From NCBI RefSeq assembly GCF_015999465.1, contig NZ_CP065534.1, positions 2,852,001 through 2,916,000 of the forward strand: DNA of 64,000 nt, given 5' to 3'. The DNA is from Lonsdalea populi. GTDB taxonomy: Bacteria > Pseudomonadota > Gammaproteobacteria > Enterobacterales > Enterobacteriaceae. Positions 1 to 64,000 of the stretch are shown in pieces. The first letter of the stretch is position 1. Each line of letters begins with the position of its first letter. Below the pieces are notes generated by a model. It was not told the DNA's origin, did no database searches, and was given only the letters and a program-made list of their open reading frames with translations. A program made the translations under genes and the position numbers.

Positions 1-3000
1 CCAGTTCGCCACCGGCAATCAGCGTGCCATCACCTGTCAGGCGCAGTGTGGACTGAGCGAGGTAAACCTTAGGCACGAGAACGGTTTGCGGACCTGAAGC
101 CGTCTCGACCGTCTCGTCAACCATCCAGACGATATCCTGCTGAAGTGAGGCGATCTGCTCCGGCGTCAACGCCACGCCCGTGACCAGATGAAAGTCCTGC
201 GCCACTTTGATGCCGTTGTTCATCAGATTCTGGTACTGCGCCATGGCATCTTCACCCTGAACGGACTGACGTCCGGTCAGACTCAGCACCTGATCCCGCA
301 CCAATCGCTGTTCGTAGAATCCGTCACCCAGACGTTTATGCACCGTCGACGGGTCATACCCTACCTGCGACAGCAGATAATCGCTGCTGACAAACTGCGT
401 GCGGCTGGTAAACCGTTCATCGGTGACCACCAGATAAGGGCTGCCCGTCGCCGGATTCTGGCGGAACAGACCATTGTCCGGAATCGAGGTCGCGACGCTG
501 CCGACATATTGCTTAGCCGTCAGCGCCACTTCGGCTGGCAGCAGCGGTCGGCCTAATCCCGATGGGCTTCCGGCCGTGGCTTTACCGCCCGGGGCTAGCG
601 CCACGTTAGCCTGCTGACCGTCGACGCCCTCAACGCTAAACGCCAGCGGGTTACGCTCCCACTCCGCCCTTTCCGCCTCGGCCGCTTTCAGCGCCGCTTC
701 CACGCTGCTGATCTGAGCCTGATCCACAGTCGTATTAGTCATATTCGCCGCGGTGATGGCGACCTTTCCTTGACCGGAAATGATGCCGTCGATCGTCGTG
801 AGGGCCGTAGTGGCATCGTAGTTTGTGGTGGGATACCAGTGACGCGTATCTCTGTCGTAGTGGTCGGCAATCACTTCGGTGCGATGTTCGTTGACGGAGT
901 ATCCCCGGTTATCAACGTTGCCGCCCCCTTCAATCCCCAGATTGCCATTTGCGGTAATCACGCTGGCGTCATTGAGCAAGGAGCCGTTGATACGCAGCGT
1001 CATGTCGCCGCCCGCCAGAATTCGGGCGCCGGTCCCTTCCGCAATCAGTCTGTCACGCGTGAGCGAGCCGGTCACCGTACGCTCACGCAGGTTGTTGTAG
1101 TCCGTGACGTTCGGCGCGCTGTAAATATCGATGTGCTTTTCCGGGTCCCACTGTTCCAGCCTGCCTCGGTTAAATTCGCGCCAGACGGTATTTTGGTAAG
1201 GCGTCGGCACCGCTCTCTGCCAGAACCCCGTGGTTTGATAAAACGTCATGGCATAGCTGCCGTCCGCATTCGGTTGCAGGGCAAGGTAATTGACCCACAT
1301 GTCCGTTAACGTTCCAGACGTGTTTTTCACACGAACCTGCGCACGCTTGCCGGCTGCATCAATCGCCAGAATCGTGCCGTAAGGATTGCTTTGCGCCGCA
1401 GCCTCATCTTGGAACGTCAGCGACTGCGTGACGGGGGCCACGGTGTTCTTATCAGTGTTGACCGTTAAGTCATATGAACGCCAGAAGTAGTTGTAGCGCT
1501 GCCATTGGTAATTACTGGACTCCGCATCGCGCTCGATGTTCAGCCCCACGCGCTCGTTGACCAACCGCTGCGCATCGACCGTCACATTGCCGTCCGCCTC
1601 AATCGCGCTGGCCCGGTTTTCGATGAGATCGTGACTGCCCAACTTTAAGCTGCCGCCGCTGAAAATCAGGGCGCCGTCACGGTTAGTCAGACGCTCATTA
1701 CCGCGTAAATGGAGCGACTGGGTGGCCGCCAGCACCGCCCCCGAGCCATAGTTGTCAATGACGCGGCCACGGAGGGTCAGGTTGTCGCCCATCACCGCAT
1801 TCGGGTTATCCAACGTATCGAAGTCGAGCGTCATCGCGTCGGCTTCAATCCGTCCACGGTTGGTCAATTGCCCGGTGGTGACCTGCATCGACTTACCGAC
1901 CAATGTGCCTTGGTTGCTGAAGTGAGCGCTGTTTAAGGTCAGGTCGCCGGGAAGCAGCCAGTCCGTCAGGTTCGTCAAGACGCCGGCGACGGACAGCGTC
2001 AGTGCGCCGTTGCTGCTCAAGGTGTCGCCCGCGCGATGGGTATAATCCTGCTGTACGCTGAGGGTTAACGCCTGCTGGCTCTGCAGCGTACCGCCCTGAT
2101 TATTCAAAGTGAGCGCATCAAGAGCCAGCGATGCCCCGCTCTGCATGAATCCGTTGGGGTTCAATACCGACAGCGCAGAAGCCGCGCGCGTCAGACGATT
2201 GCTGAGAGCATGAATGCTGAGCGGCCCGTTAGCGATCACTCGTCCCTGAGTGTTGTCTAACTGGGTCAGTCCTGTCAGCGTCATCGCCCCGGCGCTTTGC
2301 AGGCGCCCTGCTGTGTTATCCGCTTCACGCGCGGTCACCCCTGTGCGCGTCGTCCCTAAGATCAGTCCGCCATCACGGTTATTCAACGTATCGCTTCGGA
2401 TATCCAGCGCGCCCTGACTACTGATGGTCCCTTGTCCGCTATTGTTCAACTGTGCGGCGTTGAGGACAAAATCTTGCGTAGAAACCAGCTGTCCCGCCTG
2501 ATTGTTGACCAGACTCCCGGTCAGCGTCAGCGCATTGCCGCTATGCACTTTACCCTGCTGGTTATTCAGCGTATCGACGTGGTACGTCCCCACGCCCTGG
2601 CTAATGAGCGTTCCGCCCGCGTTGTCCAGCAGCGGAGCGTTAAGGGTCAGGCCGCTTTGGCTGCTGATGACCCCGTGCTGGTTGTTAACATGACGGGCGG
2701 TCATGCGCTGGTCGCCATTGCTGCGTACCGCTCCCCCCTGATTGCTGAGTTCCCCCGACGTGTTCAGCACCAGCTGTTGCTGGCTGTCTAGCGTGCCGCC
2801 CTCGTTTTGAAGGGATTGCGCATTGAGCGTCAGCGTTTCACCGCTTTGCAGCTTGCCTTGCCGATTATCGAGCTGCGTTCCTATATTGAGATTTAGCCGC
2901 TTCTGGCTATACAACAAACCGCCCTGCGTATTATCCAGCCTTTGCGCAGTCAGGCTTAAGCCTTCTCCCGCCAGCCACTGCCCGCCCGCATTGTTCACGG

Positions 3001-6000
3001 CGCCGGTGCTATCGTCCGCCGTGTTGCCTCGCACATTCAGCTGATGCTGCGCGCTGACCTTACCCCCACGGTTATCGATATCGCCCGCCACCCTCAAGGT
3101 CATGTCTGCGGCGGACTGCAATGTCCCCTGACGGTTAGACAACGCCGCCGCCGTCAGCTGTGCGCCCTGTTGCGCCTGTATGCTGCCCTGCGTATTGTCA
3201 AAGCGGGCGGCGTTGGCGCGCCATTCCCCCTGACTGCCCATCCACCCCTGGTCATTCAGGATGTCTTCTGCCGCCAGCGTTTGCGAAGATTGACTGAAAA
3301 TGCGGCCGCTGCCGTTATCCAGCGTCTCCGTCAGTTGCATATCCAGACTGCCCAACGCGTTAACCGTTCCCTGCGCGTTGTACAGATTAGCGGCGCGCAG
3401 CGCGGCCGGCCCCTGACTGGTCAACTGACCGCCCTGATTATCCCAGTCTGATGACAACTCGAAGACAAGCGCTTGCTGGCCCAGTACCACGCCCTGCCGG
3501 CGGTTGCTCAGACGCCCGCCGTTCAGAACCAGATCGCCGCCGCTCTGTAACGAACCGCTGTCATTATTCAGTAAGCTGGTCGGTGCGCCTTGCCAGCTGA
3601 GGTCGTCCTGAGCCGTTAATTTACCTGACTGGTTGATGACATCGGCAGCCGTGTTCAGTGATAACGCGCCGCCTGACTGTAGCCGCCCCTGCGTATTGTC
3701 GAAGTGGCGGGCCGTCGCGACCACCCGGCCTCCGCCTTGCGCGGTTCCCTCCTGGTTGTTCCAGTCGCTTTCGGTCTGGACTTCCAGAGTCTCGGCGGCT
3801 TCGAGCAGTCCGGCAGTATTATCCACGCCGCCCTGAACATGCAGGTTTAGGTTTTGTCCGGCGATTACGTTACCCTGCGCGTTATCGAGCTGTCCGGCCG
3901 TTACGTTAAGCCCACCGCCGCTGGCTTCCCCGTCCCGATTGGTCAATAGCCCGTCAGTGTGTAGTACCAGTTTCTCGCCGGAGGACAGTAGCCCCTGAGC
4001 ATTGTTCAGCGCCTCTGCCGCGTTCACCGCCAGCGAGCGCTGACCGATGACCTTCCCTTTTTCATTCGAGAAATTCGCCGCGCCGAGTTCAACCGTCGTC
4101 GCGCTGATCTCACCCGCCTGGTTGTTGACGCCGCCAGCGGCATTCAGCGAGAGGTGGTCGCCGGATAAAAGCTTGCCACTGTCGTTATTCACGTTGTTTG
4201 CCGTGGCGCTAATCAGAGTTTCACTTTGCGCGGCGCCGCCCTGGTTGTTCCAGTCGCCTTCGGTCTGAACAGTCAGATCTTGCCCGGCCCCAATAAAGCC
4301 CTGCTGGTTATCCAACCCCTGATGCGCGATAAGCTGAAGATCTTGCTGACTAATCACCTGCCCAAGCGCGTTGTTCAAACTTTGGGCCGTGAGCTGTAGC
4401 TGCTCCCCGCCAAGCACCCCTGAGCGGTTGTCGAACTGACCCGTTTCAAGGCTTAGCGCTGTGCCCGCCAGGAGAGTGCCGCGGGTGTTATCCACGTCGC
4501 CTGCGCTGTTCATTCGCAGCGCCTGCAGGCTTTTAACCGCACCCGCCTGATTTTTCAGCGTGCCGACATTGAGCGCCAGGTCGCCGTTGCTGCCCAGCTC
4601 GCCATCGCTGTTATTCAGCAATCCCCCAACCTGCCACTCCCGTGCGTGGTTATCGAGCGACACCAGCCGACCACTCTGGTTATCAAGCGCTCCGGTCAAG
4701 AGACTCAGGTTGTTCGCCTCAATACTCCCCTGCGCATTATCAAGCTTGCCGTTCAAGTTAAAGCGGCTTTCTCCGGCATCATCCTGCACCCAAACCGCCT
4801 GCTGGTTGAGCAGGTTATTGCCGCCCACGGCCCAGGTTCCCGACTTGACCTGTGCCTGGCGGGCGTCGATATCCCCAGAGGTATCGACTGTGAACTGCTG
4901 ACTGTCGACTTTGGCTTGCTGCAGCCCGACACCGCCACTCTGGGCGGTGACCGTCGCCTGCCTGGCGGCAAGCTGCGCCTGACTGATATCAACGCGCTTG
5001 CCGGACAACGCGACATTTTTCTGACTTAACAGGCTGCCGCTGCTGCGCACCTCTCCCTGACTGGTAAGCGTGAGATCGGCCTCACGTATCAGCGCACTGT
5101 TGGCGTCACTGCCTGCCAACAGGTGACCGGTGTTTTCAATTCCCGCCGTGGCGGAGATTTGGACATCGCCTACCGCCGCCAGGGTGCCGGACTGCTTAAT
5201 CGAGCCCGCCCGGCTCTGAACATTTAACGTGCCGCCGCTGTGTAATTTTCCATCGTGCTCAATATCATTATTGGCCGTCAGAGTGATGGACTCTCCCGCC
5301 TGCGTCACGGCCTCTTGCTGGGCAGGCTGCCAGACCAGTCGACCTTCACTGCTGACGGTCAGCGTTTTGCCTGCCTGTAGTTGTCCGCCCTGATTGCGCA
5401 CCCCGACGCCCGCTTCAGTGCCTATCATATGAATCTGGCCGCTGTACATCCCGCCCATCTGGCCCATATCGATGGCCAGCTCGGGTTTCGCCTCATCCGA
5501 TGCCGCGGAAGGAACGACGGTTTCACCGTCTGGGCTGACACGGTTGCGGCCTGCGACGACGTTGACTTTCTCTTTGGCCCAGACGCCTGCATTCACCTCA
5601 ACGGCGCGGGCAAGCACATCGACATACTCCGTATCATGCCGGGAATCGCCATTCAGCCCGCCGCCTTCGATGCGCACGACGCCACGCTCAACCTGATAAC
5701 CGGCCAGGCTCCCATCCGCATTGAGTTGGGGTTTGCCGGTGGTCAGGGTCATACGCCCCGCGTTGATCGTCCCGCAGCCGTTGCAAACGATCCCCGCCGG
5801 GTTCGCCACGATGACCTGAGCGCGTCCGCCCGCGACTTCCATATAGCCGCGAAGCTGGCTGGGATTAGTATTATTGACTTCATTGAGGATGACTTTGGCT
5901 GGCGCGCTACCGGCATTCAGGTTGGGGTTGCCCTGGATCATCCCCGCCATCTGGGTGGAGGTCATCGCCGCCGAATTATTCAGAATGGCCCCGTTCTGAT

Positions 6001-6334
6001 CGACATCGAACTGGCTGTACTGGTTGTGGGATATTCCGGCCTGATTCGGCGCGGTGATATTCACCTGAGGAAGACCATTCCGCGTGGCAATGACATCGGG
6101 CCGCTGGCCCGCCGCCGCACCGTTATCCGCCACGATGCCCGCCGCGAGCGTCGGACTGGCGAACAACGCCAGCCCCAGCATCCATAACGCACGGCGTACC
6201 GTCACCCACAGACGCGCGGCGCCCGGCCCCCGGGTCTGACCCGGTTCGCTGCTGCAACTGCGCGCCAGTTCGGAAACCACGCGTAACTCACCGTGCGTGC
6301 GGCTAAAAATAAGACGGTAACAATGTTTGTTCAT
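1..6334 (-). CDS. Two-partner secretion exoprotein TpsA (filamentous haemagglutinin / CdiA-like), 3' end outside window
   Basis: The frame stays open from an ATG at 6334, preceded by GGAAGGA, to the window edge, giving about 2111 visible residues. The start MNKHCYRLIFSRTHGEL is an extended signal peptide region, followed by a hydrophobic stretch and a likely cleavage after SPTLA near residue 65. The TPS secretion domain carries NPNL (136-139) and NPAGIVCNGCG (178-188, with a Cys pair typical of enterobacterial TpsA proteins). From about residue 440 to 1600 there are dozens of degenerate FHA-1 repeats with LDNxxGxLxS cores. After about residue 1610 the repeats give way to an aromatic-rich module, then a block with YLVVTDERFT and VGYDP, as in the non-repeat central parts of CdiA/FHA proteins. 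The C-terminal toxin or adhesin end and any immunity gene lie beyond the window. It is expected to be exported by the adjacent TpsB. CdiA versus plain adhesin cannot be decided here. Confidence 0.93.
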   Translation of the reverse strand, partial: MNKHCYRLIFSRTHGELRVVSELARSCSSEPGQTRGPGAARLWVTVRRALWMLGLALFASPTLAAGIVADNGAAAGQRPDVIATRNGLPQVNITAPNQAGISHNQYSQFDVDQNGAILNNSAAMTSTQMAGMIQGNPNLNAGSAPAKVILNEVNNTNPSQLRGYMEVAGGRAQVIVANPAGIVCNGCGTINAGRMTLTTGKPQLNADGSLAGYQVERGVVRIEGGGLNGDSRHDTEYVDVLARAVEVNAGVWAKEKVNVVAGRNRVSPDGETVVPSAASDEAKPELAIDMGQMGGMYSGQIHMIGTEAGVGVRNQGGQLQAGKTLTVSSEGRLVWQPAQQEAVTQAGESITLTANNDIEHDGKLHSGGTLNVQSRAGSIKQSGTLAAVGDVQISATAGIENTGHLLAGSDANSALIREADLTLTSQGEVRSSGSLLSQKNVALSGKRVDISQAQLAARQATVTAQSGGVGLQQAKVDSQQFTVDTSGDIDARQAQVKSGTWAVGGNNLLNQQAVWVQDDAGESRFNLNGKLDNAQGSIEANNLSLLTGALDNQSGRLVSLDNHAREWQVGGLLNNSDGELGSNGDLALNVGTLKNQAGAVKSLQALRMNSAGDVDNTRGTLLAGTALSLETGQFDNRSGVLGGEQLQLTAQSLNNALGQVISQQDLQLIAHQGLDNQQGFIGAGQDLTVQTEGDWNNQGGAAQSETLISATANNVNNDSGKLLSGDHLSLNAAGGVNNQAGEISATTVELGAANFSNEKGKVIGQRSLAVNAAEALNNAQGLLSSGEKLVLHTDGLLTNRDGEASGGGLNVTAGQLDNAQGNVIAGQNLNLHVQGGVDNTAGLLEAAETLEVQTESDWNNQEGTAQGGGRVVATARHFDNTQGRLQSGGALSLNTAADVINQSGKLTAQDDLSWQGAPTSLLNNDSGSLQSGGDLVLNGGRLSNRRQGVVLGQQALVFELSSDWDNQGGQLTSQGPAALRAANLYNAQGTVNALGSLDMQLTETLDNGSGRIFSQSSQTLAAEDILNDQGWMGSQGEWRANAARFDNTQGSIQAQQGAQLTAAALSNRQGTLQSAADMTLRVAGDIDNRGGKVSAQHQLNVRGNTADDSTGAVNNAGGQWLAGEGLSLTAQRLDNTQGGLLYSQKRLNLNIGTQLDNRQGKLQSGETLTLNAQSLQNEGGTLDSQQQLVLNTSGELSNQGGAVRSNGDQRMTARHVNNQHGVISSQSGLTLNAPLLDNAGGTLISQGVGTYHVDTLNNQQGKVHSGNALTLTGSLVNNQAGQLVSTQDFVLNAAQLNNSGQGTISSQGALDIRSDTLNNRDGGLILGTTRTGVTAREADNTAGRLQSAGAMTLTGLTQLDNTQGRVIANGPLSIHALSNRLTRAASALSVLNPNGFMQSGASLALDALTLNNQGGTLQSQQALTLSVQQDYTHRAGDTLSSNGALTLSVAGVLTNLTDWLLPGDLTLNSAHFSNQGTLVGKSMQVTTGQLTNRGRIEADAMTLDFDTLDNPNAVMGDNLTLRGRVIDNYGSGAVLAATQSLHLRGNERLTNRDGALIFSGGSLKLGSHDLIENRASAIEADGNVTVDAQRLVNERVGLNIERDAESSNYQWQRYNYFWRSYDLTVNTDKNTVAPVTQSLTFQDEAAAQSNPYGTILAIDAAGKRAQVRVKNTSGTLTDMWVNYLALQPNADGSYAMTFYQTTGFWQRAVPTPYQNTVWREFNRGRLEQWDPEKHIDIYSAPNVTDYNNLRERTVTGSLTRDRLIAEGTGARILAGGDMTLRINGSLLNDASVITANGNLGIEGGGNVDNRGYSVNEHRTEVIADHYDRDTRHWYPTTNYDATTALTTIDGIISGQGKVAITAANMTNTTVDQAQISSVEAALKAAEAERAEWERNPLAFSVEGVDGQQANVALAPGGKATAGSPSGLGRPLLPAEVALTAKQYVGSVATSIPDNGLFRQNPATGSPYLVVTDERFTSRTQFVSSDYLLSQVGYDPSTVHKRLGDGFYEQRLVRDQVLSLTGRQSVQGEDAMAQYQNLMNNGIKVAQDFHLVTGVALTPEQIASLQQDIVWMVDETVETASGPQTVLVPKVYLAQSTLRLTGDGTLIAGGEL

Positions 6335-6400
6335 GACATCCTTCCGTGAAAAAGGGTAATCCCTGGAAAAACAAAATGGCGGCGCTCCCGCTAACGAGCA

Positions 6401-8113
6401 TCAGATTTCAACGTTGATACTGAAACCTGCGGTCGCGCCGGAGGTGTGGAAAGCGTCGGGTTTCACGAGCGGCACGCCCGCGAACAGGTCATAGCTGATC
6501 TGCTGCCAAAGAGCCCCGCGGATCCCCACGGCGGAGCCAGCCAGTTGACGCCCCACCAGGTCGCGAGCGCCGGGACCGCCCACGCGCCCATAGTCCAGTG
6601 CCAAATAGAGTTCATGTCCCCGAGATCGGATGTTCCAGCCTAATTCGTTACGCCAGACAATCCCCCGCTCGCCGGACAACATCTGCTCGCCATCAAAGCC
6701 GCGCACCGTGTAACGCCCAGCGATAGCCAGGCGCTCCTGTGGGGTTAAGGCATTGGCGCTCCACTGCCCGCGCACGCTGGTGTAATAACGCAGAGGTTGA
6801 TCGACTACGGAGAAAGGCTGATTGATACTCACGTCGCCAAGCAGCAATCCCGTGCGCGCACTGCCGCTATGCGTTGTTTCTTCCGGCGCAGGCGTCGCGC
6901 CGAATGCGCCCGTCCCGCGACGCCAGCTGACATTGGCATCGACCGTGGCATCGCCGAAGTAACTGCGCTGATTGACGCCCAGCTCCCAGCCCGCGGTGCG
7001 GCGGCGCTGCTGTTCGATCTCAATGCCATTCACGGAGTTGGTGGCGTATTTGCGGTAGGTCCGCAGGTTGAGTGTGGTTTTGTGTGATTGATCACGGAAA
7101 AGTAATCTGGAGACGGTCGCCACGACGTTGTCGCTTTTCCCGTCGTAGCTCAGGACTTCATTCGCGTTGGGAATATTTTGATGGTAGGTATAGTCGCTAT
7201 AGTTCGCCGAAAACGCCCAATAGCCCACCGGGAAGAAGTAATTCAGCGTGTGAGAACGATTGCCGTATGGCCCCTGAGCAAACATATCTCCGCCGAGATT
7301 GGCGTAAAACAGATCGTTTTGTGCGAAAGGCGCATCGATGGCCAGGGTGGCGTTTCCCAGGTAACGGCCGGTGCTTTCAGAACCGCTGTCATCAAGCCCA
7401 AAACTCAGGCGCACGGGACGTTTTTCTTGCCAATTGACCAGCAAATCGCTGGCGCCCTCCTGCTCTCCTGGAACAATCTGAATATCCGCACTGGCACTGG
7501 GGACACGCTTTAGGTTTTCCAGCCCCTGTTCGACATCCCGCAAATTGAGTATATCGCCACGCGATGCCGGGATGGCATTCCACAACCGCCCACGCCACGA
7601 CGCCGGTTGACCGAAACGAATATCGCCGATACGGCCCGGCTGAAGGGTGAGCGTAAGAATCCCTTGGGTTAAGTCCTGCTCCTGCGCCATCACTCGCGTT
7701 GTCACGTAACCTTTGGCAAGAATGGCATTTTGCACTTTGTTGATGGCAACCATGATTCCCTGACTGCCAAGGCACCGGCCGTTGGCATCGGCGGCAGATG
7801 CCAGAGCCCACAGGAATTGCTCGGCAGCCTCACCCTGTAACGCGATGTGATGAATGGTAAAACAGGGAGTTTCCTGTGCCGGGTAGCCCGGCAACGCGGC
7901 GTCAGGCATTCGCAGGCGGACGTCGGCCTGCGGGGTGTTCTGCTCTCGCAGTGCGCGCTCTCGCTCTTGCTGTCGTAGCTGCTCACGCGCATCGATAGCC
8001 GCGGCTCCTTGCATGGGCGCATCAGGGATGTCTGCCGCCGTCACCGAAGAAGCATAGGCAAGCACGATTGCAGCCAACACAGCGGAGGCCGACTTTGAAA
8101 AAGAAAAACACAT
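6401..8113 (-). CDS. Two-partner secretion outer membrane transporter TpsB (ShlB/FhaC/CdiB family)
   Basis: This 570-residue protein has a signal peptide ending near VTA-AD, a glutamine/arginine-rich linker (QLRQQERERALREQN) and a POTRA_2-type domain around residues 75-155. A long beta-barrel follows, beginning near LSFGLDDSGSESTG. The barrel contains YTVRGFDG, the conserved VRGF/Y motif of the Omp85/TpsB superfamily, followed by RGIVWRNELGW. Length fits the family (about 550-590). It recognises the TPS domain of the partner and exports it through the outer membrane. It lies upstream of the tpsA gene on the same strand with a 66-base gap, the usual tpsB-tpsA order of cdi loci, so the two are probably cotranscribed. 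An AAGGGA ribosome binding site precedes the ATG. Which TpsB subfamily it belongs to is less certain than the family itself. Confidence 0.95.
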   Translation of the reverse strand: MCFSFSKSASAVLAAIVLAYASSVTAADIPDAPMQGAAAIDAREQLRQQERERALREQNTPQADVRLRMPDAALPGYPAQETPCFTIHHIALQGEAAEQFLWALASAADANGRCLGSQGIMVAINKVQNAILAKGYVTTRVMAQEQDLTQGILTLTLQPGRIGDIRFGQPASWRGRLWNAIPASRGDILNLRDVEQGLENLKRVPSASADIQIVPGEQEGASDLLVNWQEKRPVRLSFGLDDSGSESTGRYLGNATLAIDAPFAQNDLFYANLGGDMFAQGPYGNRSHTLNYFFPVGYWAFSANYSDYTYHQNIPNANEVLSYDGKSDNVVATVSRLLFRDQSHKTTLNLRTYRKYATNSVNGIEIEQQRRRTAGWELGVNQRSYFGDATVDANVSWRRGTGAFGATPAPEETTHSGSARTGLLLGDVSINQPFSVVDQPLRYYTSVRGQWSANALTPQERLAIAGRYTVRGFDGEQMLSGERGIVWRNELGWNIRSRGHELYLALDYGRVGGPGARDLVGRQLAGSAVGIRGALWQQISYDLFAGVPLVKPDAFHTSGATAGFSINVEI

Positions 8114-8335
8114 CAGAAAAATCCCTTTAATGAAAAGATTTCGCTCACTAATCGTAACATTGTGTAAATTTCGACGTATTATTCATTCGGTGGTATTAAA
8201 AGCAAGCATATTATGTGCGCTCTACAAGCAAATCCTCCCACACTCCGCTATCCCCCTGGAAGCCAAAAAGATCGCCCACATCTCCTCCACCGTCTCTCAA
8301 AACCCAAGCTCCCCGACCGCTTTGCGCCAAACTAA

Positions 8336-8351
8336 TGTGAAGAAAATCACA
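8336..8351. promoter_or_regulatory. Putative CRP binding site 1 (TGTGA-N6-TCACA)
   Basis: The sequence is TGTGAAGAAAATCACA, a perfect match to the CRP half-sites with the correct six-base spacer. It lies about 290 bases before the first PTS gene and about 220 bases before tpsB, so it could act on either side. Seen directly; occupancy is inferred. Confidence 0.65.
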
Positions 8352-8470
8352 AAAGCAGCATCTGTTTTTAGGGGCGAAACGCCCGTTTCGATCGGGCAAA
8401 GGTTCTATAACCAAAACAGATGTAAAACAGATAATTACTAAGAGTAACTAGACGTTCAGAGAGAAAATAA

Positions 8471-8486
8471 CGTGACGCTCATCACA
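8471..8486. promoter_or_regulatory. Putative CRP binding site 2 (CGTGA-N6-TCACA)
   Basis: The sequence is CGTGACGCTCATCACA, with one mismatch to the ideal CRP palindrome. It lies about 140 bases before the PTS operon start codon, a plausible position for class I or II activation. Together with site 1 it suggests catabolite control of the sugar operon. Confidence 0.6.
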
Positions 8487-8627
8487 AATTCCAAGGCTTA
8501 GAAGGCTTGTCAAGCCTTGCCCTCTGCGGGAAATGTTGCATAAGTGTGACATGCTCCAAAAAAATTAATCCCCTCATCTCTACTATCAATCCCATAGCCA
8601 CTGAGGAGCTTTCATCCGAGGTCAACC

Positions 8628-9608
8628 ATGAGAATAGGATTGGTACTAAGCGGCGGCGATGTCAGCGGAATGAATAATTTTCTATTTCAGATCAACCTGA
8701 TGACTGAATCTGAAATGGTTATTTTCGACGGTGGCATTAATGGGCTGATTGAAAATCGCTGCAAAGACATCACGCGCCGCGACCTGGTCGATCTCTCGCT
8801 CTCTTCCGTGCCGTTGATCGCGTCAGGGAGGAAAGAGGATAAATGCCGGAAATCCGACTACGAGAAAATCGTCAGGAACATTCGTCATAAAAAACTGGAC
8901 TGTTTGATCATGGGCGGCGGCGACGGTTCTTTTCAGTTTTTGAAGACATTGAGCGGCTACGGCGTCTGCTGCTACGGCGTGGGCATGACGATCGATAACG
9001 ACATCGACGGCGACAGTTACACCATCGGATTTTCCACCGCCTGCGAACAGGTTATTAGTGAAGTCGCCAAATTACGGAATACCGGACGCGGCCTGCCGGG
9101 ACGCATATTCATCATCGAACTGCTCGGCGGCTATTGCGGCGAACTCACATTACAGGCGGCATTAAAAAGTAATGCGGATATTGCGCTTATTCCTGAGTCT
9201 CTTTGGGACATTGATATTCTGGCGGAAACGATTAAACAAAAAATCGCCATACAGAACAGCGTCATTATTTTGTGTTCCGAGGGCTATACCAAAGAATATA
9301 CCCCGGGGTTTCAGGGGGCGATTGATACCATGATTGGAAAAATAGAACACAAGATAGGGATACGAATTCGAAAAACGATTCTGGGATACGGTTTAAGAAA
9401 TGGCGCGCCGACGGGAGAGGAAATTATTCAAGGCACTATTCTCGCACAAGAGGTCGTCAGATGTATTCACAGCGGCCTGACCAATAAAATTATTGTCATC
9501 AACAATAGTAATAAAGCCATACCGATAGATCTTGAAAACATTAAAAAACGATTGGTGGACGAAGAAAGTTATCTCTACAAACTCGCTAAAGTCAATCACC
9601 TTATCTGA
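8628..9608 (+). CDS. ATP-dependent phosphofructokinase-family sugar-phosphate kinase
   Basis: This 326-residue protein is close to PfkA length and carries its signatures: SGGDVSGMN (8-16, PfkA SGGDAPGMN), GGDGS (97-101) and TIDNDI (121-126), where D123 matches the catalytic base. The GGDGS form, rather than GGDDT, points to ATP as donor rather than pyrophosphate. The rest is divergent from housekeeping PfkA. As the first gene of a PTS operon that also encodes a class I ketose-bisphosphate aldolase, it probably adds a second phosphate to the sugar phosphate made by the PTS, in the role LacC plays in tagatose metabolism. The substrate cannot be read from the sequence. The ATG at 8628 follows a GAGG ribosome binding site. 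Confidence 0.85.
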   Translation: MRIGLVLSGGDVSGMNNFLFQINLMTESEMVIFDGGINGLIENRCKDITRRDLVDLSLSSVPLIASGRKEDKCRKSDYEKIVRNIRHKKLDCLIMGGGDGSFQFLKTLSGYGVCCYGVGMTIDNDIDGDSYTIGFSTACEQVISEVAKLRNTGRGLPGRIFIIELLGGYCGELTLQAALKSNADIALIPESLWDIDILAETIKQKIAIQNSVIILCSEGYTKEYTPGFQGAIDTMIGKIEHKIGIRIRKTILGYGLRNGAPTGEEIIQGTILAQEVVRCIHSGLTNKIIVINNSNKAIPIDLENIKKRLVDEESYLYKLAKVNHLI

Positions 9609-9617
9609 GGTAATATT

Positions 9618-9908
9618 ATGCTTAATGTACTCTGCGTATGTGGCTGCGGTCTCGGTTCAAGTTTTGCTATTGAAATGAGCGCCAAGTCCGTATTACAAAA
9701 ACTCGCCATTGATGCAAATATCGATCACACCACGGTATCAGAAGCGTCATCCTACAAATACGACATTATTCTTACCCAAAAAATGTTTGCGGACATTTTA
9801 ACTTCGGATGCCAGCGAAGAGGATAAGAAAAAAGTCATCATATTAAATAAGCTCACCGACAAAAAAGAAATTGAAGAAAAAATCCTCGCGTATCTGAAAT
9901 CTATCTAA
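9618..9908 (+). CDS. PTS enzyme IIB, ascorbate/UlaB type
   Basis: This 96-residue protein opens with LNVLCVCGCGLGSS. The CGxGxGSS loop is the phosphocysteine loop of PTS_IIB enzymes related to UlaB and GatB, with C8 as the predicted phosphorylated residue. It relays phosphate from the IIA histidine to the sugar at the IIC transporter. It starts 9 bases after the kinase gene, with a TGAGGT ribosome binding site overlapping that stop codon, and is followed 14 bases later by the IIC gene, so the genes are cotranscribed. Substrate is unknown; the UlaA-like partner sets the subfamily, not the sugar. Confidence 0.88.
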   Translation: MLNVLCVCGCGLGSSFAIEMSAKSVLQKLAIDANIDHTTVSEASSYKYDIILTQKMFADILTSDASEEDKKKVIILNKLTDKKEIEEKILAYLKSI

Positions 9909-9922
9909 AAATGAGGTGACCT

Positions 9923-11260
9923 GTGGACGCTATTATTCATTTTATTGTGACTGATTTTCTAGGCCAGGCTTCGATATTAATTGCGTTAATCGCGATGATC
10001 GGTCTTATTCTGCAAAAAAAATCCGTCGGCAAAACCGTGGAGGGGACGTTTAAAACCTTGCTGGGGTTTCTGATCATGATGGCGGGTATCAATATTATTG
10101 TGGCCGCCCTGACCTTTCTCAATGATATTTTTACCCAAGGATTCGGTATGCAGGGATATATCACGGATGTGGCGGCCATTGCCGGCGTCGCCAACCGTGA
10201 GCTGGGTTCCGAAGTTGCGCTGACGCTGCTGGTGATTTTTGCCGTCAACATCCTCATCGCGCGGATCACTCCGTTCAAATATATCTTCCTCACCGGTCAG
10301 GCGTTGCTCTGGATGGCGACCATCGGCACCGTCATCGGCTATAAAGCGGGGCTGACGGGCGCTACGTTGATTCTGACCGGCGGGATCTTCGGCGGCGTCA
10401 TGGCGGTACTGATGCCGGCCATCGCCCAACCCATCGTCCGCAAGATTACGGACTCGGACGACGTGGCGCTCGGGCATTTCTGCACCATCGGCTACCTCGT
10501 TCAGGCCGCGGTGGCGCGAGCGATCGGCAAAAACTCGCGCTCCACCGAAGATCTGGAACTGCCCGATAACTTTAAATTTCTGCAGGACACCTATCTGTCG
10601 ATGGCCGTCATCATGGTGCCGATGTACATCATTCCCGCCCTCTTTGCCGGGTCGGCGTACATCGCGCAGTTCGCGGGCGAAACCAACTACATCATGTATG
10701 CGTTCATGCAGTCCATGCAGTTCGTTGCCGGGGTTTTCGTACTCTACAGCGGCGTCCGCCTGCTGCTGAATGAGCTGGTGCCCGCCTTCCGCGGTATCGC
10801 CATGCGGCTGGTGCCCAACGCCAAACCCGCGCTCGACTGCCCGGTGCTGTTCCCGTATGCCCCGAATGCCGTCATCGTCGGCTTCCTGGCCACCACCGTC
10901 GGGTCGATTATCGGGATGCTGGTCTTCCCATTGTTCGGACTCGCCATGATCCTGCCGGGCCTGCTGACCAACTTCTTCGCGGGCGGTGCCGCCGGGGTCT
11001 TCGGTAACGCGATGGGAGGCAGAAAAGGCGCCATCATCGGCGGCGTGGTTCACGGCCTGTTCATTACCTTTCTACCGGCGATATTGGTGCCGCTGCTCGA
11101 AACCTTCGGCTTTAAAGGCGTGACGTTCAGCGATTCAGACGTCATCAGCACCGGCCTGGTGCTCGGCCATGCCTTCCAGCGTGACTGGCCGTTCGTCATC
11201 GGCTTTATCGCCTTCGTCATCATGATTGTCTGGCTGGCGAACCGAAAACTGGGCAAATAA
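9923..11260 (+). CDS. PTS enzyme IIC, UlaA/SgaT-family sugar transporter
   Basis: This 445-residue polytopic membrane protein has about ten or more hydrophobic segments and UlaA-like features: TVEGTFKTLLGFLIMMAG near the N terminus, the region around NILIARITPFKYIFLTG, and GMLVFPLFGLAMILPGLL with a glycine-rich stretch toward the C terminus. It forms the sugar channel of the PTS and works with the separate IIB and IIA proteins of this operon. Translation starts at GTG (9923) behind a TGAGGTGA ribosome binding site. UlaA-family permeases are known for ascorbate and are related to galactitol permeases, but the enzymes encoded alongside this one are not ascorbate-pathway enzymes, so a different substrate is likely. 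Confidence 0.9.
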   Translation: MDAIIHFIVTDFLGQASILIALIAMIGLILQKKSVGKTVEGTFKTLLGFLIMMAGINIIVAALTFLNDIFTQGFGMQGYITDVAAIAGVANRELGSEVALTLLVIFAVNILIARITPFKYIFLTGQALLWMATIGTVIGYKAGLTGATLILTGGIFGGVMAVLMPAIAQPIVRKITDSDDVALGHFCTIGYLVQAAVARAIGKNSRSTEDLELPDNFKFLQDTYLSMAVIMVPMYIIPALFAGSAYIAQFAGETNYIMYAFMQSMQFVAGVFVLYSGVRLLLNELVPAFRGIAMRLVPNAKPALDCPVLFPYAPNAVIVGFLATTVGSIIGMLVFPLFGLAMILPGLLTNFFAGGAAGVFGNAMGGRKGAIIGGVVHGLFITFLPAILVPLLETFGFKGVTFSDSDVISTGLVLGHAFQRDWPFVIGFIAFVIMIVWLANRKLGK

Positions 11261-11305
11261 GCGGTTAAGTCAGCGGGTTATCCCATCACGATGTGAGGAG
11301 GAAAT

Positions 11306-11584
11306 ATGTTCGCGAAATTAAAACATCTCTTTCATTCAGAAAAGACGCCGGGGAGACCGGAGAATGAAAATAGCGAAGAGGCAGAAAGTCTGCATGCGGA
11401 AATAACACAGCTGGAATCCGGACTACAGAGCACTCCGTCGGATACCGAGATTCAAAAACAGCTGATGGTGAAATATACCCAGGCGGTGAAAATATATTCA
11501 GCCTATCAGCCGTATCGACATCGGGTTGATGATATTTTCCTGAGAATGGATGAGTTGAGAAATACGATCCGAAAAAATATATGA
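11306..11584 (+). CDS. Uncharacterised 92-residue protein of the PTS operon
   Basis: I do not recognise this protein. It is small, hydrophilic and mostly predicted helical, with an acidic stretch (ENENSEEAESLHAEI) that could form a coiled coil and a more basic C terminus. There is no signal peptide or membrane segment. The gene sits between the IIC and IIA genes, 45 bases after IIC with its own GGAGGAAA ribosome binding site and 6 bases before the IIA start, so it is clearly translated as part of the operon. It could be an adaptor for the PTS components or the fused kinase-aldolase; that is speculation from position only. Confidence 0.7.
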   Translation: MFAKLKHLFHSEKTPGRPENENSEEAESLHAEITQLESGLQSTPSDTEIQKQLMVKYTQAVKIYSAYQPYRHRVDDIFLRMDELRNTIRKNI

Positions 11585-11590
11585 GGCGAT

Positions 11591-12028
11591 ATGACGATTA
11601 AATCATTTCTTGCTCAAAATCCGTATATCCAGGTCAGCATTAGCGTTAACGCCTGGCAGGACATTATCGAGAAAGCGGCAAAGCCCTTAATTGAGGGTGG
11701 CTTTGTCACCGCTGAATATCCTAAAGCGGTTATCGATAATACGTTGAAATATGGCGCCTATTATGTTTTTGATGAGGGGATAGCCATTCCACACGCCAGA
11801 CCGGAATGCGGTGTGATTAAAGACTGTTTCAGTATGGTCACGCTTGCGACGCCCGTGTCTATTAACGGCAGCGAGCCGGTCGATATTATCGTGATGTTTG
11901 GCGGCATTAACGGAGACTCGCATATTACGGAAGGCATCGCTTCCATCGTCGGCCTATTGGATCATGAGGACACGTTAAGTCGAATAAGACACGCCACCAC
12001 CGTTGATGAAATACTTGGATTACTATGA
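11591..12028 (+). CDS. PTS enzyme IIA, UlaC / mannitol-fructose (PTS_EIIA_2) type
   Basis: This 145-residue protein has the PTS_EIIA_2 fold signature DEGIAIPHARPE, with H68 as the predicted phosphorylated histidine, and the downstream VDIIVMFGGINGDSH block seen in UlaC-type IIA proteins. It receives phosphate from HPr and passes it to the IIB cysteine. The ribosome binding site (TGAGGCGAT) overlaps the upstream stop codon, and its own stop overlaps the start of the next gene by four bases (ATGA), showing tight translational coupling. Confidence 0.9.
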   Translation: MTIKSFLAQNPYIQVSISVNAWQDIIEKAAKPLIEGGFVTAEYPKAVIDNTLKYGAYYVFDEGIAIPHARPECGVIKDCFSMVTLATPVSINGSEPVDIIVMFGGINGDSHITEGIASIVGLLDHEDTLSRIRHATTVDEILGLL

Positions 12029-13509
12029 AAACACTGATTTTGGTTAATGGTATACCGGCATCAGGAAAAAGCTACGTGGCTAATCAGGTGGCAGATGCTT
12101 TTCATTTTCCGGTTTTAAGTATCGATGAAATTAAAGAACCTTTTATGGTGCAATTCGCCGATATTATTGACAGGCCGTTGAATCGCCAGCTGGGTTATTC
12201 CGCTTATGCGGCGATGTTCAATATCGTAAGAAATTCGCCATCTGACACGGTATTTATTTTAGATGCCTGGTTTGGATTCCGGGATAAATCAGTCTTAGCC
12301 GAATACCTTGCTTTATGCGGCTGCGAGTCCGTGATTGAAATATGGAATCAGATTTCGCCCGCACGGGTGGCAGAGCGTTATTCGCAGCGCTGTCACCGCC
12401 GTGTGAAAGGACACCCCGGCGAAGAATATATCCCCGAATTAATCGCATTAGCGGAAAGGGCGCAGCCCATGGCGTTCGGCCCACTATTCACCGTGGATCA
12501 GGATAAGGATATCGAATCAGAGCGTCTTATTTCCTGGGTCGGCGAGCGCCTTAGTCATCCTGAAACCTACTCTTTATCTTCTACGAGGAATCAATCCATG
12601 AACAAAATGACAACAGCAGAACGTCGTGGTTATCAAATGATTTGCGATAACACAGGTGCCATGATGGTGGTGGCCTGCGATCAACGCGGCGGTATGAGAA
12701 CGCTATTAGCCGATACGCCGGAAGAACAGGCGAAAATCAGCAATGAAACGCTGGGAAAAACCAAATACGATATTACTCAATATCTGGCCTCGGAGGCGGG
12801 CTGCGTGCTGGTCGATCCGCTCTGCGCCGTGCCCGGCATCATTGATGAAGGCATTGTGCCGCGCAACACCGGCTTGCTCATCGGCCTTGACGCCTCCGGC
12901 TGGGATACCTCGCCCGAAGGCTACCGCATTTCGAAAATGGTCGAAGGCATCAACGCCCGCAAAGTGCGCGAGCTGGGGGCGACCGGTGGAAAAATCATGA
13001 TCTATCTGCGCATGGATACGCCACAAGCCAATACCGCTAATCTGGCGACACTCCGCAACGTTATCGCCGATTTCGCCCGCGAAGATCTGTTTCTGGTCGT
13101 CGAGTTCCTCACCTACCCGCTGGAAAATGAAAGCAGGGAAGCGTACCAGCGCAACCTTCCTCATCTGATTCAGGAAGGCTGCCGCGCTTGTATTGACTGT
13201 GGCTCCAAGGTGCTGAAGATCCCGTATCCGGGAACAGAAGAAGCCTGCGCCGCCGTCACGGAGATCTGCGGAGACGTACCGTGGGCCGTCTTGTCCGCCG
13301 GCGTCGACCACGAAACGTTCCTGCAGCAGGTCGACGTTGCGCTTCGACAGGGCGCATCTGGCGTCATCGCGGGCCGTTCACTGTGGAAAGACTGTATCTC
13401 TCTTGACCGCAGCGTCACTCGCGAAAAATTGACCACCATCGCCGTGCCCCGTTTGCGGGACATTCAGCGGCTGCTGGTGAAATATCGGCCACAGCGCATT
13501 AGCGCCTGA
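12025..13509 (+). CDS. Fusion of P-loop kinase-like domain and class I tagatose-bisphosphate-type aldolase (LacD/YihT family)
   Basis: The 494-residue frame has two modules. Residues 1 to about 185 hold a P-loop NTPase with Walker A GIPASGKS (about 9-16) and SIDEIKEPF, resembling small-molecule kinases of the AAA_33/gluconate kinase type. Residues 192-494 match LacD/YihT class I aldolases: ACDQRGGMR, the expected Schiff-base lysine K398 in KVLKIPYPG, and WAVLSAGVDHETF plus GASGVIAGRSLWK near the C terminus. The predicted reaction is cleavage of a ketose 1,6-bisphosphate-like compound to two trioses. The junction is odd: a GAGGAA ribosome binding site and ATG at 12598 lie exactly where a stand-alone aldolase would start, so both the fusion and a free aldolase may be made. 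The N-terminal kinase substrate is unknown. The gene overlaps the IIA gene by four bases. Confidence 0.87.
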   Translation: MKTLILVNGIPASGKSYVANQVADAFHFPVLSIDEIKEPFMVQFADIIDRPLNRQLGYSAYAAMFNIVRNSPSDTVFILDAWFGFRDKSVLAEYLALCGCESVIEIWNQISPARVAERYSQRCHRRVKGHPGEEYIPELIALAERAQPMAFGPLFTVDQDKDIESERLISWVGERLSHPETYSLSSTRNQSMNKMTTAERRGYQMICDNTGAMMVVACDQRGGMRTLLADTPEEQAKISNETLGKTKYDITQYLASEAGCVLVDPLCAVPGIIDEGIVPRNTGLLIGLDASGWDTSPEGYRISKMVEGINARKVRELGATGGKIMIYLRMDTPQANTANLATLRNVIADFAREDLFLVVEFLTYPLENESREAYQRNLPHLIQEGCRACIDCGSKVLKIPYPGTEEACAAVTEICGDVPWAVLSAGVDHETFLQQVDVALRQGASGVIAGRSLWKDCISLDRSVTREKLTTIAVPRLRDIQRLLVKYRPQRISA

Positions 13510-13527
13510 TCGCCGTTTTCAGGCCTA

Positions 13528-13560
13528 GGCCGACGCCGATGACGGCGTTCGGCCGCTTTT
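13528..13560 (+). terminator. Hairpin between aldolase and HAD genes
   Basis: GGCCGACGCCG pairs with CGGCGTTCGGCC (one bulged base) around an ATGA loop, followed by GCTTTT. It lies 18 bases after the fusion gene stop and just before the HAD gene ribosome binding site. It may reduce rather than abolish read-through into the HAD gene. Confidence 0.55.
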
Positions 13561-13573
13561 GGGAGAGGAAGGA

Positions 13574-14281
13574 ATGAAAGAGGGCGTGTCATTGATGATT
13601 TTCGACTGTGACGGCGTACTCGTCGACTCAGAAATCATCGGTATCGAACTGACGGTGTCCCTGCTGAATCAACAGGGAGTGAATATCGGGCTTGATGAGT
13701 TCACGCATCGCTACAGCGGGCTTGCCTGGGATGAACTGATCGATCAGATCCGCGCTGATAAGGGGGCTACGATCCCTCCCCACCTTCGTCAGGCGTTTTA
13801 CCCGTTGCTGATGAACGCCTTCGCCGACAGGTTGGTCAGTATCGCCGGCGTACAGGAGACCGTGTCCCAGATTCCCCTTCCCCGCTGTATCTGCTCCAAT
13901 TCGAGTTCGGAACAGCTGGATTTTATGCTGACGAAGGTGGGCCTGAAGCCTCTTTTCACGCCGCACATCTTCTCAGCAATGGATCTGGGGCCGGACCGCG
14001 GCAAACCCTGTCCCGATATTTTTCTGCATGCGGCTCAGGTTATGAATACCTCACCTGAAAATACGCTCGTTATCGAAGATTCCGTTCATGGCGTAACGGC
14101 GGCGAAACGCGCGGGGATGTTGGTGGTCGGCTTTACCGGCGGCGCGCATACCACGCCTTGTCATCGAACGCGGCTGTTCGACGCTGGGGCCGATCGGGTG
14201 ATCGACGCCATGCCGCAACTCATTGACGAGATACGCCGTCTCGGGCATCGCTCAACGCCGAGCCACGGCCGCCATCGATGA
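13574..14281 (+). CDS. HAD-superfamily hydrolase, beta-phosphoglucomutase / sugar phosphatase type
   Basis: This 235-residue protein has HAD motif I FDCDGVLVDSE (D11 nucleophile, D13), motif II at CSNSSSEQ, the motif III lysine in RGKPCPD and motif IV at VIEDSVHGV, with a helical cap between motifs I and II. This is subfamily IA, as in YqaB/YfbT sugar-phosphate phosphatases and beta-phosphoglucomutase. The ATG at 13574 is preferred because AGAGGAAGGA sits just before it; an upstream TTG is unlikely. It follows the PTS operon by 64 bases behind a hairpin, so it is likely an accessory gene that relieves sugar-phosphate build-up or acts on a pathway intermediate. The exact substrate is not visible. 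Confidence 0.85.
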   Translation: MKEGVSLMIFDCDGVLVDSEIIGIELTVSLLNQQGVNIGLDEFTHRYSGLAWDELIDQIRADKGATIPPHLRQAFYPLLMNAFADRLVSIAGVQETVSQIPLPRCICSNSSSEQLDFMLTKVGLKPLFTPHIFSAMDLGPDRGKPCPDIFLHAAQVMNTSPENTLVIEDSVHGVTAAKRAGMLVVGFTGGAHTTPCHRTRLFDAGADRVIDAMPQLIDEIRRLGHRSTPSHGRHR

Positions 14282-14671
14282 TAAAACCGCTCTTCTCCCA
14301 GGCGCGCGCTCTGGACCAATAAGGCCCACTCCCCACAACTGATGCCTCCACCTGTCTCTTCTTGTTTCTCCGCATCCCATACGATGAGTTCTAACGAAAA
14401 CATTAATTTATGACGCGCATCAAACTTAAGGGAAGTTTGCCGATTTTTGATAGTGGCATTCACTGAACCGTCGCAACATGCCTATAGCCCGCGGGCGATA
14501 GCAGCGCCGAAACAGGGACAGATTCATGCGATTAATCTGTCCGCCGTGCGACAGGTAAAACGATGACCGCACGGGTGAGGGTGGTCGGCACACCCGCTGG
14601 AAAAGCGATACCGCGTTTCAACAGCCATCGATGCGCGGATGGGGTCTAAACCTATCCTGGAGGATTCACGT
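14282..14671. promoter_or_regulatory. Non-coding gap upstream of the aldehyde dehydrogenase gene
   Basis: No convincing gene lies in these 390 bases. A perfect 9-base inverted repeat, GGACAGATT and AATCTGTCC, spans 14516-14542. It could be an operator for the EutR-like regulator encoded downstream or a weak terminator. I found no cobalamin riboswitch pattern here. Confidence 0.45.
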
Positions 14672-16051
14672 ATGGAACAGTCAATATTCGAGCCCGATGC
14701 CCCGGCATGTCCGGCGTCTAAATTCGACATGCAATACGGTGTTTTTGCCTCATTGGATGAGGCGGTGGATGCGGCGACACATGCGCAGAAACGGCTGGAT
14801 AATATGGCCTTGCGGCACAGAGTCATTGAGGCGATCCGTCAGACCGGCGAACGCTATGCGCAGGTGCTGGCGGAAATGGCCGTAGCCGAAACCGGCATGG
14901 GACGCGTCACGGACAAATACGCCAAAAATGTTTCCCAGGCGCGCAGCACGCCGGGCACGGAAAGTCTGGCGGCACAGGCGATCACCGGCGACAACGGGAT
15001 GACGCTGATCGAAAACGCGCCCTGGGGCGTGGTGGCCTCGGTCACGCCTTCGACGAACCCTGCCGCCACCGTCATCAATAACGCCATCAGTATGATCGCT
15101 GCGGGCAACAGCATCGTATTCGCGCCGCATCCTTCGGCGAAGAACGTCTCCCTGCACGCCATCAGCCTGCTGAACAGGGCCATTGTCGCCGCTGGCGGCC
15201 CTGAGAATCTGCTGGTCACCGTCGAAGATCCTAACATTGAAACCGCTCAGCGCCTGTTTTGCCATCCGGGCATTAGTCTGCTGGTCGTGACCGGCGGCGA
15301 AGCGGTGGTGGAGGCCGCGCGCAAATATACGGACAAACGCCTGATTGCCGCCGGCGCAGGCAACCCGCCCGTCGTGGTGGATGAAACCGCAGACATCGCC
15401 CGTGCCGCCCGCGATATCGTGCGCGGCGCCTCCTTCGACAACAACATCATCTGCGTCGATGAGAAAGTGGCTATCGTGGTTGACAGCGTGGCCGACGCGT
15501 TACTGGCCGACATGCAGCGGCATCAGGCGGTGTTGCTGACGAGCGAGCAGGTCGAACAGCTGTTGCCTCTGCTGCTGACCGATATCGACGAAAACGGGAA
15601 AGGCCGCCCCAGTCGCGACTGGGTGGGGCGTGATGCGGCGAAGATCGCCGCGGCCATCGGTCTGGACGTCGGCGACAACACGCGGTTACTGCTGGCGGAA
15701 ACGCCTCCGGATCACCCCTTCGCCGTGACGGAGATGATGATGCCGGTGCTGCCCGTCGTGCGCGTGGCCGACGTAAACGAAGCCATCGAACTGGCGGTGC
15801 AGTTGGAGGGAGGATGTCGCCATACGGCGGCGATGCATTCGACCGACATCACCCACCTGCACAAAATGGCCAGCCGCATCAACACCAGCATCTTCGTTAA
15901 GAACGGCCCCTGCATCGCCGGGCTGGGATTCGGCGGCGAGGGCTGTACGTCCATGACCATTTCCACGCCGACCGGAGAAGGGGTGACGTCGGCGCGCACT
16001 TTTGTACGTATCCGCCGTTGTGTGATGGTGGATATGTTCCGCATCGTCTAG
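14672..16051 (+). CDS. CoA-acylating aldehyde dehydrogenase, EutE/PduP-like
   Basis: This 459-residue protein closely follows EutE/PduP: ETGMG, VTPSTNP, NAISMIAAGNSIVFAPHP, GAGNPPVVVDETAD, a catalytic cysteine at C261 in NNIICVDEK, FVKNGPCIAGLG and TPTGEGVTSARTF at the C terminus. Such enzymes convert an aldehyde plus CoA and NAD+ to acyl-CoA. The ATG at 14672 is chosen because TGGAGGA lies eight bases upstream. The protein begins directly with the enzyme domain region and lacks the amphipathic N-terminal helix that directs PduP into microcompartments, and no shell protein genes are nearby, so it is probably cytosolic. It is followed by an EutR-like regulator gene. The physiological aldehyde (acetaldehyde, propionaldehyde, lactaldehyde) cannot be told from sequence. 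Confidence 0.9.
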   Translation: MEQSIFEPDAPACPASKFDMQYGVFASLDEAVDAATHAQKRLDNMALRHRVIEAIRQTGERYAQVLAEMAVAETGMGRVTDKYAKNVSQARSTPGTESLAAQAITGDNGMTLIENAPWGVVASVTPSTNPAATVINNAISMIAAGNSIVFAPHPSAKNVSLHAISLLNRAIVAAGGPENLLVTVEDPNIETAQRLFCHPGISLLVVTGGEAVVEAARKYTDKRLIAAGAGNPPVVVDETADIARAARDIVRGASFDNNIICVDEKVAIVVDSVADALLADMQRHQAVLLTSEQVEQLLPLLLTDIDENGKGRPSRDWVGRDAAKIAAAIGLDVGDNTRLLLAETPPDHPFAVTEMMMPVLPVVRVADVNEAIELAVQLEGGCRHTAAMHSTDITHLHKMASRINTSIFVKNGPCIAGLGFGGEGCTSMTISTPTGEGVTSARTFVRIRRCVMVDMFRIV

Positions 16052-16066
16052 TTTTCGTATGCTAAA

Positions 16067-16099
16067 CGTCCCTGCCGTTTGCACCCACCGGCAGGGACG
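16067..16099 (+). terminator. Hairpin between aldehyde dehydrogenase and eutR-like gene
   Basis: An 11-base stem (CGTCCCTGCCG with CGGCAGGGACG) and an 11-base loop lie 15 bases after the dehydrogenase stop. There is no T run after it, so it may stabilise or attenuate the transcript rather than end it. Confidence 0.4.
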
Positions 16100-16162
16100 A
16101 CGCTTACCCATCGGATCATTGCGCCCTGTGCGGCGCAGAGGTTTTACCGGAGGAAACGACAG

Positions 16163-17203
16163 ATGAAAACAGGTCATCACCTTCATCCGCATCAGCTTGA
16201 CACCCAGCCGACACCTCCTGAAGCCGTCCAGGCGTTACTGAGTCCAACTCGTCCTATGCACCAGAGTTACACCCAGGACGTTTACGCCCAGTCCCGCACC
16301 ATCACCGCCTGGCAACAGCTATACGATCAGGTCTCGCCCGGTCATTTTCGCGGCGAGCTACAGGAACTGCTGTTGGACGGCATGCAACTCTGTCACGAAT
16401 ACACTAACCTTGCCCTGCGGCAGTCCTGCATGGCCTGGGCAGGATCGCTGTGGTTCGGTATTCCCTCGACCCAGGAGAACATGGGGTTTATCAACGCACA
16501 GCCGCTGGACAAGTACGGCATTGCCGTCAGCCCCGGCGGGAAAGAGTTTGAGCTTTCGACGCCGGACGACTTTTCCATTCTGGGCGTCGTGATATCGCAT
16601 GAGGTGCTCCATCAATACATCGGCACGCTCAGCGATCCGCAGTGGCTGACCGAACGGCTGACTCGCGGCACCACGCTGCAAATGGATCTCAGCAACAAGG
16701 AACAGCTCTGCGATTACATCCGCCACGCGCTGTGGTACAGCTGCCATTTCCCGCAGGTGATGAAAAAAGGCAATACGCAGAAGCTGTTGAACCATAACCT
16801 TCTTACGATGCTGATGTCGTTTTTGGAAAACGTTCAGCCGCCCACGGAACCGGCGCAAAATCATCATCACCGCAAGCTGATCGCCTTTGCGCGGGAGTAT
16901 GTATTGAGCCAAACCTCGGAGCCGGTCACCGTGCTGGACCTGTGCAACCGGCTGCACGTCAGCCGCCGCACCCTGCAAAATGCCTTTCAGAACGTGTTGG
17001 GCATCGCCCCCAACGCCTGGCTTAAAATCATCCGGCTCAACGCGGTGCGGCGCGAGTTGGTTGACCCAGGCACCCCGCATCGCACGGTGCAAGATGCCGC
17101 GATGCAGTGGGGATTCTGGCATTTGAGCCAGTTCGCCATCGACTATCAGAAATTGTTCAACGAGAAACCTTCGCAGACCCTGCGGCGGCACTCTCCGCAT
17201 TGA
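16163..17203 (+). CDS. AraC-family transcriptional regulator, EutR-like
   Basis: This 346-residue protein aligns by eye with E. coli EutR over its length: TITAWQQLYDQVSPGHFRGE, ALRQSCMAWAGSLWFGIP, the ELSTPDDFSILGVV block, and the C-terminal HTH with EPVTVLDLCNRLHVSRRTLQ and QWGFWHLSQFAIDYQ. EutR activates the ethanolamine operon in response to ethanolamine and adenosylcobalamin. The ATG at 16163 follows CGGAGGAA; a longer frame starting at 16079 has no good ribosome binding site and lacks similarity. Here it is paired with an EutE-like dehydrogenase only, so its effector or target set may differ from the E. coli protein. Confidence 0.88.
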   Translation: MKTGHHLHPHQLDTQPTPPEAVQALLSPTRPMHQSYTQDVYAQSRTITAWQQLYDQVSPGHFRGELQELLLDGMQLCHEYTNLALRQSCMAWAGSLWFGIPSTQENMGFINAQPLDKYGIAVSPGGKEFELSTPDDFSILGVVISHEVLHQYIGTLSDPQWLTERLTRGTTLQMDLSNKEQLCDYIRHALWYSCHFPQVMKKGNTQKLLNHNLLTMLMSFLENVQPPTEPAQNHHHRKLIAFAREYVLSQTSEPVTVLDLCNRLHVSRRTLQNAFQNVLGIAPNAWLKIIRLNAVRRELVDPGTPHRTVQDAAMQWGFWHLSQFAIDYQKLFNEKPSQTLRRHSPH

Positions 17204-18489
<1,286 letters not shown>

Positions 18490-18587
18490 ATTTTATCCGC
18501 CCCAGACAACTCCGCCTCCCTTTCTCTTCGCGCCGTCGGCCGAAGGGAGGGGAGAGGTCGTTAATCCCCCTAAAGAGAGAAATAGGC

Positions 18588-19436
18588 ATGAACATACTAA
18601 TCGCGCTGATCCCGGCACTATTCTGGGGGATCCTCCCGCTCTTGGTGTCCTCTATCGGCGGCTCGCCCAATAACCAGATTATCGGCACCACGCTGGGCGC
18701 CTTCGTCGTCGCTCTCATCATCGCGATATTTGTGCCAGCGAATCTGGTATGGCCGGTTATCGTGGGCGGAGCCGGTTCGGGGATGTGCTGGGCCTTCGGT
18801 CAATATCTGCAGTACGTCTCCTTCACGAAAATCGACGTGTCGAAAGCCATGCCCGTGTCCACCGGGCTGCAGCTGATCGGGACTTCCCTGTTCAGCGTCT
18901 GCTTTTTCGGCGAGTGGAAAGACACCAAAATGCTGGGTTTTTTCGCTATCTTTCTGGTGATAGTCGGTGTGTATCTGACCACCTACACCTCAAAGAAAAA
19001 CGCCTCGCAAGATCAGCATCTGCTCACCGGGGTGGGAATTCTGATCGTCTCGATGTTCGGCTACATCGGCTATTCCGCCCTGCCCCGGCTCTTTAATCTC
19101 AGCGGGTGGGACGCCTTCCTGCCGCAAACGGCGGGCATGGTGATAATGTCGATCCTGCTCTCCATCAAACAGCTCGGCAGTGCGCTTAAAGAGAAGAAAA
19201 CCTATTTGAGTATGCTGCCCGGCTTAATCTTTGCCATTGCCGCGCTGGGTTATTTGATCTCCGCGCAGCGCAACGGCGTGGCGACCGGGTTTACGCTGTC
19301 TCAGATGAGCGTGATTATCTCCACGCTGGGTGGGATCTTTATCCTCAAGGAACATAAAACCCGCACGGAGCTGATCCTCACCCTTATCGGTTTGGGGCTG
19401 GTGTTGAGCGGCGGGATTATCATCAGTCAGATTTGA
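18588..19436 (+). CDS. glcU: Glucose uptake protein, GRP family (GlcU/RbsU-like)
   Basis: This 282-residue hydrophobic protein has about ten membrane segments in two related halves, matching the glucose/ribose porter family: ALIPALFWGILPLLVSSIGGSPNNQIIGTT at the N terminus, the glycine-rich GGAGSGMCWAFGQ turn, and SQMSVIISTLGGIFILKEHK near the end. These proteins import glucose without phosphorylation, probably by proton coupling. It lies 98 bases after gdh on the same strand, so free glucose imported here would be available to the dehydrogenase. Family assignment is firm; substrate is inferred from the partner gene. Confidence 0.9.
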   Translation: MNILIALIPALFWGILPLLVSSIGGSPNNQIIGTTLGAFVVALIIAIFVPANLVWPVIVGGAGSGMCWAFGQYLQYVSFTKIDVSKAMPVSTGLQLIGTSLFSVCFFGEWKDTKMLGFFAIFLVIVGVYLTTYTSKKNASQDQHLLTGVGILIVSMFGYIGYSALPRLFNLSGWDAFLPQTAGMVIMSILLSIKQLGSALKEKKTYLSMLPGLIFAIAALGYLISAQRNGVATGFTLSQMSVIISTLGGIFILKEHKTRTELILTLIGLGLVLSGGIIISQI

Positions 19437-19510
19437 CGCCGGCCGTCGCGCCTGCGACCGCCTTACTTGTAAGCGAGCAGGCTAAACGGTCACCGGAAAA
19501 ATGAAACCGA

Positions 19511-19531
19511 AAAAGAGGGGCGATGCCCCTC
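19511..19531 (-). terminator. Rho-independent terminator of the broken MFS gene
   Basis: GAGGGGC and GCCCCTC pair around a GAT loop; read on the minus strand the stem is followed by TTTTTCGG. It lies 12 bases beyond the pseudogene stop. Confidence 0.7.
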
Positions 19532-19542
19532 AGATGCGCGTG

Positions 19543-20340
19543 CTACGGTTCCTGTCTGACGCCTTGTTCATGATGGCTAACAGGATAAAAACGCCCTTCC
19601 TTCAGAGCGGTTTCGATCTCTTCCAGACTGCGCCCTTTCGTTTCGGGCATCATCCAGTAGATAAAGATGAACCCCAGCAGATTCAGCAACGCGTAAAACC
19701 AGATGGCGCCGCCAATGCCCAGCGGGTAGACCTCCGACCCCACCAGCCAGCCGATGACCTGAATTCCTCCCGAGTTGAAAACCATAAAGGCGAACAGGCG
19801 GGCCACAATCAACCAGCCGTCCTAACTCCGTTGGCGTTCAATCTAAACATCACAGCAGCGCCGGGCTGATGATCGCGCCGGGGTCATATACAGCGTCAGA
19901 GTGCGGCGGCCGATACGGTCGACCAACAGCTTACCCATCATGGTCAGCGCCAGATAAATGGCCGCCACGCCCAGCGCGAAGATCGCGGCGACGATCATGA
20001 CCGTGTAGCGCCGTCCCAGCATGCTGGACAGCTTACCGCAGGACAGAACCCAGACCACGGCGCCCACCAGTATGGCGCTGGTGACCAGTTCCTGAGCATG
20101 AGACGAGAGGGAAACGTCATGGGTGATTTGCAGCAGAGCGCCGGAAATAATCCCGGTATCATAGCCATATAAGAATCCCGCGATGGCGGCTATGGCGGTT
20201 GCTGTCAATAAAAAGGCATCGGCGCTCAATAAGCTGTTATTTTCACTATCGGACGTGTCGGATAACTTTTCATTGTCAGCCGGTAATACCTTCGGGAGGT
20301 TATTACTGTATTTGTCGCTGTCGTCGCGCACATCAGACAT
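19543..20340 (-). pseudogene. MFS sugar porter remnant with internal deletions
   Basis: Two pieces in minus-strand order are clearly parts of one sugar porter. The piece from 20340 has an acidic N-terminal tail, then AGFLYGYDTGIISGALLQI and GRRYTVMIVAAIFALG (TM1-3 region), and jumps directly to GKLLVDRIGRRTL, which normally lies in the second half. The piece ending at 19543 has GWLVGSEVYPL, then GIGGAIWFYALLNLLGF and the signature PETKGRSLEEIE. A normal porter has about 470-500 residues; here about 200 residues are missing in the middle and about 35 after SEVYPL, and a frameshift separates the pieces near 19845. The gene cannot make a working transporter. Confidence 0.88.
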
Positions 20341-20884
20341 AATTTCCTCTTATTCCAATTGGGTGTTAAACGTAGCATAGATATTCTTCGAAAGGTGTTT
20401 ATCGCTTAAATATGGGGACACACCGCCAAGTGATAACATTATTATTCGTGAGCGCAGCATTTATATGCCGTAGCACAACATCCGGAGCTGTCACCCCTGA
20501 ATAAAAACACAACTTACCCATTATTATTTGGCGTCAGCGCGATATAGCATAAGCACTAAAATAGGAACGACATCCCTATGACCAGAGGAAAAATTCAATA
20601 TATCATTAGGTATATCACAAAGAAAAAGCCTGTTTTTTACCCCCCCAAAATAGCGTTCGTAAAAAATAAACCACGCGGGAAATAAAGAAAATCATGCTGA
20701 TATCAAGGCAATAAATATGGCCAGAAGAGGCGATGAATAAACTGTTCCCGCCGCGCCCTGGCCTGTCAAATTAGGAGATCCTGCTAAGCTGAAAAGTATC
20801 GTCTGCGTCGATCCAAACCGGCACCGAACGGGCCTGGAATACGCATTCGTCTTCCTATTTCGCAACGAATCAGAGGTGTTACGC
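20341..20884. other. A+T-rich gap between the MFS remnant and hydrolase gene
   Basis: No gene is supported in these 544 bases. The region is A+T-rich and presumably carries the old promoter of the minus-strand porter and the promoter of the hydrolase. Confidence 0.4.
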
Positions 20885-21709
20885 ATGAGCACGTTTAGAA
20901 CGAAAGACGGTACTCAGCTGTATTACAAGGATTGGGGGAAAGGTAAACCGCTGCTGTTCAGCCACGGCTGGCCGCTGGATGCCGATATGTGGGACAGTCA
21001 GCTGCATTTCTTCGCCGAACACGGCTTCCGGGCCGTTGCCTTTGACCGCCGCGGTTTCGGGCGTTCCGACCAGCCGTGGAACGGCTATCACTACGATACC
21101 CTGGCCGACGATATTCACGAATTAATCGAACATCTGCAGTTGGACGAGATGACGTTGATCGGCTTTTCGATGGGCGGCGGCGACGTTTCCCGCTACCTTC
21201 ACCGGCATGGTTCTCAACGCGTCAGCGCGCTGGTTTTGCTCAGCGCGGTCACGCCGAAGCTGATGAAGTCCGCCGGCTATCCGAATGGGGTGGAACAGCA
21301 GGTTATCGACGGCATCCGCGAAGGGATCATGCATGATCGCGCGCAGTTTATCAGCGATTTCTCGACGCCGTTTTACGGTCTCAACAAAGGGATGCGCGTC
21401 TCCGACGCCGTGCTGACACAAACGCTGAATATCGCACTGCTGGCCTCGCTGAAGAGCACGCACGACTGCGTCACGGCGTTCTCTGAAACGGACTTCCGCC
21501 CGGATATGCACAGCATCAACGTTCCCACGCTGGTCATCCACGGCGACGCCGACCAGGTCGTGCCGTTCGAATCTACAGGCAAGGTGGCCGCAGAGATGAT
21601 CAAAAACGCTCAATTAAAGGTGTATGAAGGTGCGCCACACGCCATCACCCAGACGCATCGGGACCGGTTGAATCAAGATCTGCTGGCGTTTATGCGGTCG
21701 GTCGACTAA
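20885..21709 (+). CDS. Alpha/beta hydrolase, cofactor-free haloperoxidase (non-haem chloroperoxidase) type
   Basis: This 274-residue alpha/beta-hydrolase has the oxyanion block LLFSHGWPLDADMW, the nucleophile elbow GFSMGGG, the acid in IHGDADQVVP and the catalytic histidine in GAPHAIT. These and AFDRRGFGRSDQPW are typical of bacterial arylesterase/perhydrolase enzymes annotated as non-haem chloroperoxidases. The natural substrate is usually an ester; halogenation is a side reaction. The ATG at 20885 follows AGAGGTG; an in-frame ATG at 20876 is too close to that site. The gene stands alone, with a terminator right after it. Confidence 0.9.
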   Translation: MSTFRTKDGTQLYYKDWGKGKPLLFSHGWPLDADMWDSQLHFFAEHGFRAVAFDRRGFGRSDQPWNGYHYDTLADDIHELIEHLQLDEMTLIGFSMGGGDVSRYLHRHGSQRVSALVLLSAVTPKLMKSAGYPNGVEQQVIDGIREGIMHDRAQFISDFSTPFYGLNKGMRVSDAVLTQTLNIALLASLKSTHDCVTAFSETDFRPDMHSINVPTLVIHGDADQVVPFESTGKVAAEMIKNAQLKVYEGAPHAITQTHRDRLNQDLLAFMRSVD

Positions 21710-21722
21710 TTGCCCGCTCATC

Positions 21723-21749
21723 TGAGCCTCCATCTGCGAGGCTCATTTT
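21723..21749 (+). terminator. Terminator after the haloperoxidase-type gene
   Basis: TGAGCCTC and GAGGCTCA form an 8-base stem with a 7-base loop, followed by TTTT, 14 bases after the stop codon. Confidence 0.8.
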
Positions 21750-22096
21750 CCCTAAATAGGGTGTGGCTTAATATCATAAACTCGCTATCTAAAAACGCTT
21801 ATTATTCATTTTTTATCATTAAGAATAAATACGCTAAATTTTACACCCGCTAACCATTCCCTCCATCCAATAAAAATATATTTCCCTGGTGATGACAAAG
21901 AGGATGCAACTAATAGTTCCTCTATAAGAGTATTTAAGGGCTCAATTCTCTTGGATGCAACCTGTAATAAATTAACCGATTCAAGCGTTCGGTCAATGAG
22001 TAAAAACCTCCCTTGTCACAGAAATCAATTTATGCTAAAGATTATCGTTCGCCTGGATGCGACATAACCTTTATTAAAAGCAGGAGTATAAACATA
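21750..22096. other. A+T-rich gap before the GNAT gene
   Basis: These 347 bases are A+T-rich and hold no convincing gene. The frame of the next gene is open upstream of its ATG, but that stretch has no ribosome binding site and no acetyltransferase similarity. Promoter function is inferred. Confidence 0.4.
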
Positions 22097-22510
22097 ATGA
22101 AGTTAAATATTACCGATACCCCAAATCCTCAGGATGAGGAATTTGTTATTCAACGTTTATTACAACACAATAAACAATTTCAGGAGGGTGATATTCATCC
22201 CCTCTTTTTAACATTCACCAACGACAATAATGAAATTATCGCCGGACTGGTGGCGAGAACCTGGTGGGGCGCGCTGGAAATCAAATTTTTATGGGTCGGC
22301 GAGGCGTATCGCCAGGCCGGTTTAGGTCGCCAGATGATGCAGCAGGCCGAGGCGGAAGCGAAAAAACGCGGCTGCCATATGGCGTATGTCGACACCTTCA
22401 GCTTTCAGGCTAAGGGATTTTACAAGAAGCTGGGTTATCAGGAGTACGGTCACCTCCCCGGCTACGCCCACCAATTTACGCGTCATTATCTCCACAAGGA
22501 ATTTCAGTAA
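22097..22510 (+). CDS. GNAT-family N-acetyltransferase
   Basis: This 137-residue protein has the GNAT acetyl-CoA loop in EAYRQAGLGRQMMQQAE and the following KKRGCHMAYVDTFSFQAKGFYKKLGYQEYG, the usual C-terminal GNAT signature. The acceptor is unknown. The start at 22097 is chosen because AGGAGT lies nine bases before it; a frame opening at 22013 adds residues without similarity. It is followed 29 bases later by a LuxR-type regulator gene on the same strand, which may be cotranscribed. Confidence 0.87.
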   Translation: MKLNITDTPNPQDEEFVIQRLLQHNKQFQEGDIHPLFLTFTNDNNEIIAGLVARTWWGALEIKFLWVGEAYRQAGLGRQMMQQAEAEAKKRGCHMAYVDTFSFQAKGFYKKLGYQEYGHLPGYAHQFTRHYLHKEFQ

Positions 22511-22539
22511 GTTATCAATCGTCATACAAGGAGGCCGGG

Positions 22540-23229
22540 ATGCCATACGACACAGAGGACATCGGCCGTTATATCGGCGGTTTGATTACCGTGATGGAAG
22601 CGTTGCACGAACCCTGGGGAATTAAGGACCTGGCATCGCGGCATATCTACATGAACAAAGCCGCCCTGAAGTATACCAATACGCCCGCCCATTTTGAGTT
22701 CGAGGGGAAACTGGATGCCGAATTCCCCGCCGAATGGGCGGAGATGTCGGAAGACTTCATCGAGCACGACAGGCGAACGGAGCACGGTAAGAAAAGCGTC
22801 GCCGTCATCGAAACGCACTATTGGAATGGAGACCCTTTTCTCTCGCCGTTCGTCAGCGAAAAAATCCCTATCTTTGACGTCAAAAAACGCTGTATTGGCA
22901 TCATGTGGAACGCCAAGCCGCTGACGACGCTCTCCCCTCTGGTTTACATCGATAAGAAAACGCCCTCTACGTTGATTACCCGCGTCGAAAATAGTTTATT
23001 TACGCCCTCGGAACTGGAAATGATCTTTCTGATTTTGCAGGGCTTTTCGGGCAAGGAGATCGCCCAAAAAACCAACCTTGCCTATAAAACCGTTGAAAAC
23101 AGAATATATAGCATTTACCAAAAGGCCGACGTGCATTCACTGCATCAATTTAAAGCGTTTTGTTATCACTCGGAGCTGGATAAATACATTCCGCCCACCC
23201 TGCTGGTGAAAGGCATTCAATACATCTAG
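22540..23229 (+). CDS. PAS-domain LuxR-type transcriptional regulator
   Basis: This 229-residue protein has an N-terminal PAS-like sensor region (about residues 10-140, GLITVMEALHEPWGIKDLASR onward) and a C-terminal LuxR helix-turn-helix (about 150-210) with LFTPSELEMIFLILQGFSGKEIA and KTVENRIYSIYQKA. This architecture occurs in many enterobacterial orphan regulators. The signal is unknown. It lies between a GNAT gene and a decayed NCS1 permease gene; the permease may have been its target or partner, which would leave the regulator an orphan. Confidence 0.87.
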   Translation: MPYDTEDIGRYIGGLITVMEALHEPWGIKDLASRHIYMNKAALKYTNTPAHFEFEGKLDAEFPAEWAEMSEDFIEHDRRTEHGKKSVAVIETHYWNGDPFLSPFVSEKIPIFDVKKRCIGIMWNAKPLTTLSPLVYIDKKTPSTLITRVENSLFTPSELEMIFLILQGFSGKEIAQKTNLAYKTVENRIYSIYQKADVHSLHQFKAFCYHSELDKYIPPTLLVKGIQYI

Positions 23230-23283
23230 CGATGTGACCGCGCCTGCCGGAATAGGCGATAAACCACAAGGACCCAGGAAAAC

Positions 23284-23709
23284 ATGGAAAAAATAGACGA
23301 TTACCCGGTGAGCCGGGTTCCCCTCGCGGCAAGGCTGCCTTTTCTCAATATCGCGCTGGTGCATATCGGCATGCTGACCGCTCTGGATCAGTTCATGCTC
23401 GGCGCGGTATTAGGCCATTCGATGACGCCAGGCCAGGCGTTTACCGCTATCGCCATCGGCAGCCTCATTTTCGGCACCGTCACCGTCGTCTGGGCTATGC
23501 GGGGATGCGGGAAGGGCTGTCCGGCAGCCTGCTGGCGCGGTGGTGCGGATTTGGCCGCCACCCCGGCGGTTGGTTGGGTGGCCATCATCGCCAGCATTAT
23601 CGGCAGCGTGGTGGGCCTGAACGTTGAATGGGGCGTGCCCGCCTTTAACTCGCTAGCCGCCGCCAGCGTGCTTTACGTCGTACTGAAGAAGGCGACACGT
23701 CTGCCTTAA
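23284..23709 (+). pseudogene. NCS1 cytosine/purine-type permease remnant
   Basis: The 141-codon frame begins like an NCS1 permease (DDYPVSRVPLAARLPFLNIA, then ALDQFMLGAVLGHSM) and ends like one (GWVAIIASIIGSVVG, WGVPAFNSLAAASVLYVVL). Intact members have about 420 residues, so roughly 270 central residues are gone. Between 23494 and about 23570 the family sequence continues in another frame (GMREGLSGSLLARWCGFGR), showing a frameshift besides the deletion. No transport function is possible. The translated frame is uninterrupted, so automatic annotation may call it a small hypothetical protein. Confidence 0.82.
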
Positions 23710-23935
23710 GCGCGGCAGCCGACCGATTAGGCTGGCGGTGAGAATAACGTCGCGCCATCGGCAGAGTGAATATCTAATCACCGTGAAATAAAAGCATTTT
23801 ATTTTATAGGTGCATCTAGATTTTTCCCTTATCTAATAAAATGTTATCTCATCGCCCAGGCGAGAAATAATTTCAATTTTTCTGTCATATCCCCCCCTGC
23901 ATTCGCAGCACTTTTAACACAAACGGCGATGATTC

Positions 23936-24619
23936 ATGTTATTACGTCATATTTTATTCACACTTTTATATGTGATGTCGTTTCAATCTCAGGCGATTGC
24001 TCTTTTCTGGAAACATGAATTCAGCGATGTTTCCCGTACCCATAGCGATAAATGGGGGATTGAACACCGTTTCAGTCAGGGGCTGGGGCTGTCTGCCGAG
24101 TGGGAAACGCATCCGCGCGAATCATCGTATGGCTCAGCAGGCAAGGCATTCAATCATTTACGTAAAGATAAAACAGAGTTTGGCGTCGACTACGCGTTTG
24201 CGGTTTCCCCTACGCTGACATTGACGCCCGGCATCACCTCCGGCATTGACGATGAAAAACAAACCTGGAAACCTTCATTAAACGCAGAATGGTTTGGGGC
24301 CGATAATGTTGCGCTTGCGACGCGTTATCGCTACGTAATAACAGATTGCGACGCTAAACCGACCAAGCACACGCACCGTATCGATGCCGGGGCAAAATAT
24401 AAATTCAGCCGCGCGACGCTATCTTATAAATACTCTCGTTATTTCAGTGACCAACCTATTTTCGCTAAACGGGACGCCGACTACGAACATCAGGTAGAAA
24501 CGAAAGTTAAATTCCTGACCCATTGGCAATATGTCCTCGAGGTCACCCACGAATCCGTGTCTAAAAGCAGCGATAAACGGCAGACAACTTACGCTACCGG
24601 ATTTAAATACACTTTTTAA
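23936..24619 (+). CDS. KdgM-family oligogalacturonate-type outer membrane porin
   Basis: This 227-residue protein has a signal peptide (about 1-22, ending QAIA) and then alternating beta-strands ending in GFKYTF, the C-terminal phenylalanine typical of outer membrane barrels. Length and motifs such as ALFWKHEFSD, WGIEHRFSQGLGLSAEWET and ALATRYRYV fit the KdgM family of small 12-stranded porins that admit oligogalacturonates or related acidic sugars. It is followed 21 bases later by a periplasmic histidine acid phosphatase gene, so the pair is likely one operon; phosphorylated sugars or inositol phosphates could be the real cargo. KdgM paralogue identity is not certain. Confidence 0.88.
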   Translation: MLLRHILFTLLYVMSFQSQAIALFWKHEFSDVSRTHSDKWGIEHRFSQGLGLSAEWETHPRESSYGSAGKAFNHLRKDKTEFGVDYAFAVSPTLTLTPGITSGIDDEKQTWKPSLNAEWFGADNVALATRYRYVITDCDAKPTKHTHRIDAGAKYKFSRATLSYKYSRYFSDQPIFAKRDADYEHQVETKVKFLTHWQYVLEVTHESVSKSSDKRQTTYATGFKYTF

Positions 24620-24640
24620 TCATAAGGTTGGTTATTCGCT

Positions 24641-25918
24641 ATGACGATTTTTAAATGGGGTGCCGCCACGCTGGCGCTGATGACCACCTTTCCGTTGACG
24701 GCCTCGCCCAAGGCGCAATTTACGCTGGAGCATGTCGTCACGCTGAGCCGCCACGGCGTCCGTCCTCAGACGAAAACCGAGGCCTTGAACAAAGCGACCG
24801 GTAAGACGTGGCCCGAATGGGCGGTGCAGGACGGTCATCTCTCCGACCACGGTTATGCCGGCATTATCCATCAGGGCGCCTATCAAATCGCTCGCTGGCG
24901 TGAGGCAGGTCTGCCCATCGGCGCGGGATGTCCGCAGCCGGAACGGGTGTTTGTCTGGTCCAGCCCTCTGCAAAGAACACGCGCCACGGCACAGGCGCTT
25001 CTCGACGGCATGTTCCCGGGCTGTGGACTCACCGCGGGAAGCACGCGTGAGCAGCGCGATCCGCTGTTTCAAAGCGTAGATATGGGACTGAGTCAGCCGG
25101 ACACAGACATCGTCAAACAGCAGATCACGGCGCGGACCGGCAGTTTAGACGACCTGAATCAACGCTACCAGCCCGCCATCACGCTACTGCGCGCGGCGGC
25201 CTGCGCCGATACGCCGTCGTCCTGCGAATTCCTGAACGCGCCGTGGAAGCTGGTGGAAAAAGAGCACGGCGTGTCGCTCAAAGGTCCGCTGTCGCCGGGG
25301 TCGACGATAGGAGAAACGATCCGTTTGCAGTACAGCGAAGGACTGCCGCTGTCTCAGGTGGCTTTCGGCCACGCCCGTAATGCCCGCGAAGTGTCGGCGC
25401 TGATGGCGCTACACGCGGCTAAATATGACCTGATCAGCGACACCCCGGAGCTGGCGCGACACGGCGGCACGCTGCTAATGTCTCAGTTGGTCGCCGCGCT
25501 GACGGCCGGGACATCCACGTCCGCCTCGAAAAACCGCAACCTGCAGGCACCGCTGGTGATGTTCGTCGGTCATGACAGCAATATCGCGCAGGTCCAGACC
25601 ATGCTGCAGATGAACTGGCAGTTGGGCGAATATCCGCGTAACGATATCCCACCGGGCGGTAGCCTGGCGTTCGAACGCTACCGCGATACCCACAGCGATG
25701 AACGTTACGTGCGGCTGACGTTCAGCGCCATGTCGCTGGACCAGTGGCGTCATCTCAGCCCGCTGACGTCAGATGCGCCGCCGCTCATTGAGGAGTATCA
25801 CGATAGCCTCTGCCAGCAAACCAGCGTCGGTTGGCTCTGCCCGCTGAACCACATCGTCGAGAAGATGACGAGCGCCCTGGTGCCGGGCGTGATCTCGCCC
25901 CAGCCATTGTTCCACTAG
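24641..25918 (+). CDS. Periplasmic histidine acid phosphatase / phytase (AppA-Agp family)
   Basis: This 425-residue protein has a signal peptide (about 1-22), the catalytic loop SRHGVRPQT with its phospho-accepting histidine, and the distal HD pair in VGHDSNIAQV. PPGGSLAFERYRD matches the AppA block PPGGELVFERW. The length fits the AppA/Agp family, enzymes that remove phosphate from phytate or glucose 1-phosphate in the periplasm. HD-S rather than HD-T at the proton donor site is a minor variation. It follows the kdgM-like gene closely and ends at a strong hairpin shared with the opposite-strand genes. Confidence 0.9.
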   Translation: MTIFKWGAATLALMTTFPLTASPKAQFTLEHVVTLSRHGVRPQTKTEALNKATGKTWPEWAVQDGHLSDHGYAGIIHQGAYQIARWREAGLPIGAGCPQPERVFVWSSPLQRTRATAQALLDGMFPGCGLTAGSTREQRDPLFQSVDMGLSQPDTDIVKQQITARTGSLDDLNQRYQPAITLLRAAACADTPSSCEFLNAPWKLVEKEHGVSLKGPLSPGSTIGETIRLQYSEGLPLSQVAFGHARNAREVSALMALHAAKYDLISDTPELARHGGTLLMSQLVAALTAGTSTSASKNRNLQAPLVMFVGHDSNIAQVQTMLQMNWQLGEYPRNDIPPGGSLAFERYRDTHSDERYVRLTFSAMSLDQWRHLSPLTSDAPPLIEEYHDSLCQQTSVGWLCPLNHIVEKMTSALVPGVISPQPLFH

Positions 25919-25929
25919 GTCTCTCGCCA

Positions 25930-25958
25930 CGAGAACGGGCGCTTTGCGCCCGTTCTCG
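25930..25958. terminator. Strong hairpin between convergent genes
   Basis: CGAGAACGGGCGC and GCGCCCGTTCTCG form a perfect 13-base stem with a TTT loop, between the plus-strand phosphatase and minus-strand deformylase-like genes. There is no T tract, yet its position suggests a bidirectional terminator. Confidence 0.65.
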
Positions 25959-26012
25959 ATTCATCCCGGCTTTCGCCCATGCGTCCTCGCGACGATCAGG
26001 CCGCCAGATGCG

Positions 26013-26537
26013 TTATTCGCCGCTCGGCGCGAGCTTACGACGCAGCTTAGCCAGTTGGGTGCGGATGCGGTTACGTTTCAGATCGGACAAATTATCGATC
26101 AGCGACAAGCCGTCCAGATGATCGATTTCATGCTGGAGACACACGGCCAGCGCCCCACCCGCTTCTAACGACTGCCGAACGCCGTCCAGATCGGTATAGG
26201 TCATTCGCACGCGCTTAGCCCGCTCGGCAGGCAGGGGATGCTGAGGGATGGAGGAACACAGCTCGAGATGCAAGGTCGTTTCCTCAGACCGTTCCACCAC
26301 CTCCGGATTGATCAGCGCCAAACGCTGGCGCACGCCGTGTTCGTCATCCATATCAATCACCACAATGCGCTGCGGGATCCCTAACTGAATCGCCGCCAGC
26401 CCTGAATCGTTCATGCGCTCGATGACGGCGAACATTCGCTCCACCAGCGCGTTGACGGAAGCATCGATGACGTCGACGTGCTGGGATACCTTTTTCATGC
26501 GTGGATCGTTAATCCACATCAGTTCATTGGCAGACAT
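26013..26537 (-). CDS. Divergent peptide deformylase-like protein
   Basis: This 174-residue protein keeps the deformylase core: Q51 in SGLAAIQLG, metal-ligand C94 in ELCSS and HEIDH (136-140). It departs from housekeeping Def in motif I (GxGxAAxQ has its first Gly replaced by D44) and motif II (EGCLS reads ELCSS). It probably still binds metal but is not the main deformylase, whose gene normally sits beside fmt. The ATG at 26537 overlaps the end of the upstream DUF2075 gene by 14 bases and has GGAGAG before it, indicating translational coupling. Whether it deformylates nascent proteins, a special substrate, or nothing is open. Confidence 0.87.
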   Translation of the reverse strand: MSANELMWINDPRMKKVSQHVDVIDASVNALVERMFAVIERMNDSGLAAIQLGIPQRIVVIDMDDEHGVRQRLALINPEVVERSEETTLHLELCSSIPQHPLPAERAKRVRMTYTDLDGVRQSLEAGGALAVCLQHEIDHLDGLSLIDNLSDLKRNRIRTQLAKLRRKLAPSGE

Positions 26538-27771
26538 GATGCTCTCCGTTGTTTGCCGCTTCATGCTGTAAGAGAAGCAGTTGGCGACGCAGTCCTGCGT
26601 CGTGAGCGTAAATATAGAGTCCATCAATCGCGCGGGTCATCAGCACGTTGATGGCGTTGAGCATGATACGGATTTTCACCGCCTCGGCGTCGTCAAGATG
26701 CCCGGATCCCTGAAACGCCGCTCCGTCTTCGTAACGGGCAGGGTCGATGGCGATTTCACGGCGCTCTGCGTCCCACGACACCGAAGGTCCCAGAATCAGC
26801 CCGACGTAGTTCAGGTCAAAGCCCTGCACCGTGTACACCGAGCCCACTTCGTCGAGGGTGTCTTCCCGCTCCGCCCACGGCAGGCGCTCGTTCGGCTTCG
26901 AGCGATCCCAGCGCAGCCGGAAAGCACCCTCTTCGATGAAGTGATCTTGCCCGTCCAGCCGATAGGGATAGTCATAGGTCGACAGCATCCGTGACAGTCC
27001 GCTATCGGCGTTGCGCCGCCGGATCGTCGTGTACATGGCCTGCGCGTCGTCAAAGATCTTCAGCTCAAACGGCGGTTCGCCGGGCGCAGCCACGGGCAGA
27101 GGCAGCAGCTTACGCTGACAGAATTGGCCAATCCATCGCTGCACCGACGTGGCGGCCTTCATCCTGAACTGATGCCGCAATAGGTGAACTTCGTGCGGCC
27201 CGCGGGCAATTAAACGCTCAAGATCGCCTTCTCGCCACAGGCTTTTGGATTTCAGCACCTGCCGTTCGTCGAAAATCAGCACCACGCAGCGTGCGAGGCT
27301 CAGGATTTCCTCCAAATGATTGTCCTGAAAAAAGTGGTTGTAGCGATCGCTGCGCGTCAGCAGCAAATGGGCCTCATCCACCAGCGCGATATCCACCTTG
27401 TCTTCGCTTTTGCGCATACGGTTGATGAACGTCGTCGGGCGCTCATAATCTTTTTTGCGAAGAGCGGATTGCGCGTCCGACGCGTTTTTATAGGCCTTGA
27501 GCATTTCGGGATGATTGACGAGCAACACGTTTTCGCTGCCGTACAGCGGATGATCCGGCTGCTGGCGCGCGTCACGCTGTAGATCGGCGAACAGCGCGTG
27601 CAAAAGCACGCTTTTGCCGGTGCCCGCCTGCCCCTGAATCACGAAGCACGCCTGAGAAGAGTGACGATGCCGACAGAGAAAGGCTTCCACGCGCTGCTTG
27701 AGCGCCCGCTGATCATCCGACAGCGTTTTTTCTGGCGAGAGCTTAAAGCTCGCCCGGTTCATCTGAGACAT
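26524..27771 (-). CDS. DUF2075-type SF1-helicase-like ATPase
   Basis: This 415-residue protein has Walker A GQAGTGKS (47-54), Walker B with DEAH (132-135), a motif III-like FDERQVL (167-173), HQFRM (200-204), a motif V-like YTVQGFDLNYVGLIL and a motif VI-like NVLMTRAIDGLYIY. This is the DUF2075 layout, related to UvrD-like SF1 helicases. The ATG at 27771 is preferred (AAGG before it); a longer frame from 27957 adds arginine-rich residues without similarity. It is the first gene of a two-gene unit with a divergent peptide deformylase, an arrangement whose job I do not know. DUF2075 proteins occur in some mobile and defence settings, but no mobile element is visible here. Confidence 0.85.
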   Translation of the reverse strand: MSQMNRASFKLSPEKTLSDDQRALKQRVEAFLCRHRHSSQACFVIQGQAGTGKSVLLHALFADLQRDARQQPDHPLYGSENVLLVNHPEMLKAYKNASDAQSALRKKDYERPTTFINRMRKSEDKVDIALVDEAHLLLTRSDRYNHFFQDNHLEEILSLARCVVLIFDERQVLKSKSLWREGDLERLIARGPHEVHLLRHQFRMKAATSVQRWIGQFCQRKLLPLPVAAPGEPPFELKIFDDAQAMYTTIRRRNADSGLSRMLSTYDYPYRLDGQDHFIEEGAFRLRWDRSKPNERLPWAEREDTLDEVGSVYTVQGFDLNYVGLILGPSVSWDAERREIAIDPARYEDGAAFQGSGHLDDAEAVKIRIMLNAINVLMTRAIDGLYIYAHDAGLRRQLLLLQHEAANNGEHHVCQ

Positions 27772-28232
27772 AACCTTGGAGTAATCTGAGAGTAAATCGG
27801 CTCTTTCACCACGTGAAAAGCGGCAGAGGAGCGCCCGTCGCCGACGATGCCTCATCTCCAAAGGGAACAGAGCGCGGCCGCCGTAGACGCCTAATGAAAA
27901 CACGCGGGCAATGGGGTGACAACCTCGAATACATCCGCCCCCCCTTTCGCAATCCAAGCCCTCTGACGAAGCGTGCCCTCAATCGCCGTCGTTGAGCGCA
28001 TCGCGGAGCCGTTAACCCTGCCCGGCAGACATGTGCGCTCAAGGCCGAGCCCGCGCCGGCGGCAACAGGCGTACAACGGTGGACGCCGGACGCCGTCGCC
28101 TCCCGCGTCGGGCTATTACCATCAACAAGACGGCAAATATCCCGATATACGGCACACCGTTTTTTTCCATGTGCCAGCGAGTTAAGCTGAAATCGCCCAT
28201 ATAAACGTTCAGGAAGACGCCGAGGCGAAGCC
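27772..28232. other. G+C-rich gap upstream of the DUF2075-deformylase unit
   Basis: Frames in these 461 bases are long only because of high G+C content and show no family motifs. The region should hold the promoter of the minus-strand DUF2075 gene. Nothing else is recognised. Confidence 0.4.
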
Positions 28233-28580
28233 TTATTTATGGCACTCAACGTTCTTATTTTCGATAACCTGCTTCAACGTCCCATTATCGCCCTTGGTCC
28301 ACCACTCGAAGACGTTGCCGACATAGCGGGCTCCGCTGGCCGCCGGCACGTTGACCATCAAAATTTTGCCTTCATCCGGAATGTTGACCAGCACGGCATG
28401 GTTAGGCTCGTTGCTGTAGTACATCACCCCCAGTTTTGAGCCGTCGTCACAGACGTACATCTGCTTCGACACTTCCATCTGCTCATTGCCAGGCACCATA
28501 AACTCAGCAGGATCGTTGGAATGGCAGGCGGTTAACGCCACGCCGCCAACCAAGGCGAAAATCATCGAATTTTTCATCAT
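28233..28580 (-). CDS. MliC-family lipoprotein, C-type lysozyme inhibitor
   Basis: This 115-residue protein starts with a lipoprotein signal ending in the lipobox LTAC, followed by a short linker and an MliC domain with YVCDDGSKLGVMYYSN and an MLMVNV-type strand before ASGARYVG. The C-terminal cysteine in NVECHK can pair with YVCDDG as in MliC/PliC proteins. These periplasmic proteins inhibit host lysozyme. Two adjacent ATGs (28580 and 28577) are possible behind AAGGAA; I use the first. The gene is downstream of edd but separated by its terminator. Confidence 0.85.
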   Translation of the reverse strand: MMKNSMIFALVGGVALTACHSNDPAEFMVPGNEQMEVSKQMYVCDDGSKLGVMYYSNEPNHAVLVNIPDEGKILMVNVPAASGARYVGNVFEWWTKGDNGTLKQVIENKNVECHK

Positions 28581-28632
28581 AAATTCCTTGGGAAGCCTGC
28601 AAAAAATATAGCCATTCCCAGGAAGTACGCAC

Positions 28633-28682
28633 AAAAAAGGCCGGATGACGACAAGACCTGAATGGGCCGTCGTCATCCGGCC
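28633..28682 (-). terminator. Intrinsic terminator of gntK-edd
   Basis: GGCCGGATGACGAC and GTCGTCATCCGGCC make a perfect 14-base stem with a 16-base loop; on the minus strand the stem is followed by six T. It lies 36 bases past the edd stop. Confidence 0.88.
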
Positions 28683-28717
28683 GGGACGACCGTACACCGT
28701 CTTCCGCGGCGAAGGCG

Positions 28718-30520
28718 TTAGAAGTTGAAGATGGACGCGCCCTGCTCGGCGCTGGACACCACCTGGCGGAACACCGAGAACAGTTCACGTCCGGACCCCA
28801 AATGCTCAGGGGCCAGATCCGGATGCGTTTCCGGCCGCACGGACAGATCGGTCTGAACGTCGATACGACCCGCTTCCGCATCCACCCGAATCACGTCGCC
28901 GTCGTGGATCCGACACAGCGGGCCACCGCGTTGCGCTTCCGGAGAAAGGTGGATCACCGCAGGCACTTTACCGGATGCGCCGGATAGACGTCCGTCCGTC
29001 ACCAGCGCGACACGGAGTCCGGACTTCATCAGGTTGCCCATCACCGGCATCAGCTTGTGCAGCTCCGGCATGCCGTTGGCGGCAGGGCCGTTATGGCGCA
29101 CGACAATCACGACGTCTTTCGTAAACTCGCCGGCATGGTAAGCCTTCTCCACGTCATGCTGAGACTCAAAAACGCGCGCCGGGGCTTCGATGAAGCGGTA
29201 TTCCGGCGCGACGGCGCTGACTTTGATGACGCCGCGTCCCAGATTGCCGTCCAGCACTTTCAGGCCGCCCTGTTCGCTGAACTGGGTGCCGGGCAGAGAA
29301 ATGACGTTCGGATTGGAGGAGTCGGCCACAGGCTCGAAAACTAATTCGCCATTCCGCAGGCGCGGCGCGGAAAGGTAGTCTTCCATGCGGCCATAGACCG
29401 GCGTGGCGTCCATGTTCAGCAGACCACGCTCCGCCAGCGCTTTCATCAGCGCCGGTACGCCGCCCGCCTGCTGGAATACATTGATGTCGGCCGGACCGTT
29501 CGGGTACATCTTCGCCAGTAGCGGCACGGCCTGAGACAGCGCTTCGATGTCGTCCCAGGTCAGGACATATCCCGCCGCCGCCGCGACCGCCACCAGATGG
29601 ATGGAGTGGTTGGTACTTCCGCCGGAGGCCAGCAGGGCGACCAGACCGTTAACAATGGATTTTTCATCCACCACACGCGACAGCGGTCGGTACTGGGTGC
29701 CGTTGTCGGCCTGAGTGACGATATGCGCGGTGATTTTTCCAGTCAGGGCCGACCGCAGCGGATCGTTTGGCGCGACGAAAGAAGAACCGGGCAGCATCAG
29801 CCCCATCGCTTCAAAGACCAACTGGTTAGTGTTGGCCGTGCCGTAGAACGTACAGGTGCCCGGCGAGTGGTACGCTTCGCACTCCATGTCCTGCAACGCC
29901 GCCTTACCCACTTCACCCGCCGCATACTGCTGGCGCACCTTCACTTTCTCATCGTTGCTGATGCCAGCCGACATCGGGCCGGACGGTACGAAGGCGGAAG
30001 GCAGGTGGCCGAACGACAGCGCGCCGATCAGCTGTCCGGGCGCGATTTTGTCGCAGATGCCCAGCAGCAGCGCAGCGTCAAAGGTATTGTGGCTGAGCGA
30101 AACCGCCGTCGCCTGAGCGATCAGATCTCGCGAGAACAGCGATAGATCCATACCGTCCTGTCCCTGAGTCACACCGTCGCACATCGCCGGCACACCGCCG
30201 GCAATCTGCGCGCTGTGGCCCAGTTCGGCCAGCGTTTTTTTAATCGTGTCGGGATAGGTGCCATAAGGCTGGTGAGCGCTCAACATGTCGTTATAAGCGG
30301 TGATGATGCCGACATTGACGCGGGTAAAATCCAGGATCGTGTCTTTCTGGCCGGACGGACAGGCGGCCACCGTATGCGCCAGATTGCCGCAGGACAGGTG
30401 GCTGCGGGTTTTGCCCTGCGTCGCCTGGGCTTCCGTTTTCGCCAGATAACGGCTGCGAGACGCCTGGCTGCGCGCCAGTAGACGATGTGTGACTTGCTCA
30501 ATGACTTTATTGTTATTCAT
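28718..30520 (-). CDS. edd: 6-phosphogluconate dehydratase
   Basis: This 600-residue protein matches the IlvD/Edd family at Edd length: [55 protein letters not shown] with its cluster cysteine, [14 protein letters not shown] and [12 protein letters not shown]. It dehydrates 6-phosphogluconate to KDPG in the Entner-Doudoroff pathway using a 4Fe-4S cluster. It lies 12 bases after gntK, forming a gntK-edd operon under the GntR palindromes upstream. The usual partner eda is not next to it; an MliC gene follows the terminator instead. Confidence 0.97.
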
Positions 30521-30532
30521 TCATTCCTCCGT

Positions 30533-31054
30533 TTAAGCACGGCACGCTCTCCCACGTACCGCCATGACGCAGCGCTCCACTACGTCATCAAAACTGCCAT
30601 CAATACTGACCGTGACCACATCGGGTTCGTTGTTACCCGGCACCTCCAATGTGTCGAACTGGCTCTCTAAGAGAGCCGCAGGCATAAAGTGGCTTTGGCG
30701 CGCCATCATGCGAGCCAGAACCAGTTCGAAGGAGCCGGAAAGATGGATGAAGGTGACATGCTCGTTACCCGAGCGAATTTGATCGCGGTATTTCTTTTTC
30801 AGGGCCGAACAGACGATAACGCCGGTCTCATTTTTTCGTTCAAGGCTGAATGCCGCATCGCGGATACGCTCCAGCCATGGTGCGCGATCCTCATCATTAA
30901 GCGGATCGCCCCCGGCCATTTTCAGGATATTGTTGCGCGGGTGCAAATCATCGCCGTCGATAAACTTGGCGCCGATAGCCTTCGCCAGCGCCTCGCCGAC
31001 TGATGATTTACCCGTGCTGGACACGCCCATTAAAATAAAGCTTTGACCCGACAT
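30533..31054 (-). CDS. gntK: Gluconokinase
   Basis: This 173-residue protein has Walker A GVSSTGKS (10-17), IDGDDLHPRNNILKM, the ALKKKYRD block and the MPAALLESQFDTLE lid region of GntK/IdnK gluconate kinases. It phosphorylates gluconate to 6-phosphogluconate, which the next gene's product dehydrates. Two abutting perfect GntR-type palindromes precede it, so gluconate induction through GntR is expected. No gluconate permease gene is adjacent; gluconate could come from the Gdh enzyme in this window. Confidence 0.95.
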   Translation of the reverse strand: MSGQSFILMGVSSTGKSSVGEALAKAIGAKFIDGDDLHPRNNILKMAGGDPLNDEDRAPWLERIRDAAFSLERKNETGVIVCSALKKKYRDQIRSGNEHVTFIHLSGSFELVLARMMARQSHFMPAALLESQFDTLEVPGNNEPDVVTVSIDGSFDDVVERCVMAVRGRACRA

Positions 31055-31105
31055 ACTTCTTCTCCACCCATCGAATAGAAACGGTTATGTCGATAATCGT
31101 AGCAC

Positions 31106-31133
31106 TGTTACCGGTAACATGTTACCGGTAACA
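31106..31133 (-). promoter_or_regulatory. Two abutting GntR operators
   Basis: TGTTACCGGTAACA occurs twice without any spacer (31106-31119 and 31120-31133). Each is a perfect 14-base palindrome matching the E. coli GntR operator pattern with TGTTA and TAACA arms. The pair sits 52-79 bases before gntK. Confidence 0.9.
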
Positions 31134-31267
31134 ATACGGAGTTGTGACAAACCGCTCAAAATGACAGGGAGAGTCCCCGCGTGCCACAGAGACGGTTCGC
31201 CGCAGCGAACGCGCCTGGCGTCGTGGGTAAGAACTTGCATAACGGGCAAAGGTTGGTGCGCCAAACG

Positions 31268-31768
31268 TTAGTGGTCTTTGTCCCGGCGTGACAGCTGGTC
31301 CAGATAGCCCATGACGAAAGCGGACAATACAAAGGTCAGATGGATAATGACGTACCACATCAGCTTGTTGTCGGCGACGTTGCGAGCATCCATAAACACG
31401 CGCAGTAAATGGATGGAAGAGATGGCGACAATGGAGGCCGCCACTTTGGTTTTCAGGGAACCGGAGTCCATCTTGCCCAACCAGCTCAGTTTTTCTTTGC
31501 CCTCGTCGATATCGAGAGCCGAGACAAAGTTTTCGTAGCCTGAAAACATCACCATCACCAGTAATCCCCCCACCAGCGTCATATCCACCAGCGACAACAG
31601 CGTCAGGATCAGCTCAGATTCCGCCACGGAAAAAATATTGGGCAGAACATGCCAGATCTCCTGAAAAAACTTGATGGTCAGCGCCAACAGTCCCAGCGAT
31701 AAACCAAGGTAAACCGGAGCCAACAGCCACCGGGCAGCGTACATCATATTCTCAAGGAAACGTTCCAT
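31268..31768 (-). CDS. yqhA: YqhA-family inner membrane protein (UPF0114)
   Basis: This 166-residue protein aligns with E. coli YqhA nearly end to end: [20 protein letters not shown] at the start, [41 protein letters not shown], and [12 protein letters not shown]. It has about four membrane segments; function is unknown. I start it at 31768 to match the family; an ATG nine bases upstream is possible but lacks a ribosome binding site. It is separated from gntK by the GntR operator region and is probably independent. Confidence 0.93.
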
Positions 31769-32422
31769 AGCACTCATCAGTCGCAGGTAGAAAGGAAATA
31801 TCATAGCGAAAATTCACGTTCCGGTGTTACTCCCTTGTGAACGTATTTGCTCTTTTCGGTGACTCTGAGCACCGCACCGCCTGCATTTCTACAGAACAGC
31901 GACTGACGGTTTGCGGGTGAAGCGAGGAGAGGATAAGCAACGAAAGTCGAACACTCATGTTGCCGCGCCGCCTGATTTTACGGCAACGCGGCAATATGAT
32001 TGGCATGGCTAATGACATCGAGTCAGTGGTTATTGAATGATATTTTCATCATTCATTCCTACCTAAATTCCCCGGTGTTGGAATTAGAATGACTCTGGTT
32101 CCAATAAGATAATCATGCCAACAATTATCTAATTAATAATTATTTTCATAAATACATACAATATTATGTACCGTGCTTTTTATCAGCGCTTTTAAACAGT
32201 AACTCAGCAAAAAACATTTAGTCAACAGATAAGTTGACACAAAACAAACCTTGGTGTTCACTTTTCAATAGGATATTAATAATGGCAGGGATAGTGTGCC
32301 GGTTAAAATTTTTTGGATGATGATTTAACCGCCGAATTCGACAATAAATTACGCCCCTCTGGATGCGGACAAACGCTGTTTTAGCGTAAGATAAACGGGT
32401 AAGAGGTGTTATTGCGTAAAGG
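31769..32422. promoter_or_regulatory. A+T-rich divergent gap between yqhA and the XRE-queF operon
   Basis: No gene is supported in these 654 bases; a 63-codon minus frame at 31827-32018 has no features. The right half is strongly A+T-rich. A perfect GTCAAC-N6-GTTGAC palindrome at 32221-32238 is listed separately. Confidence 0.5.
32221..32238 (+). promoter_or_regulatory. GTCAAC-N6-GTTGAC palindrome, candidate operator
   Basis: A perfect interrupted palindrome overlaps a TTGACA element at 32234-32239, about 190-210 bases before the XRE gene. It could be the autoregulatory operator of that repressor or of another factor. Function is inferred from position. Confidence 0.45.
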
Positions 32423-32428
32423 ATGTCT

Positions 32429-33043
32429 ATGAAAACAACGAATGCTCAACGTAAAACCAATATCATCAAGAATATTGAATATTTAATGCGGACGCGTGGA
32501 GAAACGAAAGCGTCATTTTCAAACCGCACCGGTGTGACTCGCACGACTATCTACAAAATTCTCGATGGCCGCGTAAATAACGTACAGCAATCAACGGTGA
32601 ATCGTATCTCTGATTTTTTCGGTCTGTCGTGTGAAGAAATAGAAGACTACGATCTGGAAAAGATTGAACAGCTTAATAATACCATTTCCTACGAGGGTAA
32701 TAAGAATCCGGCGGCAATCCCTATTATTCCTCAGTCTGACTTATTAGCGTCAAAAAATAAGAAAATAGGTCAGCTCGCAATACAATACCCACTCACTTAT
32801 TTCTTTGGCGAAGAGTCAAATATGTTAGCGGTAAGGATTGAGTCCACAATCAATGACCAATTTTCCCCGAACGATGTCATTATTATTAAACGCCCACCGG
32901 CCCTGGTCGTTAATACACCTTCACTGTGCTATTCGCAGGCTGAAGGTTTTATTATTCAGCCACCGGAGGGAAACTTATCTCTTGAAAGGAAAAGATCCGG
33001 CAATATAGAGCTACTGGGCTATATCATAGAGGAAAGACTGTAG
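32429..33043 (+). CDS. XRE-family regulator with LexA/CI-like C-terminal domain
   Basis: This 204-residue protein has an XRE helix-turn-helix at about residues 12-70 (SFSNRTGVTRTTIYKILDGR) and a C-terminal half with NMLAVRIESTINDQFSPNDVIIIKR, which resembles the S24 peptidase-like domain of phage repressors. A Ser-Lys cleavage dyad is not obvious. The start at 32429 has AAGG at a proper distance; an ATG six bases upstream does not. Its stop codon directly abuts the ATG of the queuosine-precursor transporter gene (TAGATG), so it is probably a dedicated local regulator of that operon rather than a prophage repressor; no phage genes are nearby. Confidence 0.82.
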   Translation: MKTTNAQRKTNIIKNIEYLMRTRGETKASFSNRTGVTRTTIYKILDGRVNNVQQSTVNRISDFFGLSCEEIEDYDLEKIEQLNNTISYEGNKNPAAIPIIPQSDLLASKNKKIGQLAIQYPLTYFFGEESNMLAVRIESTINDQFSPNDVIIIKRPPALVVNTPSLCYSQAEGFIIQPPEGNLSLERKRSGNIELLGYIIEERL

Positions 33044-33913
33044 ATGGAATCCAACAGAAAGTTTAAACTACTGGGTTTTAACCACAGCGGGGAATTGTCA
33101 GCCAATATCATGGTACTGGCCACAGGCAAAACCATCAGCATGGATTTAAAAGAGCTCGTGGATAATGAAATCTCTGATGATTTTAGCCGCCACGAGCTCA
33201 ATGCCCTATATAAAAAACTCTACAACAGTAAAGACATCACAACCGTTTACGACATCAGCGACCGCAACGATCGCTCCTGGCATGCCTATCTGCTGATCAG
33301 TATCGCGCTGAGCGTTATCTATATTTTCTCGACCATTGCCGGGGTGAAACCGGTCTTCGTGCCAGCGCTGAACATGGTGGTGCCGCCCGCCGTTTTCGTC
33401 TACCCCATTACGTTTATTCTGGTGGATATCCTCAACGAGTTTTATGGACTGAAGTTGGCGCGGCGGACGATCTTCATCACCTTTTTCGCCAACCTCGCCT
33501 TCGTCCTGGGCCTGTGGGTGACCAGCCTGATCCCCGGACTGCCGCAGTGGGAATACGACCATACCTACAACGGTATCGTACACAGCATTATGGCGGTGCT
33601 GGTGGCGTCTTCGCTCGCCTATCTGGTTTCTGAAAACGTCAACGCCTACGTTCTCTACAAAATCAAAATCATGACGAAGTCGCGCTATCTGTTCATTCGC
33701 GTCATCACCAGCACAATTACCGCATCGGCGGTGGACAGCATTATTTTCTGCACCGTGGCGTTCTATAATGTGCTGAGTTTCGATGTCATCAAAACCATGA
33801 TCCTGTCTCAATTCATGATTAAAGTCGTTTATGCGGTGCTGGGCGTCGGCCCGATTTACGGCACGCGAAAACTGTTTAGAAGCTATATCAACGCCGAACC
33901 GGCAAGGAAATGA
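33044..33913 (+). CDS. Queuosine precursor transporter (VUT/YhhQ family) with N-terminal extension
   Basis: The C-terminal 210 residues are a VUT-family membrane domain with about six helices, including [26 protein letters not shown] and [18 protein letters not shown]. These proteins import preQ0 or preQ1. The first 80 residues are soluble ([16 protein letters not shown] onward) and absent from E. coli YhhQ (221 residues); they contain a short strand-rich segment ([22 protein letters not shown]) of unknown role. The gene starts directly after the XRE gene stop with AGGAAAG before it, and is followed after four bases by queF, supporting a queuosine role. Confidence 0.9.
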
Positions 33914-33917
33914 TCTT

Positions 33918-34760
33918 ATGCATATCACGGGAAAAGATAAAATCACTCATCTTGGCGTTCACTCCAGCTATCCCGATCAATACGATCCGGAACTGCTGGA
34001 AGCGCTTCCCCGCGCCAATGGGCGTGAGCTGGTCGGCCTGACCGACGCCGGGCTGCCTTTCACGGGCTATGACCTGTGGACGGCCTTCGAGCTTTCGTGG
34101 CTCAACAAAAAAGGCAAACCGATGGTGGGGGTTGCCGAATTTCAGGTGCCGGCCTCTTCGGTCAACCTGATTGAATCCAAGTCGTTCAAGCTCTACCTCA
34201 ACAGCTTCAACCAGACGCGCATGCGCGATATTGAAACGCTGCTGTCCACGCTGGTGACCGACCTTTCCGCTGCCGCGCAAGGCCAGGTTAAAGTCAATAT
34301 TTATCCCGGGCTGACCGGCTACCCGGCGCACATTGACAGCCTTCACGGCACCGTCATCGACGATCTGGATATCGAAGTGAACGACTACTCGTTCAACCCG
34401 GATTATCTGAAATACGCCGTTTCCGAAAACGCGCCGACGGTCAGCGAAACGCTGAGCTCCAACCTGCTAAAATCCAACTGTCTGGTGACCTACCAGCCGG
34501 ACTGGGGCAGCGTGGTCATAAAATATGAAGGCAGAAAAATCGATCCGGAATACCTGTTGCGCTATCTGATTTCATTCCGCCAGCACAATGAATTCCATGA
34601 GCAGTGCGTAGAGCGCATCTTTAGTGACATTCAACGCTACTGCCAGCCGCAGAAGCTGACGGTTTTCGCCCGCTATACGCGACGCGGCGGTCTGGATATC
34701 AACCCATTCCGCAGTAACTTCGAAGACAGCCATGCGGTAGGCCGATTGGTCCGTCAGTGA
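33918..34760 (+). CDS. queF: NADPH-dependent 7-cyano-7-deazaguanine reductase
   Basis: This 280-residue protein is the long (type II) QueF, matching E. coli: [23 protein letters not shown], the catalytic cysteine in [16 protein letters not shown], and [14 protein letters not shown]. It reduces preQ0 to preQ1 in queuosine tRNA modification. The ATG at 33918 follows AAGGAAATG four bases after the transporter stop; the frame opening at 33831 overlaps that gene and lacks QueF similarity. With the transporter and XRE regulator upstream it forms a three-gene salvage/synthesis operon. No preQ1 riboswitch was recognised. Confidence 0.96.
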
Positions 34761-34939
34761 GACGCCTCGCCGCCTATCCTGACCGGAAAGGCGGCCCGAT
34801 CATCCCCCCTGCGCTTCCCCTTGGTTCATCCTTCCTTCTACCTACCTGTTATTCTTTGATATACAAAAACCATTTCACGAAGCGGGTAAAACAGCCATAC
34901 TGATTACTCACAGTCTCAGTAACTTCATGTCCTGACCTT

Positions 34940-36139
34940 ATGGAAAAATGGAAACTTAACCTCTTCTCCGCTTGGGTAGGGTGCTTTTTTGCCGGCATGG
35001 CGATGAGCCAGATCCTGCCGTTCTTGCCGCTGTATATCGAGCAACTCGGCGTTCGCGATCATGCGTCTCTGAATCTGTGGTCTGGGCTGATTTTCAGTTC
35101 TTCCTTCTTGATTTCAGCCATCGTCGCCCCCCTTTGGGGCAGTCTGGCCGACCGTAAAGGGCGCAGGCTGATGTTGCTGCGCGCCGCGCTCGGAATGTCG
35201 ATCATCATGGGGCTGCAGGGGATGGTGACCAACGTCTGGCATCTATTCCTGCTTCGCGCCTTAATGGGGCTCACTTCCGGCTACATCCCTAACGCTATGG
35301 CGCTGATCGCCTCTCAGGTCCCCCGCGCGCGAAGCGGTTGGGCTTTAGGAACGCTCTCGACCGGACAAGTTTCCGGCGTGTTGCTAGGGCCGATGCTAGG
35401 GGGATTTATGGCGGATCACCTGGGGCTGCGCACGGTGTTCTTCGTCACCTCCGGCCTGCTGTTTATCTCTTTCCTGATTGCGCTATTCGCGATCAAAGAG
35501 AACTTTGTCAAAGTCAGCAAAGCCGACCGACTGTCCGGAAAAGCGGTCTTCGCGTCTCTGCCCTATCCAATGCTGATCGTCAGCCTATGCATCACTACCA
35601 TGATGATCCAGATGGCCAACGGGTCCATTAGCCCGATATTGACGCTGTTCATCCGCGAGCTGTCGCCCAACATCGAGAACATCGCCTTTATCAGCGGGGT
35701 CATTGCCGCCGTTCCTGGGGTGTCGGCGTTAATGTCCGCGCCCCGACTGGGCAAGCTCGGCGACCGCATCGGTTCGCAGCGCATCCTCATCGTCGCGCTG
35801 CTATTTAGCGCACTGCTGTTTTTCCTGATGTCGACCATTCAAAGCGCGACCCAGTTGGGGATCCTGCGCTTTATCTTGGGCTTTGCCGACGGCGCGCTGT
35901 TGCCCGCAGTGCAAGCGCTACTGGTAAAATACAGCAGCCAGCAGGTCACCGGACGAATTTTTGGCTATAACCAGTCTTGTATGTATCTGGGGAACGTCGT
36001 CGGCCCCCTGCTCGGCTCCGGCATTTCCGCCACCTTGGGATACCGTTGGGTCTTTTTGGTGACATCGCTGCTCATTGTCATCAACGCGGTTCAACTGATC
36101 TTTAGCTTCAAGCGCCTGCCCAAAAACGCCACGTCTTGA
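34940..36139 (+). CDS. mdtG: Multidrug efflux MFS transporter MdtG
   Basis: This 399-residue protein has 12 membrane segments and the MFS loop 2-3 motif [10 protein letters not shown]. It matches E. coli MdtG (408 residues) at [44 protein letters not shown] and [22 protein letters not shown]. It exports drugs such as fosfomycin or deoxycholate in related bacteria. It is monocistronic. Expression in E. coli is under MarA/SoxS; I did not find a convincing marbox by eye. Confidence 0.94.
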
Positions 36140-36317
36140 CTGCCGACAGAACGAATGCCGTTCATGTGCGTTTCGTTCTGCCGTTTCTAACCCGTCCCAT
36201 CGCAAGCCCTTTAATTTATAGAGCAATTAATTATAACCAGACTAGTACCATGGTCTATTCCCATGCCGAGCAGTAGGATCAATGGCGTTGTATCTCGTCG
36301 AAAAAGGAGGCAAAAAA

Positions 36318-36524
36318 ATGTACACCGCGTATGACCGATACAGAAACCCGCTCAGCACCGGTTGCCGAGTGATGCAGGATGGCTCCCACACTGTTGGCAT
36401 CACCGCCGCAATTCATGCGGAGAACTTAAAACGCGAAGACGTGCGTAAGGCCAAATGCGTTGAGCTGCAGGGCATGAGCGGTTTCTTTGTGCCGGAAGAA
36501 CTGATGCGCCTGGGACGTGCCTGA
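36318..36524 (+). CDS. ydfZ: YdfZ-like small protein (putative selenium-binding family)
   Basis: This 68-residue protein resembles E. coli YdfZ (TTYDRNRNAITTGSRVM): here TAYDRYRNPLSTGCRVMQDG, then AENLKREDVRKAKCVELQG and ELMRLGRA at the end. YdfZ was reported to bind selenium; molecular role is unclear. The ATG at 36318 follows a strong AAGGAGG; the longer frame from 36282 is unlikely. A cysteine in TGCRV and one in KAKCVE are worth noting for any selenium-binding role. It is a single gene. Confidence 0.8.
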   Translation: MYTAYDRYRNPLSTGCRVMQDGSHTVGITAAIHAENLKREDVRKAKCVELQGMSGFFVPEELMRLGRA

Positions 36525-36596
36525 GCTTTCTCCATCGGACGCATCTGACATCCGATGATCGTATTCGCTGATCCGCGACATTCGTTCTCCCACTCT

Positions 36597-37253
36597 TTAG
36601 CGAACCTTGCGAAACGTTAGGTTGAACCGATATTCTCCCGGCATGCCGCTGGGTAATGGTCCCGGTTTCAGCGGCTGAATCGCATGGTAAAATAACCGGG
36701 ATTCACCACCCCAAACCACCACATCGCCATGAGAAAGCAGTACACGCTGGCAAGGATCGCTACGCTCGCTTCCCCCAAACAGAAAAACAGCATTTAAACC
36801 CAGTGAAAACGAGACAATAGGCTGCTCAAGATCGCGCTCGTCCTTATCCTGATGAAGAGACAGACGCGCTCCCTGTGAATAGCGATTGATCAGGCAAGCA
36901 TCGGGTCGAAACCCCGGAAATCCGGCCTCTTCGGCGGCGGCCGTCGCCAACGAATAAAAGAGAGGCGGCATATCGGGCCAAGGGCGGCCGGAAAGCGGAT
37001 CATACGCATCGTAACGATAGCCTCACTCATCACTCACCCAACCCAATGGACCGCAGTTGCTCATCGCCACAGACATGCCATATCCGCCCGGGGTTGTCAG
37101 GTGTCGAAAAGGCGCTGAATCGCTCACCTGCCGGATACCGTCCAATAACGTGCGGGCTTCGTCCCAGACATAGCCGCGCAGCACCACGGCACCCGGCGCC
37201 AGTATCTCCGCGCGGCGCTCAGGCCGTTCATCGGCAAACAGATCGAAGTTCAT
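36597..37253 (-). pseudogene. alkB: alkB, DNA/RNA dioxygenase gene with an in-frame TGA
   Basis: The frame from 37253 encodes MNFDLFADERPER through TTPGGYGMSVAMSNCGPLGW, exactly like E. coli AlkB, then meets TGA at codon 77 (37023-37025) and continues without shift: GYRYDAYDP, INRYSQGARLSLHQDKDE (iron ligands His and Asp), GGESRLFYHAIQPL and RFNLTFR. E. coli AlkB has Gln at the TGA position. All catalytic residues are intact, so a single point mutation separates this from a 218-residue functional enzyme that reverses 1-methyladenine and 3-methylcytosine. It is either a recent nonsense mutation, a read-through gene or a sequence error. A start inside the second part would lack the N-terminal nucleotide recognition lid. 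Confidence 0.9.
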
Positions 37254-37776
37254 GCGTATTCCTTTCTGAGTGAGTACGGCGTTGTTCCGCCTGACTTCCC
37301 GAGTACAAACAGAACCTGACTTAAAATGAAGCGTAGACGTTAACGCAGAATGCGTGTTTAAGCACCGGATACGAGCTAATACGCTAATTTATAGAATACA
37401 AAAGGGGGATATTCGGGGAAACGCAATCAGGAAAATGCATAGCTATCACGAACATTTTTATTTTCTGACGCGCCTTACATTATTTAAATTAAACAAGTTA
37501 AATAACTTAAATATTGTTTTTTACGCACGTCAGACTGAATTCTTACCGAATGAAACAAGCCTATCGCTATTTTCCATAAAAACATGACGGAGATTAATAA
37601 TAATGTGGCCCGCATACGTAGCACTCGTGGAAATAAAACCATAACATTGTAGCGTCTATTACTTTTGTCGCAGCACGAAACGCACCACTCTAAATGATTA
37701 AGTCTGCGCAAAACACGCCGCCAGGGCGATAAAACTGAATCAATTCATAAACTATACGGCTTTAAGTGAGAAACCA
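37254..37776. other. A+T-rich gap upstream of fumA
   Basis: The 523 bases are very A+T-rich from about 37470 on (runs such as TTATTTAAATTAAAC). A 77-codon plus frame (37354-37587) has no family resemblance, and I do not call it a gene. The right part should hold the fumA promoter. Confidence 0.45.
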
Positions 37777-39420
37777 ATGTCGAATAAAACTTTTCATTAC
37801 CAAGAGCCTTTTCCCCTCGGTAAAGATAAAACCGAGTATCGCTTGCTCACCAAGGACTATGTTTCCGTTACGCAGTTCGACGGTCAGGACATATTGAAAA
37901 TCGCCCCGGAAGGGCTGACGCTGCTCGCGCAACAAGCCTTCCACGATGCTTCATTCATGCTGCGTCCCGACCACCAGCAGCAAGTCGCCGATATTCTTAG
38001 CGATCCGGAAGCAAGTGAAAACGACAAATACGTCGCTCTGCAATTCCTGCGTAACTCGGAAATCGCCGCTAAGGGCATTTTGCCGACCTGTCAGGATACC
38101 GGAACCGCGATCATTGTCGGCAAGAAAGGCCAGAACGTCTGGACCGGTGCCAACGATGCGGAAGCACTGTCGCACGGCGTCTACAACACCTTCATCGAAG
38201 ACAACCTGCGCTACTCTCAGAACGCGCCGCTGGATATGTATAAAGAGGTTAACACCGGAACTAACCTGCCGGCCCAGATCGACCTCTACAGCACGGAAGG
38301 CGAAGAGTACAAATTCCTGTTCGTCACCAAAGGCGGCGGGTCTGCCAACAAAACCTATCTGTATCAGGAAACCAAAGCGCTGCTAACTCCGGGAAAACTA
38401 AAAAACTTTCTGGTAGAAAAAATGCGCACGCTGGGCACCGCGGCTTGCCCGCCGTACCACATCGCTTTCGTCATCGGCGGCACCTCGGCGGAAACTACCC
38501 TGAAAACCGTCAAACTGGCCTCCACGCACTACTATGACGAACTGCCAACCGAAGGTAACGAACACGGTCAGGCTTTCCGTGACACTGCGCTGGAACAGGA
38601 ATTGTTGGAAGAGGCGCGTAATCTGGGTCTGGGCGCACAGTTCGGCGGTAAATATTTCGCGCATGACATTCGTGTTATCCGCCTTCCACGCCATGGCGCA
38701 TCATGCCCGGTCGGCATGGGCGTATCTTGCTCCGCTGACCGTAACATCAAAGGCAAGATCAACCGCAACGGCATTTGGTTGGAACAGCTGGAGCAGAACC
38801 CAGGCAAATATATCCCTGCTCATCTGCGTCAGGCTGGCGAAGGCGAAGCCGTCCGCATCGACCTTAACCGACAGATGGATGACATCCTCAAAGAACTGTC
38901 CCAGTACCCTGTCTCTACTCGTCTGTCCCTGAACGGCACCATCATCGTGGGACGCGATATTGCCCATGCGAAGCTGAAAGAGCGTATCGACAACGGCGAA
39001 GGCCTGCCTCAGTACGTCAAAGACCATCCGATTTACTATGCAGGCCCGGCTAAAACGCCGACTGGCTATGCCTCCGGTTCTTTGGGTCCGACCACCGCGG
39101 GTCGCATGGACTCCTACGTCGACCTGCTGCAGTCGCACGGCGGCAGCAAGATCATGCTAGCGAAAGGCAACCGCAGCCAGCAGGTAACCGACGCGTGTAA
39201 GAAACACGGCGGCTTCTACCTTGGCAGTATCGGCGGTCCTGCCGCGATCCTTGCACAGAACAGTATTAAGAGTCTGACCTGCATCGAGTATCCGGAGCTG
39301 GGTATGGAAGCGATCTGGAAAATCGAGGTTGAGGACTTCCCGGCATTCATCCTGGTGGATGACAAGGGCAATGATTTCTTCCAGCAGATTCAGAATAAAG
39401 CTTGTAATCGCTGCGGCTGA
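37777..39420 (+). CDS. fumA: Class I fumarate hydratase (4Fe-4S)
   Basis: This 547-residue protein is full-length class I fumarase: [19 protein letters not shown] with cluster cysteine C105, [47 protein letters not shown] and the C-terminal domain [15 protein letters not shown]. It interconverts fumarate and malate in the TCA cycle and is sensitive to oxygen and iron limitation. It stands alone; no fumC or fumB is next to it. FumA versus FumB cannot be separated from sequence by eye. Confidence 0.96.
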
Positions 39421-39584
39421 AAGCACGTTACCCCGACGCTCACATAGGTCAGGCAACCGGGGCGGGAGCGACATGCTTCCCCCCGATTCTTCTTTTCAGC
39501 GCTTGCGTCTTTCCTCTGCCTCATCCCTCTCTCTTTGGTTTTTACGCCCGCTCATCAGGCCCTTATTCACATCACAATTCATTG

Positions 39585-40170
39585 ATGCATTCTATTGTCC
39601 TGACGATAATTTCCAGATGAAATATGGCCTAGCCCGGGTCGTTGATGCCCTACGTCATCCGCATAGCAGCAAGGCATGGGATCTCGGCTGAGGCCGAGAA
39701 CGTAATGCGCTTAATCTTCATCAAAAGGCTGGAATGTCACCGCATGGGACAAAAGTCCTGAAAGTATCAACGTAGTGAACAGCACCATTGAGCAAGAATA
39801 TCTCGCCGGTATTCGGGTAATTGAGCATAATATTTATCCCGCCGGCATTGATGACGCCGACGACATGATTTTGTCTACCGTCGTCTTTATGTTTCTTGAT
39901 CGTTCCCGCATACCGGCCATTATTCAGAATATGCAGCAACTAACCGTCGCCGGAGCGATACAACCTGATTGTGACGGCGATATCGGCCGAGAATTACCCC
40001 TGCGCACAGCCCTTTCATTCCCATTTAAAGAGGACGAAGTGAGCCGTTATTACGAAGCGTGGGAGATAGTGAAATACAGTCAGGATGTAGGAGAGTGGCG
40101 TAAAACAGATGAGGATAGGAACCGTATCGAACTGCGTTTTGCCACGCTGTTGGCACGCAAGTGGCGTTAA
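39585..40170 (+). pseudogene. tehB: tehB, tellurite-resistance-type methyltransferase gene with several frameshifts
   Basis: Pieces of E. coli-like TehB appear in changing frames. Near 39602 DDNFQMKYGLARVVDALR matches the N terminus, reaching WDLG, where the SAM motif DLGCG has a TGA in place of the cysteine codon. After about one base of shift, GWNVTAWDKSPESI continues in the 39775 frame with ILSTVVFMFLDRSRIP, followed by MQQLT. Between about 39950 and 40010 the family sequence YNLIVTAISAENYPCAQP is in another frame, then SFPFKEDEVSRYYEAWEIVKYSQDVGEW and LRFATLLARK return to the first. With a nonsense codon and at least three frameshifts it cannot encode a SAM-dependent methyltransferase. 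A 131-residue frame (39775-40170) may be annotated as hypothetical. Confidence 0.88.
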
Positions 40171-40219
40171 AATATGGCCGGGGACCAGCCCCGGCATACA
40201 ACACAAACTAATGGCCCGA

Positions 40220-40873
40220 TTAGCTGGCTTTCAGCGCAACCGCTTTACGGTAAGCCACCAGATCCTCGATAGTCAGGACCGGCATATCGTGCTGTTGACC
40301 AAAGGCAATCACTTCCGGTGCACGCGCCATAGAACCGTCGTCATTAGTCAGCTCACACAACACGCCAAACGGCTTCAGACCAGCCAGTGTCATCAGATCG
40401 ACCGTCGCTTCAGTGTGGCCGCCGCGGACCAGCACGCCGCCGGGCTGGGCACGCAGAGGGAAAACGTGGCCGGGACGATTCAGATCGCTAGCGCGGGCAG
40501 AGTCAGCCGTAGCGGCACGAACGGTAGTCAGGCGGTCTGCGGCGGATACGCCGGTCGTCACGCCTTCTGCCGCTTCAATCGTCACCGTAAAGGCCGTCTG
40601 ATAATGGCTCGAATTGCGCTCGACCATCATCGGCAATTCCAGTTTTTGTCTACGCTCTTCGGTCAAGCACAGGCAAACAATGCCACTGCCATGGCGAATG
40701 GCAAGCGCCATCTGCTGGACGGTCATATGTTCGGCGGGAAAAATCATATCGCCTTCATTTTCACGATCTTCATCGTCGAGCACCATGACGCCACGTCCCT
40801 GACGCAGTGCTTCAAGCGCGCGTTCAACGCGTTCAGTCGGTGTACCAAATTGAGAAAGCAAAGTCTGATTCAT
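40220..40873 (-). CDS. ribB: 3,4-dihydroxy-2-butanone-4-phosphate synthase
   Basis: This 217-residue protein matches Rib[71 protein letters not shown] and [15 protein letters not shown]. It converts ribulose 5-phosphate to the four-carbon riboflavin precursor and formate. It is a stand-alone RibB without the RibA domain. An FMN riboswitch lies between the promoter and the start codon, so riboflavin synthesis is feedback-controlled. Confidence 0.97.
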
Positions 40874-41000
40874 GGTAAAAAACCCTCACTCTTTTCTATG
40901 GATTACCAGAATCAGGGCTAACTTGAGGAGTGGCATTGAGAGCATGGAAATACGCTCGATGCTAAAAAAATAACGCGGGCAGGCTCAGCCTGACGGATAC

Positions 41001-41165
41001 CGTTACTCTCTCCCATCCGGACTTTAACCGTCGGCCCCGGAATTTCACCGGATCTGCTGACCTCAAACCAAATATGACAGCCTGAGCGCTCGCGGGCTTC
41101 CAACCGCATACCTTGTATGGACTGGTTTACCGCCGGTGGGGAATTACACCCCGCCCTGAGAATAA
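41001..41165 (-). ncRNA. FMN riboswitch (RFN element) upstream of ribB
   Basis: Read on the minus strand the region contains the RFN blocks in order: CAGGGCGGGGTGTAATTCCC, CACCGGCGGTAAA, the variable arm, AGCCCGCGAGCG, GATCCGGTGAAATTCCGGGG and CCGACGGTTAAAGTCCGGAT, ending GGGAGAGAG. This is the conserved FMN-binding aptamer that controls ribB in enterobacteria. About 130 bases to the start codon leave room for an expression platform. Confidence 0.95.
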
Positions 41166-41328
41166 GCGGCTTTACTATAACGCTAACGATTTTGCAGGGC
41201 AACGGGTATGAGGGCTCTCATCAGCATTAACCGCTGCGCTGCGTAGTTTAGGTTTATACAATGCCTAGCAGGCATTACACTTAGACATCAGTACCCTTCT
41301 TTCCGTCTAACCCATCAGGAAAATCATC

Positions 41329-41622
41329 ATGATTGACCCTAAAAAGATAGAGCAAATCGCCCGTCAAATGCACGAATCCATGCCTAAAGGGATTCGGGAA
41401 CTCGGCGAGGATATGGAAAAAAAGATCCGTCAGGTTCTGCAGTCGCAGCTTTCCCGTCTGGATTTCGTCAACCGGGAAGAATTCGACGTTCAAACGCAGG
41501 TTTTGCTGCGCACGCGTGAAAAGTTAACGCGGCTGGAACAACGACTGGACGAACTAGACGCCAAATCAGCCTCAACCACAGAACCCAAAACAGAGCCGCC
41601 GTTAGCGCAAGGGCAAGAATAA
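41329..41622 (+). CDS. ubiK: Ubiquinone biosynthesis accessory factor UbiK
   Basis: This 97-residue protein is nearly identical in pattern to E. coli YqiC/Ubi[22 protein letters not shown] and [23 protein letters not shown], with an amphipathic N-terminal helix and a C-terminal coiled coil, then a Pro/Glu-rich tail. It binds lipids and helps the UbiJ-containing Ubi complex during aerobic ubiquinone synthesis. It is divergent from ribB, as in E. coli, and ends before a bidirectional terminator. Confidence 0.95.
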
Positions 41623-41709
41623 CGGCTCCTCCCTGTAGCTAAGGGAAAGCAAGTGGGGTTTCCATGCTAAACAACAGGTTGTCATACGGCCTACGCATAA
41701 AGAGCAAAG

Positions 41710-41737
41710 AAAAAGCCTCCGCAAGCGGAGGCTTTTT
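41710..41737. terminator. Bidirectional terminator between ubiK and zipA
   Basis: AAAAAGCCTCCG and CGGAGGCTTTTT form a perfect stem around CAAG, with A and T runs on both sides, between convergent genes. Confidence 0.93.
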
Positions 41738-41774
41738 ACTGTGTATCGTTGCCGGACACGGCAATACTGAACGG

Positions 41775-42665
41775 TTAGTTCAACACTTCGCGAATACGTG
41801 ATTTATACACTTCAACCTTCTGCGGCGTCATCATTCGGCGCTCATCGTCCAGCACCACGCCACCCACATCGTCGGCGATACGCTGCGCTGATTGCAGCAT
41901 GAGTTTAAAATTTTGACTGGCGTCACCATAAGACGGCACCATCATGAAGATGGACACGCCTGGCGTCGAAAACTCCGACATGTCGTCAGGATTGAAAGAA
42001 CCAGGTTTCACCATATTGGCCAGGCTGAACAGCACCGGGCCGCCGCCGGCAGGATTAACGTGGCGATGGAAAATATTCATCTCACCAAACTGGAAACCCG
42101 ACTGAAGAACGCTTTGCAACAACAATTCCCCGCCGATGACGCCACCCTGATGCGCAGCAACGTGAACCACCAGTACCGCTTCTTTAGCGGCTGGCGATTC
42201 ATTGGCGGGAGCGGACTCTTCTTGCTCTTCCTGCAGGCTTGCCATTTTGGCTTCACGTTCCGCCACCGTTTCCGAATCAGAATGCGTGTCTGCCGCAAGC
42301 TCACGCTCGGCCGCATCTATTCGGGACTGCTCCGCAGAATCTGTTTCGCCAAACAGCGGATCGTAATTTGCTGAAGAGGACGTTGGCTCATGAGACGTCA
42401 ACGGAGGCTCAACCACAGCGTGCCCTGTCGGACGCGCCGCAGGAGGCGTACTTTGCGGACGCACAGGTTTTACCCGTACTTCCCCGACGCCTTCATCAAG
42501 CGTGTCGAAAGGCGCTTCGTCCGGATCCTGCTTCAAACGCTTCACAGGACGATCGCGAAAAAGGGACGAACGCTCTTTACGGCTGGTCCACAGGCCGTGC
42601 AGCAGCAGTGCTATAATAGCGATCGCGCCAACAACGATTAATATCAGACGCAAGTCCTGCATCAT
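41775..42665 (-). CDS. zipA: Cell division protein ZipA
   Basis: This 296-residue protein has ZipA layout: one N-terminal membrane segment ([22 protein letters not shown]) with cytoplasmic basic residues next to it, a Pro/Glu/Ser-rich linker to about residue 160, and a C-terminal FtsZ-binding domain with [29 protein letters not shown] and [19 protein letters not shown]. It tethers FtsZ filaments to the membrane at the division site. It is divergent from cysZ, as in E. coli. Confidence 0.95.
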
Positions 42666-42885
42666 TGCTATCCCAGTTATTCCAATACATCGCCACTATG
42701 GCATATACATATATCACTAACTGTATTTGCCCGTGTACACAAGTGCAAGTCTGGCCGACAGTTTATGACAATAAAGATGGGAAGTGCGCACTTTTTTGCT
42801 GTTTTTTCATGCAAAAACGGGCTAGCCAGCACAATATCGTCCCGATATGATGCCGCCATCTTCAAAGAACGATGAGAATAAGAGT

Positions 42886-43656
42886 ATGCCTTACGCCCAA
42901 GAACGCCAGAACCTTCGCAGCGGTTTCCACTATTTCGTGAGAGGCTGGCAGTTACTCTCGCTGCCGGGGATCCGACGATTCGTCATTTTGCCGATGCTGG
43001 TCAATATCTTGCTGATGGGCGGCGCCTTCTGGTGGCTGTTCCAGCAACTAAACAGCTGGATTCCTCAATTGATGAGCCACATCCCTAACTGGCTGCAGTG
43101 GCTGAGCTATCTGCTCTGGCCTTTAGCGGTCATTTCTATCCTATTGGTCTTCAGCTATTTTTTCAGCACCTTGACCAATTTTATCGCTGCGCCGTTCAAC
43201 GGTCTGTTGGCCGAGCAGCTAGAAGCCCGACTGACCGGCGTCGCGCTGCCGGATAGCGGTATATGGGGCATCGCTAAAGACACGCCGCGCATCATGCGAC
43301 GTGAAATGCAGAAACTTGGCTATTATTTACCGCGAGCGCTGGTGCTTTTTTTACTCTATTTCGTACCGGGCATCGGTCAGACGGTAGCGCCGATCCTTTG
43401 GTTCATCTTCAGCGCCTGGATGCTGGCGGTACAGTATTGCGATTACCCGTTCGATAACCATAAGGTCAGTTTCCCGGTCATGCGCCAGACTTTGAGGCAG
43501 CATAAAATCAGCAATTTGCAGTTCGGCGCTCTGGTCAGCCTGTTCACGATCGTCCCGGTGCTGAACCTGATTATCGTGCCCGTCGCGGTCTGCGGCGCAA
43601 CGGCGCTGTGGGTAGATCGTTATCAGCATTTATCCAACGTGTTGAAAGCAAAATAA
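42886..43656 (+). CDS. cysZ: Sulfate transporter CysZ
   Basis: This 256-residue membrane protein matches Cys[66 protein letters not shown] and [14 protein letters not shown]. It imports sulfate for cysteine synthesis. I place the start at ATG 42886, which fits the family length; an ATG at 42847 in the same frame would add 13 residues of doubtful value. The sulfate-assimilating partner cysK follows 146 bases later. Confidence 0.93.
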
Positions 43657-43802
43657 ACCGTGCTGACCAGGGACGGAAAATTATGAAAATATATTTCCTA
43701 AGAACATAACGATATAGCTATTGCTTACTTCACTGGCTGTATCGAAAAGGTATTCTCTCTAGCGTTCACAAAAATTACATACAGCTATTTAAAGGACAGG
43801 CT

Positions 43803-44771
43803 ATGAGCAAGATCTACGAAGACAATTCTTTTACAATCGGCCATACGCCGCTGGTTCGCCTGAATCGCATAGGTAATGGACGCATCCTCGCCAAGGTGGA
43901 GTCTCGCAACCCCAGCTTCAGTGTTAAATGCCGTATCGGTTCCAACCTGATTTGGGATGCTGAAAAACGCGGCGTTATGAAGCCTGGCGTAGAACTGGTT
44001 GAACCGACCAGCGGCAATACCGGTATCGCTTTGGCTTATGTGGCCGCCGCCCGAGGTTATAAATTAACGCTGACCATGCCTGAAACCATGAGCATCGAGC
44101 GCCGTAAGCTTCTGAAAGCGCTAGGGGCAAATCTGGTACTGACCGAAGGCGCGAAAGGCATGAAAGGCGCAATCGCCAAAGCCGAAGAAATCGTCGCCAG
44201 CGATCCTCAGCGTTATCTGCTGCTGCAGCAGTTCAGTAACCCCGCCAACCCGGAAATCCATGAAAAAACGACCGGGCCGGAAATTTGGGAAGATACGGAC
44301 GGCGAAGTCGATGTTTTCATCGCGGGCGTCGGCACAGGCGGTACGTTGACCGGTGTCAGCCGCTACATCAAAAATACCCAGGGCAAAGCGATTACGACCG
44401 TCGCGGTGGAACCACTTGACTCTCCAGTCATCACTCAGGCACTCGCGGGTGAAGAAATCAAGCCGGGTCCCCACAAGATTCAGGGGATTGGCGCAGGCTT
44501 CATTCCAGGTAACCTGGATCTGAAACTGGTCGACCGCGTTGAACGTATCAGCAATGAGGAGGCCATCAGCACAGCACATCGTCTGATGGAAGAAGAAGGC
44601 ATTCTGGCAGGAATTTCATCCGGCGCAGCCGTGGCTGCGGCACTTAACCTACTGAAAGAAGACGCCTTTAAAGACAAAACCATTGTGGTCATTTTGCCTT
44701 CTTCCGGCGAGCGCTATCTGAGTACCGCTTTGTTCGCCGATCTGTTCACCGAGCAAGAGCTCCAGCAGTAA
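43803..44771 (+). CDS. cysK: Cysteine synthase A (O-acetylserine sulfhydrylase)
   Basis: This 322-residue protein is Cys[11 protein letters not shown] with the PLP lysine K42, [10 protein letters not shown] for the phosphate loop, [16 protein letters not shown], and the C terminus [14 protein letters not shown]. It makes cysteine from O-acetylserine and sulfide. The RGIGLI-type C-terminal differences from CysM (also in this window) confirm the A form. CysB control is expected in the 146-base upstream gap. A strong terminator follows. Confidence 0.97.
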
Positions 44772-44805
44772 CGTCCAAGTCTCGGATAAGTAATCGGCAT
44801 GTTAC

Positions 44806-44832
44806 AAAAAGCACTCTTCGGGGTGCTTTTTT
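44806..44832 (+). terminator. Intrinsic terminator of cysK
   Basis: AAAAAGCAC and GTGCTTTTT-type arms around a TCTTCGGG loop form a stem followed by a T run, 35 bases after cysK. Confidence 0.9.
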
Positions 44833-45194
44833 GTGGACCACGTCAAAGTTTACAGGTGTAGTGGATTGCATTTCCAGCCCAGGTTTAGTATCTAACCGGA
44901 CAATTATTTTGATGCGTGAAATTAATATCCGTCTTCCCCCCTGAAAATTTCATGATTGAGCGCAACCCGAGTCGAGTCACCAAACGGTAATCTGATTCAC
45001 CTTGTGACAATGGTTGAAACTATCAGGTGGTTTACTGATATTGTATTCGAGGTAATGCTTATCCGTTCCTTGCCGCATCCCGGCCTGCCCTTGTAACATG
45101 CGCAGGGAGTTAACCATACAGGCTAAAGTTCAGTCGATAAACTAGACTTTAGTTCCACAACATCTATCTAATCCAATAAGTTGGGGAAAACCGA
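44833..45194 (+). promoter_or_regulatory. pts operon promoter region
   Basis: The 362-base leader before ptsH has no gene. An inverted repeat CTAAAGT...ACTTTAG (45123-45152) lies just upstream of the ptsH start, and a TTGTGACAATGG segment near 45000 resembles a CRP half-site. The E. coli pts operon has several CRP-dependent promoters here; exact promoters were not assigned. Confidence 0.55.
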
Positions 45195-45452
45195 ATGTTC
45201 CAGCAAGAAGTAACTATCACCGCGCCGAATGGCCTCCACACCCGGCCCGCCGCTCAGTTTGTTAAAGAAGCTAAAGGCTTCGTTTCTGACATTACTGTCA
45301 ACTCCAACGGTAAAAGCGCCAGCGCTAAAAGCCTGTTCAAATTACAGACCCTCGGCTTGACTCAGGGCACCGTGGTTACGATCGCCGCTGAAGGTGAAGA
45401 CGAGCAAAAAGCCGTTGAACATCTGGTTAAACTGATGGCTGAGCTTGAGTAA
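45195..45452 (+). CDS. ptsH: PTS phosphocarrier protein HPr
   Basis: This 85-residue protein is HPr: [16 protein letters not shown] with phosphorylated H15, [18 protein letters not shown] including the Ser46 region, and [18 protein letters not shown] at the end. It carries phosphate from enzyme I to all PTS IIA proteins, including the UlaC-type IIA in this window. It is the first gene of ptsH-ptsI-crr. Confidence 0.98.
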
Positions 45453-45504
45453 CACACAGTAGCCGGTCTCTTTAGTGCACATCAGTATTAAGTAAGGTAG
45501 GGTT

Positions 45505-47232
45505 ATGATTTCAGGTATATTGGTATCACCAGGGATTGCTTTTGGTAAGGCGCTGTTACTAAAAGACGATGAGATCGTCATCAACCGGAAAAAAATCACT
45601 GCGGAACAGGTCGATCAGGAAGTCGAGCGTTTTCTGGCTGGCCGTGCGAAAGCCTCTCAGCAGTTGGAAGCGATCAAAAACAAAGCAGCGGAAACACTGG
45701 GGCCCGAGAAAGAAGCTATTTTCGAGGGTCACATCATGCTGCTGGAAGATGAAGAGTTCGAGCAGGAAATCATATCTCTGATTAAAGATGACCGCGCCTC
45801 TGCAGACGCGGCGGCTTCTTCTGTTATTGAAAACCAGGCCAAGGCATTGGAAGAACTGGATGACGAATACCTGAAGGAGCGCGCTGCCGATATGCGTGAC
45901 ATCGGCAAGCGCCTGCTGAAAAACATTCTCGGCATGAATATTGTCGATCTGGGCGATATTCAGGATGAAGTCATTCTGGTTGCTAACGACCTGACCCCTT
46001 CTGAAACCGCTCAGTTGAATCTGAAGAAGGTACTGGGCTTCATCACTGATATCGGCGGCCGCACATCTCACACGTCCATTATGGCCCGTTCTCTTGAACT
46101 ACCGGCGATTGTGGGTACATCGAATGCGACTCAGCAGGTCAAAAGCGGTGATTTTCTGATTCTGGATGGCGTTAACAACACCATTTACCAGAATCCGAGC
46201 CAGGACATCATCGACAAGTTGAAAGAAGTTCAGCAGCAGTTCATCTCCGAAAAACAAGAGCTGGCTAAACTGAAAGATCTACCGGCGGTCACGCTGGACG
46301 GACATCAGGTTGAAGTCTGCTCCAACATCGGTACCGTGCGCGACGTCGCGGGCGCGGAGCGTAACGGCGCGGAAGGTGTAGGTCTGTACCGTACCGAATT
46401 CCTGTTTATGGATCGTGACTCGCTGCCGACTGAAGAAGAACAATTCCAGGCGTACAAAGCCGTCGCGGAAGCCATGGGCGCTCAGGCAGTCATCGTTCGT
46501 ACCATGGACATCGGCGGCGACAAAGATCTGCCATACATGAACCTGCCGAAAGAAGACAACCCGTTCCTGGGCTGGCGCGCGATCCGTATCTGTCTGGACC
46601 GTAAAGAAATTCTGCATTCACAGCTGCGCGCTATCCTGCGTGCTTCCGCCTTCGGCAAACTGCGTATCATGTTCCCGATGATTATTTCCGTCGAGGAAGT
46701 GCGCACGCTGAAAGCTGAACTGGAAATGCTGAAAGCACAACTGAAAGAAGAAGGTAAAGCCTTTGATGAATCCATCGAAGTTGGCGTCATGGTGGAAACA
46801 CCCGCCGCAGCCACGATAGCCCATCATCTGGCCAAAGAAGTGGACTTCTTCAGTATTGGGACAAACGACTTAACCCAGTATACTCTGGCTGTAGATCGCG
46901 GTAATGAGCTGATTTCTCATCTCTACAATCCGATGTCCCCGGCGGTATTAACCCTGATCAAGCAAGTGATTGACGCCTCTCACGCAGAAGGCAAATGGAC
47001 AGGGATGTGTGGTGAGCTCGCCGGTGACGAACGTGCTACACTACTGTTATTGGGAATGGGTCTGGATGAATTCAGCATGAGTGCCATCTCAATCCCTCGT
47101 ATCAAGAAGATCATCCGTAATGCCAATTACGGCGATGCGAAGGCGCTGGCGGAACAGGCACTAGCTCAACCGACGGCGGAAGAGTTAAGCAATCTGGTAA
47201 ACCGGTTCATTAAAGAAAAGACGCTTTGCTGA
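45505..47232 (+). CDS. ptsI: PTS enzyme I
   Basis: This 575-residue protein has the N-terminal HPr-binding helical domain, the phosphohistidine motif [21 protein letters not shown], and the PEP-binding C-terminal barrel with [40 protein letters not shown] and [12 protein letters not shown]. It uses phosphoenolpyruvate to phosphorylate HPr. It lies 52 bases after ptsH and is followed by crr. Confidence 0.98.
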
Positions 47233-47272
47233 TCCGCCATGCTGGCCCAATATTTAAGCTTAGGAGAGAATC

Positions 47273-47782
47273 ATGGGTTTGTTCGATAAACTGAAGTCTC
47301 TGGTTTCTGATGATAAAAAAGACACCGGCAGCATTGAGATCATCGCCCCGTTGTCCGGCGAGATCGTGAACATTGAAGATGTGCCTGATGTTGTTTTCGC
47401 CGAGAAAATCGTCGGTGACGGTATTGCCATCAAACCGAACGGCAACAAAATGGTTGCTCCGGTCGATGGCACCATCGGGAAAATTTTCGAAACCAACCAT
47501 GCCTTTTCCATCGAATCCGACAGCGGTATCGAACTGTTCGTTCACTTCGGTATTGATACCGTTGAACTGAAAGGCGAAGGCTTCAAACGCATCGCTGAAG
47601 AAGGTCAACGCGTTAAGAAAGGCGACACGATCATCGAATTCGATCTGCCGCTGTTAGAAGAAAAAGCGAAATCCACACTGACGCCCGTTGTTATATCCAA
47701 TATGGATGAAATCAAAGAGCTGACCAAACTGAGTGGTTCTGTCGTCGTCGGCGAAACGCCGGTAATTCGCATTAAGAAATAA
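47273..47782 (+). CDS. crr: PTS glucose-specific enzyme IIA (IIAGlc)
   Basis: This 169-residue protein matches Crr: [40 protein letters not shown] with the two active-site histidines (positions 75 and 90 in E. coli numbering), and VIRIKK at the end. It serves glucose PTS transport and global control of permeases and adenylate cyclase. A strong terminator ends the operon. Confidence 0.98.
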
Positions 47783-47805
47783 CCACGGTTCGGTTTATAC
47801 ATCGA

Positions 47806-47827
47806 CGGCGCTCAGGCGCCGTTTTTT
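47806..47827 (+). terminator. Intrinsic terminator of the pts operon
   Basis: CGGCGC and GCGCCG around TCAG, followed by six T, 23 bases after crr. Confidence 0.9.
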
Positions 47828-48139
47828 ATTGCCCGTCATCATGCCTTCGTCATCGCCGCCAGTCCCTTTATCCATAATCAATGATGCTTTATCCCACCTA
47901 TCTTAACTACGGGCGCCAGACGAGAGCTAACCACCCTGTAAGCGGCATCTCCCCCTATCAAGCCGCCTATATTGAGATTAGGCAAACGCACTGACGACGA
48001 TAGGGTAGATTGAAGTCAACGCTGAACAAGGAAATATTGCGTCTGAGAGGGACGATGTCAGCGGCAATCAGCCCTCTCAGATAGCAGAGGCGGGTTGCCA
48101 CGCCGACAGAAGCTCCGTCGGATAGCGTTCTGGACTCCT
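47828..48139. other. Gap between crr and the two-component system
   Basis: These 312 bases hold no gene I can support. In E. coli pdxK and cysM follow crr; here the two-component/MacAB module occupies that place, so the gap may be one edge of an insertion. No direct repeat was noticed. Confidence 0.4.
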
Positions 48140-49489
48140 CTATTTCCAGCGTGGCAGGCTAATACGAATCAGTAACCCACTGGACTCCTGATTCATCGCT
48201 TCAATGCGGCCACCGTGTGCCAACACCGCTTTACGAGCTATCGCCAGCCCCAGGCCGTAACCTTTGCCAGACTGCGGAGAGTCGATGCGAATAAACGGAT
48301 CGAAGATGCTGGAAAGTTTGCCCTTCTCAACCCCCGGCCCCCTATCGGCAACGTCGATAAACCATTCCCGTTCGCTTTGCCTCAAGGTGACGGTGACCGT
48401 CTGCCCCTGTGAAGAAAAGCGGAGCGCGTTTCTGATGATGTTATCAAACGCGCGGCGCATCAACTCCGCCATGCCTTTAATGGTGTAATCTTCATACTCA
48501 CCGGAGTTGAGAATGATCTCCACGCCCGGCACCTGCCCTTCATATCTGGCATCGTTAACGACGGCATTCACCAGCCCCAGCAGATCGAAGTATTCCTCAT
48601 TAATAGCGGCATTTTCGGTACGCGACAAGGTCAGCAACTCGCCGATCATTTTGTCCATCCGCTCAGCCTCACGCTCGATGCGCTGTAGAGAGCTTTCCAC
48701 ATGACTGTCGTTTTGCCTCGCCAACCCAATCGCCAATTGCAGACGCGCCAGCGGCGAACGCAGCTCGTGGGAGACATCGTGTAGCAGTTGCTCTCTGGCG
48801 CTGACCAGTACCTCGAGACGCTCCACCATCGAGTCAAAGTCTCGCGCCACCTCGCTGATTTCGTCATGACGACGCCGCATCGCAGGCAGCAACCTAACAG
48901 AAAGGTCGCCCTGAGCCACTTGACCAAAACCCGCACGCAGTTGGTTCAACGGCCTGGCCAAATTCCAGGCCATCATGGCGCTGAATAATAGCCCGCTGAT
49001 GGCGCCAATCCACAGTATCGGCCCCGGTATATGCAGATATCGCTGTAGCGGCGGTGGAGCAAAGCGGAACTCTTTTCTCAGCGCGTCGATATCGAAACGC
49101 AGCAAATAATGCCTGCCATCCGGGCCGATAACCTGTTGTTCCTCCATCGCAGGCTTATCACCCGCCATCGTATCGTCCAGCAGCAGCGATTCCCCGCTGT
49201 CATCCTGCCGCAACGCCGCTTCAGCATCATCCAACGTGGATGCCGAGATATAACCGCGTTCGCTTTCGGGCCAGCGCGACATCTCCTCGTAAAGCGTGGA
49301 AAGCCCCCCCTGTTGCAAAGCCTCTGACGCCAATGTCATCTGCAAGGCGATGATATGCTTACCTAGCCTGATTTCAGGCGGTTCATTACGATCGCCGTAG
49401 AAAGAAAAACCCATCCACAGCAATTGCGAAATCACAATCAAGGTCAGCCACAGCCCGACCAGGATCTTCCAGAAAAGTCTTCCCTGCAT
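48140..49489 (-). CDS. CpxA-like sensor histidine kinase
   Basis: This 449-residue kinase has an N-terminal membrane segment (WKILVGLWLTLIVISQLLW), a periplasmic sensor of about 120 residues, a second membrane segment before LARPLNQLRAGFG (HAMP), the H-box HDVSHELRSPLARLQL, the N-box NIIRNALRFS, DRGPGV and GYGLGLAIARKAV. The layout and sequence resemble CpxA/RstB-type sensors. It is 2 bases downstream of its response regulator. The divergent neighbour is a MacAB-type exporter, which it probably controls. Confidence 0.9.
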   Translation of the reverse strand: MQGRLFWKILVGLWLTLIVISQLLWMGFSFYGDRNEPPEIRLGKHIIALQMTLASEALQQGGLSTLYEEMSRWPESERGYISASTLDDAEAALRQDDSGESLLLDDTMAGDKPAMEEQQVIGPDGRHYLLRFDIDALRKEFRFAPPPLQRYLHIPGPILWIGAISGLLFSAMMAWNLARPLNQLRAGFGQVAQGDLSVRLLPAMRRRHDEISEVARDFDSMVERLEVLVSAREQLLHDVSHELRSPLARLQLAIGLARQNDSHVESSLQRIEREAERMDKMIGELLTLSRTENAAINEEYFDLLGLVNAVVNDARYEGQVPGVEIILNSGEYEDYTIKGMAELMRRAFDNIIRNALRFSSQGQTVTVTLRQSEREWFIDVADRGPGVEKGKLSSIFDPFIRIDSPQSGKGYGLGLAIARKAVLAHGGRIEAMNQESSGLLIRISLPRWK

Positions 49490-49491
49490 AA

Positions 49492-50172
49492 TCAGCGAAT
49501 CCGATAGCCGACGCTGCGCACCGTTTCTATCGTCAGGGTACTGCCTTCCAACGCGCTGAGTTTCTGGCGAATATTGCTAATATGAACGTCTACGCTGCGG
49601 TCATACGCCTCACGGCGGCGCCCCAGACATTTCTCCGACAGCTCATCTTTCGTCACCACACGGTCCGGAGAGCGCATCAGCAGCTCCAGCAGATTGAACT
49701 CGGAGGCCGTCAGATCAAACGAAACGCCGCGCCATTCGCTGTTGCGAGTGGATGTGTTCAACGTCAGTTCGCCGTAGGTGACCGAACCGGTATCGCTGAT
49801 TTTTTCCGGTTTATCTTCATAACGCCGCAGGACCGCCCGCAATCGTGCGACCAATTCACGCGGATAGCAGGGTTTGGGGACATAATCATCCGCGCCCATT
49901 TCCAGTCCGATAACGCGATCGATGTTGTCGCCTTTCGCCGTCAGCATGATTATCGGCAACGGCTGGCTACGACGAACCTGGCGCAGCACGTCGATCCCGC
50001 TCATGTCCGGCAGCATGATGTCCAGAATCATGGCGGTGTACTGATTAGACATTGCTCCGTCAACGCCCTCTTTACCGGTCAGCACCTGCTCGGCGTTGAA
50101 CCCTTCGGCCGTGAGGTACTCGCACAGCATACTTCCCAGTTCGGCATCATCATCTACCAGTAAAATTTTCAT
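49492..50172 (-). CDS. OmpR-family response regulator (CpxR-like)
   Basis: This 226-residue protein has a receiver domain with the acidic pair LLVDDDAE, the phospho-acceptor aspartate in MILDIMLPDMSG, and K in MLTAKGDN, followed by an OmpR winged helix with LTASEFNLLELLMRSP, RSVDVHISNIRQKL and IETVRSVGYRIR. It is the first gene of the kinase pair. The 184-base gap to macA on the other strand probably holds a promoter pair under its control. Confidence 0.92.
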   Translation of the reverse strand: MKILLVDDDAELGSMLCEYLTAEGFNAEQVLTGKEGVDGAMSNQYTAMILDIMLPDMSGIDVLRQVRRSQPLPIIMLTAKGDNIDRVIGLEMGADDYVPKPCYPRELVARLRAVLRRYEDKPEKISDTGSVTYGELTLNTSTRNSEWRGVSFDLTASEFNLLELLMRSPDRVVTKDELSEKCLGRRREAYDRSVDVHISNIRQKLSALEGSTLTIETVRSVGYRIR

Positions 50173-50356
50173 CTTGTGTTCCCGTATGTTCGTATGAAAC
50201 CTATTCTCATTTGTGCCAGTATCTTACGCAGCTGCATTTACAGATTACTTACTTTCCGTTTAGACAAATCTTACGTGGGGCTTTCGATAAATAGAGTAAA
50301 TTGGTGTCTTTACTACGCTTTATGTCTTCGGCCTGACTAAGGACACTGAAGTTTTG

Positions 50357-51553
50357 ATGAAATTCCGTTTACGACCCGCCCGTTTAATTTTAATTATACT
50401 GCTCGCTATCCTTCTTGCCCTGCTCTCGCTGTTTTTGCTGCGTCCAGAAAGCAAAGTTAACTATATCACTACCCCCGTCGCCATTCGGGATCTGGAAAAA
50501 ACCGTGCTGGCCGACGGCACGATTGAAGCGCAAAAGCTGGTCAGCGTAGGTGCTCAGGCGTCAGGACAAATTAGAGCATTGCCGATTTCATTGGGCGATA
50601 AAGTCCAACAAGGACAATTGCTGGCCGAAATCGACGATCTGACCCAGCAGAACGCGTTCAAAGACAGTCAGGCTGCACTGAAAAATGTGCAGGCCCAGAG
50701 GGCGGCCAAACTGGCGACGCTTAAAAACAATCAGTTGAGCTGGCGGCGTCAGGAAATGCTGATGCGAAAGGGCGTCGGCGCGCAGGCGGACTATGACAGC
50801 GCCCGTGCGACGCTCGACGCCACGCAGGCCGAAATCGCCGCGCTGGACGCCCAAATCATTCAAGCGCAAATCGCCGTCAACACCGCTCAGGTCAATCTGG
50901 GCTATACCAAAATCACTTCTCCAATGGACGGCACCATCGTCGCCATTCCGGTCGAAGCTGGGCAGACGGTCAACGCCGCGCAAAGCACGCCAACCATCGC
51001 CAAAGTCGCGAACCTGAAAACCATGACCATCGAAGCGCAGATCTCAGAGGCGGACGTGATTAAGGTTAAGCCGGGCATGCCGGTCTGGTTTACGATCCTT
51101 GGTAACCCGGATAAGCGCTATCAGGCCACGCTGCGCGCTATCGAACCTGCGCCGGAATCTCTGAGTTCTGAAACCTCGACCTCCAGCAGCAGCAGTTCCA
51201 GCAGCAGCTCGTCGTCCTCCAGCACGGCGGTGTATTACAATGGCCTGTTCGATGTGGATAATCCCGAAGAAACCCTGCGTATCTCCATGACGGCACAGGT
51301 TTACATCCTACTGGATACCGTCAAGGATGCGCTGGTGGTGCCGATGACGGCGCTGCATAACGACGCAGGGAAGACGCTGGTGCAGGTCGTGGACAACAAA
51401 GGGGATATCCACTCCCGTCCGGTCACTACCGGCATCAGCGACAATGTGTTCGTTCAGCTAATCTCCGGCGTCGACGCCGGCGAACAGGTCATCGTCAGCC
51501 AGCAAGTCGGCACGACCAACAGTCGGGCGGGCAGGCCGCCGGTGGGGTTCTAA
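50357..51553 (+). CDS. macA: MacA-type periplasmic membrane-fusion adaptor of an ABC exporter
   Basis: This 398-residue protein has an N-terminal membrane anchor (LILIILLAILLALLSLFLL), a lipoyl half-motif SVGAQASGQIRALPISLGDKVQQGQLL, a long alpha-hairpin (about 95-175), and the second lipoyl half KITSPMDGTIVAIPVEAGQTV. It bridges MacB and an outer membrane TolC. A run of about 14 serines (residues about 275-290, coded by AGC/TCC repeats) interrupts the beta-barrel domain, which is unusual. I start at ATG 50357; a TTG three bases earlier is possible. MacB follows after three bases. Confidence 0.9.
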   Translation: MKFRLRPARLILIILLAILLALLSLFLLRPESKVNYITTPVAIRDLEKTVLADGTIEAQKLVSVGAQASGQIRALPISLGDKVQQGQLLAEIDDLTQQNAFKDSQAALKNVQAQRAAKLATLKNNQLSWRRQEMLMRKGVGAQADYDSARATLDATQAEIAALDAQIIQAQIAVNTAQVNLGYTKITSPMDGTIVAIPVEAGQTVNAAQSTPTIAKVANLKTMTIEAQISEADVIKVKPGMPVWFTILGNPDKRYQATLRAIEPAPESLSSETSTSSSSSSSSSSSSSSTAVYYNGLFDVDNPEETLRISMTAQVYILLDTVKDALVVPMTALHNDAGKTLVQVVDNKGDIHSRPVTTGISDNVFVQLISGVDAGEQVIVSQQVGTTNSRAGRPPVGF

Positions 51554-51556
51554 GCC

Positions 51557-53530
51557 ATGACGACGCCTTTATTACAGCTAAGCCACGTTTTTCGCCGTTT
51601 CGCCAACGGCGAGAAGACCGTCGACGTCCTGAAAGACATCAATTTGACGATCCGGTCGGGTGAAATGGTCGCTATCGTCGGGGCATCAGGGTCGGGAAAG
51701 TCGACCCTGATGAACATTCTCGGCTGTCTGGACAAGCCCAGCCAGGGCGACTATCTGGTGGCAGGAACGTCCACGCTGACGTTGGATAACGACCCTCTGG
51801 CCGCGCTGAGGCGCGAACACTTCGGCTTTATTTTCCAGCGTTACCACCTGCTGAGCGACCTGACGGTACAGGACAACGTGGAGATCCCGGCCGTCTATGC
51901 CGGCAAAGCGCGCCATGAACGCCAGCAACGCTCGCGCGCACTACTGACTCGGCTGGGGCTGGAAGAGCGTCTGAACTACTCGCCTAACCAGCTTTCCGGT
52001 GGCCAGCAGCAGCGCGTCAGTATCGCACGCGCCCTGATGAACGGCGGGAACGTCATTCTGGCCGACGAGCCGACTGGCGCGCTGGACAGCACCAGCGGAA
52101 ACGAAGTGCTGACGATCCTAAAAGAGCTGCACCGACAGGGGCAGACGATCATCATCGTCACACACGATATGCAGGTGGCGCAGCAGGCGGAGCGCATCAT
52201 TGAAATCCATGACGGTGAAATCATCGGCGACCGTCAATGCTCCCCCTCAAGCGCTTCAGACGTCCCCATCTCGGAACGGGCGGCCGCGCCTGGGCACGCG
52301 GATTCGGCAGTCAGCCCCACGTTTTCACAGTGGTGCGGTCGCTTTACCAATTCGTTTAAAATGGCGCTACGCGCGATGAGCGCCCAGCGGATGCGCACCT
52401 TTCTGACGATGTTGGGCATCATCATCGGCATAGCCTCGGTCGTGTCGGTCGTCGCACTCGGGAAAGGCACCCAGCAGCAGGTACTGAACAGCATCAATGA
52501 GATGGGCACCAGCACGCTGGAAATTTTCCCCGGTAAAGACTTTGGCGATATGCGTTCCGACGCTATCCAAACGCTGAGGGCCAGCGATATTGCGCCGCTG
52601 TCGGCACAGCCCTACGTCCATAGCATTACCCCCCTGCTCTCCTCCAGCGTAACGCTGCGTTACCGCAATGTTTCGCTGACCGCCACCGTAAACGGCGTAG
52701 GAGAGCAGTTTTTTACCGTGCGCGGCTATACCTTGTCGGAAGGGGTATCCTTTCCCTCCAACAGTATCGGTACGCTGGCGCAAGAAGTGGTTATCGATCA
52801 GAACACGCGGAATAAGCTGTTTGCTCACGGCGAAGATCCGCTGGGGCAGGTCATTCTGCTCGGTACGCTGCCGTGCCGAATTATCGGCGTGGCGACCCGC
52901 CAGCAAAACGGGTTCGGGAGCGACGAAAGCCTGAATGTATGGGTGCCCTATACCACCGCCATGTGGCGACTCGTGGGGCAATCATACCTGCGAAGCATTA
53001 CCGTTCGCGTCAAAGACAATGTCGATCTCAGCGTCGCGGAGCAAGGCATCACCCAAGAGCTGACGCGTCACCATGGCAATAAAGACTTCTTCGTGATGAA
53101 CACCGACAGTATTCGGCAGACCATCCAGAAAACCGGCGCCACGCTGACGCTGCTGGTGTCGCTGATTGCGGTAATTTCACTGATTGTCGGCGGAATCGGC
53201 GTGATGAACATCATGCTGGTGTCGGTGACCGAGCGCACCCGGGAGATTGGCGTGCGGATGGCGGTGGGCGCACGCACCAGCGATATCATGCAGCAATTCC
53301 TGATCGAAGCGGTGCTGGTGTGCCTGTGCGGCGGGCTGCTCGGCGTCGTGGTTTCGCTGCTTTGCGGCGGGTTGTTCAGCCTGCTGGTCAGCAGTTTCTC
53401 CCTTGTATACTCGCCCGCGTCTATCGTCGCCGCGTTCGTCTGTTCCAGCCTGATCGGTGTGATTTTCGGCTTCTTCCCCGCCCGGCGCGCCGCCAACATG
53501 CAGCCTATTTACGCGCTCGAAAGGGAATAG
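51557..53530 (+). CDS. macB: MacB-type ABC exporter, ATPase-permease fusion
   Basis: This 657-residue protein has an N-terminal ABC domain with Walker [10 protein letters not shown], signature [15 protein letters not shown] and Walker [14 protein letters not shown], then a linker, four membrane helices and a large periplasmic MacB domain between the first two (about 280-520). The C-terminal FtsX-like part has [28 protein letters not shown]. It exports macrolides, siderophores or peptides with MacA and TolC in related species. The stop is 24 bases before the convergent cysM gene end. Confidence 0.93.
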
Positions 53531-53554
53531 CCGAGAGAGAAAAGATGGCGGCGG

Positions 53555-54442
53555 TCAGTCAAAGACGCCGGTCGAGAGATAACGATCGCCGCGATCGCAC
53601 ACAATCGCAACAATGTGACTGCCCGGCTCTGCGGCGGCAATCTTGAGCGCGCCAGCCACCGCGCCGCCTGAACTCAGGCCGCACAGAAGACCTTCCTGCT
53701 GCGCCAGCAGGCGGGTCATGGCCTCGGCTTCTCGCTGAGAAACATCCAGAACGCGGTCGACCAGCTCGGGCTCGTAAATTCCCGGCGTATAGCCGGGCGA
53801 CCAGCGCCGGATACCCGGTATCTGGCTGCCAGCCTGCGGTTGCAGTCCGACGGTGCAAATCGCTTCACGCTGACTTTTCAAATACCGGCTGACGCCGGTG
53901 ATAGTCCCGGTGGTGCCCATACAGGAAACAAAGTGGGTCAGACGACCCGCCGTTTGACGCCAAATTTCAGGCCCGGTGCTGACGAAATGGGCTTGCGCAT
54001 TGTCCGGATTGTTGAACTGGTCGAGCACATAGCCTTCTCCCGCCTCCGCCATCCGGCGCGCCTTGTCGCGCGCGCCCTCCATTCCCTCTTGCTGGCTCAC
54101 CAGCAGCAGTTCGGCGCCGTAAGCGCGCATGGCGGCCTGACGCTCCAGACTCATATTTTCCGGCATCAGCAACCGCAAACGGTATCCCTTCAACGCCGCC
54201 ACCATCGCCAACGCGATGCCGGTGTTGCCGCTGGTCGCTTCAATCAACGTGTCGCCGGGGGAGATCGTTCCTCGCCGCTCCGCCTGACAGATCATGCCGT
54301 AAGCGGCGCGATCCTTGATCGACCCCGCCGGATTCTGTCCTTCCAACTTGACCCAGATCTCGCTATCCGTGTGGCCTGCCAATCGCTGCAATTTCACCAG
54401 CGGCGTATTGCCGATGCAGTGTTCAAGCGCGTCTGTCTTCAC
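53555..54442 (-). CDS. cysM: Cysteine synthase B
   Basis: This 295-residue protein is CysM: GNTPLVKLQRL, GQNPAGSIKDRAA with PLP lysine K43, [31 protein letters not shown], and the C terminus CDRGDRYLSTGVF. It can use thiosulfate to make S-sulfocysteine and also makes cysteine. It is apart from cysK, as in other enterobacteria. It lies 45 bases after yfeX on the same strand. Confidence 0.96.
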   Translation of the reverse strand: MKTDALEHCIGNTPLVKLQRLAGHTDSEIWVKLEGQNPAGSIKDRAAYGMICQAERRGTISPGDTLIEATSGNTGIALAMVAALKGYRLRLLMPENMSLERQAAMRAYGAELLLVSQQEGMEGARDKARRMAEAGEGYVLDQFNNPDNAQAHFVSTGPEIWRQTAGRLTHFVSCMGTTGTITGVSRYLKSQREAICTVGLQPQAGSQIPGIRRWSPGYTPGIYEPELVDRVLDVSQREAEAMTRLLAQQEGLLCGLSSGGAVAGALKIAAAEPGSHIVAIVCDRGDRYLSTGVFD

Positions 54443-54487
54443 GTCCTCTGCCTACCTTTCGTTGTCGGGATCGCCTCGTTTCAGTCG

Positions 54488-55387
54488 TTACAATGCCTGT
54501 AACCACGCCAGCGACGGAGCGAAATAGTAGCCTCCGCTCACGGCACGGGTAAAGCGCAACATCTCGTCTCGCTTGCCGTCCCGGTCACCGAACATGCTTA
54601 ACAACTGTTGTTCGATATTGTGCAGGCGAGAGCAATAGGCCATGAAATAGAGTCCCTTTTTCCCGCTGGCCGTGCCGTATGGCAGGCTCTGGCGCAGAAT
54701 TTTCAGCCCTTTGCCGTCCTCTTTAAGATCGACCCGGCTGAGATGAGAAGTTTCCGGACGCCGATCGGACGGCAGCTCTTCGTTCCCCTGCTTAGTGCGA
54801 CCGATCATCTGTTCCTGTTTTTCCGTACTCATCCGCTGCAGCTGGCGCAGGTTATGCTCCCAGCGCTGTACGAAGACGTAGCTGCCGCCAGCGCCCGGCT
54901 GTCCATCGGGAACGATCGCGACACGATGGCGATCTTCACCCTGCGGGTTTTCAGTGCCGTCGACAAAGCCGCTCAGGTCCCGGTCTTCCAGCCAGCGGAA
55001 ACCATGGGTTTCTTCTTCGACGTGAATGGCGCTGCCGAACGCGACCAGCGCCGCCTGAGCCAGACTGAAGTTCACGTCATGGCGCAGCGACTGAATGTGG
55101 ATCAACAGATCTCTCTGCGTCGCCGGCGCTAATCCTTTCCCCATCGGCGTAAACGGCTTCAGTTCAGCGGCGCTGCCGTCGCAATCCAGCTCACGCCACA
55201 CGTCGTGGCCAAAGGCGAGCGTCGCCCCGAGACCGGCCTCAGGAAACTGCTGCTGTAACTCGTTCAGAGAGTGACAAAATTTCTTACATCCCTGCCGGAT
55301 GGCATCAAACTCTCCCTGAACTCTGGCTTCCATATAAATGGCAAAACGGCGATGCTCCAGCAAAATACCGCTTTGAATTGGCGTCAT
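54488..55387 (-). CDS. yfeX: Dye-decolourising peroxidase YfeX
   Basis: This 299-residue protein matches E. coli Yfe[35 protein letters not shown] with the DyP GxxDG motif, [15 protein letters not shown] and [21 protein letters not shown], with the proximal haem histidine expected in SHLSRVDL. It binds haem in the cytoplasm and is a peroxidase; a deferrochelatase role was proposed and disputed. The ATG at 55387 has AGAGGA at nine bases; the ATG at 55396 has the site directly against it. Confidence 0.95.
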
Positions 55388-55574
55388 CACTCTCATTCCT
55401 CTTATTATTCAGTATGTTGTATCGTCACTGTAGCCCCAAAGATACCCAGCGCGCTTATGATACCGGATGCAATACTGATTTTGCTTTGCTTCAACGCAAA
55501 ATGTTGACCAAGCCGCAACGTCGCGGGGACAAAGCGAGGAGGAGAATGTGTGGAAAAACCAATGAAAAAACCAG

Positions 55575-55601
55575 AAAAAGCATGGGCGGAGCCGCCCATG
55601 C
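55575..55601 (-). terminator. Intrinsic terminator of yfeY
   Basis: GCATGGGCGG and CCGCCCATGC form a perfect 10-base stem with an AG loop; on the minus strand it is followed by TTTTTC, 12 bases after yfeY. Confidence 0.85.
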
Positions 55602-55613
55602 CAGAGGCGTAAA

Positions 55614-56204
55614 TCAGCGGCGCGGCTGAGCATGCCAGATGATTTTGCCGACCTTCCAACGTTGCAATATATCGTCCGGCGGCATCAGTCCATCCGGACC
55701 ACTCCAGCTACCGGTAAATAGGTAGCTCACATGCTGGCTCTGCGGCGCGACACATTCTACGTCGCGCGCGCTGTCGCCCTGCCCCAGTTGGCAAGCGTCG
55801 AATGCCTTGCTGTAGAGCGAACTGAATTCATCGCCGATCTTGACGCCCCAGGCGCTGGCAGCCGACGCGTCCATCACCTCCACCTGACTGACGTGACTCT
55901 TCGGTTCGCCGTAGATCGTCACTTTCACCTGATCGTCTTTAAGCGCTTCATAGAACGCCACCAGCTTACCGTTATGCGTCCCCATTCCGCCGCGTAGCCG
56001 GTAATTTCCGTCTAAAGCGCGATCGAGCGCCGCTTCAGACATCGGCGTCCCCGAGGTGATACTACCGACGCCCGAGTCAGAGACCGTTAAAGAAGATCCG
56101 AACCAGTTCATTGGCGACAGGCTGGACCAGGACAAATGGGAAAGCGTGCCGCAGCCGGTCAGCAGCAGCGGAAGAGCCAAATATAGCGGTCGAACAGTGA
56201 TCAC
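55614..56204 (-). CDS. yfeY: RpoE-regulated lipoprotein YfeY (DUF1131)
   Basis: This 196-residue lipoprotein starts at GTG (56204) behind TTAAGGAGTT and has a short signal ending in the lipobox LTGC, then NWFGSSLTVSDSGVG, LDRALDGNYRLRGGM, IGDEFSSLYSKAFDACQ and a C terminus with WSGPDGLMPPDD and WKVGKIIWH. It matches E. coli YfeY, an RpoE regulon lipoprotein of unknown job. The longer frame from 56231 would spoil the signal sequence. It has its own terminator, so yfeX is probably transcribed separately. Confidence 0.93.
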   Translation of the reverse strand: MITVRPLYLALPLLLTGCGTLSHLSWSSLSPMNWFGSSLTVSDSGVGSITSGTPMSEAALDRALDGNYRLRGGMGTHNGKLVAFYEALKDDQVKVTIYGEPKSHVSQVEVMDASAASAWGVKIGDEFSSLYSKAFDACQLGQGDSARDVECVAPQSQHVSYLFTGSWSGPDGLMPPDDILQRWKVGKIIWHAQPRR

Positions 56205-56298
56205 AACCAACTCCTTAACAAAAAACGGCACCTGACTGCATGCAGATGGCTATTGGAGTCTTCTGTGAGCAGAAAGTGCCGTAAATATCGTTGTGGGG

Positions 56299-56322
56299 GA
56301 ATACGGCCGTCAGGCCGTATTC
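56299..56322 (-). terminator. Hairpin downstream of ypeA
   Basis: GAATACGGCC and GGCCGTATTC form a perfect 10-base stem with a 4-base loop, 40 bases past the ypeA stop. There is no T run on the minus strand, so termination is uncertain. Confidence 0.45.
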
Positions 56323-56361
56323 GTAGGGGATAACATGCCGCGCCAGCACATCATCCCGCGG

Positions 56362-56787
56362 TTAATACTCCTGGTCTTCTATCAGGCGCTTGCCCAGCGT
56401 GATGCAGTCTGCGGTTTGATAATCCAGCTTCTCGTACATGCCGATCACCGCATCGTTATCTTCGCGCACCATCAGGTTGATTTTCGGACAGCCGCGCGCA
56501 ATCAGTTTCTTTTCCAGCCGGCTGACCAGCGCATTGGCGATGCCGCGCCCGCGGAAGTCGGGATGAACGCCCAAATAGTAGGCAGAACCGCGATGACCAT
56601 CATAACCCCCCATCACAGAGCCGACGATCTCTCCGTTGACTTCCGCCACCAGAAACAGATCGGGGTCGTGATTCATCTTACGTTCGATATCCATTTCCGG
56701 ATCGTTCCACGGGCGCAGAAGATCACAGCGCTCCCAAAGAGTGATCACTTCTTCAAAGTCGTCTTGCCTGAATATGCGGATGTCCAT
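56362..56787 (-). CDS. ypeA: GNAT acetyltransferase YpeA
   Basis: This 141-residue protein matches E. coli YpeA nearly end to end: [40 protein letters not shown] with the acetyl-CoA loop [15 protein letters not shown], and [14 protein letters not shown] at the end. The acceptor is not known. In E. coli amiA separates ypeA from hemF; here nothing lies between. Confidence 0.94.
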
Positions 56788-56830
56788 CGGTAACGACCCA
56801 TTATCGGTAAGTAAATGAGGTAAGTTCTGA

Positions 56831-57891
<1,061 letters not shown>

Positions 57892-57892
<1 letters not shown>

Positions 57893-58344
57893 TGGCCGTT
57901 ATCTGGGTCGATGCCGACGCGTGTCCCGTCGTTATCAAGGAAGTCCTGTATCGTGCGGCAGAGCGCACGGCGACCACCGTCACCTTCGTCGCAAATCAGT
58001 CGCTGAAAGTGCCGCTCTCTCCCTATCTACACACGCTGCGCGTCGCGGCGGGATTCGACGTCGCGGACAACGAAATCGTCCGACGCGTCATGCCCGGCGA
58101 TTTAGTGATCACCAGTGATATCCCGCTGGCGTCCGAAGTACTGGAAAAACAGGGCGAGGCGCTGAATCCGCGCGGAGAGCGATATACGCCGGATACCATC
58201 CGCGAGCGACTGACTCTGCGCGACTTTATGGATACCCTGCGCTCCAGCGGCATTCAGACCGGCGGCCCCAACGCGCTGAGCCAGCGCGACCGCCAGCAGT
58301 TCGCCAACCAGCTGGATCAGTGGCTGCAACGGCAGTCCCGCTAA
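57892..58344 (+). CDS. yaiI: UPF0178/DUF188 protein, YaiI-like
   Basis: This 150-residue protein has the DUF188 pattern [68 protein letters not shown] and [22 protein letters not shown]. The VDADACP aspartates suggest a metal-binding PIN-like nuclease fold, but no activity is known to me. It starts inside the hemF stop codon, so it is made together with HemF. Confidence 0.9.
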
Positions 58345-58356
58345 CTTCCGCTTCAC

Positions 58357-58386
58357 CCCGATCGCGTCCCCGCGATCGGGTCATTC
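58357..58386 (+). terminator. Terminator-like hairpin after the YaiI-like gene
   Basis: CCCGATCGCG and CGCGATCGGG form a perfect 10-base stem with a TCCC loop, followed by TCATTC. It is 13 bases after the stop; the T tract is poor. Confidence 0.65.
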
Positions 58387-58516
58387 TATTGCCCTATTGT
58401 CTTCCTCCATCACAGTAATCAGAAAAAGCGCATGTCATTCTGTCCGGTACTGATGCAGGGTATGTGATTACCACCCTGAGTTTTCGTCGATCCGTTTATT
58501 ATTCCAGGAGTCATGC

Positions 58517-59467
58517 ATGAACCAACTCGATGCCCTTAAACAGTTCACCGTCGTGGTGGCTGACAGCGGCGATATCGATTCAATCCGGCATTTCGCACCG
58601 CAGGATGCCACCACCAATCCTTCGCTGATCCTGAAAGCCGCCAGCTTGCCCTCCTATCAGTCGCTGTTTACCGACGCGCTGGACTATGCCCGCCGACAGG
58701 GCGGATCGCGCGAAACGCAGCTGATTAACGCCAGCGACCAGTTGGCCGTCAATATTGGCGCAGAGGTGTTGAAAAGCATTCCAGGGCGAATCTCAACCGA
58801 AGTAGATGCGCGCCTCTCATTTGACCGGGGCATGTGCGTCACAAAAGCCCGTAAGCTGATCGGACTGTATGAACGTATGGACATTCCCCGCTCACGCATT
58901 CTGATCAAGCTGGCCGCCACCTGGGAAGGGATCCAAGCCGCCGAAGCGCTGGAGAAGGAAGGAATTAACTGCAACCTGACGCTGCTGTTCTCGTTTGCGC
59001 AGGCGCGGGCCTGTGCGGAAGCGGGCGTATATCTGATCTCGCCGTTCGTCGGCCGCATCTACGACTGGTATCAGGCGCGGGAGCCGAATGCAGACTACTC
59101 GGCAGAGCAGGATCCGGGCGTACAGTCCGTCAAACGCATCTACGACTACTACAAGCAGCACCGCTACGAGACCGTCGTCATGGGCGCCAGCTTCCGCAAC
59201 GTTGAACAGGTGCTTGCGCTGGCTGGCTGCGACCGCCTGACTCTCTCTCCGCATCTGCTGGAGCAGTTGAAAAACAGCGAAGCGCCGGTGGAGCGCAAGC
59301 TTACCCCGGCGACGGAAGGGCTCTATCAGGCCTCGCCGCTTCCCGAAGCCGAATTCCGCTGGCTCCACAATCAGGACGCCATGGCGGTCGAGAAGCTGGC
59401 GGAAGGGATACGTCTGTTCGCCGCGGATCAGCAGAAGCTTGAAGACCTGCTGGCCGCGCAGCTGTAA
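58517..59467 (+). CDS. talA: Transaldolase A
   Basis: This 316-residue protein is a type 1 transaldolase: [58 protein letters not shown] with the Schiff-base lysine, [30 protein letters not shown] and VVMGASFRN. It moves dihydroxyacetone units in the non-oxidative pentose phosphate pathway. TalA rather than TalB is inferred from place near hemF and nudK as in E. coli; tktB, its usual partner, is not here. Confidence 0.93.
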
Positions 59468-59523
59468 CAGGAAAAAAGAGGACGCGGGGCGAATTTCATC
59501 GCTCCGCGCTGATATTCAATTGA

Positions 59524-60105
59524 CTACGATTTGACGAACCAGCCCTGGATCTGGGCGTACTGCAAGAGCATGATGGTCTTGGCGTCTTTGATTCGCCCGT
59601 CCTTCATCATGGCGACAGCCTCGGTAAAGGGCAGTTCAACCACTTCGATATCTTCATCGTCAATCCCGCCGCCACGGTTATCCCGCAAGGAATCATCGTA
59701 TTGCGCGGCAAAAAAGTGGATGATTTCAGTCACGCCGCCCGGCGACATATAGGCTTCAAACAGTTTTTCGACGTCTCTGACGGCGTAGCCTGTCTCTTCT
59801 ATGGCTTCGTTTCTTACGCAGTCTTCAGGAGAGTGATCGTCCAGCATTCCGGCGCAGGCTTCCAGCAGCATCCCACTCTCATTGCCGTTTAAGTATGTCG
59901 GCAAACGAAATTGACGCGTTAGGACCACACTGCCTTTTTCTCGGTTGTACAACAGAATCGTTGCCCCATTTCCCCGGTCATAGACCTCGCGGATCTGCCG
60001 AACGACTTCGCCATTTTTTCTTTTAAAATCATAAATATATTTATTCAGCACGAACCACTGGTCTGACAGCAATTTCTGTTTAATGATGGTGATCGATGAC
60101 GTCAT
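59524..60105 (-). CDS. nudK: GDP-mannose pyrophosphatase, Nudix family
   Basis: This 193-residue Nudix hydrolase matches E. coli Nud[46 protein letters not shown] and [11 protein letters not shown] (Nudix helix), and [15 protein letters not shown]. It hydrolyses GDP-mannose. In the Nudix box the first glutamate (present in E. coli NudK as LLDNDEPE) is Ser; the catalytic EE pair in AIEETG is intact. It is single and convergent with talA. Confidence 0.93.
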
Positions 60106-60203
60106 GCAAGGCCCTCAGTCTTAACTTATGTCAATCTGTAGCGAGACAATCCCCAATACTCCCGGTCGCCGGAAAATACCGACCCGACGACCTGGGCGCA
60201 GAG

Positions 60204-61088
60204 TTATTTATCATGCGCCGAACTGTGCTTTATCACAAACTGCCTGAAGGCGGTTACCCCCCTCCCCGACTCACGACTCTTGAGCCAAATCATCAGAGTG
60301 TCGACTTCACCAATCGCAGGATCGATAGCATGACAACGAATATCGAAACTCTGCGTATACTGGCTGACCACGCTTTCCGGCAAGAGCGAGATCCCCATCC
60401 CCGACGCTACACAGCCAAGAATGGCCTGAAAAGACCCAAACTCCTGCGGCCCCGGCCCTACGACCCCCTGTAGACTGAGCCACTGCTCGAAGCGATAGCG
60501 ATAGTTACAGCCAACCCCAAGTGCCAGCGGCTTTTTGATCTGCAGATCGGCCACGGTCAAAACGCCGGGGTGATCTTTCCGCGTCACCAGCACCAGCGTT
60601 TCCCGCCATACAGGAACGTTCCCCAGCAAACCACGCGGCAAATGTTCATAGTCGGCGACAAACGCAATATCCAGTTTGCCATTAAGCACGGCCTCAACCA
60701 GTTGACGCGTCGGGTGGGTTTCAAGGCTCAACTCCACCAGCGGTGTGTTTCGACTAAAAGAAGACAGCAAGGAAGGTAAGCGGATGGCCGCCGTGGTCTC
60801 CATTGAACCGAGGCGTAGCGGACCAGAGGGGTTCTGAGCTTGCAAGTTTCTCTCCGCTTCGTCTATCAACGCCAGGATCTTATTGGCGTATCCCAATAAA
60901 TATTCTCCCTCCGGCGTGATATAGAGGCGATTTCTCTCGCGTCTGAACAGACAAACATTGAGTCTGGCCTCCAACCGCTTGAGCCGGGTAGTGACGTTTG
61001 ACGAAACACAATGCAATCGCTTTGACGCCTCTTTGACAGAGCCGCTTTCAGCTACGGCTTTGAAGAGGCGCAGTGAGTTACTGTTCAT
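60204..61088 (-). CDS. LysR-family transcriptional regulator
   Basis: This 294-residue LTTR has an N-terminal HTH with LRLFKAVAESGSVKEASKRLHCVSSNVTTRLKRLE and a C-terminal effector domain with LGSMETTAAIRLP, LDIAFVADY and GCVASGMGISLLPESVV. It resembles YneJ-type regulators but the exact orthologue is not clear to me. It is divergent from the YbfB-like transporter gene, with a 113-base A+T-rich gap, so it very likely controls that transporter and the following FAD protein. Confidence 0.9.
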   Translation of the reverse strand: MNSNSLRLFKAVAESGSVKEASKRLHCVSSNVTTRLKRLEARLNVCLFRRERNRLYITPEGEYLLGYANKILALIDEAERNLQAQNPSGPLRLGSMETTAAIRLPSLLSSFSRNTPLVELSLETHPTRQLVEAVLNGKLDIAFVADYEHLPRGLLGNVPVWRETLVLVTRKDHPGVLTVADLQIKKPLALGVGCNYRYRFEQWLSLQGVVGPGPQEFGSFQAILGCVASGMGISLLPESVVSQYTQSFDIRCHAIDPAIGEVDTLMIWLKSRESGRGVTAFRQFVIKHSSAHDK

Positions 61089-61201
61089 AGCACACGCTCT
61101 CTTTTAGTGAATATTTAGCTAAAAAACATTCACTTTTATTTATCATAATTACCCTCAGAATAGCTCTAACATCGTTCCACTTAATTTTTGGAAAAAGAAA
61201 A

Positions 61202-62368
61202 TTGAGTCATGTTCGGCATTTCCAGCCCTTTTTATCATCCGTTCGAACCGCGCTGTTCGGCATGATGATTTTGGCTTTAGGAATGGGGATCGGACGTTTT
61301 CTTTTCACCCCCATGTTGCCGGTCATGCTGAGCGAGAACCTGTTTACCTTCAATCAGCTTTCGTATCTTGCCAGCGCCAATTATGCGGGATATCTGGCCG
61401 GTAGCCTGCTGTTCACTTTCAGCCGCCTCATTCCCCCCGCGCGCACCCGCGCGACGCTGTTTGCCACCGCCATTACAACCGCCGCGCTGACTTTCGCTAT
61501 GGCGCTTACCACTCACTTTCCCCTGACGCTGGTGATTCGTTTCGCCGCTGGTGTCGCCAGCGCGGGTACGATGATTTTCGGTTCATTGAACATGATGCGC
61601 CTCACGCATAATTTTGGGGCTATCGCTGCGCTCTATGCGGGCGTTGGCGTAGGGATCATCTTGGGGAATGAGTATGTCGTCGCCGGTCAGCGCTACGCGC
61701 TGGACGCCGAGACGCTATGGGGGGGAGCAGGCCTGCTGTCCACCCTGCTGTTACTGGGGATGTGGCTGCTAACCCCCCAACGTTCTACGGCGTCTGTCGG
61801 CGTCGCGCCCACGCCGGTCAAACAGGAAAACATTCTCTGGTGGCAGTTGGCGCTGCTCTATGGGCTCGCCGGCTTCGGTTACATCATCATTGCCACCTAT
61901 CTGCCGCTGATGGCCAAAACACTGGCATTCCCGCTTCTTGCCAGCCACCTGTGGTCGCTGGTCGGTCTAGGCATCGTTCCCGGCTGCTTCATCTGGCTAT
62001 GGGCTGCGAGCCGTTGGGGAACGCTGCAATGTCTGACGGCGAATCTTTTCCTACAGGGAGTTTGCGTCCTGATGACCTTGCTAAGCGACTCGCCCATGCT
62101 GTTAATCATCAGCAGCCTCGGTTTCGGCGCAACGTTTATGGGCACGACTTCGCTGGTGATGCCGTTAGCCAAACGCATTCGCGTTCCGCGACATATCAAT
62201 CTGCTTGGGCTGGTCACGCTGACTTACGGCATCGGACAAATCGCCGGTCCTTTACTGGCCAATGCGTTGAAATCCAGTCCTCATGCGGTCGTTTCCGCCA
62301 TTGTATGCGGTGCCGTCTCGCTATTTATCGCATCTGGAATAAGTTGTTTCACCACAGGAAATCGTTAA
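61202..62368 (+). CDS. YbfB/YjiJ-family MFS transporter
   Basis: This 388-residue protein has about 12 membrane segments and the YbfB signature LGMGIGRFLFTPMLPVM in TM1, then YLASANYAGYLAGSLL and LYGLAGFGYIIIATYLPL. The frame needs a TTG start at 61202 behind a GGAAAAAG stretch, because the first ATG in frame (61262) lies inside TM1. Substrate is unknown. It is followed after 27 bases by the FAD/NAD(P)-binding gene, with AAGGAG between them, suggesting an operon for uptake or export and redox change of a small molecule. Confidence 0.86.
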   Translation: MSHVRHFQPFLSSVRTALFGMMILALGMGIGRFLFTPMLPVMLSENLFTFNQLSYLASANYAGYLAGSLLFTFSRLIPPARTRATLFATAITTAALTFAMALTTHFPLTLVIRFAAGVASAGTMIFGSLNMMRLTHNFGAIAALYAGVGVGIILGNEYVVAGQRYALDAETLWGGAGLLSTLLLLGMWLLTPQRSTASVGVAPTPVKQENILWWQLALLYGLAGFGYIIIATYLPLMAKTLAFPLLASHLWSLVGLGIVPGCFIWLWAASRWGTLQCLTANLFLQGVCVLMTLLSDSPMLLIISSLGFGATFMGTTSLVMPLAKRIRVPRHINLLGLVTLTYGIGQIAGPLLANALKSSPHAVVSAIVCGAVSLFIASGISCFTTGNR

Positions 62369-62395
62369 TGTTCGATCATTCAAAGGAGATGAGTT

Positions 62396-64000
62396 ATGGC
62401 TCGAACTACCGTCGCAATAGTGGGCATGGGCCCAAGAGGATTAAGTATTCTTGAACGTTTAATTACGCTTTATGACCACTCACCACATCCAGAAGGAATG
62501 GAAATCCTGCTCGTTGACCCCAATGAAATTGGCACGGGCGCGCACAGTCCTCAACAGCCCGACCACCTGCTGGTGAATACCGTCGCCAGCCAAATCACGC
62601 TATTCGGTGACGAATCGGTCAAAAATAGCGGTCCTATTCGCCAAGGGCTTAATTTTTTTGAGTGGGCCAGAGCGAACGGCTATCGAAACAAAAACGGCGC
62701 TGAAATTCAGGAAAACGATTATCTTCCCCGTCGCCTGCTGGGCAAATATCTCGTCTGGGGATACCACGAAATTACCCGCAGCCTGCCGCACGATCTCGTG
62801 ATCAGCCATCGACCATACCGCGCCGCCAATATGACGGTACAGAATAACGGAAAAACCACGATTGCTCTGCAAAGCGGGACGTGCGTCACGGCCGATTTTG
62901 TTTTTATCACCACCGGGCACGGCCACAATATGCTGTCCATTGATGATCACGTTCTGCTGCAATTCGTGGCTGCCAATCGCACGCACAATCCACATCTTCA
63001 GTATTTCAGCACGACTTATCCAACCACGATGCTGGACGACATCTCGCCGCAGTCACGAGTGCTGATTCAAGGCACGGGGCTTACCGCTTACGATGTGCTG
63101 TCGCAATTGACCTATGGTCGAGGGGGCGTATTCACCGAAGAGGAAGGCCGGTTGCGCTACACGCCCAGCGGACGCGAACCGGCTGTCGCCCTGTTCTCGC
63201 GTCAGGCGCTGCCGTTCAGTAGCCGCGGCCGTAACCAAAAGGGCGTAGGAGGGCAATACCATCCCGCATTCATCACCCTCACCGCCCTGGACGAACTTCG
63301 CCAACAGAATCTCCGCGATACGGGATCGTCGAAGCTGGATTTTGAAAAACAGGTTCTGCCTCTGCTGGTGAAAGAAATGTGCTACGTCTATCGCAGCACA
63401 CTGGAGAAGCACTGGCCGGATGCCGCGAACTATCAGGAAGATCCCGCCGATCGTCAGTCTATCCTCACGCTGTTTTATCCACATCACGGGAAGTCATTCG
63501 CTTCGCTGCAGGACTACACCGAGTTCTTTATGGCGCATCTGATTGACGATCTTCACGCCGCGGAACAAGGCAATATCGAGGGTGCCGTCAAAGCGGCCAC
63601 CGATGTGATTAGAGACGCGCGCGACATTCTGCGCAATGCGATCGATTTCGGCGGGTTGACCGGCGAATCTCATCAGCGTCTATTGGAACACTATGCGCCA
63701 ATTTTTAACCGCATCGCGGTAGGGCCGCCGCTAGAGCGTAACCGTGAACTGCTGGCGCTAATGGAGGCGGGAGTGGTCAAGCTTGCGGGGGGCCTGCGTC
63801 AACACTGCTGCTCAATGCCCAATCGGGCTGTTTCGAGATTAAAAGCTCGTTTACCGATACGAACAGCCGGACGGAATTCGATGTACTGATCAAAGCCAAG
63901 ATCGACAGTTTCTCCGCGTTGCATGATGATTCGCCGTTTATCCGCAATCTGATCGCACAGGGCGTCATCCGCCCTTTCATCAACCAGGACTATCATCCCG
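62396..64000 (+). pseudogene. FAD/NAD(P)-binding protein (NAD_binding_9 type), frame broken at a G6 tract and cut by window edge
   Basis: The protein begins TTVAIVGMGPRGLSILERL, a FAD/NAD(P)-binding fold of the type found in HI0933-unlike, PRGLSILERL-type oxidoreductases (Pfam NAD_binding_9), with QPDHLLVNTVASQITLFGD, YLPRRLLGKYLVWGY and a second nucleotide fold at VLIQGTGLTAYDVLSQL. The frame runs intact for about 463 residues to VVKLAGG and then reads unlike the family (LRQHCCSMPNR) to a stop at 63889. In the neighbouring frame similarity goes on as PASTLLLNAQSGCFEIK through SALHDDSPFIRNLIAQGVIRPF to the window end. The change happens at six consecutive G (63787-63792); one extra G would restore the frame. 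It could be a recent mutation, slippage or a sequence error. Confidence 0.8.

Follow-up and report, generated by a model that had tools for sequence, protein, structure and literature searches.

A conserved enterobacterial PTS operon in Lonsdalea populi with a predicted role in ketohexose 1,6-bisphosphate cleavage

Related pathways and the gene content of the operon

The D-tagatose PTS of Klebsiella and Bacillus licheniformis (tagKTH with GatY) combines PTS uptake, a second kinase and cleavage of tagatose 1,6-bisphosphate, and in the galactitol and N-acetylgalactosamine routes, which employ GatY/KbaY and PfkA, tagatose 6-phosphate is phosphorylated by PfkA and then cleaved, as described in PMC10101011, which also gives tagatose 1,6-bisphosphate as the product of E. 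coli PfkA from tagatose 6-phosphate. Likewise built around a PTS, the operon analyzed here, located in a window of 64,000 nucleotides (the whole stretch of Lonsdalea populi DNA that was analyzed), differs in its protein families. The tagKTH/GatY system comprises a fructose-type IIABC, TagK and the class II aldolase GatY, whereas the operon encodes a Ula/GAT-type IIABC, a PF00365 kinase, a putative P-loop kinase (KIN) and a class I aldolase (ALD), with its proteins assigned to PF00365, PF02302, PF03611, PF00359 and PF01791; in contrast to the housekeeping PfkA of the galactitol and N-acetylgalactosamine routes, its PF00365 protein is a dedicated second one.

The L-ascorbate ula operon encodes a PTS of the same superfamily, and the IIC protein scores above the cut-off of the ascorbate-IIC model NF006919 (487.2 vs 380), but IIB falls below the cut-offs of its nearest NCBIfam models, which are of the ascorbate IIBC/IIB kind (23.4 vs 138; 48.3 vs 687), as does IIA with the UlaC-type model PRK10372 (100.9 vs 187), and the operon proteins include no enzyme of the ulaD-ulaG type. 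A second model that IIC passes, NF009551 ("PTS sugar transporter subunit IIC"; 793.6 vs 657), specifies no sugar. The LacC/LacD tagatose-6-phosphate pathway of Gram-positive cocci shares a second phosphorylation followed by a LacD-type class I aldolase (ALD against LacD 3iv3, E 3.2e-17), but the operon lacks both the LacAB isomerase and LacC, a PfkB protein (TagK too belongs to the PfkB family), and ALD scores 56.7 against the 432.2 bits of the LacD equivalog TIGR01232. The sulfofructose route of YihT and YihV has in common with the operon a YihT-type class I aldolase (1to3, 7ag7), but the operon has no sulfosugar genes and a PTS instead of other transporters.

The chemistry is familiar, and the gene combination may be undescribed. 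The earlier note on this DNA went too far in holding that the system matches no nameable pathway, given LacC/LacD and the D-tagatose tagKTH/GatY system, although the statement may hold for the combination of protein families, of which we found no description in open-licence PMC papers.

Re-examination of the window agrees with that note on the span and order of the genes, 8628-14281 (Table 1), and, because the operon is conserved across genera, a chance assembly of genes is ruled out. The HAD phosphatase is optional, being present in 13/24 class I operons, and remains below the cut-off of its best NCBIfam model, the YieH-type PRK10563 (120 vs 211). The neighboring EutE, EutR and SDR genes were rejected as pathway members: they are present in L034, whereas L023, L024 and L035 have other genes beside the operon. 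The 92-residue protein U92 is, as had been noted, without a known family (no Pfam match at E 0.01 and no NCBIfam match); its profile has matches in 28 of the 198 family genomes sampled, exactly those with operons that combine PFK with a class I or class II aldolase. Homology of U92 to the 101-aa TPR-like protein of the SorC-type clusters described below was not supported (hhalign probabilities of 5% and 22%).

Table 1. Genes of the operon and CRP-like sites upstream, in positions of the window
Feature	Coordinates	Strand	Remarks
CRP-like site 1, TGTGAAGAAAATCACA	8336..8351	+	perfect half-sites; about 290 bases before first gene
CRP-like site 2, CGTGACGCTCATCACA	8471..8486	+	one mismatch; about 157 bases before first gene
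PFK-like kinase	8628..9608	+	PF00365; 326 aa
PTS IIB	9618..9908	+	96 aa; PF02302, 41.9 bits
PTS IIC, EIIC-GAT family	9923..11260	+	445 aa; GTG start; PF03611, 413.3 bits
U92, helical 92-aa protein	11306..11584	+	no family match
PTS IIA	11591..12028	+	145 aa; PF00359, 89.7 bits
KIN, putative P-loop kinase	12025..12597	+	Walker A GIPASGKS
ALD, class I LacD/YihT-like ketose-bisphosphate aldolase	12598..13509	+	303 aa; own ATG
HAD phosphatase	13559..14281	+	PF00702/PF13419; TTG start as listed

The two candidate kinases and the aldolase

The PFK-like protein passes PF00365 (196.6 vs 30.9 bits), differs from the PfkA of the same genome and scores well below the PfkA equivalog TIGR02482 (156.2 vs 371.35 bits). 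In an alignment with E. coli PfkA, by whose numbering the residues are given here, R72, D103, G104, T125, D127, D129, R162, R243 and R252 are kept, together with the ATP-type GGDGS and the TIDND motif; three of the kept arginines serve in 6-phosphate binding in the E. coli enzyme. M169 is replaced by L, R171 by G or A and H249 by Y or F, the last of which counts against the scheme proposed below, and E222 falls in an alignment gap. The protein is proposed to be a ketose-6-phosphate 1-kinase.

ALD passes the DeoC/LacD family PF01791 (63.6 bits vs a gathering score of 23.8), and its nearest solved structure is 8tnf, with LacD and YihT also among its structural relatives. Lysine 207 of ALD, a residue that is K in 51/51 loci, aligns with the LacD stretch DVLKVEVP that contains the Schiff-base lysine of LacD.

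The kinase-aldolase fusion reported earlier is present in this sequence as an open frame of 494 aa, the N-terminal part of which gives a sub-threshold match to AAA_33 (26.1 bits vs a cut-off of 27), but it is not conserved. Among 51 loci that encode both ALD and KIN, one open frame spans the two in the window only; they are separate genes in all 50 comparison loci. Positions 12592-12594 read CAA in the window and are a TAA stop in L. britannica and L. iberica, and ALD retains its own GAGGA and the ATG at 12598 despite the open frame from KIN. Among the matches listed (best 120 of 1896), the longest relative has at most 305 aa. A conserved fusion is ruled out by the stop codon, the lengths of the relatives and the 51-locus comparison; since the frames are separate elsewhere and no long relatives are listed, the fusion is either a read-through confined to this genome or the product of an error in its one assembly.

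Conservation across genomes and upstream CRP-like sites

The operon set occurs in many plant- and gut-associated enterobacteria, and the same operon recurs in other genera, with an aldolase of either class I or class II. In the sample of 198 genomes of the family, KIN is present in 37, about one in five, and a ketose-bisphosphate aldolase is encoded in the same cluster in all 37. Three architectures are observed: class I with PFK (11), class II with PFK (17) and SorC//ALD-KIN-IIA-IIB-IIC (9), which places KIN beside a class I aldolase in 20 genomes and beside a class II aldolase in 17 (loci L058 and L059 were also drawn on). The class II protein passes the ketose-bisphosphate aldolase model TIGR00167 (268.6 vs 215.6).

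The ALD proteins of alphaproteobacteria share 63-74% identity with those of the enteric PTS clusters. In nine of ten loci outside the enterics, KIN is fused to a ROK sugar kinase and lies beside ALD; in the tenth, the ROK kinase is adjacent to KIN. This suggests that a first sugar kinase takes the place of the PTS there. An ABC sugar-binding protein orthologous to PDB 5dkv (80-81% identical) is encoded in 9/10 of these loci; 5dkv is an Agrobacterium vitis protein, and we take its ligand to be D-tagatose (alpha-D-tagatopyranose), an assignment that was not found in open-licence papers or structure-library titles. The fold model of the binding protein is poor (mean pLDDT 64.3). Transporters vary by group and include the PTS, CUT2 ABC systems and, in L049, a CUT1-type ABC system.

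Because some strains come from two collections (e.g. L033/L097, L037/L098, L040/L090 and L041/L102), the number of loci exceeds that of independent strains. Of 25 plasmid records with at least 60% identity to ALD, six were examined, plus L055 from the KIN list. A search of plasmid DNA with the whole region gave EutE matches only, and for the class II-type stretch L089 the E. coli collection yielded no match at the DNA level.

CRP-like site 1 is found in the same place in relatives, and the position of site 2 is conserved in most of 52 upstream regions, a set that leaves aside L025 (contig end), L044 (no PFK) and L051 (PFK split). A CRP-like site is present in 52/52 of these regions vs 1.7% of shuffled ones. 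In the whole window there are two such sites vs a chance mean of 1.35, which in itself is not unusual, and therefore the case for these sites is one of position and conservation. A search of 8100-9000 against Rfam returned three matches (E 0.35-0.65), none of which came near its gathering score.

Proposed reactions, candidate substrates and alternatives

From the gene content, its conservation, the exchange of aldolases, the catalytic positions and the CRP-like sites, all of which are observed, we infer every reaction and the substrate of the operon. The main reading, to which we assign a probability of about 0.6, is that of a CRP-controlled operon for PTS uptake, second phosphorylation and retro-aldol cleavage of a ketohexose 1,6-bisphosphate. 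The Ula-type PTS (IIA, IIB and IIC) would import a ketohexose and phosphorylate it, probably at position 6; conversion of this ketose phosphate to the 1,6-bisphosphate would fall to the PFK-like protein, to KIN or to the two together; the aldolase would split the latter into dihydroxyacetone phosphate and glyceraldehyde 3-phosphate; and the optional HAD protein may relieve sugar-phosphate build-up. The earlier suggestion of a sugar phosphorylated on entry, phosphorylated again and split to trioses with no isomerase is well supported, with a class II ketose-bisphosphate aldolase replacing class I elsewhere. It is this switch between aldolase classes, with the rest of the operon unchanged, that predicts a ketose 1,6-bisphosphate.

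The operons with PFK hold two candidate second kinases, one above the need of the scheme, which counts against it. KIN could instead be a regulator or an RNA or protein kinase rather than a metabolic enzyme, with the bisphosphate made by the PFK-like protein alone, a reading that we regard as improbable. Even less probable is an aldolase that acts on a ketose 1-phosphate, releasing dihydroxyacetone phosphate and an unphosphorylated aldehyde for which KIN would be the triose kinase: KIN is present in all 37 aldolase clusters, including those without PFK (eight of the nine SorC-type clusters), and its structural relatives phosphorylate many small molecules, but the PFK-like protein (28/37 clusters plus L086) would be left without a role, and the substrates of KbaY/FbaA-type class II aldolases and of the LacD/YihT group carry an anionic group at each end.

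Under cleavage of a ketose 1,6-bisphosphate, D-tagatose or a closely related sugar is the best guess at the substrate, and D-tagatose is the leading, if tentative, candidate in the enteric operons. The chances are about even that the chemistry is the same and the sugar another, the enteric PTS taking D-psicose, a sorbose or another ketohexose, or else a derivative or glycoside of a ketose, and the link to D-tagatose applying to alphaproteobacterial clusters only; what the enteric PTS takes up may differ from the ligand of 5dkv. The unlike transporters of the different groups and an IIC model that names no sugar are consistent with another sugar, as are the negative D-tagatose tests in Pectobacterium species; on the other hand, all the groups have orthologous KIN and ALD proteins and the sole ligand clue points to D-tagatose. 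In those tests, no acid was formed from D-tagatose by one strain of P. carotovorum, two of P. brasiliense, two of P. punjabense and two reference strains (PMC9503840); the operon is carried by P. carotovorum and P. brasiliense strains other than those tested (L029, L042). Among other species, whether carriers or not, Brenneria izbisi, Erwinia teleogrylli, E. psychrophila, E. magellanica and Pantoea alhagi are also reported as D-tagatose-negative. The literature on tagatose use by carriers yielded negatives only, and PMC5390963 deals with another family.

It is conceivable, although the odds are somewhat against it, that KIN is the founding member of a new ketose-phosphate kinase family, with a P-loop fold like that of adenylate kinase and no relation to PfkA or PfkB. 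The ROK-KIN protein of Rhizobiales would then turn a free ketohexose into the 1,6-bisphosphate on one polypeptide, the enteric KIN would work with the PTS, and the module would have combined with aldolases of either class and with two kinds of transporter. Should KIN prove to be the second kinase, its fold would be the third among known makers of ketose bisphosphates. An operon that stays the same while its aldolase class changes amounts to a clean natural experiment, and a few assays would test the pathway, which is also a possible source of enzymes for rare-sugar work. In the family sample, the operon would represent a PTS-linked ketose pathway that annotation has left without a substrate in 37 of 198 genomes.

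Architecture and distribution of the operon

The search for the same gene order in other genomes, which the earlier note had proposed, recovered the operon widely: 22 of the 25 loci from the scan of named genomes share the architecture of the window, and these come from Lonsdalea, Erwinia, Pectobacterium, Samsonia, Winslowiella, Raoultella, Klebsiella and Izhakiella, among others. In Sodalis praecaptivus the operon is plasmid-borne; the genes flanking it differ between loci, and the HAD phosphatase is encoded in 13 of the 24 class I loci. The remaining three loci are from one alphaproteobacterium and from two Raoultella that lack the class I LacD/YihT-like aldolase (ALD) and carry a 280-aa class II aldolase between IIC and the 92-aa protein (U92) in an otherwise unchanged operon. 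This enzyme passes TIGR00167 (NCBIfam) and none of the fructose- and tagatose-specific NCBIfam models; its nearest solved structures are fructose- and tagatose-bisphosphate aldolases.

Among 198 genomes of the family, the P-loop kinase (KIN) was found in 37, all of which were examined for genomic context. Eleven have the class I architecture of the window, 17 the class II architecture and nine a third one, in which a SorC gene is divergent from ALD-KIN-IIA-IIB-IIC and an orthologous PFK is missing. U92 is present in 28 of the 198 genomes, precisely those with the class I or class II architecture, and a 101-aa TPR-like protein is encoded 3' of IIC in all nine SorC-type clusters. Within this group, the L086 cluster stands out by a PFK-like gene of a different kind (28% identical), inserted between those for IIA and IIB; its product has GGGGS in place of the GGDGS of ATP-type PFKs and SIDND in place of TIDND, and its activity may differ.

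Among the named genomes compared, Lonsdalea species are the nearest relatives of the 3.86 Mb host genome. It encodes one further PF00365 protein (368.5 bits versus 196.7 for the operon PFK-like protein), one PF01791 protein besides ALD, one class II aldolase and six PfkB-family proteins above the cut-off.

Features of the operon and of comparison loci
Feature	Sequence	Positions	Strand	Basis
ShlB/FhaC-type two-partner secretion transporter, directly 5' of operon	window	6401-8113	-	
CRP-like site 1, upstream of PFK gene	window	8336-8351		motif match
CRP-like site 2, upstream of PFK gene	window	8471-8486		motif match
Operon: PFK-like, IIB, IIC, U92, IIA, KIN, ALD, HAD	window	8628-14281	+	gene calls, Pfam/NCBIfam matches
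EutE-like aldehyde dehydrogenase; EutR-like regulator	window	14639-17203		686.3 vs 403 bits; 464.8 vs 319
EutE gene as two overlapping ORFs	L034, L. quercina ATCC 29281	13645-15050		
PFK gene of class II operon broken into two ORFs	L051, K. pneumoniae 176	7637-8688		
PFK-like gene	L086, SorC-type	9988-10983		
PdxJ-like protein and HAD phosphatase next to ALD/ROK-KIN cluster	L049, rhizobial	8221-10473		
Same	L053, rhizobial	7348-8853		
Mannitol-dehydrogenase-type enzyme and second DeoC/LacD aldolase, 3' of cluster	L044, Roseinatronobacter	12707-15071		

Reading frame, regulation and neighbouring genes

The kinase-aldolase fusion described in the earlier note holds for the window, where KIN and ALD share one open frame, and does not extend to a conserved fusion: of the 51 loci that encode the pair, the window is the sole case. 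The corresponding stretch of L. britannica and L. iberica has a TAA stop immediately 5' of the ATG of ALD, and in the two L. quercina loci KIN terminates in a different frame. Among the 120 relatives listed of 1896, none exceeds 305 aa. Since GAGGA is retained 5' of its ATG in the window, ALD may be translated separately despite the shared frame.

The number of CRP-like sites in the whole window is unremarkable (matched or exceeded by 37 of 100 shuffles). Within 500 bases 5' of the PFK gene, 52 of 52 regions contain one or more sites that deviate from the motif at no more than one position, compared with 1.7% of base-shuffled regions, and 34 contain at least two; these counts are not independent because the regions are mutually related. 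No regulator gene conserved next to class I operons was found in the flanks of the loci compared.

The ShlB/FhaC-type transporter is kept at the same position in all four named Lonsdalea loci. Given that EutB (PF06751) has no match in the host genome, the EutE- and EutR-like genes are either a remnant or a reused pair; the two overlapping ORFs in L. quercina ATCC 29281 suggest a frame break in EutE.

Related loci outside enterics

Ten non-enteric loci were opened, seven from named alphaproteobacteria and three from other genomes of the phylum. ALD is 65-73% identical in these and adjoins a ROK kinase, of which KIN forms the C-terminal part in nine; in Roseinatronobacter KIN is a separate gene overlapping the ROK kinase gene. 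All ten contain a SorC-type regulator. The PdxJ-like protein of the rhizobial loci is odd company for a ketose pathway. A Gfo/Idh/MocA oxidoreductase homolog (67-100% identical to the L053 copy) lies near the binding-protein genes in four loci (L050, L052, L053, L069), three of which also have an annotated isomerase/epimerase, an alpha/beta hydrolase and an RPE-like protein.

One CUT2 sugar-binding protein has orthologs in nine of the ten loci, at least 69% identical to the L053 copy. It matches PDB 5dkv (E 2.6e-160, 80-81% identity), entitled as an ABC transporter Solute Binding Protein from Agrobacterium vitis (Avis_5339, TARGET EFI-511225) in ligand-bound form; the ligand is presumably alpha-D-tagatopyranose.

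Candidate substrate and pathway

From this binding protein and the resemblance of ALD to LacD, D-tagatose is our best single guess for the substrate. For the enteric operons it is only a tentative candidate because PMC9503840 reports acid-negative results on D-tagatose for isolates of Pectobacterium, among them one of P. carotovorum and two of P. brasiliense (strains other than the operon carriers compared). The known D-tagatose PTS, according to PMC10101011, which cites Shakeri-Garakani 2004, is tagKTH with GatY, and tagatose 6-phosphate is phosphorylated by E. coli PfkA. Searches of open-licence papers yielded no published description of the present operon, a negative that argues only weakly for there being none. 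The general scheme, PTS uptake of a ketohexose, second phosphorylation and aldolase cleavage of the ketose 1,6-bisphosphate, is considered probable for the operon (about 0.6); it would involve an intermediate of the same kind as the tagKTH/GatY system, whereas the protein families differ.
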